A stretch of 45,577 nt of DNA from Candidatus Saccharimonadota bacterium (lineage in GTDB: Bacteria > Patescibacteriota > Saccharimonadia > Saccharimonadales > Saccharimonadaceae). Both the position numbers and the translations under genes were made by a program. The stretch covers positions 1 through 45,577 of the forward strand of contig JAFRLA010000005.1 of NCBI GenBank assembly GCA_017431465.1. The letters are read 5' to 3'. This document shows positions 1-45,577 of this stretch, one piece after another. The notes under the pieces were generated by a model. It saw only the letters and a list, made by a program, of their open reading frames with translations, made no database searches and had not been told where the DNA came from. How positions within the stretch are numbered: position 1 is the stretch's first letter; every line of letters starts with the position of its first letter.

Positions 1-330
1 TGGGATTTTCCACTCGTCCCAGATTTTAATTCCACGGTCCTGGAGCCAAGAAACCTCGTTACTCTGTACCTGAAAAATCCACAAAATCTCGAGTACGGCG
101 CTCTTAAACGCTACTTTTTTAGAGGTCAGAATCGGAAATTCCTCAGATAGGTCAAACTGTAAGACTTGGTGTGGCAGACGAATCGTCTTTACGCCATCTT
201 GAGCAATATGATCCGGCATCGCCGAGTTGTCCGTCCCTTTAGTCGATTTACCACTGTAATTCTGAATCTTCTGTCCGTGGTCGAGTATTCGCCGACAGAG
301 GTCAATATATTGGTCATCAAATTTGCTCAT
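1..330 (-). CDS. thyA: Thymidylate synthase, N-terminal part (cut by window edge)
   Basis: Thymidylate synthase makes dTMP from dUMP using methylene-tetrahydrofolate in the cytoplasm. The minus-strand frame is open from an ATG at 330 to the window edge (110 codons). It encodes a typical ThyA N-terminus, with Y-x-D-L-C-x-x-I-L near the start, a stretch around LPHQVLQFDLSEEFPILTSK and the E-I-L-W-I-F helix. The catalytic Cys region lies outside the window. A strong SD (AAGGAGG) sits 2-3 nt upstream of the ATG and a TATAAT at 347-352 implies a leader of only about 10 nt. The preceding minus-strand gene is an HD nucleotidase, and a dCMP deaminase that could supply dUMP is encoded at 31532-32062. 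The family call is secure; completeness cannot be judged. Confidence 0.9.
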   Translation of the reverse strand, partial: MSKFDDQYIDLCRRILDHGQKIQNYSGKSTKGTDNSAMPDHIAQDGVKTIRLPHQVLQFDLSEEFPILTSKKVAFKSAVLEILWIFQVQSNEVSWLQDRGIKIWDEWKIP

Positions 331-346
331 ATTCCTCCTTTGTTCA

Positions 347-352
347 ATTATA
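347..352 (-). promoter_or_regulatory. -10 box of the thyA promoter
   Basis: On the minus strand TATAAT lies 16 nt before the thyA ATG, with TTGTGG about 18 nt further upstream as a weak -35. The predicted leader contains little besides the SD. The promoter abuts the terminator of the upstream HD gene. Confidence 0.55.
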
Positions 353-371
353 CCACGACCAGACGCCGAAC

Positions 372-401
372 CACAAAAATCCCGGCCTTAAACGACCGGG
401 G
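372..401 (-). terminator. Intrinsic terminator of the HD-domain gene
   Basis: Read on the minus strand, CCCGGTC-GTTTAA-GGCCGGG (one G-T wobble) forms a 7-bp stem followed by ATTTTTG. The hairpin includes the stop codon of the HD-domain gene and lies directly upstream of the thyA promoter. Confidence 0.65.
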
Positions 402-1158
402 TTTTGTTTAATTCGAGAGGGTGATTTTGACGTTGCCAAAACGTCCACCAGGGAAACCATTTCCCGCGGACGTCAGTTACTGCTGAATCTAAAACTGCGA
501 TAAACGGCAGAGTTATCTCCGGGGCAAATTGGTCACACACGATAGCCTTGAAATGACAAGCCCAGACATCGGTCGCGTTGTACGTCCCGATAGTTGCTCC
601 AAACGCCAGATCTCGGCTAGACGGCGGATTTTTCAGACGAACATCGCCGTAAAGCCCGCGCAGCTCATAGTTTAGGAGCTGCAAAATCGCCTCTAGCTTG
701 TCTGCTATGTAAAGCGCTTGACCGCGAGGAGTCGATTTCTCTTGGAATTCCAGATAATACTGATACGTATCTTCCCAGGTCTCCTCTGGCTGAGTGTAGA
801 GCCATTCTAAGAAAGTTACCTGTTCGATATCTTCCTTCTGGGCATGAGCCGGATTACCATCATCCGCGATGTCGCCGATGTAAATCTCGCCAATATCGTG
901 AAGCTGGGCCAACTTAATCGCAGTTTCCACGTCCGGAAAAAGCTCCGGAAACCACGCCGCCATGTCAGAGACCAGCCTCGCTACACCAGCCGAATGTTCC
1001 AAATCTGATTCAAAACGGTTCAGAAAATCCTCTTCGGTCGGCTCGGGGTAGACTTTGCACAAGTAGTAGCCGGCTCTTGCGATGTCGGCTTCTCTTTTAA
1101 ACATCCGATAAGATATCCATATTTTGTCAAACTCGTCAAATTCCTGAGTTTTAGTCAT
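388..1158 (-). CDS. HD-domain phosphohydrolase, YfbR/5'-deoxynucleotidase-like
   Basis: A predicted metal-dependent HD phosphohydrolase of 256 residues. Visible ligands are His55 (EHS), the His87-Asp88 pair in QLHDIGEIYIGD, and Asp153 in YIADKLEA. This arrangement is that of the YfbR-like 5'-deoxynucleotidases, which release nucleosides from dNMPs; the exact substrate here is inferred. I chose the ATG at 1158 because GGAGGTGA stands at ideal distance upstream; a longer frame would begin at 1221 and place that SD inside the gene. The next gene on the strand is thyA, consistent with a role in pyrimidine deoxynucleotide balance. The C-terminal ~90 residues show no recognisable motif. Confidence 0.72.
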   Translation of the reverse strand: MTKTQEFDEFDKIWISYRMFKREADIARAGYYLCKVYPEPTEEDFLNRFESDLEHSAGVARLVSDMAAWFPELFPDVETAIKLAQLHDIGEIYIGDIADDGNPAHAQKEDIEQVTFLEWLYTQPEETWEDTYQYYLEFQEKSTPRGQALYIADKLEAILQLLNYELRGLYGDVRLKNPPSSRDLAFGATIGTYNATDVWACHFKAIVCDQFAPEITLPFIAVLDSAVTDVRGKWFPWWTFWQRQNHPLELNKTPVV

Positions 1159-1229
1159 AAAAATCACCTCCAAACGTGCTACTCCCACTCGAATCTGCTC
1201 TAATTTTATCATAAAATCCAAAAAAAGTC

Positions 1230-1258
1230 TTTACTTTCCGACCGTTAAGTGCTAAAAT
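1230..1258 (+). promoter_or_regulatory. Promoter of secE-nusG
   Basis: TTTACT (1230-1235), a 17-nt spacer and TGC-TAAAAT (extended -10, 1253-1258). The predicted transcript starts near 1265 and carries an SD (AAGGAG) before the secE ATG at 1307. Confidence 0.6.
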
Positions 1259-1306
1259 AAACTTGACAATCTCGTAAGAGATTATTTTTTATAGGGAAGG
1301 AGTAAG

Positions 1307-1654
1307 ATGGCTGTAACGAAAATTAAAGCCTCTACGACGCCGACTAAGGACAAGGCGCCGAAGGACACGAAAAGAGCCAAAAAAGCCCTGAAACGGGCTG
1401 AAAAAGCCAAAAAACGGGCAAATAAAAAGCCAATGCCGAAGCCTCTGCGCGTTATTACTGCGCCGTTTCGAGGGATTGGTCGCTATTTAAAAAATTCATG
1501 GATCGAACTCCGTCAGGTTCGCTGGCCAAATCGCAAAGCCACCTGGAAAATGGTGCTCGCGGTCTTTGTTTACACAGCCCTTTTAATCACGGTTATTACT
1601 CTTCTCGATGTGTTCTTCACATGGATATTTAACTTAATCTTAGGGAAAGGATAA
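1307..1654 (+). CDS. secE: Preprotein translocase subunit SecE
   Basis: SecE clamps the SecY channel of the general secretory translocon in the cytoplasmic membrane. The 115-residue protein has the conserved amphipathic region (W-I-E-L-R-Q-V-R-W-P-N-R) followed by one transmembrane helix at about residues 82-110, as in single-span bacterial SecE. The first ~45 residues form an unusual Lys/Ala/Pro-rich extension. An AAGGAG SD precedes the ATG. The position directly upstream of nusG is the standard secE-nusG arrangement, with 3 nt between the genes, indicating one transcript. The partner ATPase SecA is encoded at 25062-27797 and signal peptidase I at 6294-6935. Confidence 0.93.
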   Translation: MAVTKIKASTTPTKDKAPKDTKRAKKALKRAEKAKKRANKKPMPKPLRVITAPFRGIGRYLKNSWIELRQVRWPNRKATWKMVLAVFVYTALLITVITLLDVFFTWIFNLILGKG

Positions 1655-1657
1655 AAT

Positions 1658-2203
1658 ATGGCAGTTAACAGATATGATGACACTCGCGCCTGGTATGCAA
1701 TTTCGACCTACTCTGGCTACGAAGACAAAGTTGCAGATTCGATCAATCAGCGTGTTGATGGCGCAGAAATGAAAGGTAAAATCTTTGGCGCGCTCGTTCC
1801 GAAGGAGAAACAGATTGAAATTCGAAACGGCAAACGCAAAGTTATCGACAAGAAAATCTTCCAGGGCTACGTCTTGGTCGATATGAAACTCTCTGATGAG
1901 ACCTGGTACATTGTTCGCAACACCCCTGGCGTAACCGGCTTCATCGGTACCGGTACCCAGCCGACCCCTGTTTCCGAAAAAGAAATCCAGAAGATTAAGA
2001 AGCGCATGGGTGTTGAGGATCCAAAATTCTCGATCAATTACGCCATCGGCGAAGTCGTCTCTATTACCGACGGTCCATTCAAGGGCTTCGATGGCTCAAT
2101 TTCCGAGGTCGACAGCGTTAAAGGCAAGCTTAAAGTCATGGTTTCGATGTTCGGCCGCGAGACACCAGTCGAACTCGACGCTTTACAAGTCAAGAAAATT
2201 TAG
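1658..2203 (+). CDS. nusG: Transcription termination/antitermination factor NusG
   Basis: NusG binds RNA polymerase and affects pausing, Rho-dependent termination and transcription-translation coupling. The 181-residue protein has the NGN domain (WYAISTYSGYEDKV near the start; later the FQGYVLV and VRNTPGVTGFIG segments) and a C-terminal KOW domain with V-x-I-x-D-G-P-F-K-G-F. Length and both domains are normal. A weak purine-rich SD (AAAGGA) precedes the ATG. It follows secE by 3 nt and is followed by a separate promoter for rplK. Confidence 0.95.
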   Translation: MAVNRYDDTRAWYAISTYSGYEDKVADSINQRVDGAEMKGKIFGALVPKEKQIEIRNGKRKVIDKKIFQGYVLVDMKLSDETWYIVRNTPGVTGFIGTGTQPTPVSEKEIQKIKKRMGVEDPKFSINYAIGEVVSITDGPFKGFDGSISEVDSVKGKLKVMVSMFGRETPVELDALQVKKI

Positions 2204-2210
2204 GTATAAT
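2182..2210 (+). promoter_or_regulatory. Promoter of rplK, inside the 3' end of nusG
   Basis: TTTACA (2182-2187), 17-nt spacer, TATAAT (2205-2210). The -35 lies inside the last codons of nusG, so rplK can be expressed independently of secE-nusG. An AAGGAG SD stands before the rplK ATG. Confidence 0.7.
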
Positions 2211-2245
2211 ATAAGAGTTACGCGCTCTGGAAGGAGTAAAATATT

Positions 2246-2677
2246 ATGGCAGAAGCAAAAAAATGTATTGGAAATCTTAAACTTCGCATCCCTGGCGGAA
2301 AAGCGACCGCTGGGCCTCCGGTAGGTTCTACCCTTGGTCAATGGGGTCTAAATATGATGGATTTCATTAACCCATTCAACGATGCGACTAAGGAATATCA
2401 GGGTAAGGACGTTATCGTCCACATCGCGGTTTACGAAGATCGCACCTTCGACTGGAAGTGCCTTGGCCGCCCAGTTGATGACCTGATTCGCGAAGAAATC
2501 GGTCTCCAGAAGGGTTCTGGTAAGCCAAATCTCGACAAAGTCGGCAAAATTACCCGTGCTCAGCTCGAGAAAATCGCCGAAATTAAAAAAGATCAGCTGA
2601 ATGCTATCGACCTAGACGGCGCCGTTAAAATCGTCGCTGGTACCGCCCGCTCGATGGGCGTCGAAGTCGAGGGCTAA
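2246..2677 (+). CDS. rplK: 50S ribosomal protein L11
   Basis: L11 forms the base of the ribosomal stalk and binds the GTPase-associated region of 23S rRNA. The 143-residue protein has the proline-rich N-terminal signature (LRIPGGKATAGPPVGSTLGQ) and the C-terminal RNA-binding domain ending in K-I-V-A-G-T-A-R-S-M-G-V. Length is normal. SD AAGGAG is placed 8-10 nt upstream. The usual partner rplA (L1) does not follow; a dihydrouridine synthase gene begins 4 nt after the stop codon. Confidence 0.96.
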   Translation: MAEAKKCIGNLKLRIPGGKATAGPPVGSTLGQWGLNMMDFINPFNDATKEYQGKDVIVHIAVYEDRTFDWKCLGRPVDDLIREEIGLQKGSGKPNLDKVGKITRAQLEKIAEIKKDQLNAIDLDGAVKIVAGTARSMGVEVEG

Positions 2678-2681
2678 TAAA

Positions 2682-3665
2682 ATGCCCAAAGATGCTCTGG
2701 TGACTAACTTTTGGAAAGAGTTGCCGGAGCATTTTTCTGTTCTCGCGCCGATGGAAGGCGTGACTGATATTGTTTTTCGAAGGGTCGTAGCTAAAGCTGG
2801 CCGCCCAGATGTCTTTTTTACAGAGTTCACCAATGTCTCTAGTTTTGCCTCTGAAAAAGGACGGCATGACGCTTTAGAACGCTTAGAGACTTTACCTGAA
2901 GAAAAGCCAATTGTCGCACAGATTTGGGGCAAAAACCCTGAACATTTCGCCGAATTAGCTGGCGCACTCTCCAAAATGGGCTTTTCCGGACTTGATATTA
3001 ACATGGGCTGTCCAGATCGCCATGTCAACAAAGCTGGCGGCGGCGCGGCGATGATTAAGACCCCTGAGCTAGCCGTAGAATGTATCCGCGCCGCTAAAGA
3101 GGCCACGAATCTCCCTGTTTCGGTCAAAACCAGGCTCGGGTTTACCTATATCGAAGAATTTCACGACTGGCTCCGACTCCTCTTAGAACAAGACCTTGCC
3201 GCCCTGACCGTTCATCTCCGGACCCGTAAAGAAATGAGCAAAGTCGGCGCCCACTTTGAGCTAATCCCTGAAATCCTAGAACTCAGAAACGAAATCGCGC
3301 CGGATACAAAACTGATTATCAATGGCGACATTGAAGACCTAAAACAGGCACGCGAGCTCTGGAAAAAGTACCCCGAAATCGATGGTATTATGATCGGCCG
3401 CGGCGTGTTTAAGAACCCCTATTGTTTTACCGATCACGAACCGACAAGAGAGGAATTAACTGATCTGTTTCTGTATCATCTCGATCTTTACGACGCCCGC
3501 GCAAAAGAACTCAAGAAACGAGGCTCGCGCTATCCGTTTGAGCCCCTAAAACACTTCTATAAGGTCTATTTCAGCGGTTTCCCCGGCGCCTCCGAGCTCC
3601 GCACGAAACTCATGGAGGCCAAAACCACCGAAGAACTTCGCGAAATCATCAAATCCGCCCAATAA
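2682..3665 (+). CDS. dus: tRNA-dihydrouridine synthase
   Basis: Dus enzymes reduce uridine to dihydrouridine in tRNA D-loops with FMN and NADPH. The 327-residue protein has the N-terminal LAPMEGVTD motif, the catalytic Cys110 in D-I-N-M-G-C-P, the following K-A-G-G-G-A-A-M segment, the H-L-R-T-R segment and the FMN-phosphate-binding region ING-D-I ... M-I-G-R-G. It starts 4 nt after rplK with no clear SD, so translation is probably coupled. Which Dus subgroup (A, B or C) it belongs to cannot be decided by eye. The linkage to rplK in place of rplA is unusual. Confidence 0.9.
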   Translation: MPKDALVTNFWKELPEHFSVLAPMEGVTDIVFRRVVAKAGRPDVFFTEFTNVSSFASEKGRHDALERLETLPEEKPIVAQIWGKNPEHFAELAGALSKMGFSGLDINMGCPDRHVNKAGGGAAMIKTPELAVECIRAAKEATNLPVSVKTRLGFTYIEEFHDWLRLLLEQDLAALTVHLRTRKEMSKVGAHFELIPEILELRNEIAPDTKLIINGDIEDLKQARELWKKYPEIDGIMIGRGVFKNPYCFTDHEPTREELTDLFLYHLDLYDARAKELKKRGSRYPFEPLKHFYKVYFSGFPGASELRTKLMEAKTTEELREIIKSAQ

Positions 3666-3689
3666 ATGCAGTGTCACTCACGCTATATC

Positions 3690-3745
3690 ACAAAACGCTA
3701 AAAAAGTCAATACTGTTTACGCTTAATAGTCGTGGAGCGTTTTGT
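3690..3745. repeat. 10-bp inverted repeat upstream of prfA
   Basis: ACAAAACGCT at 3690-3699 is repeated inverted as AGCGTTTTGT at 3736-3745, immediately before the prfA -10. It could be a weak terminator hairpin for dus with a long loop or an operator. No function is assigned. Confidence 0.4.
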
Positions 3746-3746
3746 A

Positions 3747-3755
3747 TGGTATAAT
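3747..3755 (+). promoter_or_regulatory. Extended -10 of the leaderless prfA promoter
   Basis: TGG-TATAAT ends 6 nt before the ATG at 3762, so transcription should begin at or beside the start codon. No SD is present. Confidence 0.65.
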
Positions 3756-3761
3756 TTTATT

Positions 3762-4808
3762 ATGGATTTAGACAAATTCAAAGCAGAAAGAGATGAGATC
3801 ATGGCATTTTTGGCGAAGCCAGAGGCTTTTTCTAGCCCTGATTTTGCTGCAAAATCGCGCCGGCTTTCGGAGTTAAATGAGATCATCGAAACTGCGGACA
3901 ATTTGGCTAAAATGCAAAGCGATTTAGACGAAGCGAAGGCACTGTCGAGCGATCCAGAGCTCGGTGAGCTCGCGAAGGCGGATGTAGAGAAGCTGACCGC
4001 GGACATTACGAAAGCCGAAGAAAAACTAGAAGAAATGCTGATTCCGCGCGACCCAAACGATGATAAGCCGGCGATAGTAGAAATTCGTGCCGGTGCGGGT
4101 GGCGATGAAGCCTCGCTGTTCGCGGGTGAACTTTATCGGATGTACCTGCACTTTGCGGAAACACACGGCATGAAAACTGAGCTAATTTCGCAGAATGAAA
4201 ATGAAGCCGGAGGAATGAAAGAGGTGATTTTCCGAGTTTCTGGCGAGCGGCCGTATGGCTGGCTAAAGTTCGAGGGCGGCGTTCATCGCGTCCAGAGGGT
4301 GCCGGTGACCGAAAGCCAGGGGCGAATTCATACCTCGACCGTTACCGTAGCAGTTCTCCCAGAGGCGGAAGAAAGCGAAATCGAGATTAAGCCGGAAGAC
4401 TTAAGGATCGATATTTATCGTTCGGGCGGACACGGCGGTCAAGGGGTCAATACGACCGATTCTGCCGTTCGGATCACTCATCTTCCGACGGGAATTGTCG
4501 TAGCGATGCAAGATGAGCGCTCCCAGCAGCAGAACCGCGTTAAAGCGATGTCAATTTTGCGTTCGCGCTTGGCCGAGAAGAAGAAATTGGAGGATCAGGC
4601 GGCAGCATCTAGTGCCCGAAAATCGTTAATCGGTACCGGCGATCGCTCAGAGAAAATCCGAACTTACAATTTCCCACAAGATCGGATTACCGACCACCGC
4701 ATCCATTATTCCCGCTCTAATGTTTCGGCGGCAATGAATGGCGATATTGAAGATATAATCACGGAACTAATCAAGAGTGAGCGAGAACTTACTGCCGAAA
4801 GCGTATAA
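3762..4808 (+). CDS. prfA: Peptide chain release factor 1
   Basis: RF1 reads UAA and UAG stop codons and triggers peptide release. The 348-residue protein has the RF1-type codon-recognition tripeptide Pro-Val-Thr at about residues 181-183 (in [14 protein letters not shown]) and the catalytic GGQ at 225-227 ([10 protein letters not shown]). I chose 3762 because an in-frame start further upstream at 3732 would translate through the promoter, while TATAAT ends exactly 6 nt before 3762; the RF1 N-terminus also fits. No SD is seen, so the mRNA is probably leaderless. The gene for its modifying methyltransferase, prmC, overlaps its 3' end by 32 nt. Confidence 0.95.
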
Positions 4809-5478
4809 AACTGGCTCTGCGAATTTTTATGGGCGAGATTTTATGGTTTCGCCAGATGTTTTGATCCCTAGACCAGAGACGGAACAATTAATAGATCTAG
4901 TTTTGTCGCTCTACGGAAAAGCCTATCTTCCAGGAGTGAAATCTTCGGAGCGGCGAATTCCGGAAAAACCAGTGATTTTTGATATTGGGACCGGCTCGGG
5001 ATGTATCGCGATAACTTTGAAACTGGAGATCCCTGGAGCGGAAGTTGTCGCACTAGACATTTCGCCCGAAGCCTTAAAAATCGCCCAGAAAAATGCGGAA
5101 AATCTAGGGGCGGAAGTTGAATTCTTTGAGTCAGATTTACTATCAGTGAAGGAAGATACAAGGAGCGACAACGAAATCGCAGTACCGAATCGGGCGATCG
5201 TAGTAGCGAATTTGCCGTATGTAGATCCAGATTGGGATTGGTTAGATAAAAAAGCGCTGAGCGTTGAACCAGGCCTGGCTCTCTATGCAAAAGATGGCGG
5301 ACTGGCTCTCTATGAGCGATTGTTTTATGAGCTGCCAAAGACAGTAGAATTTGTGATCATCGAGGCAGACCCTTGTCAACACGAAAAAATAGTAAAATTG
5401 GCGGAGCAATCAGGATTCGAACATGAAAAAACTGCCGGGTTCGCTATGCAATTTAGACGTCGAAAATTGGCTTACTAA
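4777..5478 (+). CDS. prmC: Release factor glutamine methyltransferase PrmC/HemK
   Basis: PrmC methylates the Gln of the GGQ motif in release factors. The 233-residue protein contains the [12 protein letters not shown] segment, the SAM-binding motif I ([12 protein letters not shown]) and the glutamine-binding motif, here A-N-L-P-Y-V instead of the usual NPPY. It is about 40-50 residues shorter than typical PrmC (about 277-290) because nearly all of the N-terminal helical domain is missing. The start is a GTG at 4777, inside prfA, so coupling with prfA translation is likely. The 3' end overlaps the convergent membrane-protein gene by 26 nt. Confidence 0.85.
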
Positions 5479-6235
5479 AGAAGACGAAGATTATCGCGAT
5501 TACAAAAACGCTGAACAAAATCGGGGCGATCGTGTCGTCATAATGAAGTTTGCCATCATGCTTGATGATTGAGCGGTAAACGCGACCGAATACGAAGGCG
5601 AAAATAGTCAAAATGACAGAGATTTGCGGGATGACGATACCGGTATTCCAGAATGAATAAACTATCAGCCAGGAATGAGCCAACCAAGCAACTTCGGCAG
5701 AAATTAGACCACAAACAGCGGTGACGATCGGAAAGTCGTTGTCCTCACCTTGGACAAGAACGTGGCGAGCCCCGGCGTAACCAACGAAAAAAGCCTCGAT
5801 CGTGATGATTGACGAATCTAGGCTAGCCGAAAGCATAACAGCCGCGGTCGTGCCGAGAAATACTGCAACCAGAGACTGGAGCTCTGCAGCGGTTTCACTC
5901 GAACGCGGCTTCAATACAAGCAGCCAAAGGGTGTACAAAACGGCGGTCGCGATATGAACTGGCAGAATAGTCGTCCCGGCACAGTAGGCGATCAGGACGA
6001 AGCTGGCGCCGACGATTAAATCGACCAAACTGGACTTAATGTTTAGTAGCCAAAAACGTGGCCGAACGGCAAAAATCCGCCATTTAGAAATTAGAACTAA
6101 GATAATACCTAGGACCCAGCTACCAGAGACTGTAGTCAAGAAAATCGACCCCACGCCGAGCAGAATATTCAGAATAACATGAATGACAGTAGAAAGAACA
6201 TTCCGGGATTTTCGCACTAAAATATAATCTGCCAT
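5453..6235 (-). CDS. Polytopic membrane protein of unknown function
   Basis: I do not recognise the family. The 260-residue product is very hydrophobic, with about 7-8 predicted transmembrane segments; the charged N-terminus (ADYILVRKSRN) is probably cytosolic. One loop carries H-V-L-V-Q-G-E-D-N-D-F and a second carries K-H-D-G-K-L-H-Y-D-D. I chose ATG 6235: on the minus strand TGC-TATAAT ends 6 nt upstream, predicting a leaderless mRNA, whereas an upstream in-frame ATG would lie within the promoter. The 3' end overlaps prmC tail-to-tail by 26 nt, and its promoter is divergent from that of lepB. A transporter or channel is possible but not supported by any motif. Confidence 0.75.
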   Translation of the reverse strand: MADYILVRKSRNVLSTVIHVILNILLGVGSIFLTTVSGSWVLGIILVLISKWRIFAVRPRFWLLNIKSSLVDLIVGASFVLIAYCAGTTILPVHIATAVLYTLWLLVLKPRSSETAAELQSLVAVFLGTTAAVMLSASLDSSIITIEAFFVGYAGARHVLVQGEDNDFPIVTAVCGLISAEVAWLAHSWLIVYSFWNTGIVIPQISVILTIFAFVFGRVYRSIIKHDGKLHYDDTIAPILFSVFVIAIIFVFFSKPIFDV

Positions 6236-6241
6236 AAAAAT

Positions 6242-6250
6242 ATTATAGCA
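6242..6250 (-). promoter_or_regulatory. Extended -10 for the membrane protein gene (leaderless)
   Basis: On the minus strand TGC-TATAAT ends 6 nt before the ATG at 6235. It is only about 30 nt from the divergent lepB -10, so the two promoters share their upstream DNA. Confidence 0.6.
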
Positions 6251-6277
6251 AAAAAGATACATTTTTCATAATATTTA

Positions 6278-6286
6278 TGCTATAAT
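6278..6286 (+). promoter_or_regulatory. Extended -10 of the leaderless lepB promoter
   Basis: TGC-TATAAT ends 7 nt before the ATG at 6294. The last two bases of the -10 belong to another in-frame ATG (6285), which therefore cannot be the start of this transcript. Confidence 0.65.
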
Positions 6287-6293
6287 GAAAAAC

Positions 6294-6935
6294 ATGGATG
6301 TTAAACCGAGGTTTTTTCAGAAGCACCCGCTGCTAAAAGATGTTTTATCTCTGGCGCTTTTTGTAGTTTGCGTCGTAGCCGGCACTTTGGCGCTAAACGC
6401 CTTTGTTTTCCGCTCTTATAACGTAGTTGGAGTTTCGATGGAAAACACGCTCCACGGAAATGACCGCATTATTGTTAATCGCATTCCAGTTACGGCGGCG
6501 CATTTCATGGGTCAGGAATACGTCCCAGAGCGTGGCCAGGTCATCGTTTTTGCGAACGGTGAGGCAGACGGGCCTTTGACCTGTGAGGCTAAATCTGGAG
6601 TTTCGGACCAATACATCGTTAAGCGTGTAATTGCTTATCCAGGCGAACGCGTAACGGTCAAAGATGGCGTTTTGACGGTTTACAATGACGAAAACCCGAA
6701 TGGGTTCCAGCCTGACACTACGACTTATAAATCCGATACTGATGGCCCGAAGAAATATACCTCTGGCGAGGTCGACGTCATTGTCCCAGAAGGTGAGTTG
6801 TTTGTTTCCGGCGATAACCGCGAGGGAACGCACTCTTACGACTCTCGCAACGGCCTCGGAACTGTGCCATACTGCCGCGTAATCGGGCCGGTAGTCTTCC
6901 GCCTGTTCCCGTTCGACCAGATGCGGTTCTTCTAG
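6294..6935 (+). CDS. lepB: Signal peptidase I
   Basis: LepB cleaves signal peptides from secreted proteins at the outer face of the membrane. The 213-residue protein has an N-terminal transmembrane helix (about 16-37), the nucleophile Ser48 in VGVSMENTL, the general base Lys110 in YIVKRVIAYPGE, and the family box GDNREGTHSYDSR from about residue 173. The start is set at 6294 because the -10 TATAAT ends 7 nt before it and the earlier ATG at 6285 overlaps the -10. There is no SD. An intrinsic terminator follows the stop. Likely clients in this window are the cutinase-VWA protein and the DUF2207 protein. Confidence 0.94.
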   Translation: MDVKPRFFQKHPLLKDVLSLALFVVCVVAGTLALNAFVFRSYNVVGVSMENTLHGNDRIIVNRIPVTAAHFMGQEYVPERGQVIVFANGEADGPLTCEAKSGVSDQYIVKRVIAYPGERVTVKDGVLTVYNDENPNGFQPDTTTYKSDTDGPKKYTSGEVDVIVPEGELFVSGDNREGTHSYDSRNGLGTVPYCRVIGPVVFRLFPFDQMRFF

Positions 6936-6942
6936 AAACATC

Positions 6943-6972
6943 GCGCCGCTAGAAATAGCAGCGCAATTTTTT
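6943..6972 (+). terminator. Intrinsic terminator of lepB
   Basis: GCGCCGCT-AGAAAT-AGCAGCGC (8-bp stem with one mismatch) followed by AATTTTTT. Confidence 0.8.
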
Positions 6973-6981
6973 ATGTCCGTA

Positions 6982-6990
6982 TGCTATAAT
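6982..6990 (+). promoter_or_regulatory. Extended -10 of the tRNA-Val promoter
   Basis: TGC-TATAAT lies 14 nt before the mature 5' end of the tRNA, giving a short 5' leader for RNase P to remove. Confidence 0.6.
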
Positions 6991-7004
6991 CATATTAGAG
7001 CCAT

Positions 7005-7081
7005 GGTTCCTTAGCTCAGTTGGCTAGAGCGCACGATTCACATTCGTGAGGTCACAGGTTCGAATCCTGTAGGAACCACCA
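7005..7081 (+). tRNA. tRNA-Val (anticodon CAC)
   Basis: A 77-nt cloverleaf: acceptor GGTTCCT pairs with AGGAACC, D-arm with TTAGCTCAGTTGG, anticodon stem CACGA/TCGTG with loop TTCACAT (U33 present, anticodon CAC at 7039-7041), T-arm with GGTTCGAATCC, and an encoded 3' CCA. It reads GUG codons. A hairpin with T-rich arms follows at 7096-7124. Confidence 0.95.
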
Positions 7082-7095
7082 CGGTAGGAAGCGAG

Positions 7096-7124
7096 ACAAA
7101 AGAAAAACAAAGTTTTCCTTTTGT
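7096..7124. terminator. Hairpin after tRNA-Val, likely terminator
   Basis: ACAAAAGAAAAAC and GTTTTCCTTTTGT form a 13-bp stem with one mismatch around an AAA loop; the 3' arm is T-rich. A second 8-bp hairpin, CTTTTCGC-GAA-GCGAAAAG, stands at 7146-7164 before the next gene. Confidence 0.5.
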
Positions 7125-7196
7125 GAGCTGACGCCCCGTGGAAAGCTTTTCGCGAAGCGAAAAGATTACCAGTATTTAATTTAAAAGGAGATTTAT

Positions 7197-7913
7197 ATGA
7201 AAAAAACACGCGGAATTATTTGGGGAATCGCCATCCTCGCCCTCGGTATAATCTTCGGCGGTAACGCCCTCGGCGTCTGGAATATCGACATTTTCTTCAA
7301 AGGCTGGTGGACGCTATTTATCATCGTCCCGAGCGCAATTGGCCTGATTACTGAAAAGGAAAAATTAAGCAACCTGATGGTGCTCGGCGTTGGCGTCTCT
7401 CTGCTTCTTGCCTCCCTAGACGTCTTCTCTTGGGAGACCGCAGGCAAAACCATCTTCGCCCTCTTCCTAGTCCTACTCGGTCTAGGCATCGTTCTCAAGA
7501 CCATCTTCCATGGCAAATTTAAAAAAGCTATCGAAAAAGAACTCGACAAAGCTGATAAAAACGGTGACGAGCCACGCTCCCACCTCGCAGTTTTCTCTGG
7601 CGAAAACGTCTCTTACGATAAAGAAGAGCTAAAAAACGTCAAACTCTGTGCAGTTTTCGGCGGCATTGAGCTAGACCTAAGAAACGCGATCATTAAAGAC
7701 GCTGCGGTCATTAAAGCCTTCTCGCTCTTCGGCGGTATTGATATTATTCTCCCTGAAGATGTCGTTCTAAAGACTGGCTCCGGCTTTGTCTTTGGCGGCA
7801 TCAGCGATGAGCGCAAAAATGCCGACAAAAAATCTACTGCAAAAGCGAAAAAAGTCCCTACTATCTATCTTGACGCAGCCGGTGGCTTCGGCGGAGTTGA
7901 GGTTAAGAACTAG
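7197..7913 (+). CDS. LiaF-like membrane protein
   Basis: A 238-residue protein with an N-terminal block of about four transmembrane helices (residues ~7-105) resembling the LiaI/LiaF transmembrane region (DUF5668). A cytosolic C-terminal domain repeats the phrase A-V-F-G-G-I-E-L-D-L and F-G-G-I-D-I-I-L-P, which is typical of the LiaF/cell-wall-active-antibiotics-response domain. In Firmicutes LiaF restrains the LiaRS envelope-stress system; no such two-component pair is visible here, so the role is inferred only as envelope-related. The SD AAAAGGAG stands 8 nt before the ATG. A small membrane protein gene follows after 8 nt, probably in the same operon. Confidence 0.72.
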   Translation: MKKTRGIIWGIAILALGIIFGGNALGVWNIDIFFKGWWTLFIIVPSAIGLITEKEKLSNLMVLGVGVSLLLASLDVFSWETAGKTIFALFLVLLGLGIVLKTIFHGKFKKAIEKELDKADKNGDEPRSHLAVFSGENVSYDKEELKNVKLCAVFGGIELDLRNAIIKDAAVIKAFSLFGGIDIILPEDVVLKTGSGFVFGGISDERKNADKKSTAKAKKVPTIYLDAAGGFGGVEVKN

Positions 7914-7921
7914 TAAAGTCT

Positions 7922-8332
7922 ATGGATAATAACCAGAACCAGCAGTTTGTCGCGCCGACTCCAACTAGCCAAGTTCCGCGCACGCCAAACCCTGGCCAGC
8001 CAGAAGTCCCGCAATCCTATTCCGCTCCGCTAGTTATCAAAACTAGCATCGCACGCCTGTTTATCGGCTTGGCCGCCGCCTGTATTATCGTCTCTCTTGC
8101 GGTTTTCATCTTAAAGAAAATCGACTTGAATAACGAGATCGTCAATACAATTCGGCTGGTCGTCGACCGAATCAACGATGTGGCAATTTTCGTCCGAATC
8201 GGCTGTCTAGGCTTTGCTACCGCGGCTACGATTATTCGGGTCTTAAACCCGCACCCATACAACACCAAAACGCTGATTGTTGCTTGGGTTTCGGTTGCAC
8301 TAATTGGTCTATCCCTAATTATCTTCCGCTAG
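7922..8332 (+). CDS. Small membrane protein, unknown function
   Basis: A 136-residue protein with a Gln/Pro/Asn-rich cytosolic N-terminus (about residues 1-38) and three predicted transmembrane helices (about 42-64, 78-102, 112-134). No family is recognised. The Pro/Gln-rich soluble head plus short helical bundle is a common layout of uncharacterised CPR membrane proteins. It starts 8 nt after the LiaF-like gene, so co-transcription is likely, and it is closed by a bidirectional terminator. Confidence 0.65.
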   Translation: MDNNQNQQFVAPTPTSQVPRTPNPGQPEVPQSYSAPLVIKTSIARLFIGLAAACIIVSLAVFILKKIDLNNEIVNTIRLVVDRINDVAIFVRIGCLGFATAATIIRVLNPHPYNTKTLIVAWVSVALIGLSLIIFR

Positions 8333-8356
8333 CCCCCAAGACAACAAATGCAACAA

Positions 8357-8384
8357 AAAAATCGCCCGTAACTGGGCGATTTTT
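8357..8384. terminator. Bidirectional terminator
   Basis: AAAAATCGCCC-GTAACT-GGGCGATTTTT, an 11-bp stem with A and T tracts, between the convergent small membrane protein gene and the L31 gene. Confidence 0.85.
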
Positions 8385-8385
8385 C

Positions 8386-8715
8386 TTAAGCTTCCTTTTC
8401 GGCCTTTTTCTTGGCCTCTTTTTCGGCTTTCTTGACTTTATTGCCAAGAGTTTTCTTTAGCTCAGCAGCCTTCGCGGCACGAGCCTTGAAGCGGTCAACG
8501 CGGCCCTCGGTATCGATAATCTTCTCTTCGCCAGTAAAGAACGGGTGCGAAGCGGAAGAAATTTGGATCTTCACGAGCGGATATTCGTTGCCGTCTTCCC
8601 ATTTGATCGTCTCTTCGCTCTGAGCCGTGGAGCGAGTCAAGAATGAAAAGCCCGCCGCCTCATCAGAAAAGACCACAAAACGGTAATCTTTAGGATGTAA
8701 ATCTGTTTTACTCAT
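8386..8715 (-). CDS. rpmE: 50S ribosomal protein L31, type B
   Basis: L31 bridges the ribosomal subunits. The 109-residue protein has the type B (zinc-free) sequence, including [37 protein letters not shown] and DTEGRVDRF, without the Cys ligands of the zinc form. The last ~30 residues are a Lys/Ala/Glu-rich helical tail absent from ordinary L31. ATG 8715 is chosen; a TATAAT at 8727-8732 predicts a 5' leader of only about 4-5 nt with no SD. The gene stands alone between a bidirectional terminator and the rpsB promoter region. Confidence 0.9.
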
Positions 8716-8775
8716 AACTGCCCACAATTATAGCAAGATTTCCTCAAAAAGTAAACCCCTAAATTCAGAAAACTC

Positions 8776-8804
8776 TTGAAAAATTCCTCAAGAAGTGGTA
8801 AAAT
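8776..8804 (+). promoter_or_regulatory. Promoter of rpsB-tsf
   Basis: TTGAAA (8776-8781), 17-nt spacer, TGG-TAAAAT (extended -10, 8799-8804). It produces a leader of about 75 nt containing a strong stem-loop. Confidence 0.65.
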
Positions 8805-8833
8805 CAAGTAGTAATACTAATTTAATGAAACAA

Positions 8834-8868
8834 CTTCGGGCGGTTTTCCTGAATAAACGGGCCCGGAG
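8834..8868 (+). promoter_or_regulatory. Stem-loop in the rpsB leader, candidate S2 autoregulatory element
   Basis: CTTCGGGC (8834-8841) pairs with GCCCGGAG (8861-8868), 8 bp with one wobble, enclosing a 19-nt loop. It stops a few nt before the SD. Leader structures that bind S2 are known upstream of rpsB in several phyla; the assignment here is an inference from position and folding. Confidence 0.4.
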
Positions 8869-8885
8869 TGAAGGGAAAGGAAAAC

Positions 8886-9572
8886 ATGTCGGAAAATGTT
8901 GACATGAAAGCCCTGCTTGAGGCAGGCGCCCACTTTGGTCACAAGACCAGCCGTTGGCACCCTAAGATGGCCCCATACATTCACAGCCGTCGTAATGGTG
9001 CACATATTATCAACCTTGAGAAGACTGTCGAAGCCCTCGACACTGCGCTTCCAAAAATTACCGAAATTGCCAAGAACGGTAAGAAAATCCTCTTTATCGG
9101 TACAAAAAAGCAACTAAAAGAGGTTGTTGAGGCTGCCGCGAAGGCTGCTGAGATGCCTTACGTCACTAACCGTTGGGTCGGTGGGACCTTGACTAATGTC
9201 GAGACTGTCAATCGCCAAATCAAAAAGGTCAAGGATCTTGAGCGCAAGATGGAGAGTGGTGAACTCGAAAATCGTTATAATAAACTCGAAGTTCAGCGCT
9301 TCCAGGAAGAAATTGACGTATTAAACGAACGCTACGGCGGCATCAAAGACATGACCGAGCAACCAGCTGCGGTAATTATCGTCGATGCGATGACCGATAA
9401 AAATGCGATTAAAGAAGCTAAAACCCTAAAGATCCCCGTATTCGCGCTTGTTGATACAAATGTCGACCCGACCGAAATCGACCATATTATCCCAGCAAAC
9501 GATGATTCGATTAAAGCGACCGAGCTGATCCTCGGTTACTTCGTCGACGCTATCAAAAAAGGTAAAAAATAA
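8886..9572 (+). CDS. rpsB: 30S ribosomal protein S2
   Basis: S2 joins the 30S head and platform late in assembly. The 228-residue protein has the family signatures L-E-A-G-A-H-F-G-H-K-T near the N-terminus, NRWVGGTLTN in the middle and the terminal segment V-D-T-N-V-D-P ... IPANDDS. ATG 8886 is preferred over an in-frame GTG at 8868 because AAAGGA lies just before 8886 and the GTG falls in the leader stem. It is followed 12 nt later by tsf, the conserved rpsB-tsf operon. Confidence 0.96.
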   Translation: MSENVDMKALLEAGAHFGHKTSRWHPKMAPYIHSRRNGAHIINLEKTVEALDTALPKITEIAKNGKKILFIGTKKQLKEVVEAAAKAAEMPYVTNRWVGGTLTNVETVNRQIKKVKDLERKMESGELENRYNKLEVQRFQEEIDVLNERYGGIKDMTEQPAAVIIVDAMTDKNAIKEAKTLKIPVFALVDTNVDPTEIDHIIPANDDSIKATELILGYFVDAIKKGKK

Positions 9573-9584
9573 TTAGGAGGCATT

Positions 9585-10175
9585 ATGGCAGACATTTCTA
9601 TTGAAGATATCAAAAAATTAAAAGAGCTTTCTGGCGTTGGCTTGACTGATGCGAAAAATGCTCTTGTCGAAGCTAAGGGCGATTTCGATAAGGCCTTAGA
9701 AGCTATGCGCAAAAAAGGTCTAACCAAGGCCGAAAAACGCGGCGATCGCGAAACCCGTGAAGGGCTCGTCGATAGTTATATTCACGACGGCCGCATCGGC
9801 GCCATCGTCGAAGTAAACTGTGAGACCAGCTTTGTTGCGAAGACCGACGAATTTAAAGATCTCGCGCATAAAATCGCGATGCAGGTGGCTTCTATGGCTC
9901 CGCTTTACGTCTCTGTTGATGATATTCCAGAGAAAGAGCTCGAAAAGAAGCGCAAAGAATTTGAAGAAAACTTCAAAGGCCCAGAAAAAATGAAAGACCA
10001 GATTATCGACGGCCAGGTCAAAAAAGCTTTCTCCGATAAGGTCCTTCTCGATCAGCCTTACATTCTTGACGACACCAAGACTGTTGCAGAGTACATCAAA
10101 GACAATATCGCTAAAACCGGCGAAAACATCACCGTTAAGCAGTTCAAACGCATCGAGCTCGGCGTTACGGAATAA
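9585..10175 (+). CDS. tsf: Elongation factor Ts
   Basis: EF-Ts recharges EF-Tu by releasing GDP. The 196-residue protein has the N-terminal UBA-like domain (KKLKELSGVGLTDAKNAL), the Y-I-H-x-D-G-R-I-G segment and the core V-N-C-E-T-S-F-V-A-K-T-D-E-F. It is the short form, like that of thermophiles and many CPR bacteria. SD TTAGGAGG precedes the ATG. It forms an operon with rpsB and is closed by a strong terminator. Confidence 0.95.
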   Translation: MADISIEDIKKLKELSGVGLTDAKNALVEAKGDFDKALEAMRKKGLTKAEKRGDRETREGLVDSYIHDGRIGAIVEVNCETSFVAKTDEFKDLAHKIAMQVASMAPLYVSVDDIPEKELEKKRKEFEENFKGPEKMKDQIIDGQVKKAFSDKVLLDQPYILDDTKTVAEYIKDNIAKTGENITVKQFKRIELGVTE

Positions 10176-10197
10176 GGAGTCGAGGGAAGAAAAAAAT

Positions 10198-10226
10198 AAA
10201 AAGGCATCCCTAATGGATGCCTTTTT
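10198..10226. terminator. Terminator of rpsB-tsf, bidirectional
   Basis: AAAAAGGCATCC-CTAAT-GGATGCCTTTTT, a 12-bp stem. It also serves the convergent orphan gene on the minus strand. Confidence 0.9.
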
Positions 10227-10249
10227 GTTGGAGATTCGAATTTGCTCTT

Positions 10250-10897
10250 TTACACCCTAAGAAGAGATTCCTCTATGGGTGAAATAACTTCCAGCGTCGA
10301 AAGCTTCAGTAGTAGACGGTTCCAATCTTTAAACCAGATATCAGCAAAACAAACAACGGGACCATCCCTATAGAATGCAGAGAAAGACATATTCGTTCCC
10401 ATATCATCGACAGAGTTTATGTGGATTCTACAAACCGGATAGACATGGTCCTGCGTATAAGCCCTGTAATAGTCACACATAAGGTTGTTGCCCGCACGTT
10501 CATCTTCCTCTGTATCTCCGGGCCTCCAAAAACGGTGCCTCGCAGTTCGTCCAAGTGGGATAAAATATGTTGGAAAATCGTACGGCGTTGCAACTTCGAA
10601 CTGTACCCGCAGTCCTCCAGATCCCCAGCGCTCTGAGCCAAGCTCTTTTTCGATGTCCTCAAAGTGTCGATCTCGAATAAAAGCCAGAAGAACCGGCAAA
10701 ACAGAAAAACGTTGTACCTTAGGCCAACCTTTACCACACCAATCTCTCAGAGGATAAACTTGGTGATAGTCAGTTTCCGCTATAAACTTTTTCGTGATAG
10801 AATCGAGGTAGCTTATCTCTCCGTCGAGATTGTTTTTATTGCCCAGACAACGTAGGTCGATAAACTTTCGCGTAAGCCCATAATTGTAGACTTGCAT
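10250..10897 (-). CDS. Orphan soluble protein, unknown function
   Basis: A 215-residue protein that I do not recognise. There is no signal peptide or transmembrane helix. It is rich in aromatic residues and Arg, with clusters such as R-D-W-C-G-K-G-W and R-H-R-F-W-R-P-G-D. The ATG is fixed by GGAGGTGA 6 nt upstream, among the strongest SDs in the window, and a TATAAT at 10949-10954 implies a leader of about 45 nt. The gene is monocistronic, between the tsf terminator and the DUF167 gene. Base usage looks less biased than in neighbouring housekeeping genes, so recent acquisition or lineage-specific origin is possible. Confidence 0.6.
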   Translation of the reverse strand: MQVYNYGLTRKFIDLRCLGNKNNLDGEISYLDSITKKFIAETDYHQVYPLRDWCGKGWPKVQRFSVLPVLLAFIRDRHFEDIEKELGSERWGSGGLRVQFEVATPYDFPTYFIPLGRTARHRFWRPGDTEEDERAGNNLMCDYYRAYTQDHVYPVCRIHINSVDDMGTNMSFSAFYRDGPVVCFADIWFKDWNRLLLKLSTLEVISPIEESLLRV

Positions 10898-10948
10898 ATT
10901 GTCACCTCCAAAAAAATAAAGTTGCCTAACCGAAATAGTTACGAGAAA

Positions 10949-10954
10949 ATTATA
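10949..10954 (-). promoter_or_regulatory. -10 box for the orphan gene at 10250-10897
   Basis: TATAAT on the minus strand, 51 nt before the ATG, just downstream of the stop codon of the DUF167 gene. Confidence 0.45.
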
Positions 10955-10960
10955 CCGTAA

Positions 10961-11185
10961 TTATCGAATAATTTCAACTATTTTATGCCTCGAAGTGGTT
11001 CCAGAGACGATTTCTATGCAGGATTTTGCAACGCCGAAATGTTTCGCCAAAATTTTTATGACCGCCGCATTCGCCTCGCCATCGTGTGCCCGGGCATGTG
11101 TCCGAACAATCAACTCACCATCTGATGGGCCATTAAACACCCCCTCGACTTTTGACCCTGGCTTGACTAAGACGGCATATTTCAT
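10961..11185 (-). CDS. DUF167 (YggU/UPF0235) family protein
   Basis: A 74-residue protein of the small DUF167 family. Recognisable features are the N-terminal V-K-P-G-S-K segment, L-I-V-R-T-H-A-R-A-H-D-G-E-A-N-A-A-V with its conserved A-x-D-G-x-A-N core, and the late IVSGTTSRHK segment. The biochemical function of the family is not established. TGA-TAAAAT ends 6 nt before the ATG at 11185 on the minus strand, so the mRNA should be leaderless. Its -10 lies 8 nt from the -10 of the divergent frr promoter. Confidence 0.85.
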   Translation of the reverse strand: MKYAVLVKPGSKVEGVFNGPSDGELIVRTHARAHDGEANAAVIKILAKHFGVAKSCIEIVSGTTSRHKIVEIIR

Positions 11186-11191
11186 ACTTCC

Positions 11192-11211
11192 ATTTTATCA
11201 TATGTTATAAT
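11192..11211. promoter_or_regulatory. Back-to-back divergent promoters (DUF167 gene / frr)
   Basis: Minus strand TGA-TAAAAT (11192-11200) and plus strand TGT-TATAAT (11203-11211) are separated by 2 nt. Polymerase could not occupy both at once. The plus transcript should start near 11218 with a short SD-containing leader. Confidence 0.6.
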
Positions 11212-11233
11212 AGAGGTATAAACAGGAGTTTTT

Positions 11234-11779
11234 ATGTTTGACACCAACGATGATCGCAAAAAAATGAACGCCGTAGTCGAGCGTTTCAAAGATGAAATGA
11301 AAAAAGTTCGCACCGGTCGTGCGCACCCAGATATGCTTTCCGGTGTGAAAGTTGAGGCTTACGGCCAGTGGATGCCACTAAACCAGGTCGCCAATGTCAC
11401 GATTTCTGATGCGACTATGCTACTCGTTACTCCGTTCGACCCAACGACCATCGCCAATATCGAGTCTGCGATTCGTGCCGACAACACGCTTGGCCTGAAT
11501 CCGTCTGACGACGGTCGTGTAGTCCGCGTCCCGATTCCGCCACTGACAGAGGAGCGCCGCCGCGAAATCGTCAAGACCGCTTCGACCAAAGTCGAGGAGG
11601 CAAAAGTTGGCATTAGAAATGTCCGCGAAGATGCTAGAAAAGATATTAAAGAGGCTAAAGATCTTCCAGAAGATGCTAGAAAACGCGCCGAAAAGGAAAT
11701 TGACGATATGACCAAAGAGTTTACCGACATTATCGACTCCGAATTCAAGGCTAAAGAAGCCGAAATCATGAAAATCTAA
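11234..11779 (+). CDS. frr: Ribosome recycling factor
   Basis: RRF splits post-termination ribosomes together with EF-G. The 181-residue protein has the family hallmarks: the V-R-T-G-R-A-H-P-D-M-L segment, the V-x-N-I-E-x-A-I-like region, the N-P-S-D-D-G-R-V-V-R-V-P-I-P-P-L-T-E-E-R-R segment, and a long C-terminal helix. Length is normal. An AGGAG SD precedes the ATG. The uppS gene follows after 18 nt, the conserved frr-uppS neighbourhood of many bacteria (pyrH is not adjacent here). Confidence 0.96.
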   Translation: MFDTNDDRKKMNAVVERFKDEMKKVRTGRAHPDMLSGVKVEAYGQWMPLNQVANVTISDATMLLVTPFDPTTIANIESAIRADNTLGLNPSDDGRVVRVPIPPLTEERRREIVKTASTKVEEAKVGIRNVREDARKDIKEAKDLPEDARKRAEKEIDDMTKEFTDIIDSEFKAKEAEIMKI

Positions 11780-11797
11780 CGGAAATTTAAAAGCTTG

Positions 11798-12502
11798 ATG
11801 GAACATATCGGATTTATCGTTGATGGCAATCGCCGTTGGGCGCGCGAAAAAGGTTTGCCGACCCTAGAAGGGCATCGCCGCGGCTTTAACAAAGTCGAGG
11901 ATGTCGCCAGCGAGTGCGTGAATAGGGGCGTCAAATTCATCTCATTTTACTTATTTAGCACCGAAAACTGGAATCGTTCAGAAGACGAAGTCGCCTATCT
12001 GATGGATTTAGTTCGTAAAAACGCCGCACAGTTAAAAAAGCGGTTCTTAAAAGAGGATATTCGCTGCATAGTTATGGGTAGAAAGAAGCCGGCACCAGAG
12101 GATGTTCTAGAAAAACTTGCCGACCTCGAGGAGGCGACCAGAAATGGTTCGCGCGGCACAGTCTGTATCTGTTTTAACTATGGCGGTCATTGGGAAATCG
12201 CCGATGCGGCAACGAAGCTAATCGCTACGAAGATGGCCTCCCTAAAAGACAGTAGCCTTCCGCCGACTTTCAACGTCACTCCAGAAGAATTTGCCGACTA
12301 TCTTTATCATCCCGAGGTCCCAGCTTGCGATCTCATCGTTCGTACTTCTGGCGAACAGCGTATCTCTGGCTTCCAACTTTGGCGTGCCGCCTACTCAGAA
12401 TTTCTATTCTTAGATAAATACTTCCCAGACATCGACCCAAAGTCCGATCTCGATGCAATTCTAGAGGAATATAATCTCCGCCAGCGGCGCTTCGGAAAAT
12501 AA
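11798..12502 (+). CDS. uppS: Isoprenyl transferase (undecaprenyl diphosphate synthase)
   Basis: UppS builds the C55 lipid carrier for cell-wall and surface polymers from IPP and an allylic primer. The 234-residue protein shows the cis-prenyltransferase signatures: F-I-V-D-G-N-R-R-W-A with catalytic Asp9, F-S-T-E-N-W-N-R, and the C-terminal R-T-S-G-E-Q-R-I-S-G-F-Q-L-W. ATG 11798 is used; a TTG lies one codon upstream. It follows frr and precedes a YgjV-like gene with no gap, suggesting one operon. Confidence 0.94.
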   Translation: MEHIGFIVDGNRRWAREKGLPTLEGHRRGFNKVEDVASECVNRGVKFISFYLFSTENWNRSEDEVAYLMDLVRKNAAQLKKRFLKEDIRCIVMGRKKPAPEDVLEKLADLEEATRNGSRGTVCICFNYGGHWEIADAATKLIATKMASLKDSSLPPTFNVTPEEFADYLYHPEVPACDLIVRTSGEQRISGFQLWRAAYSEFLFLDKYFPDIDPKSDLDAILEEYNLRQRRFGK

Positions 12503-13000
12503 ATGAACATTGCCCTCGCACAAATATTAGCCCTCTACTCGTCGTTATGTCTACTAATTAGCTTTTGGCAGAAAAAGCGCAAAGACATTCTGAACTTGCA
12601 GATTCTAGATAGTGTTTTTGACATAGTCCAATATATTTTACTTGGGGCGTATACTGGATGTCTAATCAGTTTTCTCGGCGCCACAAGGGCATGTGTCTTC
12701 AAAAAAGCGAAAAATGGGGCAGTTTTGCTACTCTTTATCGCCTTGTACATAGCCGCAAGTATCCTTACGTTCAGAGGCTGGCTCAGCCTGCTGCCACTAA
12801 CGGCCGCAATCATATACACTATTGTCATCTGGAACAAAAAAGAGCAGAATATCCGATTTTTCTCAATTTTTGTATTTCTGCTTTGGCTAGTCTATGATAT
12901 TTTTGTCCAAGCCTATGTTAGTGCAATTACAGACATAGTACTCGTAGCTTCTAACGCGGCGGCGTTCTATAAATATAATTCAAAAGAAAAGAGCAAATGA
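12503..13000 (+). CDS. YgjV-like inner membrane protein
   Basis: A 165-residue hydrophobic protein with about five to six transmembrane segments. The N-terminal part (L-L-I-S-F-W-Q-K-K-R-K, then L-Q-I-L-D and L-L-G-A-Y-T-G) resembles the YgjV family of bacterial inner membrane proteins, whose function is not established. It begins directly after the uppS stop codon and overlaps the amidotransferase gene by 4 nt (ATGA), so it is translationally coupled to both. Confidence 0.6.
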   Translation: MNIALAQILALYSSLCLLISFWQKKRKDILNLQILDSVFDIVQYILLGAYTGCLISFLGATRACVFKKAKNGAVLLLFIALYIAASILTFRGWLSLLPLTAAIIYTIVIWNKKEQNIRFFSIFVFLLWLVYDIFVQAYVSAITDIVLVASNAAAFYKYNSKEKSK

Positions 13001-13620
13001 AACGCATCGCTATCATCGCCCGCTCTGAGTTTCCCGACGGTATCGGCGAGGATTTTGCCCAGATTTTTCAGAAACTCGGCGCTGAGCCAGTGAAAATCGA
13101 CGGGAAAACCGACCTTACCAACACTTGCGAAAAATGCGATGCTTTGCTCGTTCCCGGAAACCCTAATAACATCCCGCCGCGCTATTACGGCAAAGGACCT
13201 CTGCCAAACCTAGATTACCCTGTGGATGACTTCGCGTTAGATAAACGCGTTATAAACAAATTCTACAAAGCGGAAAAACCGATACTCGGAATTTGCGGCG
13301 GCGCACAATCCGTCAATGTCTATTTTGGCGGTACAATGAACCAAAAAGTTGAAAATCACGACCTTCCGCCAGAAAGACGGCACGATATCAACATAAAACC
13401 GGGCAGCATCCTTGATAAAATCTACAAAACACCAATCCTGCCGGTCAATTCACTACATCATCAGGCTATCAAAAATCCGCCGAAGGATTTCGAAGTTATC
13501 TCTATGTCTCCCGACAGAGTTATTGAAGCTATTGCGAAAGACGATATTCTCGCCGTCCAATGGCACCCCGAGAAAATGGGCGACCAAGAGTTCTTTAAAT
13601 ACTGGCTAAATAGCTTTTAG
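12997..13620 (+). CDS. Class I glutamine amidotransferase-like hydrolase (peptidase C26)
   Basis: A 207-residue protein with the triad of class I amidotransferases: Cys100 in L-G-I-C-G-G-A-Q, and His190 and Glu192 in Q-W-H-P-E. The arrangement without a synthetase domain is that of gamma-glutamyl-GABA hydrolase (PuuD)-type enzymes, which split gamma-glutamyl amides; the true substrate is unknown. It overlaps the preceding gene by 4 nt and probably ends the frr-uppS operon. No signal peptide is present, so it is cytosolic. Confidence 0.8.
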   Translation: MKRIAIIARSEFPDGIGEDFAQIFQKLGAEPVKIDGKTDLTNTCEKCDALLVPGNPNNIPPRYYGKGPLPNLDYPVDDFALDKRVINKFYKAEKPILGICGGAQSVNVYFGGTMNQKVENHDLPPERRHDINIKPGSILDKIYKTPILPVNSLHHQAIKNPPKDFEVISMSPDRVIEAIAKDDILAVQWHPEKMGDQEFFKYWLNSF

Positions 13621-13758
13621 GTATAAAGCTCCGCTCGATGCCGATAAACTGAGCTGCGGATATAAATCGCCCGCACTGTTCGGTCAGCTAGCATTGCCGC
13701 TGCAAGACCGTGAAAAGCCGACTTTTTCATAAATTTATATATCATTTGATTTTACTTA

Positions 13759-13767
13759 TGCTATAAT
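13759..13767 (+). promoter_or_regulatory. Extended -10 of the leaderless site-2 protease promoter
   Basis: TGC-TATAAT ends 6 nt before the ATG at 13774. The preceding ~135 nt (13621-13758) show no gene or clear hairpin. Confidence 0.65.
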
Positions 13768-13773
13768 AAAACC

Positions 13774-15042
13774 ATGAATATGGTCATTGGGATACTTATC
13801 GGTTTATTAGTACTAATGTTCTTGGTCGTCGCGCACGAACTGGGACATTTTATCGCCGCGAGGAGAAACGGAGTCAAAGTTAACGAGTTTGGCATTGGCT
13901 TCCCGCCGCGAGCTATTGCCTGGGTAAAAAACCCCGAATATGAAAAATGGAAAAAAGTCCCAAAAAATGCCCGGAACAAAAAACGAAAACCCAAAAAATG
14001 GCTTCGCCTAAAACGTAAAGACTGGGGCAAATCCCAAAAAAGGCTAATTTTCTCCTTGAACTGGCTGCCGATCGGTGGTTTTTGTGCCATGGACGGAGAA
14101 TCCGACGCCGATACCAAAAAAGGGACTTTTGGCGCAGCGAGCTTCTGGGGCAAGACCAAAATCCTCTTTGCCGGCGTAGCCGCAAACTGGCTAGTTGCTT
14201 TCGTAATCTTGACTGTCCTGGCTGTGACTGGTATGCCACATTTCATGGACGACCAGTTCACGATGTCGGGCGACACTAACGTCTCTGAAACAGCGATTTT
14301 CATCGAGAAAATTGAGCCGAATTCGCCCGCCGAGCAGGCCGGGATGGAGGTCGGCGATCAGATTATCGAAGGTATCAGCAACGGCTCTACTGCCGCTGAG
14401 GAGGTTGGTTCGTCTGCCAAATTAACTAATTTTAACGCCGCTCATGCCGGCGAAAAAGTTACTTTCCATATTTTAAGAGATGGCAATGTTATTTCGGTTG
14501 AGCCAACGCTAAACAACGTCGAAGACAGTTATGTCCTCGGCACAACTGTTCGCCAAGAGGGGCGTGAGCTCTATTACTCCACCTGGTCTGCACCAATCGT
14601 CGGGGCTGTTACAACTGTCCAACTTACCGGCGAGACTTTCCGTGGCCTCTGGAATCTCCTCTGGGATTTCGGCTCTGGCATCGTTCGACAACTCAGCCCT
14701 GACAGTACTGTGCGCGAGCAAGGTCGCGAAGCTATCGGTACTGCCGGAGAATCTGTCTCTGGACCAGTCGGCATCATCGGCGTTCTTTTCCCAGCCTTTA
14801 CCGAAACCGGCCCGACTAACCTCGCTTTTCTCGCCGCGATCATCTCTATCTCGCTGGCCTGTATGAACGTTTTGCCAATACCAGCCCTCGACGGCGGGCG
14901 CTGGTTCCTCATCGCTCTGTTCCGAATTCGTGGCAAAAAACTCGACAAAAAGACCGAAGAAAAAATCGTCTCGCGGGCATTTCTAGTATTGCTTGTTCTT
15001 ATTGCAGTGATTACCGTACTTGATGTAATTAAGATGTTCTAA
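13774..15042 (+). CDS. rseP: Site-2 intramembrane metalloprotease, RseP/MlaB-type M50
   Basis: A membrane-embedded zinc protease of 422 residues. The zinc motif HELGH is at residues 21-25 in the first helix, a PDZ domain is centred near residues 185-250 (EPNSPAEQAGMEVGDQI), and the second active-site motif A-L-D-G-G is at about 371-375 with the metal-binding Asp373. Between helices there is a basic loop of about 40 residues (K-N-A-R-N-K-K-R-K-P-K-K) that is longer than in typical RseP. Such proteases trim anti-sigma factors or signal-peptide remnants. A CPBP protease gene follows after 1 nt, so two intramembrane proteases share an operon. Confidence 0.92.
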   Translation: MNMVIGILIGLLVLMFLVVAHELGHFIAARRNGVKVNEFGIGFPPRAIAWVKNPEYEKWKKVPKNARNKKRKPKKWLRLKRKDWGKSQKRLIFSLNWLPIGGFCAMDGESDADTKKGTFGAASFWGKTKILFAGVAANWLVAFVILTVLAVTGMPHFMDDQFTMSGDTNVSETAIFIEKIEPNSPAEQAGMEVGDQIIEGISNGSTAAEEVGSSAKLTNFNAAHAGEKVTFHILRDGNVISVEPTLNNVEDSYVLGTTVRQEGRELYYSTWSAPIVGAVTTVQLTGETFRGLWNLLWDFGSGIVRQLSPDSTVREQGREAIGTAGESVSGPVGIIGVLFPAFTETGPTNLAFLAAIISISLACMNVLPIPALDGGRWFLIALFRIRGKKLDKKTEEKIVSRAFLVLLVLIAVITVLDVIKMF

Positions 15043-15043
15043 G

Positions 15044-15823
15044 ATGATTCGAAAAAAAGCTCCAAAAACCCCAAAAGAACCCAAAAAAACCGTCCTAAAA
15101 AACACCGGCAAAGGAATCTTGCTCGCAATTGCTATAGGGGTGCTTATCTTCGGCATCGAATACGGCCTCGCTTGGCTGCTTTACTGGCTAATCGGCGCCG
15201 AGAAACTGACTCAGCCCTTCTGGAACGCCGTATATCAAGCCCTAGTCTACGCCATAACGCTCGCGTTTATAATTAGCGCCCCAATACTGCTCTCTAAGCT
15301 AAAAACCGCTAAAAACGGCTTAAAATGGGCAAAAACGCTAAAAATCGATCGGGAAGAAGCCGGTCTAAGAGGGTTGCCGACCTGGACCGACATTGGCCTC
15401 GCCCCTGTTGGACTTCTGGTGTATTTTCTCGCCGCGGCTGGCCTAGTCGCACTATTTAAACTTTTCCCCTGGTTCAACGCTCTAGAGAATCAGGATGTCG
15501 GTTTTAACAACATCTACGCTGGCGCCGACCGCGTCATCGCTTTTATTGCGCTCGTGGTCATCGCCCCTGTTGCCGAAGAGATCATCTTTCGTGGCTGGCT
15601 CTACGGAAAACTCAGGAATCGCCTAAAAATCATCCCAGCCATGCTGATTGTCTCTATTTTATTCGGTGTGTTACATGGCCAATGGAATGTAGGAGTTAAC
15701 GTCTTCGCACTCTCTCTAGTCCTCTGTGGCCTGCGCGAGATTACTGGTACGATTTACGCCGGTATGATCGTCCACATCTTAAAAAACGCCTTGGCTTTCT
15801 ATCTGTTGTATTTGGTGTTATAA
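15044..15823 (+). CDS. CPBP (CAAX/ABI) family intramembrane metalloprotease
   Basis: A 259-residue polytopic protein with the three CPBP motifs: Glu178-Glu179 ... Arg183 in P-V-A-E-E-I-I-F-R-G, His211 in F-G-V-L-H-G, and His244 in A-G-M-I-V-H-I-L-K-N. Family members are glutamate proteases or CAAX prenyl endopeptidase relatives; the physiological target is unknown. A Lys/Pro-rich cytosolic N-terminus of about 20 residues precedes the first helix. It begins 1 nt after the site-2 protease and ends within the proS promoter. Confidence 0.88.
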   Translation: MIRKKAPKTPKEPKKTVLKNTGKGILLAIAIGVLIFGIEYGLAWLLYWLIGAEKLTQPFWNAVYQALVYAITLAFIISAPILLSKLKTAKNGLKWAKTLKIDREEAGLRGLPTWTDIGLAPVGLLVYFLAAAGLVALFKLFPWFNALENQDVGFNNIYAGADRVIAFIALVVIAPVAEEIIFRGWLYGKLRNRLKIIPAMLIVSILFGVLHGQWNVGVNVFALSLVLCGLREITGTIYAGMIVHILKNALAFYLLYLVL

Positions 15824-15824
15824 T
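15816..15824 (+). promoter_or_regulatory. Extended -10 of the leaderless proS promoter
   Basis: TGT-TATAAT ends 6 nt before ATG 15831. It overlaps the last codons and stop of the CPBP gene. Confidence 0.6.
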
Positions 15825-15830
15825 AAAGAC

Positions 15831-17060
15831 ATGAGAATGTCTAAAACCTTTGTCAAAACCCTGCGCGACGCCCCGAAAGATGAGACCGCGCGCTCGGCGC
15901 AGTTCTTAATTCGCGCCGGCTACGTTCATAAAGAAATGGCCGGAGTCTACGACTTCTTGCCGCTAGGTTTAAAAGTCCTAGAGAACATCAAAAATATCAT
16001 CAGAGACGAACTCAGTAAAATCGATTGCGAAGAATTACAACTTACCGCGCTCCAGAACCCTGAACCTTGGCAAAAATCTGGTCGTTGGGACGAAAATGAG
16101 GTCGATATCTGGTTCAAAACCGAATTGTCTTCTGGTGGTGAGCTAGGCCTTGCCCCGACTCACGAGGAGCCGATCACGAATCTAATGAAAACCTACATCA
16201 AAAGCTATAAAGATCTGCCGGTTTACGCCTACCAATTCCAGACCAAATTCCGCAATGAGCTACGCGCTAAGTCCGGGATTATGCGTACTCGTGAATTCTT
16301 GATGAAAGATTTGTACAGTTTTTCCGCCGACGAGGCAGAACATGCCGAATTTTATCATAAGGTCGAGGGTGCCTACGCTAAAATCTACGACCGTTGCGGC
16401 CTCGGCAAAGATACTTATGAGACTTTTGCTTCTGGCGGTATTTTCAGCAAATTTAGCCACGAATACCAAACAATTCTGCCGGTCGGCGAAGATACAATTT
16501 ACTATAACTCCGACAAATCCATCGTTTTGAACGAAGAAGTGGTTGTCCCGGAGGTCCTAGAAGAATTTGGCGTCAAAAAAGAAGATTTAGAGAGTACTCG
16601 CGCCGCCGAAGTTGGCAATATTTTCACAATCAAATACAAGTATTCCGAGCCTCTAGGCCTAGATTTTGCCGATAAAGACGGTTCGAAAAAGACTGTTTTC
16701 ATGGGCTGCTACGGTATCGGCGTTTCCCGCGTCATGGGCGTTATCGCTGAAAAATACGCTGACGACAAAGGTCTAATTTGGCCAGAAGAAGTCGCGCCAT
16801 TTAAATACTATCTCGTCGGTATCGGCGAAGAAGGCCAAAAAACCGCCGAGGAGATCTATGCTAAAAACCCTGACAAAATCCTCTTTGATGATCGCGATGC
16901 TCGCCCAGGCGAAAAATTTGCTGACGCCGAACTTATCGGTATTCCATACCGTGTCGTAGTTAGCGACAAGACTTTGGCTGACGGGAAAGCCGAGCTTACT
17001 GTCCGCGCTACCGGCGAAACTAAGTTAGTAGATATTGACAAATTAGACCTAGCGCGCTAA
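15831..17060 (+). CDS. proS: Prolyl-tRNA synthetase, short form without editing insertion
   Basis: Class II synthetase charging tRNA-Pro. The 409-residue protein has motif 1 with the following L-G-L-A-P-T-H-E-E-P-I-T-N-L segment, motif 2 (F-R-N-E-L-R ... M-R-T-R-E-F-L-M-K-D), motif 3 (M-G-C-Y-G-I-G-V-S-R) and the anticodon-binding domain. It is about 160 residues shorter than typical bacterial ProRS because the INS editing domain between motifs 2 and 3 is missing, so Ala-tRNA-Pro editing would need a separate protein. The promoter predicts a leaderless mRNA starting at 15831; a second ATG lies two codons on. greA follows closely. Confidence 0.93.
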   Translation: MRMSKTFVKTLRDAPKDETARSAQFLIRAGYVHKEMAGVYDFLPLGLKVLENIKNIIRDELSKIDCEELQLTALQNPEPWQKSGRWDENEVDIWFKTELSSGGELGLAPTHEEPITNLMKTYIKSYKDLPVYAYQFQTKFRNELRAKSGIMRTREFLMKDLYSFSADEAEHAEFYHKVEGAYAKIYDRCGLGKDTYETFASGGIFSKFSHEYQTILPVGEDTIYYNSDKSIVLNEEVVVPEVLEEFGVKKEDLESTRAAEVGNIFTIKYKYSEPLGLDFADKDGSKKTVFMGCYGIGVSRVMGVIAEKYADDKGLIWPEEVAPFKYYLVGIGEEGQKTAEEIYAKNPDKILFDDRDARPGEKFADAELIGIPYRVVVSDKTLADGKAELTVRATGETKLVDIDKLDLAR

Positions 17061-17075
17061 ACTATAACCTGTATG

Positions 17076-17522
17076 ATGAAGAAAACTGTAAGTTTGACTA
17101 AAGAAGGCAAAGCCGAGCTCGAGCAAGAACTCGAAAGCCTGCTTGCTCGTCGCCCAGCGATCGCTGAGCGCCTGCAGACCGCCCGCTCTTTTGGCGATTT
17201 ATCTGAGAACCAGGAATATACTGATGCTCGTTCAGAACAGAAGACGGTCGAGATCCGCATCCAGGAAATCGAGGAAATCTTAAAAAATGCTAAGGTTATT
17301 CGCGCCGGCGCGCGTACTAAGGTCGGTATCGGCGCTACCGTAAAACTAAAACTCGCCGGGAAAGCTCAGACTTATTCCATCGTCGGCCCGGTAGAAGCTG
17401 ATCCTCTAAACGGTAAAGTCTCTGATGAATCCCCGATCGGCAAGGCTATTCTCGGCCTGAAAGTCGGCGAAGCCTTTGAGCTCCCGAACGGCAACAAGGG
17501 TAAAATCGTCGAAATCAGCTAG
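17076..17522 (+). CDS. greA: Transcription elongation factor GreA
   Basis: GreA rescues backtracked RNA polymerase by stimulating RNA cleavage. The 148-residue protein has the N-terminal coiled coil whose acidic tip is in G-D-L-S-E-N-Q-E-Y-T-D-A and the C-terminal FKBP-like domain (S-P-I-G-K-A-I-L-G). Two adjacent ATGs exist (17073 and 17076); 17076 is preferred because a TATAAC at 17063-17068 ends 7 nt before it. That promoter lacks the TGN element and read-through from proS is equally plausible. Confidence 0.93.
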   Translation: MKKTVSLTKEGKAELEQELESLLARRPAIAERLQTARSFGDLSENQEYTDARSEQKTVEIRIQEIEEILKNAKVIRAGARTKVGIGATVKLKLAGKAQTYSIVGPVEADPLNGKVSDESPIGKAILGLKVGEAFELPNGNKGKIVEIS

Positions 17523-17539
17523 TTCCGCCCCAGTAGGTA

Positions 17540-17568
17540 TTGCATTTTTTGATGAACCGTGGTATAAT
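17540..17568 (+). promoter_or_regulatory. Promoter of the receiver-like gene
   Basis: TTGCAT (17540-17545), 17-nt spacer, TGG-TATAAT (17563-17568). The predicted leader is about 68 nt and ends with a very strong SD (AAAGGAGGTGA). Confidence 0.65.
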
Positions 17569-17642
17569 TAAGAAACTAGACAATTTTTATTTTGTTGCAC
17601 TTTTTACATAGATATATCCCGAGCCTAAAAGGAGGTGATAAG

Positions 17643-18020
17643 ATGGGATATAAAAGAATTTTAATAGTTGAGGATGATATGCCGAGGCAGCTGACGCTAA
17701 AATCAGCAGCAGAGAAATTGGATGTTCTCGCCGACATCTATGTCACTGACAATTTAGATGAGGCGAAGTCTTATATCAGCGGACATTCTGACACTGAGCT
17801 GGTGATTATGGGCTGGGACTTCCCGGCCAGCATCTCAAGCATGATAGTCGAGGAAAATGGTGAGGAATTGTTACGGTTCGTCAAGAATTGTGGCATTAAG
17901 GCGGTCGTTTGCTCGAATAGAGCCGAGCAGCTAAGGGATGATCCTGAGCTCTCGGGGACTCCGTTGATTCTGCCAATCCCGCTCGGCACCGTCGAGGAGA
18001 GATTGCTAGCGTGCTTATGA
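17643..18020 (+). CDS. Receiver-like domain protein lacking the phospho-acceptor Asp
   Basis: A stand-alone CheY-fold protein of 125 residues. The acidic pocket is kept (I-L-I-V-E-D-D), but the strand that normally ends in the phosphorylated Asp reads L-V-I-M-G-W-D-F-P, with Gly in place of Asp. The conserved Lys of the last strand is also replaced (L-I-L-P-I-P-L). It is therefore probably a pseudo-receiver that cannot be phosphorylated in the usual way. There is no output domain and no histidine kinase nearby. ATG 17643 is fixed by AAAGGAGGTGA; a longer frame from 17592 lacks an SD. It ends with a TGA stop and a terminator. Confidence 0.65.
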   Translation: MGYKRILIVEDDMPRQLTLKSAAEKLDVLADIYVTDNLDEAKSYISGHSDTELVIMGWDFPASISSMIVEENGEELLRFVKNCGIKAVVCSNRAEQLRDDPELSGTPLILPIPLGTVEERLLACL

Positions 18021-18067
18021 CTTAGATTCGTGGCCACGAACCTAATACTCGAAACATCTCCTCAACT

Positions 18068-18096
18068 AGCGCCTACTTTTCAAGTGGGCGCTTTTT
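18068..18096 (+). terminator. Terminator of the receiver-like gene, fused to the lysS promoter
   Basis: AGCGCCTACT-TTTCA-AGTGGGCGCT (10-bp stem, one wobble) followed by TTTT. The lysS extended -10 begins 2 nt after the T tract. Confidence 0.75.
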
Positions 18097-18097
18097 A

Positions 18098-18106
18098 TGC
18101 TATAAT
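18098..18106 (+). promoter_or_regulatory. Extended -10 of the leaderless lysS promoter
   Basis: TGC-TATAAT ends 6 nt before the ATG at 18113. A TTTCAA at 18078-18083, inside the preceding terminator hairpin, is correctly spaced (17 nt) as -35. Confidence 0.65.
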
Positions 18107-18112
18107 TATCCT

Positions 18113-19621
18113 ATGGTAACATTAGCCGATTATCGCGATGAGCGCTTACGAAAACTAGAAGAAATCAAAAACCGTGGAATCGATCCTTATCCTTCGCATT
18201 CTTTCCGCGACACTAAAATTGGCGATATTCTGGCTAAATTTGACGATTTTCAGGGGAAACAGGTAGTCGTCGCCGGTCGAATCACGACGATTCGCAGCTT
18301 CGGCAAACTGGCTTTTATCAAAATTCGCGACTATACCGGCGAAGTCCAGTTATTCATCAAAGATGATTTGACTGGTGATTTTACGATCAAGGATCTAAAA
18401 TTATTGGACGTCGGCGATTTTATCGAGGCGAAAGGCTTAGTCGACAAATCCCAAACCGGCGAAATCTCTGTTTTTACCGACGGCATTCGCTTGCTCACGA
18501 AATCTCTAAGGCCGCTTCCTGGCCGCGACGGCTTTACTAATAAAGAAGAACGTTTCCGCCGTCGTTATGTTGACATGAATGTAAATCTCGAAGTCAGAGA
18601 GCGCATGGTCAGGAGATCAAAATTCTGGCAAGCAACGCGTGATTTCATGAACCAGCATGGTTTTATCGAGATAAATACCCCTGTTCTTGAGCACACGACC
18701 GGCGGCGCTGATGCTACGCCGTTTACGACTCATATGGACGCTTTGGACGAAGATTTTTATCTAAGAATCTCTCATGAACTGCCGCTGAAGCGTTTGCTTG
18801 GCGCTGGCTTTGAGAAGGTTTATGATATTGGCCCGCGTTTTAGAAACGAAGGCGTTGACGACGAGCATTTGCCAGAGCATATCGCCTTTGAATCCTACGC
18901 CGCCTACGAAGATTATGAAGACGGCATGAATCTTTACGAAGAAATGATTAAATACGTCGCAAAAGAAACTTGGGGGACTTTACAGTTCGACGTCGGCGGG
19001 TTCGAGATTGATCTGGATAACGGTGGGAAACCTTGGCCGCGCGTTAAATATGCCGATTTGCTCAAAGAGAAGTACGCTGTCGATGTCTTTAACCCCGATC
19101 GTGAGCAGATGAAACAGATTCTCTTAGACGACTTCAATAAATCTGAAGACCGAAACGACAAAGCCGCCAGAAAATCTCTGGAGCATACCTTAGAAACCGC
19201 TTCTGACGCCCGACTGATCGACCATATTTGGAAGCTAATTAGAAAAACTTCCGCCGGTCCATATTGGCTAATCGAGGAGCCCCTAAGCCTCAGTCCGCTC
19301 GCCAAAGTCGTCCCGGACCGCCCAGAGGTCACCCAGCGTTTCCATCCGATTATCGCCGGAACAGAAATGGGGAATGGCTACTCCGAATTAAACGACCCGC
19401 TAGACCAGCTCGCGCGCTTCGAAGAACAACAAGCCATGCGCGACGCTGGCGACGCCGAAGCGCAGATGCTAGACCGAGATTTCGTCGAAATGCTTGAATA
19501 CGGTATGCCGCCGGCTTGTGGCTGGGGCAATTCCGAGCGAAATTTCTGGCTGCTTGAAGGTGTTTCTGGGCGCGAGGGTGTGCCATTCCCGCTGATTAAG
19601 TCTCGCGAAAAGGAAAGTTAG
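18113..19621 (+). CDS. lysS: Lysyl-tRNA synthetase, class II
   Basis: Class IIb synthetase charging tRNA-Lys. The 502-residue protein has an N-terminal OB-fold anticodon domain (V-V-V-A-G-R-I-T-T-I-R ... F-I-K-I-R-D), the segment F-I-E-I-N-T-P-V-L, motif 2 (G-P-R-F-R-N-E-G-V-D) and motif 3, whose end reads C-G-W-G-N-S-E-R, a variant of the usual GxGxDR. Promoter spacing indicates translation from a leaderless mRNA at 18113. The HD-like gene that follows 4 nt after the stop is likely co-transcribed. Confidence 0.94.
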   Translation: MVTLADYRDERLRKLEEIKNRGIDPYPSHSFRDTKIGDILAKFDDFQGKQVVVAGRITTIRSFGKLAFIKIRDYTGEVQLFIKDDLTGDFTIKDLKLLDVGDFIEAKGLVDKSQTGEISVFTDGIRLLTKSLRPLPGRDGFTNKEERFRRRYVDMNVNLEVRERMVRRSKFWQATRDFMNQHGFIEINTPVLEHTTGGADATPFTTHMDALDEDFYLRISHELPLKRLLGAGFEKVYDIGPRFRNEGVDDEHLPEHIAFESYAAYEDYEDGMNLYEEMIKYVAKETWGTLQFDVGGFEIDLDNGGKPWPRVKYADLLKEKYAVDVFNPDREQMKQILLDDFNKSEDRNDKAARKSLEHTLETASDARLIDHIWKLIRKTSAGPYWLIEEPLSLSPLAKVVPDRPEVTQRFHPIIAGTEMGNGYSELNDPLDQLARFEEQQAMRDAGDAEAQMLDRDFVEMLEYGMPPACGWGNSERNFWLLEGVSGREGVPFPLIKSREKES

Positions 19622-19625
19622 AAAA

Positions 19626-20564
19626 ATGGCTGGTTTATCGCGAAAGAAAATCAGCCATTACGAAAAAATCATCACCCCCAATTCCGCTTATTTTAAAACG
19701 CTAAAAAAAGCGGATCAGCGGTACTTGAGACTCCTCTGCAAAGATTGGCCGTCTTGGCTAGACAAATATATTGCCACCCCTGAAATGAAACGGCTGAAAT
19801 TCGTTACCAGCAGTCATAACTATACCGCGCTCTATCGAATAAAATCCCCAGACATTCTTAGGCATGCAGTCGCCTCGGCGCTGATTGTTTGGAATTTCAC
19901 GAAAGATAAAACTAGTACAATTGCCACCTTGCTCGAAAACGTCGCTACCCCAGTTTTTAATTTAAGTCTCCCCCGCCTAAGCCTGGCCGAAGCGCTAGAA
20001 AATGCCGAAAAAATCTCGAAATTATTACTAGAATCCGATTTGAACCCCAAAAAATTGACGAACGCCCTGCCCATGGCGTCTAAAATTGAAGGCTATTTTA
20101 CTGCCGCGCATCTGTCCCATGAGCAAATTGAGCGATTTTACGACAATTTAGAGCTAAAAAAGTCCGGAACAAAAGAGCTGGCCTTCAAGGACTTAAAGAT
20201 TGCCGAAGATTTTAGCAAAATCGTCGTCAAAGCTTCTTTGAGCACTCGCGACGAGAAGGCTAAATTCACGGAAGATTTTATAAAATCGAGCATTGAAACT
20301 CTGGTCGAAGAGGGCGAATTGACCGAAAAAGCCCTTTATCATCTCACTGAGCAGGACATCATCTCTTTGATCAAGAAGTCCAAAAACAAAGAACTTCGCA
20401 CCAGTTTTGCCAAATTTAAGGAGCAAAAGCGCTTCAAAAAACCCGCCAAAAAGCCCAAGAAAGTTACACCCGAACATTTTGACCCGTTTGTGCGCGCCGA
20501 AGTCGACATCGATGTTCGCTCTGGCGCCGAAGAAATTCGCTACGCCTGCCTCTCGAAAATTTAA
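19626..20564 (+). CDS. HD-like protein with an altered metal site
   Basis: A 312-residue soluble protein. Around residues 78-115 it resembles HD-superfamily hydrolases of the H-x-x-x-V-A-L-I-V-x-N-F-T ... A-x-L-x-H-D-x-x-T-P-x-F-S-H type. Here the segments read R-H-A-V-A-S-A-L-I-V-W-N-F-T and A-T-L-L-E-N-V-A-T-P-V-F-N-L. The diagnostic His-Asp pair is Glu-Asn and the FSH His is lost, so the enzyme is probably inactive or uses another chemistry. The C-terminal ~50 residues include a Lys/Pro-rich stretch. It lies 4 nt after lysS, suggesting co-expression. The family link rests on motif comparison by eye and is tentative. Confidence 0.5.
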   Translation: MAGLSRKKISHYEKIITPNSAYFKTLKKADQRYLRLLCKDWPSWLDKYIATPEMKRLKFVTSSHNYTALYRIKSPDILRHAVASALIVWNFTKDKTSTIATLLENVATPVFNLSLPRLSLAEALENAEKISKLLLESDLNPKKLTNALPMASKIEGYFTAAHLSHEQIERFYDNLELKKSGTKELAFKDLKIAEDFSKIVVKASLSTRDEKAKFTEDFIKSSIETLVEEGELTEKALYHLTEQDIISLIKKSKNKELRTSFAKFKEQKRFKKPAKKPKKVTPEHFDPFVRAEVDIDVRSGAEEIRYACLSKI

Positions 20565-20570
20565 TACTTA

Positions 20571-20579
20571 TGCTATAAT
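20571..20579 (+). promoter_or_regulatory. Extended -10 of the leaderless ldh promoter
   Basis: TGC-TATAAT ends 6 nt before the ATG at 20586. Confidence 0.65.
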
Positions 20580-20585
20580 GTAACT

Positions 20586-21497
20586 ATGGCAAAAGTTATG
20601 ATCGTTGGTACCGGCAACGTGGGCGCGAGCGTCGGCTACTGTTTGGTCAATCAGCGCACCGATGTAAACGAACTTATTCTGACAGATATCAACATGGAAG
20701 ACGCCGAAGGCGAGGCGATGGATCTCCGCGACACCTTAGCGGTCTCGCCGTCGTACATGAAAATCAAATCCGGCGGCTACGAAGAAGCCAAAGATTGCGA
20801 CATTATCGTAATTACTGCTGGCGTTCCGCAAAAACCAGGCGAATCGCGCATGGATCTTCTGAAGAAAAACGCTGCAATTTTCAAAGACATGATCGGTCAG
20901 ATCATGGAAAACGGCTTTAACGGTATCTTTATCGTAGTCTCCAACCCAATGGACGTCATGACTTATCTAACCTGGAAGTATTCCGGTCTGCCCAGTGAGA
21001 GAGTTATCGGCTCCGGCACAATCCTTGATTCCGCGCGCCTCCAGTTCCGTATCTCTGAAAAAATCGGCGTCCACCCAAAGTCGGTCCACGCTTTCCAAAT
21101 CGGTGAACATGGCGACACCGAATTCGCACTCTGGTCTACCGCTACGGTTGGTGGCGAGCCGCTAACGAAGCTCTTAGATCAACAGACCCGTGATGAGCTC
21201 GAAGATGAGGCTCGAAACGAAGCCTACAAGATTATCGAGAAAAAAGGTGCGACCTACTACGGCATCGGCGCCTGCGTCACGAAATTGATTAACTGCATTC
21301 TAGACGACGAACGCCGCGTCCTGCCAGTTTCGTCTTATGATCATTTCTCCGATGTTTACAACGGTTTCCCAGCAATCGTTGGCCGCGAAGGCATCATCCG
21401 GCGCATCGGCGTCAAACTCTCTGAAGATGAGGGAATCAAGCTCCAAAAATCCACCAACGCCCTAAAAGAAGCCATTGCTAAGGCAGCCGAAAACTAA
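20586..21497 (+). CDS. ldh: L-lactate dehydrogenase
   Basis: Reduces pyruvate to L-lactate with NADH, regenerating NAD in fermentation. The 303-residue protein has the NAD-binding G-T-G-N-V-G-A-S motif. The specificity loop reads V-P-Q-K-P-G-E-S-R; Gln82 at the position that is Arg in malate dehydrogenases points to lactate. Asp148, Arg151 and catalytic His175 (I-G-E-H-G-D-T-E) are present. The leaderless promoter fixes the start at 20586, and a perfect 12-bp terminator overlaps the stop codon, so the gene is monocistronic. Confidence 0.9.
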   Translation: MAKVMIVGTGNVGASVGYCLVNQRTDVNELILTDINMEDAEGEAMDLRDTLAVSPSYMKIKSGGYEEAKDCDIIVITAGVPQKPGESRMDLLKKNAAIFKDMIGQIMENGFNGIFIVVSNPMDVMTYLTWKYSGLPSERVIGSGTILDSARLQFRISEKIGVHPKSVHAFQIGEHGDTEFALWSTATVGGEPLTKLLDQQTRDELEDEARNEAYKIIEKKGATYYGIGACVTKLINCILDDERRVLPVSSYDHFSDVYNGFPAIVGREGIIRRIGVKLSEDEGIKLQKSTNALKEAIAKAAEN

Positions 21498-21519
21498 AAA
21501 CGCCTCGGCGTTTTTAGTT
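21492..21519. terminator. Terminator of ldh
   Basis: AACTAAAAACGC-CTCG-GCGTTTTTAGTT, a perfect 12-bp stem that contains the ldh stop codon and has A and T tracts in both directions. Confidence 0.85.
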
Positions 21520-21531
21520 GCTTAATTTTTC

Positions 21532-21540
21532 TGTTATAAT
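21532..21540 (+). promoter_or_regulatory. Extended -10 of the leaderless DUF2207 gene promoter
   Basis: TGT-TATAAT ends 6 nt before the ATG at 21547. Confidence 0.6.
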
Positions 21541-21546
21541 AAGAGT

Positions 21547-23412
21547 ATGAAAAAGGTTGTATCTTTCTATTTTACCATACTTATGCTAATTTGTCAAGTT
21601 TTCACGTTTGGCGCCCCTGTTAGCGCTACGAGCGCGAATAATTTCTACTTTTCAAACGCCGATTTTGATTATACGCTCGGACAAGATACCGAGGGAGTCA
21701 GTACGCTGAAAGTCAAGGAAACTTTAACCGCCGAATTTCCGAATACAAACCAGAACCACGGTATTACTCGCTATATTCCGTACACTAACCAGGGTGGAAA
21801 AAACGTGACCCTAGGGAGCCTGAATGGCTTAAAGGTAACGCGGAACGGTCAGCCTGAGAATATCGCGAAGACCGAAAGAGAAAATGGTTGTTTTGTAATC
21901 TATCTCGGGCGCGAAAGCGAGTATGTCCATGGTTCCCAAACTTACACCCTGGAATACGAGTTCGAGAACGTGATTACCGATTTTGACGATTTCCAAGAAC
22001 TCTACTGGGATACCAACGGCACTGGCTGGAGCCAAAGATTCGATCATTTATCTGCTACGCTTCGCTTCGCCGACCCTGAAATTGTGAAAAGCCTCAAAAA
22101 AGATACTTGGTGCTACGTCGGCAAACAAGGCGAAAAAGGCAGCGACCGCTGTAGTTCCTACTATGATTCTACCGATAATACGCTTAGATTCTCGACCTCT
22201 AATCTCGCCCCCGGCGAAAATCTGACCTTCGTCGCGCAATTTAGGCCGCAAACCTTCGTCGTCGTCCATAGATACAACTACTTCTTAATCGTCATCGCCG
22301 CGACCTTAAGCGTCGGTGCCTTCTTTGCCATCTTCGGCTCTTATCGTTACTGGCTAAAAAAGGGCAAGTCAAATTACCTCTACCGCAAGAAACTCTTCGC
22401 CGCGCCTCAATATCAGCCCATGAAGGATCTGACCGTCGCCGAGGCCGATCAAGTTTCCATCAAAAAGCAAAAACCATCGTATGTCGCCACGCTGCTCGAA
22501 CTCGCTATCGCTGGAAAAATAACCTTAAAACAGGGCGAGCCGACCAAGGTCTTAAAGAAAGATACGTGGTCTGTCGTCGTCAACGATAATACCGGGCTGA
22601 CCTCTGCGCAGGCTTACGTTCTGGAAATTCTAAACGGCGGCGGCACAGTTAAATCTGGCATGGAAATCGTTGTCAAAAAACATACCGCGACTTCGCACTT
22701 GCAATCTCTCTCCAGGCTTTATGTCACGTCCAGCAATAATCTTCTGGTCGAAAAGGGCTATCTGGCCAAAAAACAAACCGGAATGAAAAACGCCACGGCC
22801 GTTATTCTAGTTGTTGCCATCGCGTTTGGACTTGCCTTCGCCCCAATGCTTATCAGTCTGGCCGCAATTATTCTGGCCGAATCAGGGGTCCTTTCCGGTG
22901 ATCTTGTCGGTCAAGAATTCCTTGTCCCATACATTATCGGACTAGTGTTTGTTACAATAGTCCTGGCTTCCGTATTTTGCTCTCGTTCGGCTAGATACTC
23001 CGTCTATACCGAGAAAGGTCTCGACGCCGATAACTACCTAGAGGGCCTAAAACTCTACATCAAAATGGCCGAGAAAGATCGCTTAAAGTTTATGCAATCG
23101 GTCAAGGGCGCGCCAAAAACCGATAAGGGCCTGGTCAAACTTTACGAAAAACTTCTGCCTTACGCCTGTTTATTTGGCCTGGAAGACTCCTGGATGGATA
23201 CTTTGAATCGCTACTACCAGATGGATCCAGCGTACCAGCCGGGTTGGTATTACGGACATGACATTATTACCCTTTCCGCCTTCAATTCAATTAACCATTC
23301 GCTTTCGACTACTATCTCGTCTTCAACTTCATATTCTAGCTCGTCATCTGGCGGTGGCGGAGGTGGTTTCTCCGGCGGCGGGGGTGGCGGCGGAGGCGGC
23401 GGCGGCTGGTAA
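21547..23412 (+). CDS. DUF2207-type predicted membrane protein with Gly-rich tail
   Basis: A 621-residue envelope protein. Residues 1-28 form a signal peptide (F-G-A-P-V-S-A). An exported beta-rich domain follows (about 30-230; G-I-T-R-Y-I-P and an E-L-Y-W-D-T-N-G-T-G-W segment typical of DUF2207). Then come one transmembrane helix near 240-262, a cytosolic region, two more helices near 415-475, and a C-terminal tail of Ser and Gly ending in a run of 11 Gly and Trp. This order and the Gly-rich C-terminus match DUF2207 proteins, whose function is unknown. The gene stands alone between ldh and serS. Confidence 0.82.
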   Translation: MKKVVSFYFTILMLICQVFTFGAPVSATSANNFYFSNADFDYTLGQDTEGVSTLKVKETLTAEFPNTNQNHGITRYIPYTNQGGKNVTLGSLNGLKVTRNGQPENIAKTERENGCFVIYLGRESEYVHGSQTYTLEYEFENVITDFDDFQELYWDTNGTGWSQRFDHLSATLRFADPEIVKSLKKDTWCYVGKQGEKGSDRCSSYYDSTDNTLRFSTSNLAPGENLTFVAQFRPQTFVVVHRYNYFLIVIAATLSVGAFFAIFGSYRYWLKKGKSNYLYRKKLFAAPQYQPMKDLTVAEADQVSIKKQKPSYVATLLELAIAGKITLKQGEPTKVLKKDTWSVVVNDNTGLTSAQAYVLEILNGGGTVKSGMEIVVKKHTATSHLQSLSRLYVTSSNNLLVEKGYLAKKQTGMKNATAVILVVAIAFGLAFAPMLISLAAIILAESGVLSGDLVGQEFLVPYIIGLVFVTIVLASVFCSRSARYSVYTEKGLDADNYLEGLKLYIKMAEKDRLKFMQSVKGAPKTDKGLVKLYEKLLPYACLFGLEDSWMDTLNRYYQMDPAYQPGWYYGHDIITLSAFNSINHSLSTTISSSTSYSSSSSGGGGGGFSGGGGGGGGGGGW

Positions 23413-23422
23413 GCCTTCGTTA

Positions 23423-23431
23423 TGGTATAAT
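23423..23431 (+). promoter_or_regulatory. Extended -10 of the leaderless serS promoter
   Basis: TGG-TATAAT ends 6 nt before the ATG at 23438. It begins 11 nt after the stop codon of the DUF2207 gene. Confidence 0.65.
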
Positions 23432-23437
23432 AGATAT

Positions 23438-24682
23438 ATGTTAGACATTAATTTTATCCGCAATAATTTAGCGGCTGTAAAACACGCGACTAAAGAAAAA
23501 GGCTACAAGACCGATTTGGATGCGCTCCTCGCTCTAGACGACGAGCGAAGAACGCTGCTGACCAAGGTCGAAGCCCTGAGAACCGAGCGAAACAATATCG
23601 CTAGTCAAATGAAAAATGGCAAACCCGCCCCAGAGTTGATTGAACAGGGCAAAAAAATCAAAGGCGAGCTCTCTGAGCTAGAAAAATCTTTATCCGAAAT
23701 CGAGAATCGCCTAAACGACGAGCTAAAAAATGTCCCGAATATCATCTTCGACGACGTCCCACTTGGCGGGGAAGAATGCTCTAAAGAGATCAAAGTTTGG
23801 GGAGAAAAACACGAAAGCGGCGTCGACCATCTTGACTACTGCGAATCTCGCGATTGGGTTGATTTTGAGCGTGGCGCGAAAGTTGCTGGCTCCAAATTCT
23901 ACTACTTAAAAAACGAGCTCGCGCTTCTTGAGAACGCGCTCCTCCAATTCGGCATCGAAACCGTTACGAAACACGGCCTAAAATACATGACTGTCCCTTA
24001 TATGGTATCAAGTAAAGTCCTTGAGGGAACCGGTTTTGCGCCAAAATCCTCTGACCAGTCCGATGAATATTTTATCGACGGCGAAGACCTTGCGATGATC
24101 GCTACTGCCGAAATGCCAATTACTGGCTATCATGCCGACGAAATCCTAAACGAGGAAGATTTGCCACTATTTTATGCTGGTTATTCCGCCTGCTTTAGGA
24201 AAGAGGCCGGCACTTACGGCAAATTTACTCGCGGGCTTTTCCGTGTCCATCAGTTCAACAAACTAGAGATGTACGCTTTCTGTCTTCCTGAGCAATCTGA
24301 AGAGATCCATCAAAAACTCCTCGGTATAGAAGAAGAGATGCTCCAAGCCCTAGAAATCCCTTATCATATCATCAATGTTGCCGCCGGCGACCTTGGCGCG
24401 CCAGCTGCGAAAAAATATGACATTGAATTTTGGTCGCCAGTCGATAAAAAATATCGCGAAATTACCTCTTGTTCGAACTGTACAGATTTCCAGGCTCGCT
24501 CGCTAAATATTCGCGTCCGCAAAAAAGACGGCTCTCTAGAGACCGTCCATACCTTAAACGGCACTGCCATCCCATTCGCCAGAATGCTCATGGTTTTGAT
24601 CGAAAATTTTGCAACAGAAGGTGGAAAACTACAGGTCCCGAAAGTTCTGCAACCGTATCTTGGTGGCAAAACTATGATATAA
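23438..24682 (+). CDS. serS: Seryl-tRNA synthetase
   Basis: Class II synthetase charging tRNA-Ser and tRNA-Sec. The 414-residue protein starts with the typical M-L-D-I-N-F-I-R-N-N, has the N-terminal antiparallel coiled coil (about 30-100) that grips the long variable arm, motif 2 (F-R-K-E-A-G ... F-R-V-H-Q-F) and motif 3 (N-G-T-A-I-P-F-A-R-M). The frame stays open for 60 further codons upstream through the DUF2207 gene, but the promoter and homology fix the start at 23438. hpf and secA follow. Confidence 0.95.
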   Translation: MLDINFIRNNLAAVKHATKEKGYKTDLDALLALDDERRTLLTKVEALRTERNNIASQMKNGKPAPELIEQGKKIKGELSELEKSLSEIENRLNDELKNVPNIIFDDVPLGGEECSKEIKVWGEKHESGVDHLDYCESRDWVDFERGAKVAGSKFYYLKNELALLENALLQFGIETVTKHGLKYMTVPYMVSSKVLEGTGFAPKSSDQSDEYFIDGEDLAMIATAEMPITGYHADEILNEEDLPLFYAGYSACFRKEAGTYGKFTRGLFRVHQFNKLEMYAFCLPEQSEEIHQKLLGIEEEMLQALEIPYHIINVAAGDLGAPAAKKYDIEFWSPVDKKYREITSCSNCTDFQARSLNIRVRKKDGSLETVHTLNGTAIPFARMLMVLIENFATEGGKLQVPKVLQPYLGGKTMI

Positions 24683-24683
24683 T
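24675..24683 (+). promoter_or_regulatory. Extended -10 of the hpf promoter, at the end of serS
   Basis: TGA-TATAAT (-10 at 24678-24683) overlaps the serS stop codon. The predicted start near 24690 leaves a leader of about 10 nt consisting mainly of the AGGAG SD. Confidence 0.55.
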
Positions 24684-24699
24684 GTAAAAAAGGAGTTTT

Positions 24700-25059
24700 A
24701 TGATTGAAAAAATTGAAATTAGTGGTAGCAAATACAAACCTACCGACAGCTTCCGCAAGTATGCAATAAAGCGCATCGGTAAACTAGACCGCTACCTGCC
24801 TAAAGGATACAAAAAAGATGTTATTGCGAAAATCGTCGTAACCGAGGTCGATCGGGCGCATGGCAACAAATACGAAATCTCTGCCGCCATGGAAATCCCT
24901 GGTGGAAAGGTTATCGCCGCTAAAGACGAATCTTCTAATGTTTTTGCCGGTATCGATATTATTGAAGCGAAATTGATGGGCCAGATTCGCCGTTTTAAGT
25001 TAGAGGCAACCCCGCATCTTCGCAAGAATCCAATTAAAAAGTTCTTCAAGCGAGGTTAA
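24700..25059 (+). CDS. hpf: Ribosome hibernation promoting factor (short HPF/RaiA type)
   Basis: Binds the decoding centre of idle 30S subunits and stops translation in resting cells. The 119-residue protein begins I-E-K-I-E-I-S-G and has the beta-alpha-beta-beta-beta-alpha layout of the S30AE domain, with K-I-G-K-L-D-R-Y-L-P, N-K-Y-E-I-S-A and D-E-S-S-N-V-F-A-G-I-D. It lacks the dimerising C-terminal domain of long HPF and ends in a basic tail. It precedes secA by 2 nt, the common hpf-secA order, so the two should be co-transcribed. Confidence 0.92.
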   Translation: MIEKIEISGSKYKPTDSFRKYAIKRIGKLDRYLPKGYKKDVIAKIVVTEVDRAHGNKYEISAAMEIPGGKVIAAKDESSNVFAGIDIIEAKLMGQIRRFKLEATPHLRKNPIKKFFKRG

Positions 25060-25061
25060 TT

Positions 25062-27797
25062 ATGCCAAAAAAAGCCCCTGTAAAGACTGCAAAACCCGTT
25101 AAAACTCCTAAGACCAAGAAGGAGAAGGCTCCTTCTGACAAACTCGCCGATAAGACCGCGACTGAGAAATTCCTCCAGGGAATTTTTGGTGATGCGCAAA
25201 AGAAAACTCTGAAGAAAATTTACAAGCGCGTCCTGGAAATCAATAAACTCGAACCAAAATACGAAGCCATGTCGAAGAAGGAACTCGCCGAGCAAACCGA
25301 GGTCTTGCGTAAGCGTCTTGAGAAATTTAATGATCTTGATAAAGGCCTTGACGAAATTTTGCCCGACGCTTTCGCCCTTGTCCGCGAAGCCACCAAGCGC
25401 ATTCTAAAAATGCGTCACTACGACGTCCAGATGGTCGGTGGTATCGCCCTCCACGAAGGCAATGTTGCCGAAATGAAGACTGGCGAGGGCAAAACCCTGG
25501 TTGCGCTTCTCCCGGCTTATCTTAACGCCCTCCCCGGCAAAGGTGTCCATGTCGTTACCGTCAACGATTATCTAGCCCAGCGTGACGCCGGCTGGAACGG
25601 TCCAGTTTACGATTTTCTTGGTATGAAAGTTGCTGTAATCATTAATCAAGCTTCTTTCATTTACGATAAAGACTATATCAACGAAGAGCACGCAGACGAG
25701 CGCTTCCGCCATCTAAAGCCCTGTTCTCGTAAAGAGGCCTACGCTGCTGACGTGACTTACGGTACGAATAACGAATTCGGCTTCGACTACCTCCGTGACA
25801 ACATGGTCTCCGAAGCTAAGTTTCTCCGCCAACGCGAATTAAACTTTGCAATCGTCGATGAGGTCGACTCGATTTTGATCGATGAGGCGAGAACTCCGTT
25901 GATTATCTCCGCTCCGGCCGGAGACAATCCCGAGGCTTACTATCAGTTTGCTAAAATTGCCGCCAAACTCGGTCCTGAAGACTATGTCCAGGATGAAAAA
26001 CATCGCTCAGTCACCCTGACCGACGCCGGCGTCGACAAAGTTCAGAAAATTCTAAAGCTCGATAATCTCTACTCTGTTGAAAATACCCGCTTGGTTTACC
26101 ACATGGACCAAGCCCTCCGCGCCCAGGTTATCTTTAAGCGCGACAAAGATTACGTTGTGACGAACTCTGGCGAAGTAATTATCGTTGATGAAAACACTGG
26201 CCGTTTGATGCAAGGCCGCCGCTATAACGAAGGTCTTCATCAGGCCATCGAGGCTGAAGAAGGCGTCCAGGTCAAGGAAGAATCGATGACTCTAGCGACG
26301 ATTTCGTTCCAGAACTACTTCCGTCTCTATAAAAAACTCTCTGGTATGACCGGTACCGCCTTTACCGAGGCTGAGGAGTTTCAACAGATTTATGCATTAG
26401 ACGTTATCCAAATCCCGCCAAACCGTCCAATTCAGCGCGTCGATAAAGACGATTTGATCTACCGTACCGAAGATGCTAAAATGCGCGCCATTGTTGAGGA
26501 AGTTAAGAAATATCATAAGAAGGGCCAGCCAGTCCTAATCGGCTCCGCCTCTATCGTCAAAAACGAGCTGATCGCTAAATATCTCGACAAGGCTAAGATC
26601 AAGTACCAAATTCTTAACGCTAAAAACAACGAGCATGAGGCCGCAATCATCGAAAAAGCCGGCGCAAAAGGCGCAGTAACCCTCGCGACTAACATGGCTG
26701 GACGTGGTACAGATATCAAAATCGACAACGAGGTCAAGAAACTTGGCGGCTTGGTCGTTATCGGCTCCGAGCGTCATGATTCTCGCCGCGTCGATAACCA
26801 GTTACGCGGTCGTGGTGGCCGTCAGGGCGATCCCGGCACGACTCAGTTCTTCGTATCTTGTGAAGACGACCTAATGCGTATCTTCCAGGGTGAACGTATC
26901 GCCATGATCATGTCCCGCCTTGGTATTACCGACGATATGCCGATCCAGACTAAATCTGTCTCTAAGACTCTCGAGAACGCCCAGAAGCGCATCGAGGGTT
27001 TTAACTTCGATTCCCGAAAAAACGTCGTCCAGTACGATAACGTCATTAACCGCCATCGTAAAGTCGTTTATGGTATGCGTCGGAAGATTCTAGACGGCGA
27101 GAATATCCGCGACGAGATCGAGCGCCTAATGAAGGAAGCCGCCGACGATCTGACCCAATTTAGTTCGCGCGTAAACAAGAATTTCAAGCGCGATTTTACC
27201 TCTGTATTTAACTTTGACGGAGATTTGGTCGAAACTATCGGCTTAATGCGCAAAGAAAAAGACCGTGCCAAACTCGCACTTACCGCTATTAAAGAAGCCT
27301 ATGCCAAAAAAGAAGCTGAGCTTGGCGAAGATACCATGAGCAAAATCGAGCGCGAAGTCTATCTGAAAGTACTCGATACGCTCTGGATGCAGCATCTTGA
27401 GAATATGCAACATCTCCGTGAGGGCATCCATTGGCGCAGCGTCGGTCAGCGAGACCCGCTCGTTGAATACCGTAGCGAGTCCCAAAAGCTCTTCGACGGC
27501 CTCCAAAAGACTCTTCGCGAAGAAGTTCTAAAGATTCTCCTACATATTACTATTCAGGAGGCTGTCGCTACCGACGTGGTCGACGGGGAAGAATACGACT
27601 CCGAGCTAACTAAGATGGCTGATTCTGCTACCGAAAAGGGCGTGAACGAAGTTTCTGCCGGCGAGAAAAATCTAGATTCTGAGTTCAAAAAGAAGCCGGC
27701 AACCAACAAAAAATCCAGCTCCAACAAAAAATCCAACGCTAAAAAGAAAGCGACCGCCAAGAAGAAAAAAGCGGCTAGAAAAAAGGGCCGCAAGTAA
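25062..27797 (+). CDS. secA: Preprotein translocase ATPase SecA
   Basis: SecA drives proteins through SecYEG by ATP hydrolysis. The 911-residue protein has Walker A at 141-145 (M-K-T-G-E-G-K-T), Walker B/DEAD region V-D-E-V-D-S-I-L-I-D-E-A-R-T, the T-N-M-A-G-R-G-T-D-I motif and the R-G-R-G-G-R-Q-G-D-P-G segment. Two departures are visible: a Lys-rich N-terminal extension of about 30 residues, and a C-terminus of about 40 residues made almost only of Lys, Ala, Ser and Asn instead of the Cys/His zinc motif that normally binds SecB or lipids. It lies 2 nt after hpf. Confidence 0.97.
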   Translation: MPKKAPVKTAKPVKTPKTKKEKAPSDKLADKTATEKFLQGIFGDAQKKTLKKIYKRVLEINKLEPKYEAMSKKELAEQTEVLRKRLEKFNDLDKGLDEILPDAFALVREATKRILKMRHYDVQMVGGIALHEGNVAEMKTGEGKTLVALLPAYLNALPGKGVHVVTVNDYLAQRDAGWNGPVYDFLGMKVAVIINQASFIYDKDYINEEHADERFRHLKPCSRKEAYAADVTYGTNNEFGFDYLRDNMVSEAKFLRQRELNFAIVDEVDSILIDEARTPLIISAPAGDNPEAYYQFAKIAAKLGPEDYVQDEKHRSVTLTDAGVDKVQKILKLDNLYSVENTRLVYHMDQALRAQVIFKRDKDYVVTNSGEVIIVDENTGRLMQGRRYNEGLHQAIEAEEGVQVKEESMTLATISFQNYFRLYKKLSGMTGTAFTEAEEFQQIYALDVIQIPPNRPIQRVDKDDLIYRTEDAKMRAIVEEVKKYHKKGQPVLIGSASIVKNELIAKYLDKAKIKYQILNAKNNEHEAAIIEKAGAKGAVTLATNMAGRGTDIKIDNEVKKLGGLVVIGSERHDSRRVDNQLRGRGGRQGDPGTTQFFVSCEDDLMRIFQGERIAMIMSRLGITDDMPIQTKSVSKTLENAQKRIEGFNFDSRKNVVQYDNVINRHRKVVYGMRRKILDGENIRDEIERLMKEAADDLTQFSSRVNKNFKRDFTSVFNFDGDLVETIGLMRKEKDRAKLALTAIKEAYAKKEAELGEDTMSKIEREVYLKVLDTLWMQHLENMQHLREGIHWRSVGQRDPLVEYRSESQKLFDGLQKTLREEVLKILLHITIQEAVATDVVDGEEYDSELTKMADSATEKGVNEVSAGEKNLDSEFKKKPATNKKSSSNKKSNAKKKATAKKKKAARKKGRK

Positions 27798-27819
27798 GTA
27801 GCCCATACCTACATTATAC

Positions 27820-29091
27820 ATGAAACATTCAATCGAAGAGATCAAACTAAGAAACGGCGCTAAAGGCCTGCTTGTTGATGTCCCTGGCGCCAGCGTGATG
27901 AATATGAAAGTTCAATTCCGCGCGGGTTTGCGTTTTGCAAAAAAACCGGAGCTCCATGAGATCGCTCACGTTGTAGAACACCTTAGTTTCGGCGCTAATT
28001 CTAAGTATAAGGACGAGCAGGCTTACGAGGCTGAGTTTACCAGAAACGGTGCCTATCATAACGCCTGGACCTCTGATTTCGACGTTTGCTACGAAACTGA
28101 ATGCGCTGATTTCGAGTGGGACCGGATTATGGATTTGAAGCGTATCGCGATTACTTCGCCGCGTTTTAACGAAGATGAGCTGAAAAGCGAAAAGGGAAAC
28201 GTGCGTTCCGAGCTAACTAGTTACATGAACGATTACACTAGACTTCTTTGGCCGCGTTTACAAAAATCTATCGGTGAGAACGTGCCGAACCTGCGCGAAC
28301 GCCTGGCTACCGTGCCGAATATCGAATTAAAGGATATTCGCGAGCATTATCGCCGCACCCATACCGCCGCTAATATGCGCTTTGTCATTACCGGCCAGGT
28401 AAAATCCCGCAAACGCCAGATTATCAAGATGCTGGAAGATTGGGATTTGAAGCCTGGCGAGCGTTTTGAGGTCCCGAGCGACGAACTTCATACTTCTGAG
28501 CCGGTGTTAATTCGCCGCAAAGACGCTAATAACCTGACTTTTGGCTTCTGTTTTGTCATCCCTCGACGGCTCTCGGTCGGCGAAATCAGAACTCTTGATT
28601 GTTTGAACCATATTTTAACTGGTACGATGAACAGTCGCATCTTCGGCAAAGCCCGGAAGCGCGGCCTAGTTTATAGCATCTGTAGCTCGACCTCTAATTT
28701 CGCCCGCAACTGTTCTTGGGATTTCGAAGGCGAAGTTACCGAAGACGCTGCCGCCGATTTGTTCGAATTGATTCAAAAAGAGTTGACAAAAGTCCTAGCC
28801 GGCGATATTAAACCCGAAGAAATTGAAGCGGCGAAGTCCTACGCGCTCGGCCGCTACCAGATGGGGGCACAAACTGTCGGCCAGATTTCCGATTATTACT
28901 CCGAAGGATATTTCCTCTCGGACGATATCGAAGATTACGAGCATATGCCCGATAGCATTCGCTCCGTCGACAAACAGGCCATTGTTGATCTCGCCCGCGA
29001 GTTCGCCAGCTCTGGCATCCACGGCTTTGTCGCCGTCGGCTCCTGCGAAAAACAACTAATTCTCGACCTCGCCGAATATCTAAGAGTTTAA
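27820..29091 (+). CDS. M16-family (insulinase-like) zinc peptidase
   Basis: A 423-residue peptidase with the inverted zinc motif H-V-V-E-H at residues 50-54 and the distal Glu ligand (Glu131 in N-V-R-S-E-L), 77 residues on as in the family. The second half is the inactive-type M16 domain with the Y-S-I-C-S-S-T-S and A-L-G-R-Y-Q segments. No signal peptide is visible, so it is probably cytosolic, like the processing-peptidase relatives of bacteria. It follows secA by 22 nt and precedes ung by 2 nt. Substrates are unknown. Confidence 0.85.
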   Translation: MKHSIEEIKLRNGAKGLLVDVPGASVMNMKVQFRAGLRFAKKPELHEIAHVVEHLSFGANSKYKDEQAYEAEFTRNGAYHNAWTSDFDVCYETECADFEWDRIMDLKRIAITSPRFNEDELKSEKGNVRSELTSYMNDYTRLLWPRLQKSIGENVPNLRERLATVPNIELKDIREHYRRTHTAANMRFVITGQVKSRKRQIIKMLEDWDLKPGERFEVPSDELHTSEPVLIRRKDANNLTFGFCFVIPRRLSVGEIRTLDCLNHILTGTMNSRIFGKARKRGLVYSICSSTSNFARNCSWDFEGEVTEDAAADLFELIQKELTKVLAGDIKPEEIEAAKSYALGRYQMGAQTVGQISDYYSEGYFLSDDIEDYEHMPDSIRSVDKQAIVDLAREFASSGIHGFVAVGSCEKQLILDLAEYLRV

Positions 29092-29093
29092 AA

Positions 29094-29828
29094 ATGAGCA
29101 CGACGACCCCTGCTAATTCTAATACCGCCGCTAAAGGGAAATCACCAATCCACGAAAGTTGGAAGTCTTTTTTAAATGCCGAATTCGATAAGCCATATTT
29201 TAAAGAATTATCGAGTTTTTTGAGCACCGCTTATGCAGAGCATAAAATTTACCCGCCAAAATCGCGGGTTTTTAAGGCCTTTTCTACCGACTTAGATAAA
29301 GTTACCGTCGTAATCCTCGGCCAAGACCCCTATCATACGCCGGGTGCGGCAATGGGTTTGGCTTTTTCTGTCCCGGAAGGCGCGCGCATCCCGCCGTCTT
29401 TAATTAATATCTACAAAGAAATCGAAAACGATCTTGGGCCGACCCGTACCGAGGCCGAAAATGCCACGGCTCGCGTTCGACATCAATCCGGAGACCTAAC
29501 TCGTTGGCAAGAACAGGGGGTTTTGTTGCTTAATAATGTCCTGACCGTCGAGGCTTATCATGCCGGCTCACACCGTGGCCATGGCTGGGAGACTTTCACC
29601 GAAGCCACTATCCGCTATTTGAGCGATACGCGAGATCATCTCGTTTTCATTCTCTGGGGGCGCGACGCTCGCTCGAAAAAACCCTTAATCGACGCTTCAA
29701 AACACTTGATTTTAGAAAGTCCGCATCCCTCACCACTCTCCGCCTACGCCGGCTTTTTCGGCAACCATCATTTTTCCCGCGCCAACGAATTTTTACGCTC
29801 CTGTGGCCTGCCGGAAATTGACTGGTAG
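29094..29828 (+). CDS. ung: Uracil-DNA glycosylase, family 1
   Basis: Removes uracil from DNA to start base-excision repair. The 244-residue protein has the water-activating motif G-Q-D-P-Y-H (Asp78), the L-L-L-N-N-V-L-T segment and the C-terminal H-P-S-P-L-S (His211). An N-terminal Thr/Asn/Ala-rich extension of about 15 residues and an insert near residues 117-135 are longer than in E. coli Ung. It follows the M16 gene by 2 nt. Together with dCMP deaminase and ThyA in this window it limits the effects of dUMP incorporation. Confidence 0.95.
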   Translation: MSTTTPANSNTAAKGKSPIHESWKSFLNAEFDKPYFKELSSFLSTAYAEHKIYPPKSRVFKAFSTDLDKVTVVILGQDPYHTPGAAMGLAFSVPEGARIPPSLINIYKEIENDLGPTRTEAENATARVRHQSGDLTRWQEQGVLLLNNVLTVEAYHAGSHRGHGWETFTEATIRYLSDTRDHLVFILWGRDARSKKPLIDASKHLILESPHPSPLSAYAGFFGNHHFSRANEFLRSCGLPEIDW

Positions 29829-29866
29829 TTATCTTATAGAAAACTCAGCCCAAAAAGCGCCCGCAC

Positions 29867-29896
29867 TTGCCAAACCCTGCCGCTTTGTGTTAAACT
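29867..29896 (+). promoter_or_regulatory. Promoter of the helicase gene (leaderless)
   Basis: TTGCCA (29867-29872), 18-nt spacer, TGT-TAAACT (extended -10, 29891-29896), ending 6 nt before the ATG at 29903. No SD is present. Confidence 0.55.
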
Positions 29897-29902
29897 AGTC
29901 CA

Positions 29903-31549
29903 ATGACGCCGAAAACGCTCCAGTCCTGGTTTAAATCCCATATCAAAGACCAGGGAAAGCCCTATACTCTCGACAAAGATCAGGCGAAGATCGTCCTGGA
30001 CGCTCATAAAAACGCCCTGGTGACCGCCCGCGCTGGCTCCGGGAAGACCCGGACCGTCGTTGCGAAAGTCGTCTACCTAATCGCTTACGAAAAAATCCCG
30101 CCAGAAAACATCATCATCTTCGCTTTTAATCGCAAGGCCAAAACCGAAATTAACGAGCGCCTAGCCCAGATCACCTGCGACGACCAGCCGCTTTTTCAAG
30201 CGCCCACCACACCAGGCGCCGAGCCAGCCAAGTCAACCAAGCCGACCAAGCTCCCCGACCTCGCCACCACTTTCCACGCCTTCGCCTATAAAATCCTCGA
30301 CGGCGAGAACACCATCGTGACCGAGGCCGAGTCCAACCAAATTATCCTAAACGCGCTCGAAACTCACCTAGAGATCCCTCAAAAAACCGCCAAAGAACAG
30401 TGCCAGAAGCGCCTTAGCTCCGCCAAACAGTTTATCGCCCGCGCCGAGCAGCAATTTTTCGGAGATTACACGAAACTCGACGAAAAAATCGCCAAAATCA
30501 CCAACACACACGCCAAAAACACCCTAAAACTCTTCGAAAAAGTCCTCCGCGATTACCATGCCGCCCTAGAATTTGGAAACAAAGTTAACTTTAACCAACT
30601 CATAGCCAAAGCCTGTGGAAAACTCCCCAGAAAAACCGACTACCAGTACATTTTCATCGACGAATACCAAGATTTCTCCCTGTTATTTCTAGCCCTAATC
30701 AAATCCCTAAGAAAAACCTGCAAAACCGCCAAACTCCTCGCCGTCGGGGACGACTGGCAGGCCATCAACCGCTTCGCTGGCGGAAACGTCGAATATTTTC
30801 AGAATTTTGAAAAATACTTCCCCGAAGATTCCAAAAAACTTTTCATCCCGACCAACTACCGTAGTGGCAAACGAATCGTCAAAAACGCCAACCACTTCAT
30901 GGGCGCCAGCCTAAAAGATTTCAACGGTTGCAAAGCCGGAAACAAGCTGAAATCAAAAATCTTCCTCGGAAACATCAGCAACGTCAAAATCCCTCTCCAC
31001 GAATGCTATGAGCTCAGCGGCAAGTGCCACGACCGTCAAAAATGTCACACCTCTAGCGAAAAATCCGAAAAGCTGCTAATTTTCCAGCAATACAAGCGTG
31101 CCGTCGAGAGTATCATCGCGAAAAATCCCGGAAAATCCATCAAAATCCTCGCCAGAAACAATGATCTCTCGTTTATGCCGCTCAGGGATTTCTGCACCAA
31201 ACTCGAACTCGACGCCAAGCCTAACGCCAAACTCGAGCCAAACACTAAACCCAACCTCACCGCTTGCACCATCCACAAAAGCAAGGGCCTCGAGGCCGAC
31301 GTCATCATCCTCCTCGAAATCGACGCCGGCCAGTTTCCCGGCCCTGATAAATCCGGCGGACTTTACGAAATCTTTGGCGACAACGAGAAAACCCTCCTCG
31401 AAGACGAACATCGTCTCTTTTACGTCGCCCTTACCCGCGCCAAAGAAAAACTCTACATCCTAACTAAAACTACTGCCATCGAAAAATCGACCAAAAAATA
31501 CAACTTCCTCAGTTATCTGAACGAGGATTTTCTAGACCCACTTTTCTAG
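29903..31549 (+). CDS. UvrD/Rep-type SF1 helicase, compact form with Cys/His cluster
   Basis: An SF1A DNA helicase of 548 residues. Visible motifs are Walker A (T-A-R-A-G-S-G-K-T-R-T), motif II (I-F-I-D-E-Y-Q-D-F), motif III (G-D-D-W-Q-A-I-N-R-F), motif IV region (T-N-Y-R-S-G), motif V (H-K-S-K-G-L-E-A-D-V) and motif VI (V-A-L-T-R-A-K-E). It is about 170-200 residues shorter than UvrD, mostly through reduced 1B/2B subdomains. Near residues 366-382 a segment H-E-C-Y-E-L-S-G-K-C-H-D-R-Q-K-C-H could bind zinc, which is not usual for UvrD. The last 18 nt overlap the convergent deaminase gene. Confidence 0.85.
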   Translation: MTPKTLQSWFKSHIKDQGKPYTLDKDQAKIVLDAHKNALVTARAGSGKTRTVVAKVVYLIAYEKIPPENIIIFAFNRKAKTEINERLAQITCDDQPLFQAPTTPGAEPAKSTKPTKLPDLATTFHAFAYKILDGENTIVTEAESNQIILNALETHLEIPQKTAKEQCQKRLSSAKQFIARAEQQFFGDYTKLDEKIAKITNTHAKNTLKLFEKVLRDYHAALEFGNKVNFNQLIAKACGKLPRKTDYQYIFIDEYQDFSLLFLALIKSLRKTCKTAKLLAVGDDWQAINRFAGGNVEYFQNFEKYFPEDSKKLFIPTNYRSGKRIVKNANHFMGASLKDFNGCKAGNKLKSKIFLGNISNVKIPLHECYELSGKCHDRQKCHTSSEKSEKLLIFQQYKRAVESIIAKNPGKSIKILARNNDLSFMPLRDFCTKLELDAKPNAKLEPNTKPNLTACTIHKSKGLEADVIILLEIDAGQFPGPDKSGGLYEIFGDNEKTLLEDEHRLFYVALTRAKEKLYILTKTTAIEKSTKKYNFLSYLNEDFLDPLF

Positions 31550-32062
31550 CCGTTTGCGCTCCTCAGAGCCGGCCGGATACGAATCTAGAATATCCTGAAT
31601 ATAAGTTTTTCCGTTAGACAAATTCAGCGTCTCAACGTCCGGAACGCTAGCAAGCAGCCGAATTACCGCCTCATCCGTGTCTACAGTGGTCATGCTTTTC
31701 CTTGACGAACTGTGCGAATTGACGCGTAATTGCTTATAAACGAAGCGCTTAATCCCCGCCTGAAGGCAATATTTCAGACAATTTTCGCAGGTCGCCATTT
31801 TATTATAAAGCGTACATCCTGTCAAATCTCGCCTAGCAAACAGCAGCGCATTCATCTCCGAATGAATCGCAAAATAATACTTCATCGGGCGCTCAGAAAG
31901 CGTCATTTTCGACTCATCCGCCCCTTGAATCGTACCATTATAACCAAAAGACACCGGGCGGTGATGCTCATCGACAATCACACAGCCATTTTGAGAAGAA
32001 GGGTCTTTCGAGCGCTTGGCAACTTCGTCCGCAATCCCCATGAAATATGTGTCCCAATCCAT
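31532..32062 (-). CDS. dCMP/CMP deaminase family protein
   Basis: A zinc-dependent deaminase, most like dCMP deaminase, which makes dUMP for ThyA. The 176-residue protein has the catalytic pair His67-x-Glu69 (I-H-S-E-M-N-A-L) and the second ligand motif T-C-E-N-C (Cys92, Cys95), in which the usual Pro before the first Cys is Thr. N-terminal residues Y-F-M-G-I-A-D-E-V-A-K-R-S-K-D-P fit the family. A C-terminal extension of about 55 residues has no recognised domain. A minus-strand TGA-TATGAT ends 6 nt before ATG 32062, so the mRNA should be leaderless. Confidence 0.85.
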   Translation of the reverse strand: MDWDTYFMGIADEVAKRSKDPSSQNGCVIVDEHHRPVSFGYNGTIQGADESKMTLSERPMKYYFAIHSEMNALLFARRDLTGCTLYNKMATCENCLKYCLQAGIKRFVYKQLRVNSHSSSRKSMTTVDTDEAVIRLLASVPDVETLNLSNGKTYIQDILDSYPAGSEERKRLEKWV

Positions 32063-32068
32063 ACCTAA

Positions 32069-32077
32069 ATCATATCA
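32069..32077 (-). promoter_or_regulatory. Extended -10 of the leaderless deaminase promoter
   Basis: On the minus strand TGA-TATGAT ends 6 nt before the ATG at 32062. It is divergent from the cutinase-VWA gene promoter at 32100-32129. Confidence 0.55.
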
Positions 32078-32099
32078 CTAAACTCAAAAATTTCAAGAC

Positions 32100-32129
32100 T
32101 TGATTTTAAAAAGCTTACGGTGGTATAGT
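32100..32129 (+). promoter_or_regulatory. Promoter of the cutinase-VWA gene
   Basis: TTGATT (32100-32105), 18-nt spacer, TGG-TATAGT (32124-32129). The leader carries AAGGAGG at about 32150-32157, 11-12 nt before the ATG, a rather long spacing. Confidence 0.5.
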
Positions 32130-32168
32130 GAAACACATTAGTAATTTAAAAAGGAGGCTCTCAAGCAT

Positions 32169-34106
32169 ATGCTAAAAACTCATTTTTTCATTTTCTTGGC
32201 CGGCACAACACTCCTCGCCAGCCTGATCATCCCCCAAAACCTTAACCACGCCGTCGCCGCAGGCTGCAAAGACGTCGAATTTATTTTTGCGCGCGGCTCC
32301 GGCTCTGAATTTGGCGGCCGCAACGAAACCGCTTGGCGAAACGGCCTAACCGAACAGCTAAAAACCACCAGCCTAACCTATGACTTTTACGAACTTGGGC
32401 TCAAAGAATACGACGGCGCCCAATACCCCGCCTACTCCGTCGGTTTCGAGAATTGGCGTAGCGCCTTTACTGCCTTTACCGCCGTTTTCGACGCTCTGAA
32501 CATCGGACGATTCAACCGTAGCGTAGAACAAGGCGTAACCGAGCTCGTCGGTCGCGTAAAATCTGTCTCAAGCTCTTGCCCAAACACTAAATTCGTCCTC
32601 GGCGGCTATTCTCAGGGCGCGCTCGTCGTCGACCGTGCCGCCAAAAAGCTAAAACCCGAAAGAATCGCCTACGTCGCCACTTTTGGCGATCCTAACCTCT
32701 ATTTACCAGAGGGCCGCGGCCTGATCAACCCGCCAGCCTGCCGCGGAGAAAATCTTTCGAAATACCGAATTTATGCCCCGGATTGCCACGCTTATACTGG
32801 ACTGCTCGGCACAAACAAGCCGTACGAACCCGCCGGAGCAGAAGGTCGAGTCGGTCTCTGGTGTACCAAAACCGATATTTTCTGTAGCGGTACGCTTAAC
32901 CTTAAAGATTTAATCGGCGACCACCTCGTCTATCGTGACAACGGCCTCTATTATTCTGCGGCAAAAACTATTATAAAAAGCGTCCTAAAACTCTTCCCGA
33001 CGAAAAAGCCCACTGTCGCGACTAAAACCTACGCCAAGCGCGATACCGCAATTTTAATCGATACAACCGGCTCGATGGCCAGCGTAATCGATCAATACCG
33101 CGCCGAAGCCCTGAGGCTTGCCTCTGAAACGCTTTCTAGCGGCGGCCGAGTCGCGCTCTTCGAATATCGCGACCTAGACGATCCCTATAATACTCATAAG
33201 ATCCTCGATTTCGGTTGCACCTACGCCGAGTTTAAAGCGGCCATCGAAAACCTATCTGTTGACGGCGGCGGGGATGTCCCCGAATCGGTCCTCTCCGGCG
33301 CACTCTACGCCATGAATAACCTAGCCTGGCGCCCTGGCGCAACCAAATCCCTCATTGTCTTAACTGATGCTAGTTACCACGACCCCGACCGCGACGGCAC
33401 GACTTTAGAGATGGTAACTAGGCGTTCTCTAGAGATCGACCCAGTAAATATTTACGCCATCGTCCCTGATACTACCGTCCCCGATTACGCCACGCTAACC
33501 ACCGCCACTAACGGCCGAACATTCACTTTATCAGACGATCTCTCGCTCTCGACCGACTATCTCCTCGCCCGCCCAGAGGTCAATTTCGCCCTAGAGGAAT
33601 ACTCTGGAAAACCCGGAGAGGCCTTTAGTTTTGCCGCCGAGACCGACGACGAAAATCTAACTTATGACTGGGACTTAGACCTAGACGGGGAATTCGAAAC
33701 CCTAAACGCCGACTCCATAGTTACAAAAACCTACTCGGCGCCCATTTCCGGCTTCGTCCAAGTCCGAGTTACCGACGAAAATGGCCTGTCTAGCACCGCT
33801 TCGGCCAAAGTTGCCGTCTCTTATGACGCCGGGGAAGCCAGTCCCGAGATCCTTACTGTCTCTCGCGCCGGCGATAATGTAAATTTTACAACATCGTCTA
33901 ATACTTACGCTACACTACTCGCTCTAGACGGCGTACCCCTGGGAATAACCAGAGACCGCTCTATCGCTATTAATAATATCGAAACCAAGTCAACTCTCAG
34001 TCTAGTACCGCTAACTAGCTCCGGGCTCAAAGGCGAGAGCAAACAGATTACTCTCCCAGCTAATTTAAAAATCGACCTAAAAGCCCCCAAAGCCGGCACG
34101 TTGTAA
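32169..34106 (+). CDS. Secreted cutinase-like hydrolase fused to VWA and PKD-like domains
   Basis: A 645-residue exported protein. Residues 1-30 are a signal peptide. Residues about 33-265 are a cutinase-type serine esterase: F-A-R-G-S-G-S near the oxyanion site, nucleophile Ser148 in G-G-Y-S-Q-G-A, Asp236 in C-T-K-T-D-I-F-C between two Cys, and His252 in G-D-H-L-V-Y. Residues about 290-470 are a von Willebrand A domain with MIDAS residues Asp298, Thr300, Ser302 (I-D-T-T-G-S-M-A-S), G-G-G-D-V-P-E and L-T-D-A-S. Residues about 480-560 look like a PKD/Ig fold, and a further beta domain ends the protein. No membrane anchor is seen. Cutinases act on cutin, lipid esters or, in mycolic-acid actinobacteria, cell-envelope lipids. 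The fusion and any action on host lipids are inferred. Confidence 0.8.
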   Translation: MLKTHFFIFLAGTTLLASLIIPQNLNHAVAAGCKDVEFIFARGSGSEFGGRNETAWRNGLTEQLKTTSLTYDFYELGLKEYDGAQYPAYSVGFENWRSAFTAFTAVFDALNIGRFNRSVEQGVTELVGRVKSVSSSCPNTKFVLGGYSQGALVVDRAAKKLKPERIAYVATFGDPNLYLPEGRGLINPPACRGENLSKYRIYAPDCHAYTGLLGTNKPYEPAGAEGRVGLWCTKTDIFCSGTLNLKDLIGDHLVYRDNGLYYSAAKTIIKSVLKLFPTKKPTVATKTYAKRDTAILIDTTGSMASVIDQYRAEALRLASETLSSGGRVALFEYRDLDDPYNTHKILDFGCTYAEFKAAIENLSVDGGGDVPESVLSGALYAMNNLAWRPGATKSLIVLTDASYHDPDRDGTTLEMVTRRSLEIDPVNIYAIVPDTTVPDYATLTTATNGRTFTLSDDLSLSTDYLLARPEVNFALEEYSGKPGEAFSFAAETDDENLTYDWDLDLDGEFETLNADSIVTKTYSAPISGFVQVRVTDENGLSSTASAKVAVSYDAGEASPEILTVSRAGDNVNFTTSSNTYATLLALDGVPLGITRDRSIAINNIETKSTLSLVPLTSSGLKGESKQITLPANLKIDLKAPKAGTL

Positions 34107-34150
34107 ATCCCACAACATATAAAAATATTGGCCGTGCAACGAAGCGAGCC

Positions 34151-34181
34151 AAAAAGAAAGAGGTGGACCCTCTTTCTTTTT
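34151..34181. terminator. Bidirectional terminator after the cutinase-VWA gene
   Basis: AAAAAGAAAGAG and CTCTTTCTTTTT form a 12-bp stem (plus one closing G-C pair) around a 5-7-nt loop, with A and T tracts inside the arms. Confidence 0.75.
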
Positions 34182-34201
34182 GCGAGCGAGGCAGCAACGG
34201 A

Positions 34202-34248
34202 CAACCCATTTTCTTAAAAAACACAAGTTTTTTTAAGAAAATGGGTTG
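34202..34248. repeat. Perfect 20-bp palindrome overlapping the nrdD -35
   Basis: Positions 34202-34221 pair perfectly with 34229-34248 around a 7-nt loop (CACAAGT). The right arm ends in the TTG of the nrdD -35 hexamer. In read-through RNA it would form a long hairpin; in DNA it could be an operator or cruciform. Confidence 0.75.
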
Positions 34249-34299
34249 ACACGCTATATATAGTGTCCTATAATGGTACTCAGACACTAGATGTAGCGT
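34246..34299 (+). promoter_or_regulatory. nrdD promoter with two NrdR-box-like operators
   Basis: A fully consensus promoter: TTGACA (34246-34251), 17-nt spacer, TATAAT (34269-34274). Box 1, ACGCTATATATAGTGT (34251-34266), fills the spacer. Box 2, ACACTAGATGTAGCGT (34284-34299), covers the region just after the start site. Both match the 16-bp NrdR palindrome (about ACACWATATWTWGTGT), and their starts are 33 bp apart, near three helical turns, as in known NrdR pairs. Repression of the RNR operon by NrdR when dATP is high is inferred; nrdR itself is not in the window. Confidence 0.8.
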
Positions 34300-34347
34300 C
34301 ACACAAAAAATAACTCGCAGTAACATAATAAGGAGGTAATGATTTTT

Positions 34348-36708
34348 ATGTTCAAAAAAATAGCAAAACGCGACGGAAAAATCGCTAATTTTAACCCGGA
34401 AAAAATCACTGACGCCATCGCTGCCGCTGGCGCCGCGACCGAAGAGTTCAAATACGATCGTGCTAAACAGCTCACCGAGAAGGTCTTAACTCGCGCCGAA
34501 AAAGAAATCACTTCGCGCACCCCTACCGTTGAGCAAATCCAGGATATCGTAGAAGAAGTCTTGATGGAATCCAAGTTCAAACGCACCGCCAAGGCCTATA
34601 TCACCTATCGCCAAGAGCGCAATCGCACTCGCGATGCCAAATCTAACCTGATGAATATCTACCGCACAATTTCCATCGCCGACGCCTCTGAAGATTCCGA
34701 CGTTAAACGTGGCAATGCCAATGTCGATGGCAACTCCGCCATGGGCAAAATGCTCCAGTTTGGTGCCGAAGGCTCCAAAGTTTTTGCTAAAACCGTCCTC
34801 CTTAAACCTGAATTTGCCTATGCACACGACAACGGCGACATTCATATTCATGACCTTGATTTTTATGCTACGGGAACTTTGACTTGTTGCCAAACTGACC
34901 CATTAAAGCTCTTTGAAAAAGGCTTCAATACTGGTCATGGCCACCTCAGGACCCCAAATTCTATCGGCTCTTATGCCGCGCTTGCTGCGATTATTCTCCA
35001 GGCAAACCAAAACGAGCAACACGGCGGTCAATCCATTCCAAACTTTGACTACGCTATGGCCCCAGGGGTAGATAAATCGTTCAAGAAGGCCCTGAAATCC
35101 AACCTAGAAAAATATAATGAGTTTACTAACAAAAAATTGGACATCAAAATCCCAGAAGACATTAAATATGGCGAGGATGAGCGCTTAAAGAAGCTCAAAG
35201 TACCGGGTGAGGTCATTGAGGCCTCAAGTAAAGACGTGGAGAAACAAACTTTGCAGGCTATGGAGGGCTTTGTTCATAATCTGAATACTATGCATAGCCG
35301 CGCTGGCGCCCAGGTGCCATTCACCAGCATCAACTTTGGTACCGACACTAGCCCAAGCGGCCGTCTAGTCAGCAAAAACTTGCTCGAAGCGACCATGAAC
35401 GGCCTCGGTAAGGGCGAAACTCCGATTTTCCCAATCAGCATCTTCAAAGTCAAAGAGGGAATTAACTATAATCCAGAAGATCCAAACTACGACCTCTTTA
35501 AGCGCAGTATGGAAGTTTCCGCAAAGCGCCTATTCCCGAACTTCACCTTTATCGACGCGCCGTTTAACCTTCAATATTACAAACCAGGCGACTATCGCAC
35601 TGAAATCGCGACCATGGGCTGTCGCACACGCGTCTTTGGCTCTTGCTTCCCGGAGTCCGACGGCATCGTCACCGGCCGTGGCAACTGCTCGTTCACGACT
35701 CTAAACCTTGTTCGCCTCGGTATTAAGCACGGTATTGCCTTAAAAGAGCGCAAAGAGGCCGACTGGTCTGGGTTTTATAAAGATCTTGATCGCGTCATGG
35801 ACCTCTGTAAGGACCAGCTCCGCGAACGCTACGACTTCCAGGCCAACCAGCACGTCCGGAACTTCCCATTCTTAATGGGTCAGGGCAACTGGTTCGGCTC
35901 CGAGAAGCTCGGCTGGAACGACAAACTCGGCGATGTCATCAAACACGGTACTCTTTCTATCGGTTTCATCGGTCTTGCTGAATGTTTGAAAGCCATGATT
36001 GGCCAACACCACGGCGAATCTGACGAAGCTCAGGAACTTGGCCTTGATATTATTACTCATATGCGCGAAAAATGCGATGAGTATACAAAGAAGTATCACC
36101 TAAACTACTCTCTGCTCGCCACCCCGGCCGAAGGTTTAGCGGGTCGCTTTACCAAAATCGATCGTAAAGAATACGGCAAAATCAAGGGCGTAACCGACCG
36201 AGATTTCTATACAAACTCCTTCCACGTCCCAGTTTACTATCCAATCTCCGCCTTCGAGAAGATCGACAAGGAAGCCCCGTATCATGCTCTCTGTAACGCT
36301 GGTCACATTTCCTACATCGAGCTTGATGGTGATCCGTCCGACAATATCGAAGCCTTCGAAGCGGTTATCCGCCATATGCACGACAAAGGCATCGGCTACG
36401 GCTCGGTCAACCACCCAGTCGATCGCGACCCAGTCTGTGGCTTCGCCGGTATCATCAAAGGCAACCGCTGCCCAAGTTGTGGCCGCATCGAAGACGACGT
36501 CCTCTTTGAGCGCCTTCGCCGTATTACCGGCTATCTCGTAGGCTCGCTTGAACGCTGGAATGATGGCAAAAAAGCCGAGGAAGCCGCCCGCGTGAAGCAC
36601 TCTGTTGATTGCGCGGCCTGCAAGAAAAACGGCGTCTATACTAAATCCGAAAAGGCTGCCCGCGAAGCCGCTAAAAAATCCGCCAAAAAGGCGCTAGGGA
36701 AGGCCTAA
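34348..36708 (+). CDS. nrdD: Anaerobic (class III) ribonucleoside-triphosphate reductase, large subunit
   Basis: Converts NTPs to dNTPs under anoxic conditions with a glycyl radical. The 786-residue protein has an N-terminal ATP-cone (about 1-95; K-R-D-G-K-I-A-N-F-N), the R-G-N-C-S-F-T-T-L-N-L-V-R segment, a C-terminal Zn site with Cys in D-P-V-C-G-F and N-R-C-P-S-C-G-R, and the glycyl-radical segment R-I-T-G-Y-L. A Lys/Ala-rich tail with one more C-A-A-C pair follows. I use ATG 34348 rather than 34339 because AGGAGG ends only 2 nt before the latter. It is followed 4 nt later by nrdG. Confidence 0.95.
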   Translation: MFKKIAKRDGKIANFNPEKITDAIAAAGAATEEFKYDRAKQLTEKVLTRAEKEITSRTPTVEQIQDIVEEVLMESKFKRTAKAYITYRQERNRTRDAKSNLMNIYRTISIADASEDSDVKRGNANVDGNSAMGKMLQFGAEGSKVFAKTVLLKPEFAYAHDNGDIHIHDLDFYATGTLTCCQTDPLKLFEKGFNTGHGHLRTPNSIGSYAALAAIILQANQNEQHGGQSIPNFDYAMAPGVDKSFKKALKSNLEKYNEFTNKKLDIKIPEDIKYGEDERLKKLKVPGEVIEASSKDVEKQTLQAMEGFVHNLNTMHSRAGAQVPFTSINFGTDTSPSGRLVSKNLLEATMNGLGKGETPIFPISIFKVKEGINYNPEDPNYDLFKRSMEVSAKRLFPNFTFIDAPFNLQYYKPGDYRTEIATMGCRTRVFGSCFPESDGIVTGRGNCSFTTLNLVRLGIKHGIALKERKEADWSGFYKDLDRVMDLCKDQLRERYDFQANQHVRNFPFLMGQGNWFGSEKLGWNDKLGDVIKHGTLSIGFIGLAECLKAMIGQHHGESDEAQELGLDIITHMREKCDEYTKKYHLNYSLLATPAEGLAGRFTKIDRKEYGKIKGVTDRDFYTNSFHVPVYYPISAFEKIDKEAPYHALCNAGHISYIELDGDPSDNIEAFEAVIRHMHDKGIGYGSVNHPVDRDPVCGFAGIIKGNRCPSCGRIEDDVLFERLRRITGYLVGSLERWNDGKKAEEAARVKHSVDCAACKKNGVYTKSEKAAREAAKKSAKKALGKA

Positions 36709-36712
36709 TAAT

Positions 36713-37255
36713 ATGCAGATCCGTCTGTCCGGTCCAATTGAGCACGATTCCATCGTTAATGGACCGGGCTTGCGTGCCGTAGTCTGGACTCAAGGCTGCC
36801 CTACCCATTGTAAGGGCTGTCAAAACCCTGAGACTTGGGATTTTAACGCCGGTGTCCTCGTCGATGTCGAAGAGGTCAAAGACCGCCTCCGAGCTTTGAA
36901 CGGCCAGTCCGGCCTGACTTTCTGCGGCGGAGAGCCGTTTGTCCAGCCTGAGGCCTGCTATGAACTCGCCAAATTCGCCCATGAAGAACTGGGCTGGAAT
37001 GTCTGGAGTTTTTCTGGCTTCACCTATGAAAAAATCAAGGAATACGGCAACGCCAAAACCGACGACGAAAAACAGGCTCGAAAGAACCAAGCCACGCTTG
37101 ACTTTCTAAACGAGCTCGACGCGCTAATCGACGGGCCATTCGTCCTAGAGCAGCGCGACCTAACCCTAAAATTCCGCGGCTCAACCAACCAGCGAATTCT
37201 ACTGCTTAAAAACGGCGAAATTATCGGCCAAGAAGACGACCGCCAACCGCTGTAA
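36713..37255 (+). CDS. nrdG: Anaerobic RNR-activating radical SAM protein
   Basis: NrdG uses a [4Fe-4S] cluster and SAM to put the glycyl radical on NrdD. The 180-residue protein has N-G-P-G-L-R-A-V-V-W followed by the cluster motif C-P-T-H-C-K-G-C (Cys29, Cys33, Cys36) and the SAM-contact motif T-F-C-G-G-E-P-F. An insert of about 15 charged residues (K-T-D-D-E-K-Q-A-R-K-N) follows the F-T-Y-E-K-I segment, and the end reads F-R-G-S-T-N-Q-R, typical of NrdG. It lies 4 nt after nrdD without an SD, so it relies on coupled translation. Confidence 0.95.
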   Translation: MQIRLSGPIEHDSIVNGPGLRAVVWTQGCPTHCKGCQNPETWDFNAGVLVDVEEVKDRLRALNGQSGLTFCGGEPFVQPEACYELAKFAHEELGWNVWSFSGFTYEKIKEYGNAKTDDEKQARKNQATLDFLNELDALIDGPFVLEQRDLTLKFRGSTNQRILLLKNGEIIGQEDDRQPL

Positions 37256-37258
37256 ACC

Positions 37259-37287
37259 TTGACTTTTTAGCGTAAGTGTGATATAAT
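37259..37287 (+). promoter_or_regulatory. Promoter of the lipoprotein gene, with structured leader
   Basis: TTGACT (37259-37264), 17-nt spacer, TATAAT (37282-37287), starting just after the nrdG stop codon. The ~80-nt leader contains nested inverted repeats (TATAGT ... ACTATA enclosing CTGTT ... AACAG) and ends with AGGAGGTG. Confidence 0.65.
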
Positions 37288-37374
37288 TAAGGTATATAGT
37301 TGCTGTTATAAAAACAGTGTGGTTTTTACTATAGAGAATCCAAAAACTAAGTACTTTAATAGGAGGTGTTTGTT

Positions 37375-38226
37375 ATGAACAAGAAAGTTGTCGCTGCTCT
37401 GATAGCAGCCTGTGTATCAATGTCACTCGTTGGCTGCGGATCTGCTAGCTCTACTAGCACCGCTCCTCAAAGCGCATCAGACGTAGCTACTGGTAGTTCC
37501 GTCACTCCGGCCAGCTCAGAGCCGGAAATCGCAGAGCTTGAGGCTACGCCCGAGCCCACCGAAGATCCAGCTCCCGCTAACCCCGGATTTGGCCTCGTTG
37601 ACTACAACCCGGCCGAGTCCGACCTGTTCAATCAAGGCTATGCCGATTATGTCGATGTCGAGATATCAAAGAGCGACATACTCGGCTACGACCCGAACCT
37701 GTACTCCGAGTACTACAAATCGAATCATTTCGATTTCGACGCTCTTATGTGCGATTTAGGGTATCGTCGCCCAGACAAGAAGGCTGCCACTCTCGAGTAT
37801 CTCTATACTGCTGAGAACTGGGAAGTATATGTATGGGTCCAAGAGGAAGAAGTTTGGTTCGGCCTAGAAAGCAACGACGGTCAGTACCAACTTCGCTACG
37901 ATCTCCCGCTCACAAACAGGCTATTAGAAAACATGACGTACAACGGGGACAAAGAGTACTATCCTGGCTCAATAGAGTTTAAGACTAAGCGCTTCAAAAT
38001 AGAAGCCGACTTAAGAGCAATCGCAGCCGTCTGCAAGGTAGCAGAAAACGCGCGCTATACGCGCGATCCCATACAGGGATTCCAGGCTGGTTGCTACGTG
38101 TCTGTATTCTCTCCCGATGGTCATCTTGGAGATTTCTTATCTCGTAACCTGATACAGATAACTACTACATCAGATGGACCTGCGGTGTCTGGGCCAGAGT
38201 GGTTTGTAAGAAGAGAACACTCATGA
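37375..38226 (+). CDS. Putative lipoprotein of unknown function
   Basis: A 283-residue exported protein. It has a short basic start, a hydrophobic segment and a lipobox L-V-G-C with the lipidated residue at Cys21. It is followed by a Ser/Thr/Pro/Glu-rich linker of about 50 residues, with A-T-P-E-P-T-E-D-P-A-P-A-N-P, and then an acidic, aromatic-rich globular domain of about 200 residues with two Cys near its end. I do not recognise the globular domain. ATG 37375 is fixed by AGGAGGTG 6-8 nt upstream. The gene has its own promoter and a strong terminator; its base usage is less biased than that of nearby nrdDG. Confidence 0.78.
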   Translation: MNKKVVAALIAACVSMSLVGCGSASSTSTAPQSASDVATGSSVTPASSEPEIAELEATPEPTEDPAPANPGFGLVDYNPAESDLFNQGYADYVDVEISKSDILGYDPNLYSEYYKSNHFDFDALMCDLGYRRPDKKAATLEYLYTAENWEVYVWVQEEEVWFGLESNDGQYQLRYDLPLTNRLLENMTYNGDKEYYPGSIEFKTKRFKIEADLRAIAAVCKVAENARYTRDPIQGFQAGCYVSVFSPDGHLGDFLSRNLIQITTTSDGPAVSGPEWFVRREHS

Positions 38227-38236
38227 CATACTCCAT

Positions 38237-38265
38237 AAAAAGCCCCGCTTTTAGCGGGGCTTTTT
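38237..38265. terminator. Bidirectional terminator
   Basis: AAAAAGCCCCGCT-TTT-AGCGGGGCTTTTT, a 13-bp stem between the convergent lipoprotein gene and the 983-residue protein gene. Confidence 0.9.
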
Positions 38266-41215
38266 ACATGACAAAGTTCCTGTCCTTTAGTGGGGCATAA
38301 ACGATTCTGTTTGCCAACTTTACATCCGGATTATCTGGGAGCTCTACGGAATCGAAACTGAATCTCGATATCGTCTCTTTGTTCTCGACCGGGACTGGGT
38401 ATAGATCAGACGGCTCATAATCCGCTAGATATTCCCAATAAGCAAGCTCGTTTAAGGTTACTGAAACTTGCTCTTTCGTCATACCAGTTTTTCGTGCCAA
38501 AGTGCCCTCAAAAGAGTTATCGACTGGGTTCTCCTCCTCATACCTCGACAGATAACTATCGACCGCGGAATGTTCGCTATCTACAGATTGTACCAGTCGA
38601 TCGTCCTCGACATACCGCTGATAGTATCTCATCTCATCTTTCCATGACAAAGTCTCGTACTCTACATCGTGTGGCGTAGCAGTCCCACCATTTGACTTAG
38701 TACACCGCGTCTCCTCGTCGCTCTTTTTACATTCCCTTCGTCCTTTCAGAAGCTCTGGGGCACCGATACCGGCACTACTAGCAGTAACAGTGTTATCATC
38801 GTCTCTCGCTACACAGTTGGCCCCAGTCGACCATTGTAATGCTTTAATCTCTTCCTCGCCGGCTAGAATATCCAACAAATCTCCAACGACAGGAATCGCC
38901 CCCGCCACTGAATCAATCGCCGTATCTACGGCGTCATTGCCAGTGTCCGCTTGCAGCCCACCAGACTTCAGCTCTTCATTCGTAATATTTTGATCCACAA
39001 TCCCGAAAGGAGTAGCCCTATATGAACAGAAACGTATATATTTATCTAGGTTTGAGCCTTTTTTAATCTTTTCTATTCCGTTCTCATCTACTGCAATCTT
39101 ATTGCCGTCCATCTCAAAGCCTTCTAAGTCCGCGACCTTATCTACAATATCTTCCGGGTCTGCCTCTATCGTATCCATATCAGAAATTATAATCGGGGAA
39201 CAATCCAGAGAATTCCCGACCGCACCAATACTCTCAGCGGCTGGGCAATCGCCAATTTGTGTCGCTAAATACTCGGCTTTATCGATCGCACTAGCCGTCG
39301 GGAGCAGGGAAGCAAGCGACGATGAAACCACTCCACCAAGACTACCGATAAATCCAGCCGGGCTAGTAGTCAATCCGGCTACCGGAAGCATCATACTCTT
39401 CACTATCGATCCTAGGAATGTATTACTATTTGTTGCGTCAAACGGACTCTTAGTCGCTCTGTCATATTCTGCCTCTTGTTGCAATGCTAACTTCTGAGCA
39501 TCATAAAAATCTGATATCTTGTCTTTTGAGGCCAACGTCCCGCCCCCATTCTGGAAATTAGTCTGCAGTGAACTGCTCCCCCCGATTGCCAAACAGTTTC
39601 CGCCGTCCTCATTAGGCTTTGACGGATCATCTTTATTCTCACCAGAATCCAAGCATAGGTTAGTCGTCACCGACTCTAAAAACTTACTTATTCCCCAAGA
39701 GGCCAACAGCCCAACGCCCATAGAAATCGCTGCCGATTTTCCTATTCCTAAAATCGTTTTACCAACCGAAAATCCTCCCTTAAACGCCGACACTCCTGGG
39801 ATAAAAGTTAAGACGATAGAAACTGACGCCATGGCGATTTTCGCCGCCGAACAGGCAATCGCAGTACCCGCACCAATCTGCGCCGCACTGTACATATTAC
39901 TTAAATTCAGTTTCGACAACGATTCGTTCTGGACCGGCTTTACCGAGCCCGCGGAAAGAACGCCAATCATACCTTGCGCCGTCATCTTATTGATCAAAAA
40001 GTTACCCGTCTCATGAATTGGTGAGCCTGCGCCATCACCAGCCTTAACTTTGTCCGTAGATTCCGCTACGCCGTGGAAAGAGTCCTGAGCATATTCGTGC
40101 ATCATCGAAACACCTAAGCCTATCGCGGTAGTTACGACTGCTGCCTTGGCGCAAGAAATATCCGAAATCCCTCGCGCAACCGACGCTAGATGATCTGCAA
40201 AACCCGTCTTCGCATTAACTTTGCTGTTGGCCTCGTTACTATCACTATGGGTCCATTTGTCCGCAACAACGTGCCCCTCGTCATCTGTATCCGGATCATA
40301 CTCCGTAGCAACCTGAGATTTACCTACGTCAAAATCCACATCGGGCCTTCTTCCGCGTATGATATCCTTGAATTTAGTAGTCTTGCCCTCAGCTTCAAAT
40401 GTCTGCCGCTGCCAATCCGCCCATAAATTCTTCGTCAGCCCATGCGCCGACAAAAATCTCGCCGCCGAAAGATCAATCCACGCCGCGATCCGCCCCGAAA
40501 AACTTCTCGTCCCTCGGTTAAAATCGTTCCTAAACTCCGTGTTCGTCTTATACATACTATCGAAATCGTCGGCCGACACCGTCTTCTTGTTTCCAGCACG
40601 ATTCGTGTATTCTAAAACGACCTTTTTGCCTTCGTTCTTCATCTCAATACCTTGAGCAGCCAATTTTTTCTTATATTTTTTCAGCCCTCTACGATATTTC
40701 TTGTAGTCAGAAAATAGGTGCTTCTGGGTTACTTTATCCTCTTTTCCGTCCATATTCGCCACATTCTTCATCATCTTCGGCAACCGATTCGCCCTCGAAG
40801 TAAACGACCCGTCAAACATTTCCGTTACCTGCTCAACTACGTGAAATGGCATCAGACTTTGAATCCCGCCAATCGCCGCTCCACCCCCGAAAATCGCCAT
40901 CGCAATTCCAATAATCGGCCCATACTTCTTGAACTTGCTCTTGCTGCCTTTGGTTTTGCGCCCTCGTCGCGAAAAACCTCGCGGATCTAGCGCAATCGCG
41001 CCTCCCGCGCCAGCATAAAATCCCCCATTTTCCAACCCAGAGGCATCATTTTCTCCAGAAGCCCCCGAGCCATCAGCCGCCGCGTCTTCCCCTCCGCGCA
41101 GCCTGGCTCTCGCATCCGCCGCCGCGGCAGCCTTCTCAGCATCACGCGACTTTTTCCCAGGCAAATGCGGATCAATACTATCACCAACCGACTTCTTATA
41201 TAATCCCTCCGACAT
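38264..41215 (-). CDS. Large membrane protein, lineage-specific, unknown function
   Basis: A 983-residue protein that I cannot place in a family. It starts with a charged, low-complexity cytosolic region (about 1-100; Ala/Asp/Gly-rich, then a very basic K-T-K-G-S-K-S-K-F-K-K). One transmembrane helix lies near 102-122, then an exported helical region, and a central block of several hydrophobic helices (about 345-365, 435-475, 490-515). The C-terminal ~450 residues carry at least eight Cys in pairs and a Tyr/Glu-rich end, suggesting disulfides outside the cell. The layout recalls VirB6/TrbL-type secretion channel proteins, but no motif proves that. A minus-strand TATAAT/TAATAT lies 7-9 nt before the ATG, so little or no leader is expected. 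Confidence 0.75.
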   Translation of the reverse strand: MSEGLYKKSVGDSIDPHLPGKKSRDAEKAAAAADARARLRGGEDAAADGSGASGENDASGLENGGFYAGAGGAIALDPRGFSRRGRKTKGSKSKFKKYGPIIGIAMAIFGGGAAIGGIQSLMPFHVVEQVTEMFDGSFTSRANRLPKMMKNVANMDGKEDKVTQKHLFSDYKKYRRGLKKYKKKLAAQGIEMKNEGKKVVLEYTNRAGNKKTVSADDFDSMYKTNTEFRNDFNRGTRSFSGRIAAWIDLSAARFLSAHGLTKNLWADWQRQTFEAEGKTTKFKDIIRGRRPDVDFDVGKSQVATEYDPDTDDEGHVVADKWTHSDSNEANSKVNAKTGFADHLASVARGISDISCAKAAVVTTAIGLGVSMMHEYAQDSFHGVAESTDKVKAGDGAGSPIHETGNFLINKMTAQGMIGVLSAGSVKPVQNESLSKLNLSNMYSAAQIGAGTAIACSAAKIAMASVSIVLTFIPGVSAFKGGFSVGKTILGIGKSAAISMGVGLLASWGISKFLESVTTNLCLDSGENKDDPSKPNEDGGNCLAIGGSSSLQTNFQNGGGTLASKDKISDFYDAQKLALQQEAEYDRATKSPFDATNSNTFLGSIVKSMMLPVAGLTTSPAGFIGSLGGVVSSSLASLLPTASAIDKAEYLATQIGDCPAAESIGAVGNSLDCSPIIISDMDTIEADPEDIVDKVADLEGFEMDGNKIAVDENGIEKIKKGSNLDKYIRFCSYRATPFGIVDQNITNEELKSGGLQADTGNDAVDTAIDSVAGAIPVVGDLLDILAGEEEIKALQWSTGANCVARDDDNTVTASSAGIGAPELLKGRRECKKSDEETRCTKSNGGTATPHDVEYETLSWKDEMRYYQRYVEDDRLVQSVDSEHSAVDSYLSRYEEENPVDNSFEGTLARKTGMTKEQVSVTLNELAYWEYLADYEPSDLYPVPVENKETISRFSFDSVELPDNPDVKLANRIVYAPLKDRNFVM

Positions 41216-41259
41216 ATACTATATATTATATACCGCTCGCGCTTTCCGGTCAACAAAAA

Positions 41260-41334
41260 TGGCTGGGATGGCAGGGATCGAACCTGCGAATGACGGGACC
41301 AACACCCGCTGCCTTACCACTTGGCGACATCACA
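41260..41334 (-). tRNA. tRNA-Gln-like (anticodon TTG) with atypical anticodon loop
   Basis: A 75-nt cloverleaf on the minus strand with a tRNA-Gln-like D arm (GCCAAGTGGTAAGGC), anticodon stem GCGGG/CCCGT, loop TGTTGGT, T arm GCAGG-TTCGATC-CCTGC and encoded GCCA end. The 7-nt loop gives anticodon TTG (Gln). Position 33 is G instead of the nearly universal U, and the acceptor stem has a U-C mismatch at 3-70. It lies between the ABC exporter operon and the 983-residue protein gene on the minus strand. Confidence 0.8.
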
Positions 41335-41369
41335 GTGCACTTTTCATTATATCAAAAAACCTTAAAATG

Positions 41370-41378
41370 TGCTAATAT
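41370..41378 (+). promoter_or_regulatory. Extended -10 of the leaderless ABC exporter promoter
   Basis: TGC-TAATAT ends 7 nt before the ATG at 41386. It lies between the 5' end of tRNA-Gln (minus strand) and the operon. Confidence 0.55.
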
Positions 41379-41385
41379 AGATAGT

Positions 41386-42129
41386 ATGAAAGAAATTATC
41401 GAGGTAAGAAATTTAACTAAAGTTTATGGCAAAAAAGCTGCAGCTTTCTCGGCCTTAAAATCTGTCAATTTAAAAATCTACGAAGGAGAATCGGTCGCTA
41501 TCGTCGGCAAATCCGGCTCTGGTAAATCGACCTTGATGCATCTTTTGGCGCTTCTAGACACCCCGACCCAGGGGCAAGTCCTAATCGACGGCGAAAACGC
41601 GTCCAAAATGAAAAAACGCAAAGTCAACAAACTCCGGAGCAACCGTTTTGGCTTCGTTTTCCAACAGTTCTTCATGAACCCGAATGACACTGTTTTAGAA
41701 AACGTCCTTCTCCCGCTAAAGATCGCCAAAGTTAAGCGCAGTACTAGAAAAAAGCGCGCCATGACCGCTCTAAAAATCGTTGGCCTCGAAGACAAAGCTA
41801 AAAATAAAGCTAACAATCTTTCCGGCGGCCAAAAACAGCGCGTTTGTATCGCTCGCGCCATCGTCAACAGCCCGAAAATTATCTTCGCTGACGAACCGAC
41901 TGGCAACCTCGATTCTGCGACCGGCGATAAAATCACCGACCTGCTCTTCCGCCTGAATCAAAAGGGCGTAACTTTAATCATCGTTACCCATGATGAAGAT
42001 CTGGCAAAGCTTTGTGGCCGCGTCATTCGCATTTCTGATGGTAAAATCATTAGCGACAAACGCCAAAGAGCCGTTGCCCCTAGAAGGCCGGCCGCCAAAA
42101 AAGTACCAGTAGCAAGAAAGCGGGGTTAG
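41386..42129 (+). CDS. ABC transporter ATPase, MacB/LolD type
   Basis: Nucleotide-binding subunit of a type VII (MacB-like) ABC system. The 247-residue protein has Walker A ([10 protein letters not shown]), the Q-loop (V-F-Q-Q-F-F), the signature L-S-G-G-Q-K-Q-R, Walker B ([12 protein letters not shown]) and the switch His (V-T-H-D-E). A basic Ala/Pro-rich tail follows. ATG 41386 is chosen because the -10 TAATAT ends 7 nt before it; a longer frame would run back through the tRNA-Gln gene. Two permease genes follow at 1-2 nt spacing, forming one operon. Confidence 0.93.
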
Positions 42130-42130
42130 C

Positions 42131-43450
42131 ATGAAGTTTCTAGATCTCTTAAAAACCGCAAACCATAATCTTCTGCGCAACAAAACACGCACGATTCTCA
42201 CTATCCTCGCGATTTTCATCGGCAGCTTCTGTATTACTACGACTTCCGCTTCCCAGGCTGGTATTAGCTCTTTTCTGGACGATCAGTCTGCGGCTTTTGG
42301 CGGCGAAGGTCTGATCCAAATGTATGCTAAAAGCGATGACGGCAACGGCATCGCTGCCATGTCTAGCTTTTCTTCCTATACCGGAACGCCGAAAAAATAT
42401 ACCGGCGGCGATAAAAATGAGCAGGGGCTTACCGCTATTACCCCTGAACAAATCGAAAAAGTTAAGGAGCTGCCGGGCATTATCAAGGACTCCGTGTTAG
42501 ACGGCAAATTTAGCACTGTAACTTACGTAGAAAGTACTAAAAATCATGAAAAATTTGCTCCATCTCTAAACTTGATGACCAACGACAGCGTCCATTTCGA
42601 TATGCTCGCCGGCAAAATGATCGATAATAAATCGGACGAGAGCCAAGTTGTGCTCCCTAATGAAGAATGGGCGACCGAACTTGGATACAAAGACGCCGAT
42701 GAGGCTCTTGGTAAAACTCTTGATTTTGTCTGGTCCGACCCAGTAACAAAAGAGCTCATCACTTTCCCGGCTAAAATCGTCGGCGTCCAAGCCCCTTCCG
42801 TCGTTAGCGGCGGCGCTATGGTCATCAATACCGCCTTGAACGCTAAACTCTACGAGGAAAACACGAAATATCTTCCTGCCGAAGAAAAGGATAAAGTTTA
42901 CACTATCGCCGCTGAATTCGATTATAAAAAATATTCAGCTGATGATATAAAAGCCGAGTTAGATAAGCTGGATTTGACTGGGATAACGCTCAACGATATC
43001 ATGGGACAAATAAAATCCTTCTTCGACGCCGTTATTGGTATCTTCACCATCTTCGGCTACATCGCTCTTCTCGCCGCCGTCATCGGCATTGTGAATACCC
43101 TTCTCATGTCCGTCCAAGAGCGCACACGTGAGATCGGCCTGATGAAATCTCTTGGCATGGGTCGTGGCAAGATCTTCTTAAGCTTCGCCATCGAGGCCGT
43201 TCTTCTCGGCTTCTGGGGCTCGGCTCTTGGCGCCGGCGCCTCCATTTTGCTCGGCACTTGGCTAAACAGTGTCGCCCACCAAGGCGATGGCTTCCTTCAG
43301 AATTTCCCGAGCTTCAACATTGTTGAATATACTCCAGCGACCGTCATTCCGGTAATCATTACCATCATGGTTATCGCCTTTGTCGCTAGTGTCCTCCCAG
43401 CTAGAAAAGCTAGCAAGAAAGACCCAATAACCGCTTTGAGGTATGAATAA
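42131..43450 (+). CDS. ABC transporter permease, MacB/FtsX type (first paralogue)
   Basis: Membrane subunit of the exporter. The 439-residue protein has the MacB layout: N-terminal transmembrane helix (about 17-40; N-K-T-R-T-I-L-T-I-L-A-I-F-I-G-S-F), a large exported MacB_PCD domain (about 45-290), and three C-terminal helices with the FtsX motif V-Q-E-R-T-R-E-I-G-L-M-K-S-L-G and the end L-P-A-R-K-A-S-K-K-D-P-I-T-A-L-R-Y-E. It starts 1 nt after the ATPase gene. Such transporters work as mechanotransducers or export peptides or lipids; the substrate is unknown. Confidence 0.92.
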   Translation: MKFLDLLKTANHNLLRNKTRTILTILAIFIGSFCITTTSASQAGISSFLDDQSAAFGGEGLIQMYAKSDDGNGIAAMSSFSSYTGTPKKYTGGDKNEQGLTAITPEQIEKVKELPGIIKDSVLDGKFSTVTYVESTKNHEKFAPSLNLMTNDSVHFDMLAGKMIDNKSDESQVVLPNEEWATELGYKDADEALGKTLDFVWSDPVTKELITFPAKIVGVQAPSVVSGGAMVINTALNAKLYEENTKYLPAEEKDKVYTIAAEFDYKKYSADDIKAELDKLDLTGITLNDIMGQIKSFFDAVIGIFTIFGYIALLAAVIGIVNTLLMSVQERTREIGLMKSLGMGRGKIFLSFAIEAVLLGFWGSALGAGASILLGTWLNSVAHQGDGFLQNFPSFNIVEYTPATVIPVIITIMVIAFVASVLPARKASKKDPITALRYE

Positions 43451-43452
43451 TT

Positions 43453-44763
43453 ATGAAACTTAGCGACCAAATCCTGACCGCCAATCATAATCTATTTCGC
43501 AATAAAACTCGCACTATTCTGACCATCATCGCGATCTTCATTGGCAGCTTCACGATCGTCATGAGTAGTGCCCTAAACGCCGGAGTAAATGCCTTTATCG
43601 ACAAACAGGTCGAGTCTATTGGCGGTGACGGCTTCATCGAAGTCTTTCCGGCCGCCATGTACGACCAGCTCGCCGGCATGATGGGTAGCGGTAGCAGCAA
43701 AGTGACCGAATACAACCCTAACGAAGGCAGCGCAATCACAGCCACCATTTCCAAATCTGATTTGAAAAAAATGCAAGAAGTTGACGGCGTAAAAGTCCTC
43801 GAAATGTTTCATTTTCTCGCACCAGAATGGATGACTAGCAATAATACTGACAAAAAATACTCAGTTTCGCTCGAATATTTTCCAGATTCCGAGTTTACGG
43901 TCGACCTTTCCGCCGGTCGTATGACTGACAATAATTCCGACGAAAACGAGATCATTATTAACCAAAACTGGCTAGAGCCGCTTGGCTTTTCCAGCCCAGA
44001 AGATGCTGTCGGAAAAGAGGTGACCGTCGCCGTCAAAGAAACTGCGAAATGCTATGAAGACGAGGACAATTGTCTGGAGACTCTAACTGGCACCATCGTC
44101 GGTGTCCAAGCTCCGGGTGTACTAACTATGGATGGCGATCTTCATGTTAACAAGGCTTTTGACGCCGCCATCTACGATATTTCCGTCCGCAACCTGCCAA
44201 AAGAGGCGACCAAGAGAAACGACATCACGGCCGTTGGCGAAGTTGATCCCGAAAAAATGAGCGAAATTCGCGAAAAGTTTCGCGAACTCGGATTCGAATC
44301 TATTACTATCGACGACGCCGTCGGCATGATTCGCACTTTCCTGGACGTAATGGTCATTATTCTCGATGTCTTCGGCGGAATCGCCCTGCTTGCCGCCGTC
44401 ATCGGCATCGTAAACACCTTGTTCATGTCAGTCCAAGAGCGCACCCGCGAAATCGGCCTGATGAAAGCCATGGGCATGAGCAATAGCGGAGTATTCCTTA
44501 GCTTCTCGCTTGAGGCTATCTTGCTCGGCTTCTGGGGTTCAGCCTTCGGTATCGCCGCCTCGATGCTGATTGGCTTCTTTGCCAACAAAATCGCGACCGA
44601 TACTTTCTTAGCCGATTTCCCGACCCTCTCGCTTACTAAATTCGAGCCATTAACTATGCTCACTATCACCGCGGTCATCATGCTCATCGCCTTCGTTGCC
44701 GGAACTTTACCGGCTCGCCGCGCCGCCAAGAAAAACCCAATCGACGCTCTTCGCTATGAATAA
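43453..44763 (+). CDS. ABC transporter permease, MacB/FtsX type (second paralogue)
   Basis: A 436-residue paralogue of the preceding permease, with the same N-terminal helix (N-K-T-R-T-I-L-T-I-I-A-I-F-I-G-S-F), FtsX motif (V-Q-E-R-T-R-E-I-G-L-M-K-A-M-G) and end (K-K-N-P-I-D-A-L-R-Y-E). The exported domain has diverged and contains a Cys pair in K-C-Y-E-D-E-D-N-C-L absent from the first copy. The pair arose by tandem duplication and probably forms a heterodimer with one ATPase. It starts 2 nt after its partner; an RNA methyltransferase gene overlaps its end by 8 nt. Confidence 0.92.
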   Translation: MKLSDQILTANHNLFRNKTRTILTIIAIFIGSFTIVMSSALNAGVNAFIDKQVESIGGDGFIEVFPAAMYDQLAGMMGSGSSKVTEYNPNEGSAITATISKSDLKKMQEVDGVKVLEMFHFLAPEWMTSNNTDKKYSVSLEYFPDSEFTVDLSAGRMTDNNSDENEIIINQNWLEPLGFSSPEDAVGKEVTVAVKETAKCYEDEDNCLETLTGTIVGVQAPGVLTMDGDLHVNKAFDAAIYDISVRNLPKEATKRNDITAVGEVDPEKMSEIREKFRELGFESITIDDAVGMIRTFLDVMVIILDVFGGIALLAAVIGIVNTLFMSVQERTREIGLMKAMGMSNSGVFLSFSLEAILLGFWGSAFGIAASMLIGFFANKIATDTFLADFPTLSLTKFEPLTMLTITAVIMLIAFVAGTLPARRAAKKNPIDALRYE

Positions 44764-45577
44764 CGAGCCCGTAAAAATTGAGAAATTAGTCCCTGGCGGG
44801 CAGGGAATTGCTACCTTGTCTTCCGGTATCAAAGGTTTTTTCTGGAACACCCTGCCCGGCGAAACAGTTTTAGAATATCGTATAACTAAGAAAAAATCTA
44901 AATATTTCGAAGCAGTTGCCGAAAAAATCGAGAACCCTTCGCCTCACCGTATTTCGCCGCGCGATGATTGTTTTCTTTCAACCTCGCCTTGGCAAATCAT
45001 GGACTATGACTACGAACTAGAACAAAAACGCGAACTCCTAATCGAGGTTTTTCGCCAAAACGACATCGAGATTAACCCGGACGAGGTCCAGACCGACGGC
45101 AACGATTTCAACTACCGCAACAAAATGGAATATTCGCTCTATTACGACAAAGATCTCGAGAAAATCTTCCCAGCTTTCCATCAGCGTGGCGCCCATCGGA
45201 AAATCCCGATCGAAAAATCCAGCATCGAGCGCCCTGAAATTTTTGAAAAAGCCAAAGAAATTTTTGCCGATTTAAACGCGCGTGGCGAAGAGGCCAGAAA
45301 ATACCAATCATTAGTTTTGCGTTGCGATCAGTCCGGCAAAGTTTCCGGCGGGCTCTATGAAAATCATCAGCCACACCCAGTTTTCGATAATTTAACCGAC
45401 GAAATTTTAGGTCATAAATACTCCTATTCCCCGAACGGCTTTTTCCAAATCAACCTCCCAGTTTACGAAATGGCGCTAGAAGAAATCAAAAAGCATATCA
45501 CGACTGAAAAAGTCTTAGACCTCTACGCTGGTGTCGGCACTATCGGCCTCTCCGTCGCCCGCGACCGCGAGCTAAAA
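44756..45577 (+). CDS. RNA uracil-C5 methyltransferase (TrmA/RumA family), partial
   Basis: SAM-dependent m5U methyltransferase for tRNA or rRNA, cut by the window end. The frame is open from ATG 44756 for 274 codons. The protein has the N-terminal segment I-E-K-L-V-P-G-G-Q-G-I-A, the conserved F-N-Y-R-N-K-M-E-Y-S, F-F-Q-I-N and the SAM motif L-D-L-Y-A-G-V-G-T-I-G-L. The catalytic Cys region is beyond the window. Where RumA has four Cys for a [4Fe-4S] cluster, only one Cys is seen (R-D-D-C-F-L-S), so this is a cluster-free form. It overlaps the permease gene by 8 nt. Confidence 0.9.
   Translation, partial: MNNEPVKIEKLVPGGQGIATLSSGIKGFFWNTLPGETVLEYRITKKKSKYFEAVAEKIENPSPHRISPRDDCFLSTSPWQIMDYDYELEQKRELLIEVFRQNDIEINPDEVQTDGNDFNYRNKMEYSLYYDKDLEKIFPAFHQRGAHRKIPIEKSSIERPEIFEKAKEIFADLNARGEEARKYQSLVLRCDQSGKVSGGLYENHQPHPVFDNLTDEILGHKYSYSPNGFFQINLPVYEMALEEIKKHITTEKVLDLYAGVGTIGLSVARDRELK

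Follow-up and report, generated by a model that had tools for sequence, protein, structure and literature searches.

A predicted exported esterase with cutinase, VWA and PKD-like domains is conserved across a genus of Saccharibacteria

Introduction

Saccharibacteria are known epibionts of Actinobacteria. Few of their surface proteins are understood. Here we describe a gene on a 45,577-nucleotide stretch of DNA from a Candidatus Saccharimonadota bacterium (contig JAFRLA010000005.1, positions 1 to 45,577; the window in what follows). Its predicted product can be compared with three described systems: the serine esterases of the cutinase family (PF01083, CE5), the integrin beta I domains and VWA adhesins, and the LPXTG-type substrates of sortases. 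Known sortases act on membrane-held substrates. The fusion is already in public annotation and its domain families are known; it is not a new kind of system. In the literature searched, we found no published description of a cutinase-VWA fusion. Judged by titles and abstracts, the papers linking cutinase with Saccharibacteria or Patescibacteria were mainly reviews or dealt with plastics degradation and community ecology. The first-pass annotation of this DNA had called the combination one that it had not seen described. This agrees with the papers searched, but plasmids of Rhodococcus and Arthrobacter encode the same architecture.

Results

An open reading frame for an exported multidomain protein

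The gene and its flanking signals lie on the forward strand of the window:

32100–32129, +: sigma70-like promoter, TTGATT-18-TATAGT, with TG ahead of the -10 element (consensus scan, 9/12)
32153–32157, +: Shine-Dalgarno sequence GGAGG, 11 nt 5′ of the ATG (read from the sequence)
32169–34106, +: whole open reading frame, 645 aa, ordered as signal peptide, cutinase, VWA, PKD/Ig, beta region and sortase-motif-like tail
32169–32261, +: Sec signal peptide, residues 1–31, with a hydrophobic core and AVAA ahead of GCKD (read from the sequence)
34146–34187, +: hairpin 3′ of the gene, CCAAAAAGAAAGAGG tggac CCTCTTTCTTTTTG (read from the sequence; the terminator scan made no call)

The reading frame starts with ATG, has exactly the boundaries listed and is free of any longer competing frame. 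A chance ORF or a frame artefact was ruled out by the catalytic triad described below, which is invariant across 40 homologues. The consensus scan suggests that the cutinase-fusion gene has a promoter of its own, as a predicted function, and the hairpin is a possible terminator candidate. Between 34202 and 34248 a near-perfect inverted repeat (CAACCCATTTTCTTAAAAAA...TTTTTTTAAGAAAATGGGTTG) abuts a perfect TTGACA-17-TATAAT promoter located 5′ of nrdD. This repeat is a candidate terminator or regulator site of the ribonucleotide reductase operon.

The cutinase domain carries an invariant catalytic triad

The N-terminal half of the mature chain contains the following features:

32265–32966, +: cutinase/CE5-type alpha/beta-hydrolase domain, residues 33–266 (Pfam PF01083, E 7.9e-20; Foldseek matches to cutinases)
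32610–32612, +: catalytic Ser148 in GYSQG (invariant, 40/40)
32739–32786, +: family-specific insert with Cys191...Cys206, within PACRGENLSKYRIYAPDC, ahead of the Asp loop (alignment)
32874–32876, +: catalytic Asp236, between Cys232 and Cys239 (invariant, 40/40)
32922–32924, +: catalytic His252 (invariant, 40/40)

The Pfam match scores 71.9 bits against a cut-off of 25.9 and spans positions 2–167 of the 173-position profile, which is nearly its whole length. The triad had been proposed from the letters of this one protein, and the family alignment of 40 members bears it out at all three residues. Cys137, Cys232 and Cys239 are also present in 40 of 40 members, and Cys33 in 39, the lone exception being an N-terminally incomplete ORF. 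Cys137 stands 11 residues ahead of Ser148, which we take to be the same spacing as in the Fusarium enzyme. The Cys191/Cys206 pair of the insert has a narrower distribution: it was found in all 37 genus members aligned and in a copy from Arthrobacter, and in none of the outgroup-family or Rhodococcus copies.

Structure prediction agreed with the proposed alpha/beta-hydrolase fold. The best 50 Foldseek matches listed for the model of the cutinase domain were all cutinases or acetylxylan esterases (top E 2.8e-6), with low confidence (pLDDT about 25–37) in the C-terminal half of the domain, which holds Asp236 and His252. The full-length model was mediocre (pLDDT 62). Phage cutinases were left out of the structure alignment, as the Asp loop was misaligned when they were added. 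From family membership and residue conservation, the protein is most likely a serine esterase of the cutinase (CE5) superfamily, this being its predicted activity.

The VWA and PKD domains vary among relatives

Two further domains follow the esterase:

33042–33578, +: VWA domain, integrin beta-I-like, residues 292–470, with DTTGS, GGGDVPE and LTD (Pfam VWA_4; structure match to integrin beta3)
33567–33818, +: PKD/Ig-like domain, residues 467–550, with WDLDLDG (PKD_4, E 1e-5, under the curated cut-off)

The VWA_4 match covers residues 295–425 (E 5.6e-13). The MIDAS residues are intact in the window copy, as had been claimed, and comprise D298-T-T-G-S302, G-G-G-D369-V-P-E372 and D400. The modelled domain superposes on integrin beta I domains with a Z score of 20.5 over 183 residues (rmsd 2.5 Å), and its GGGDxPE loop is similar to D-x-P-E, a motif found at the metal sites of integrin beta. 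The PKD domain is the weakest assignment in the protein as judged by its profile score: the PKD_4 match reaches 25.9 bits against a cut-off of 27, and the Arthrobacter copy scores 34.1 bits, over the cut-off. The exported cutinase-VWA-PKD fusion described in the first-pass annotation thus stands in its signal peptide, cutinase and VWA parts, with a weak PKD match.

The alignment of genus members gave a more uneven picture of these two domains. About 8 of the 37 members have degenerate VWA metal loops or none, and the PKD motif WDxxxDG is found in 12 of the 37 and absent from about 25. Many copies from the sister genus g32 are without any VWA. Because the triad is invariant while VWA and PKD are lost or degenerate in relatives, what stays constant in the protein is the esterase. 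The earlier view of VWA/PKD as the essential targeting part is not supported in a family where each of these domains is lost or degenerate in a good fraction of members.

The gene is a near-core gene of the genus

The window genome (656 kb in 32 contigs) holds one copy of the gene. A search for the fusion in other genomes of the candidate phyla radiation had been recommended, and the Pfam profile found the gene in 83 of the 88 sampled genomes of the window's genus, as a rule in single copy. Carriers elsewhere comprised 30 genomes of other genera in the family and 9 of other families in the order. These counts come from 122 matching genomes of 393, tallied from the listed rows. A 380-genome sample of the phylum yielded a clear cutinase, without VWA, in one genome of another order of the class, as well as sub-threshold cutinase matches in two genomes of other classes. 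The gene is thus patchier in the family and order, and effectively absent from the other classes of the phylum.

The gene occupies a recurrent chromosomal slot in the 19 neighbourhoods of the genus that were compared, typically beside a divergent dCMP deaminase and uracil-DNA glycosylase on the upstream side. Downstream, as in the window, nrdD and the gene of its activase often follow, and other genes do so in some genus loci. Since the gene is recurrent in its locus and near-universal in the genus, it is a vertically inherited near-core gene. The same two observations (recurrent locus, 83/88 prevalence) ruled out contamination or recent import of the window gene. Elsewhere in the window, positions 38264–41215 on the reverse strand hold a 983-aa ORF that has no Pfam match over the cut-off. 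A long ORF related to it (cluster 7) lies near the cutinase gene in 7 of the 19 genus loci.

In-frame TGA codons in a sister genus

Six cutinase genes of g32 contain in-frame TGA codons, 12 in total when counted from an MK start (L092, L123, L124, L125, L126 and L127, from genomes G172, G319, G281, G277, G203 and G407). Five g32 species have TGA at one common site, which is mostly Trp (TGG) in relatives, and several further sites align with Trp in relatives as well. All TGA-bearing g32 genomes encode RF2, and their tRNA synthetase genes matched by the ileS profile have no in-frame TGA. Genome-wide reassignment of UGA in g32 is therefore not supported. It looks like UGA is read as Trp in the g32 cutinase gene, short of full reassignment. 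When other genes were screened by tblastn for UGA in place of tryptophan, shadow-frame ORFs caused too much noise, and the result is usable for the cutinase gene alone. A new UGA-to-Trp case in Patescibacteriota has been reported for the family JAKLIH01 of the class Minisyncoccia (PMC13092985).

An Arthrobacter plasmid copy groups within Saccharibacteria

The actinobacterial homologues placed in our trees are plasmid-borne copies. In a tblastn search of plasmids with the cutinase domain, the top match (E 1e-28, 36% identical across 89% of the domain) was on a plasmid of 400 kb from Arthrobacter sp. zg-Y1110:

NZ_CP104273.1, about 311.8–314.3 kb (7794–10307 of our locus L099): 838-codon open frame with cutinase, VWA, PKD and sortase signal

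The table of this record lists the VWA-PKD half only, as a 'PKD domain-containing protein' from locus position 8880, and leaves the in-frame cutinase half unlisted. The Arthrobacter copy is 36–38% identical to the window protein and 52% identical to the copy of the Saccharibacteria genome G231. Around its gene the GC content dips to 0.57–0.63, compared with about 0.66 for the plasmid stretch.

The cutinase tree recovers the window's genus as monophyletic (98/86) and places Arthrobacter within the Saccharibacteria family (100/98), where its neighbours are the genera g43, g36 and g64. This nesting was repeated in the tree of the VWA domain (98/99) and in that of the joint region (98/96). When the Saccharibacteria copies of the family were forced to be monophyletic without Arthrobacter, the AU test rejected the constraint for the joint region (p = 0.016) and did not reject it for the cutinase alone (p = 0.064); both p values are optimistic, because the tested clade was picked after the first tree had been viewed. 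The nesting, the common Cys-pair insert and the GC dip argue for transfer from Saccharibacteria to an actinobacterium as the better-supported direction among the plasmid-borne homologues compared.

The first-pass annotation had suggested the opposite, namely that Saccharibacteria gained the gene from an actinobacterial host. The cutinase-VWA-PKD proteins of Rhodococcus plasmids, annotated only as 'cutinase family protein', could be an ancestral source of the fusion. However, these proteins (L110–L112) are remote in the tree, are about 23% identical to the Arthrobacter copy and are without the Cys-pair insert. Moreover, within the sampled tree the genus shows synteny and vertical inheritance of the gene, and the Arthrobacter copy that shares the insert sits among Saccharibacteria, next to those of g43 and g64. 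We consider a gain from an actinobacterial host quite improbable, and one in the recent past is disfavoured by these sequence comparisons.

The C-terminal tail resembles a sorting signal that has lost its anchor

The protein ends in a short conserved element:

34077–34103, +: C-terminal tail LKAPKAGTL, the window version of the PKAPNTGKR-like genus end, without a transmembrane segment behind it (tail type in 52/54 genus copies)

In these 52 of 54 copies the chain ends 0–9 residues past a P-x-[TSACN]-G motif, typically as PKAPNTGKR; the motif of the window copy, APKAG, is a weak version of P-x-T-G. Translation of 177 downstream bases in three frames gave no consistent transmembrane or hydrophobic stretch, and a hidden transmembrane segment reached by frameshift or readthrough was thereby ruled out. 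The 21 loci examined contain 321 ORFs that are 100 aa or longer; 18 of these have the anchor-less tail, all of them the cutinase protein, and no other protein with this tail was found in those loci. The exact DNA pattern for APNTG near a stop codon returned one family member, transmembrane proteins and out-of-frame matches from 20 genomes. Two other proteins of the genus bear APNTG or APDTG followed by a genuine transmembrane segment, and three sortase genes are present in the window genome. In most other genera and in other families, the copies end with a C-terminal transmembrane helix and a basic tail. Several g32 copies have a sortase-type motif ahead of the transmembrane segment, for example LPSTG...TM...KRKRRAS (G340) and PVQTG...TM...KKYLPR (G172).

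The genus tail reads as a conserved sortase-motif-like end from which the anchor has been lost. This is the most surprising element of our finding, and known sortase biology does not predict a conserved motif of this type without a membrane anchor. The tail may not be a sorting signal at all, because known sortases use membrane-held substrates and no transmembrane segment follows it. A bolder reading, which we regard as very doubtful, is that PKAPNTGKR is a sorting tag acting in trans: a soluble esterase-adhesin would be released, and a sortase of the symbiont or of the host actinobacterium would then join it to a cell wall. If true, the epibiont would place an exported enzyme as decoration on its own surface or on that of its host, and the protein would be a sortase substrate that needs no membrane anchor. 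Among the Rhodococcus proteins, L111 and L112 have repeated PGTGS motifs at their C-termini (FPGTGS, LPGTGS) and no transmembrane segment, which may be a parallel to the missing anchor in the Saccharibacteria genus.

Candidate substrates of the esterase

The best sequence and fold matches of the cutinase domain were fungal cutinases and CE5 acetylxylan esterases, and sequence matches to mycolate esterases of the LysB and Culp types were weak. Named records close to the window, labelled Saccharibacteria, were obtained from the ileum of goat and the rumen of roe deer.

The protein had been proposed as a tool against the host envelope: its cutinase would attack the ester bonds of lipids in an actinobacterial host, be they mycolates or other acyl lipids, and VWA/PKD would provide the docking. 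The epibiont habit of Saccharibacteria, the distant kinship with phage LysB esterases and actinobacterial Culp proteins and the near-universal presence in the genus all agree with such a role. However, the top matches are the fungal cutinases and acetylxylan esterases named above, and the actinobacterial host is an assumption for this gut/rumen lineage. Arthrobacter, which harbours the nearest copy outside Saccharibacteria, has no mycolic acids. We found nothing that points to a mycolate-bearing host or to mycolates as the target, and the host-envelope role as a whole appears rather unlikely to us.

Alternatively, a secreted esterase could serve nutrition by cleaving dietary or microbial esters such as cutin, acetylxylan or triglycerides in the gut or rumen, supplying the cell with fatty acids or acetate, which it is unable to make. 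The animal sources of the neighbouring records and the identity of the top matches are in line with this, and a released enzyme would fit with the genus having lost the membrane anchor. Nevertheless, we rate nutrition as unlikely: most members keep the VWA domain, which suggests docking on a specific surface, and the gene occurs also in genera and families without a known habitat. As for the substrate itself, an episymbiont could plausibly act on a host-envelope lipid, and a gut or rumen origin fits a dietary or microbial ester equally well.

Discussion

Our data are probably best explained by an exported cutinase-type esterase that is coupled to an integrin-beta-I-like VWA adhesion module, with an optional PKD/Ig spacer, and encoded by an old Saccharibacteria gene. 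The N-terminal signal peptide would direct the protein to Sec export. The Ser148-Asp236-His252 triad, as predicted from family membership and invariant residues, would then hydrolyse an ester on or near a cell surface. To judge from fold and residues, the VWA domain may hold or position the enzyme on its target through the MIDAS metal. Since about 8 of 37 genus members have a degenerate MIDAS or lack it, and most lack PKD, neither this docking step nor the spacer is universal. In sister genera, and in the Arthrobacter protein, a C-terminal transmembrane segment or sortase signal would retain the protein. In the window's genus the tail may either still be recognised by a sortase of the cell or mark a released protein. 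The gene appears to be old and vertically inherited in Saccharibacteria, the Arthrobacter plasmid copy probably reflecting a transfer out to an actinobacterium.

The protein offers a single testable enzyme, kept across almost the whole genus, with an obvious catalytic residue (Ser148) and an obvious tail. It also provides a case in which a free-living actinobacterium has apparently received a gene from a reduced lineage of episymbionts.

Compared with the cutinases of PF01083/CE5 (the Fusarium and Trichoderma enzymes, Culp and the acetylxylan esterases), the window protein has in common the GYSQG nucleophile, the Cys-x3-Asp-x2-Cys loop, the His and the four canonical cysteines, and it differs by the Cys-pair insert ahead of the Asp loop and by its C-terminal VWA, PKD and tail. 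With integrin beta I domains and VWA adhesins it has the fold and the DxTGS and GGGDxPE loops in common; in contrast to these, it is bacterial and fused to an esterase, and its metal site is not kept in all relatives. The genus copies resemble LPXTG-type sortase substrates in the P-x-T-G motif near the C-terminus, and true sorting signals are found in sister genera and in other proteins of the genus, but beyond the motif the genus copies have neither a hydrophobic segment nor a charged tail. Among homologues, the plasmid proteins of R. pyridinivorans, R. rhodochrous and R. qingshengii have the same domain order and the GGGDxPE loop and end without a transmembrane segment, with PGTG motifs in two of the three (L111 and L112). 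The protein of Arthrobacter sp. zg-Y1110 has the whole cutinase-VWA-PKD architecture and the Cys-pair insert in common with the window protein, and differs from it in ending with LASTG, a transmembrane segment and RRRR.

Follow-up and report, generated by a model that had tools for sequence, protein, structure and literature searches.

The 983-residue protein described here is probably a membrane-anchored and mostly exported component of the chromosomal type IV secretion system (T4SS) of Saccharibacteria, of which it would be a second, divergent copy encoded away from the T4SS operon. Its gene lies in a 45,577-nucleotide stretch of a Candidatus Saccharimonadota genome, the whole of which is referred to as the window. 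The link with the T4SS is well supported for the family to which the protein belongs (the trunk family), and we infer it for the copy in the window.

Saccharibacteria are tiny bacteria living on other bacteria, and in one species the T4SS has been reported as essential for epibiotic growth. For the outer part of this machine the trunk family offers a concrete candidate, being lineage-specific, fast-evolving, probably held by disulfides and duplicated in tiny genomes. The wall-cutting ends found in some relatives provide a testable idea of how the T4SS reaches the host. The features of the protein are listed in Table 1.

Table 1. Parts of the 983-residue protein and their positions in the window
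Feature	Position	Strand	Evidence
Member of the VirB4-linked T4SS family encoded away from the operon, 983 aa	38264..41215	-	ORF, translation, own-genome paralogue behind virB4
Charged head, residues 1-95, predicted cytosolic; E43 and E55 almost invariant among members	40931..41215	-	
Membrane anchor, residues 100-118, preceded by a basic stretch; predicted N-in/C-out	40862..40918	-	
Helix/strand region, residues 121-340, predicted exported	40196..40855	-	AlphaFold2 secondary structure
Moderately hydrophobic helices, residues 350-518; C355/C455 co-present or co-absent	39662..40168	-	
Conserved core domain, residues 531-815; pLDDT 82.8 when modelled alone	38771..39625	-	
Family signature DR...SPFD.T..NTFLGS, residues 585-604	39404..39463	-	60-member alignment
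C730 codon, coupled with C801	39026..39028	-	
C801 codon, coupled with C730	38813..38815	-	
Helical C-terminal domain, residues 846-945, YYQ.Y.ED ... NP.DNS.EG.LAR..G	38381..38680	-	

Coding status and architecture

The open reading frame starts with ATG, contains no internal stops and is the longest in the window. A Pfam scan covering ten ORFs of the window gave no family at E<=0.1 for its product, and the NCBIfam search returned a single row (E 0.074), far under the family cut-off. A large, unrecognised membrane protein of 983 residues had been predicted from the letters alone, and this part of the original prediction was confirmed. With the nearest orthologue found (L215, from the goat-ileum Candidatus Saccharibacteria record RGIG2350) the protein shares 60.6% amino acid identity, the differences at the three codon positions are 0.30/0.22/0.58 and pN/pS is 0.35. 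Judged by this pattern of substitution, the ORF is evidently coding and under purifying selection.

The family alignment consists of 60 rows, L088 and L093 having been omitted from the 62 members found. P591, D593, T599 and G602 are invariant in it, and the positions that are either invariant or at least 90% conserved comprise E43, E55, C355, C455, R586, S590, P591, D593, T599, G602, C657 and a few more. In a simple hydropathy scan of the 60-member family mean the strongest hydrophobic peak falls at residues 100-118, directly after the basic stretch, and weaker peaks are found at residues 350-368, 460-478, 495-513 and 766-784. With regard to a polytopic inner-membrane core, a trait of VirB6/TrbL, the scan shows one strong and several weak peaks. 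Everything after the anchor at residues 100-118 is presumably exported, and all ten cysteines of the protein are located at residue 355 or beyond.

The AlphaFold2 model of the whole protein has a pTM of 0.74 and a mean pLDDT of 68.7, the stretches with pLDDT below 50 including residues 1-23, 49-89 and 937-983. The core (residues 531-815) modelled alone with 100 sequences, which represent 100 of the 104 collected family members, reached a pLDDT of 82.8 and a pTM of 0.74. The head had been described beforehand as charged, disordered and of low complexity; it is charged and partly disordered, but it is not merely low-complexity, as conservation of E43 and E55 reaches at least 90% in the 60 members and the head is 74% identical between the protein and its nearest orthologue. 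A profile of 100 heads matched, beyond the counted members, only the open-ended ORFs L190 and L129, and L190 was matched by the family profile as well.

An exported trunk is indicated by coupled cysteines. Among 104 aligned members, C355 and C455 are both present in 93, neither is present in 11 and one alone in none, counts that rest on one alignment with a gap at C455 in 10 of the 11 members devoid of it. From the same alignment, C730 and C801 are both present in 72 members, both missing in 32 and never found singly. On the tree, one state change was reconstructed for C355/C455 and eight for C730/C801, and C730/C801 is therefore the stronger evidence of the two, the other pair reflecting a single loss. 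Such all-or-none pairs suggest disulfides, C355-C455 and C730-C801, which would be formed outside the cell, and hence an exported trunk. The central hydrophobic block that had been predicted does exist, but it is only moderately hydrophobic, and given the probable C355-C455 bond an ordinary membrane hairpin is hard to accommodate there. A search of the protein's own genome for VKOR, which is one of the enzymes that form disulfides, found none. Eight short members of 718-776 aa (L050, L052, L054, L057, L076, L224, L225 and L226) possess neither coupled pair. They adjoin genes which we take to be dnaA-dnaN-recF-like, near the likely replication origin.

The T4SS operon and its family gene

The protein's own genome has 656 kb in 32 contigs and is 98% complete, the window being contig C8. 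The only other family copy detected in it (E<=10) lies on contig C17 and is 31% identical over residues 240-803 (E 2.4e-29). The order of genes on C17 is a VirB6-family gene, PrgI/VirB3, TrsD-like, VirB4, the family copy, a glucosaminidase gene and a PEGA-domain protein. The family copy is thus placed between VirB4 (P-loop_TraG 1.2e-27), the single VirB4 of this genome, and the glucosaminidase gene (PF01832 1.4e-13). Of the remaining products, PrgI was recognised by PF12666 (6.3e-13), the TrsD-like protein by NCBIfam (9.8e-7, under its cut-off) and the PEGA-domain protein at E 2.1e-4, just over its cut-off. The VirB6-family protein (980 aa) owes its label to a family profile (E below 1e-180).

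The same order, VirB6 - PrgI - TrsD-like - VirB4 - family - glucosaminidase - PEGA, recurs in loci of relatives. A VirB4 gene is found within three ORFs in 56 of the 104 collected members, a set which is no random sample, as its loci were picked by family match or by VirB4 similarity and thus partly for that very trait. Eighty further loci were picked on VirB4 similarity alone; virB4 is followed immediately by a family member in 25 of them, by an unlabelled ORF in 42, by a glucosaminidase gene in 10 and by a PEGA gene in 2, and 1 locus ends at this point. In L223 the end of a VirB6-family ORF overlaps the start of the family ORF by one base, and VirB4 is absent from that 15-kb stretch.

Among 151 genomes of the same taxonomic family, a family match was obtained in 73 with the single protein as a query and in 124 with the 60-row profile, while VirB4 was found in 133, a count that takes in a second VirB4 type, about 40% identical. 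Both are present in 119 genomes, the family only in 5, VirB4 only in 14 and neither in 13, in a table hand-merged from two listings with 7 unlisted family-negative genomes assigned by elimination. The association gives a Fisher p of 5e-8, ignoring relatedness and completeness. Five genomes carry the family with no VirB4 match (G003, G025, G055, G056 and G059), of which two reach 90% completeness (91 and 98%). In a phylum-wide draw, 17 of 286 genomes were matched: 14 of the own family, 2 of other families of the same order and 1 elsewhere (E 3e-7). The family is nearly restricted to its own order.

It had been proposed that the protein belongs to the host-contact machinery, with co-occurrence with a secretion ATPase named as a check. 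For the family this link is supported, given the own-genome paralogue behind virB4, the recurrence of this slot in relatives and the co-occurrence with VirB4; neither a match to an unrelated known family nor a consistent absence of T4SS genes from carriers was found.

Varying C-terminal ends

The core is common to family members whichever end is attached to it. The helical C-terminal domain is present in 72 of the 104 members, the 983-residue protein included, and was not found in any other ORF of the searched loci. Pfam domains in 21 members of other genera were M23 (8), M15_4 (3), VanY (3), CHAP (1) and Exo_endo_phos (2), and in the remaining 41 members scanned there was one CHAP domain. Ten hand-picked C-terminal pieces yielded M23 in 6 (two of them behind Exo_endo_phos), M15/VanY in 2 and nothing in 2. 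In a simple-pattern check of 27 members, namely 26 devoid of the helical domain and L055, an M15-ended member that had been included in the helical-domain count too, both M23 zinc-site motifs were present in 6 and the M15 motif in 3. Taken together, the pattern and Pfam counts indicate that many members devoid of the helical domain are also devoid of a recognised enzyme. Two trunk proteins of about 1540 aa, L088:6854-11458 (-) and L093:6498-11117 (-), stand behind virB4 and carry Exo_endo_phos followed by a C-terminal M23.

The M23, M15/VanY and CHAP ends, some with both M23 zinc-site motifs, raise the possibility of a T4SS peptidoglycan hydrolase of the VirB1/PrgK type, whose catalytic end was lost or became unrecognisable in the present protein and whose job would be local wall remodelling only. 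PrgK of pCF10 is such a T4SS enzyme acting on the wall, and it combines LytM, SLT and CHAP domains (PMC11323569). This reading is nevertheless unlikely. The 983-residue protein has a helical domain in place of the enzyme, no hydrolase domain in it was recognised by Pfam or NCBIfam, and its own genome was found to have no M23 domain at E<=0.001; the operon copy is followed by a glucosaminidase encoded separately, and the core remains the same whichever end is present.

A common trunk with varied ends, including Exo_endo_phos before M23 in L088 and L093, could also be expected of a secreted T4SS substrate, that is, an effector whose trunk, conserved for delivery, carries a variable active end directed at the host bacterium. 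Rapid divergence and the many genomes with more than one copy agree with it, but the membrane anchor and the head are conserved and the gene recurs in a slot within a structural operon, which makes an effector quite unlikely.

Divergence and dispersed copies

When the own genome is compared with the nearest one, identity is 95.2% for VirB4, 78.4% for the operon copy of the family and 60.6% for the dispersed copy. In pairs with VirB4 85-90% identical (drawn from a random 350 among 54 operons), the family copies average 36% identity (24-57), PrgI 54%, VirB6 36%, the glucosaminidase 36% and the PEGA protein 32%. The family diverges much faster than VirB4; since VirB6, the glucosaminidase and PEGA diverge fast as well, the fast change is not special to the trunk family.

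The window copy has no T4SS neighbours and lies among housekeeping genes and an ABC transporter, and may therefore have taken another role. Dispersed copies recur beside NrdD/NrdG genes (the type of the window) and beside genes that are presumably MetG/PheT-like and DnaA/DnaN/RecF-like, the names outside the window being assumed by us from N-terminal sequences. As a clue to function these neighbours were set aside, being housekeeping and ABC genes. Site-specific lineages were considered and were borne out only in part by the trunk tree (FastTree). The window protein groups with the Nrd-site copies L215 and L216 (support 1.0), the other 5 of the 8 Nrd-site copies fall elsewhere, and so do some copies of other sites; position and descent agree, then, only in part.

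In the window's genus, the VirB4 locus was fetched with no family gene in 7 of 10 genomes, each of which has one VirB4 and one or two family copies elsewhere. The family gene is directly behind virB4 in the own genome and in G126, and in G104 two ABC genes of opposite strand stand between virB4 and the copy. If the dispersed copy had once been part of the T4SS and were now an ordinary surface protein working apart from it, its housekeeping neighbourhood and its lower identity than that of the operon copy in the same two genomes would be accounted for. This is very improbable, as the head, the anchor, the core signature and the C-terminal domain are all retained, and with copies found solely away from virB4 in those 7 genomes, it is hard to see every dispersed copy as unconnected with the T4SS.

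Relation to VirB6/TrbL and search for known folds

The original prediction pointed to VirB6/TrbL-like channel proteins. In Tn916-type elements the gene order is VirB4-VirB6-VirB1, which together with the large size, the hydrophobic block and the T4SS linkage was counted in favour of such an identity, but it is hardly tenable and was rejected: a profile-profile alignment of the trunk family (60 members) and the VirB6 family from these operons (26 members) gave an hhalign probability of 1.1%, the operon has a separate VirB6/TrbL-family gene, and PF04610 and PF19590 do not match the protein. PF04610 matches 5 of the 26 VirB6-family relatives (best 1.6e-5) and was not listed at E<=0.05 for any of the 62 trunk-family members; the VirB6-family protein of the own operon has no PF04610 row itself. 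PF19590 gave no row at E<=10 in the own genome.

The sole PF04610 match in the own genome is another gene, on contig C24 (L228:7219-10581), encoding another VirB6/TrbL-family protein (1120 aa) away from the operon (3.1e-6, slightly under the curated cut-off). This genome accordingly possesses one VirB4, two VirB6-family and two trunk-family genes.

Foldseek searches of the PDB with the whole model and with the core gave no match at E<=0.001, follow-up comparisons of the two by VIA-align had a best Z of 2.1 and no Z of 2 or more, respectively, and a BFVD search with the core gave no match at E<=0.001, which is not proof of a new fold. Against PDB sequences, the family profile returned three rows (best E 0.012) that were taken as chance. 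An NTF2-like exported domain, a trait of VirB8, was not listed in the fold searches, and an unlisted row is not proof of absence.

Comparison with known systems

The Patescibacterial chromosomal T4SS has been described, and in strain ML1 the "peptidase and lysozyme homologues" encoded next after virB4 are reported as essential (PMC12102498). The T4SS of S. epibionticum ML1 (SEML1_0006-0019) is reported as essential for epibiotic growth and of unusual subunit composition (PMC10633639). The machine is the same as the one considered here, with a monoderm-type VirB4, PrgI/VirB3, TrsD and VirB6. It may be guessed that the essential ML1 peptidase behind virB4 corresponds to the peptidase-ended family members. 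In contrast, the trunk family, its varying ends and its dispersed copies are not described in the accessible parts of these two accounts, and full-text searches of the literature turned up no description of the family.

PrgK, which is VirB1-like, shares with some family members the types of their ends, as it has extracellular LytM (M23-type) and CHAP domains. SLT is reported as the only active domain of the three (PMC11323569); in the trunk family, unlike PrgK, no SLT/muramidase domain was found, and its trunk has no match. In Rickettsia five large VirB6 copies have been described, with their genes together in one islet (PMC2653234). The likeness consists in large, variable and duplicated T4SS subunits of a host-dependent bacterium with a reduced genome, and the difference in that the trunk-family copies are scattered. 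The trunk family also differs from VirB6/TrbL itself, as homology to the operons' own VirB6 family could not be detected.

Proposed mechanism

The protein would act as an anchored, wall-crossing part of the T4SS with an exchangeable end. The conserved head may dock inside the cell, at the VirB4/VirB6 base, one helix would anchor the protein in the membrane, and the disulfide-held trunk would span the wall zone. The C-terminal module could then work in the wall or next to it, at the point of contact between machine and host. A dispersed copy would let the single VirB4 engine use an alternative outer part.

A wider reading, held tentatively and doubtful as yet, is that one VirB4 engine serves several interchangeable outer modules scattered over the chromosome, a VirB6 paralogue together with a trunk-family protein, each ending in a part of its own that faces the wall or the host. 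On the same tentative footing, this would amount to a retoolable injector in a sub-megabase parasite, with a fold possibly not yet among the solved structures.

Neighbouring genes in the window

A secreted-looking protein is encoded at 32169-34106 (+), with matches to Cutinase (7.9e-20) and VWA_4 (5.6e-13) and weak PKD matches, and its homologues occur near NrdD/NrdG in six further loci. As a guess, a cutinase-type lipase of an epibiont could act on the surface lipids of the host. The gene at 37366-38226 (+), adjoining the 983-residue gene in convergent orientation, encodes a putative lipoprotein of 286 aa with a lipobox-like LVGC; it matched no Pfam family at E<=0.1, and its NCBIfam rows were weak and under cut-off. 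The ABC-transporter ORF at 41290-42129 (+), called from the first ATG, overlaps the tRNA-Gln gene at 41260-41334 (-), and its true start is therefore probably further downstream.
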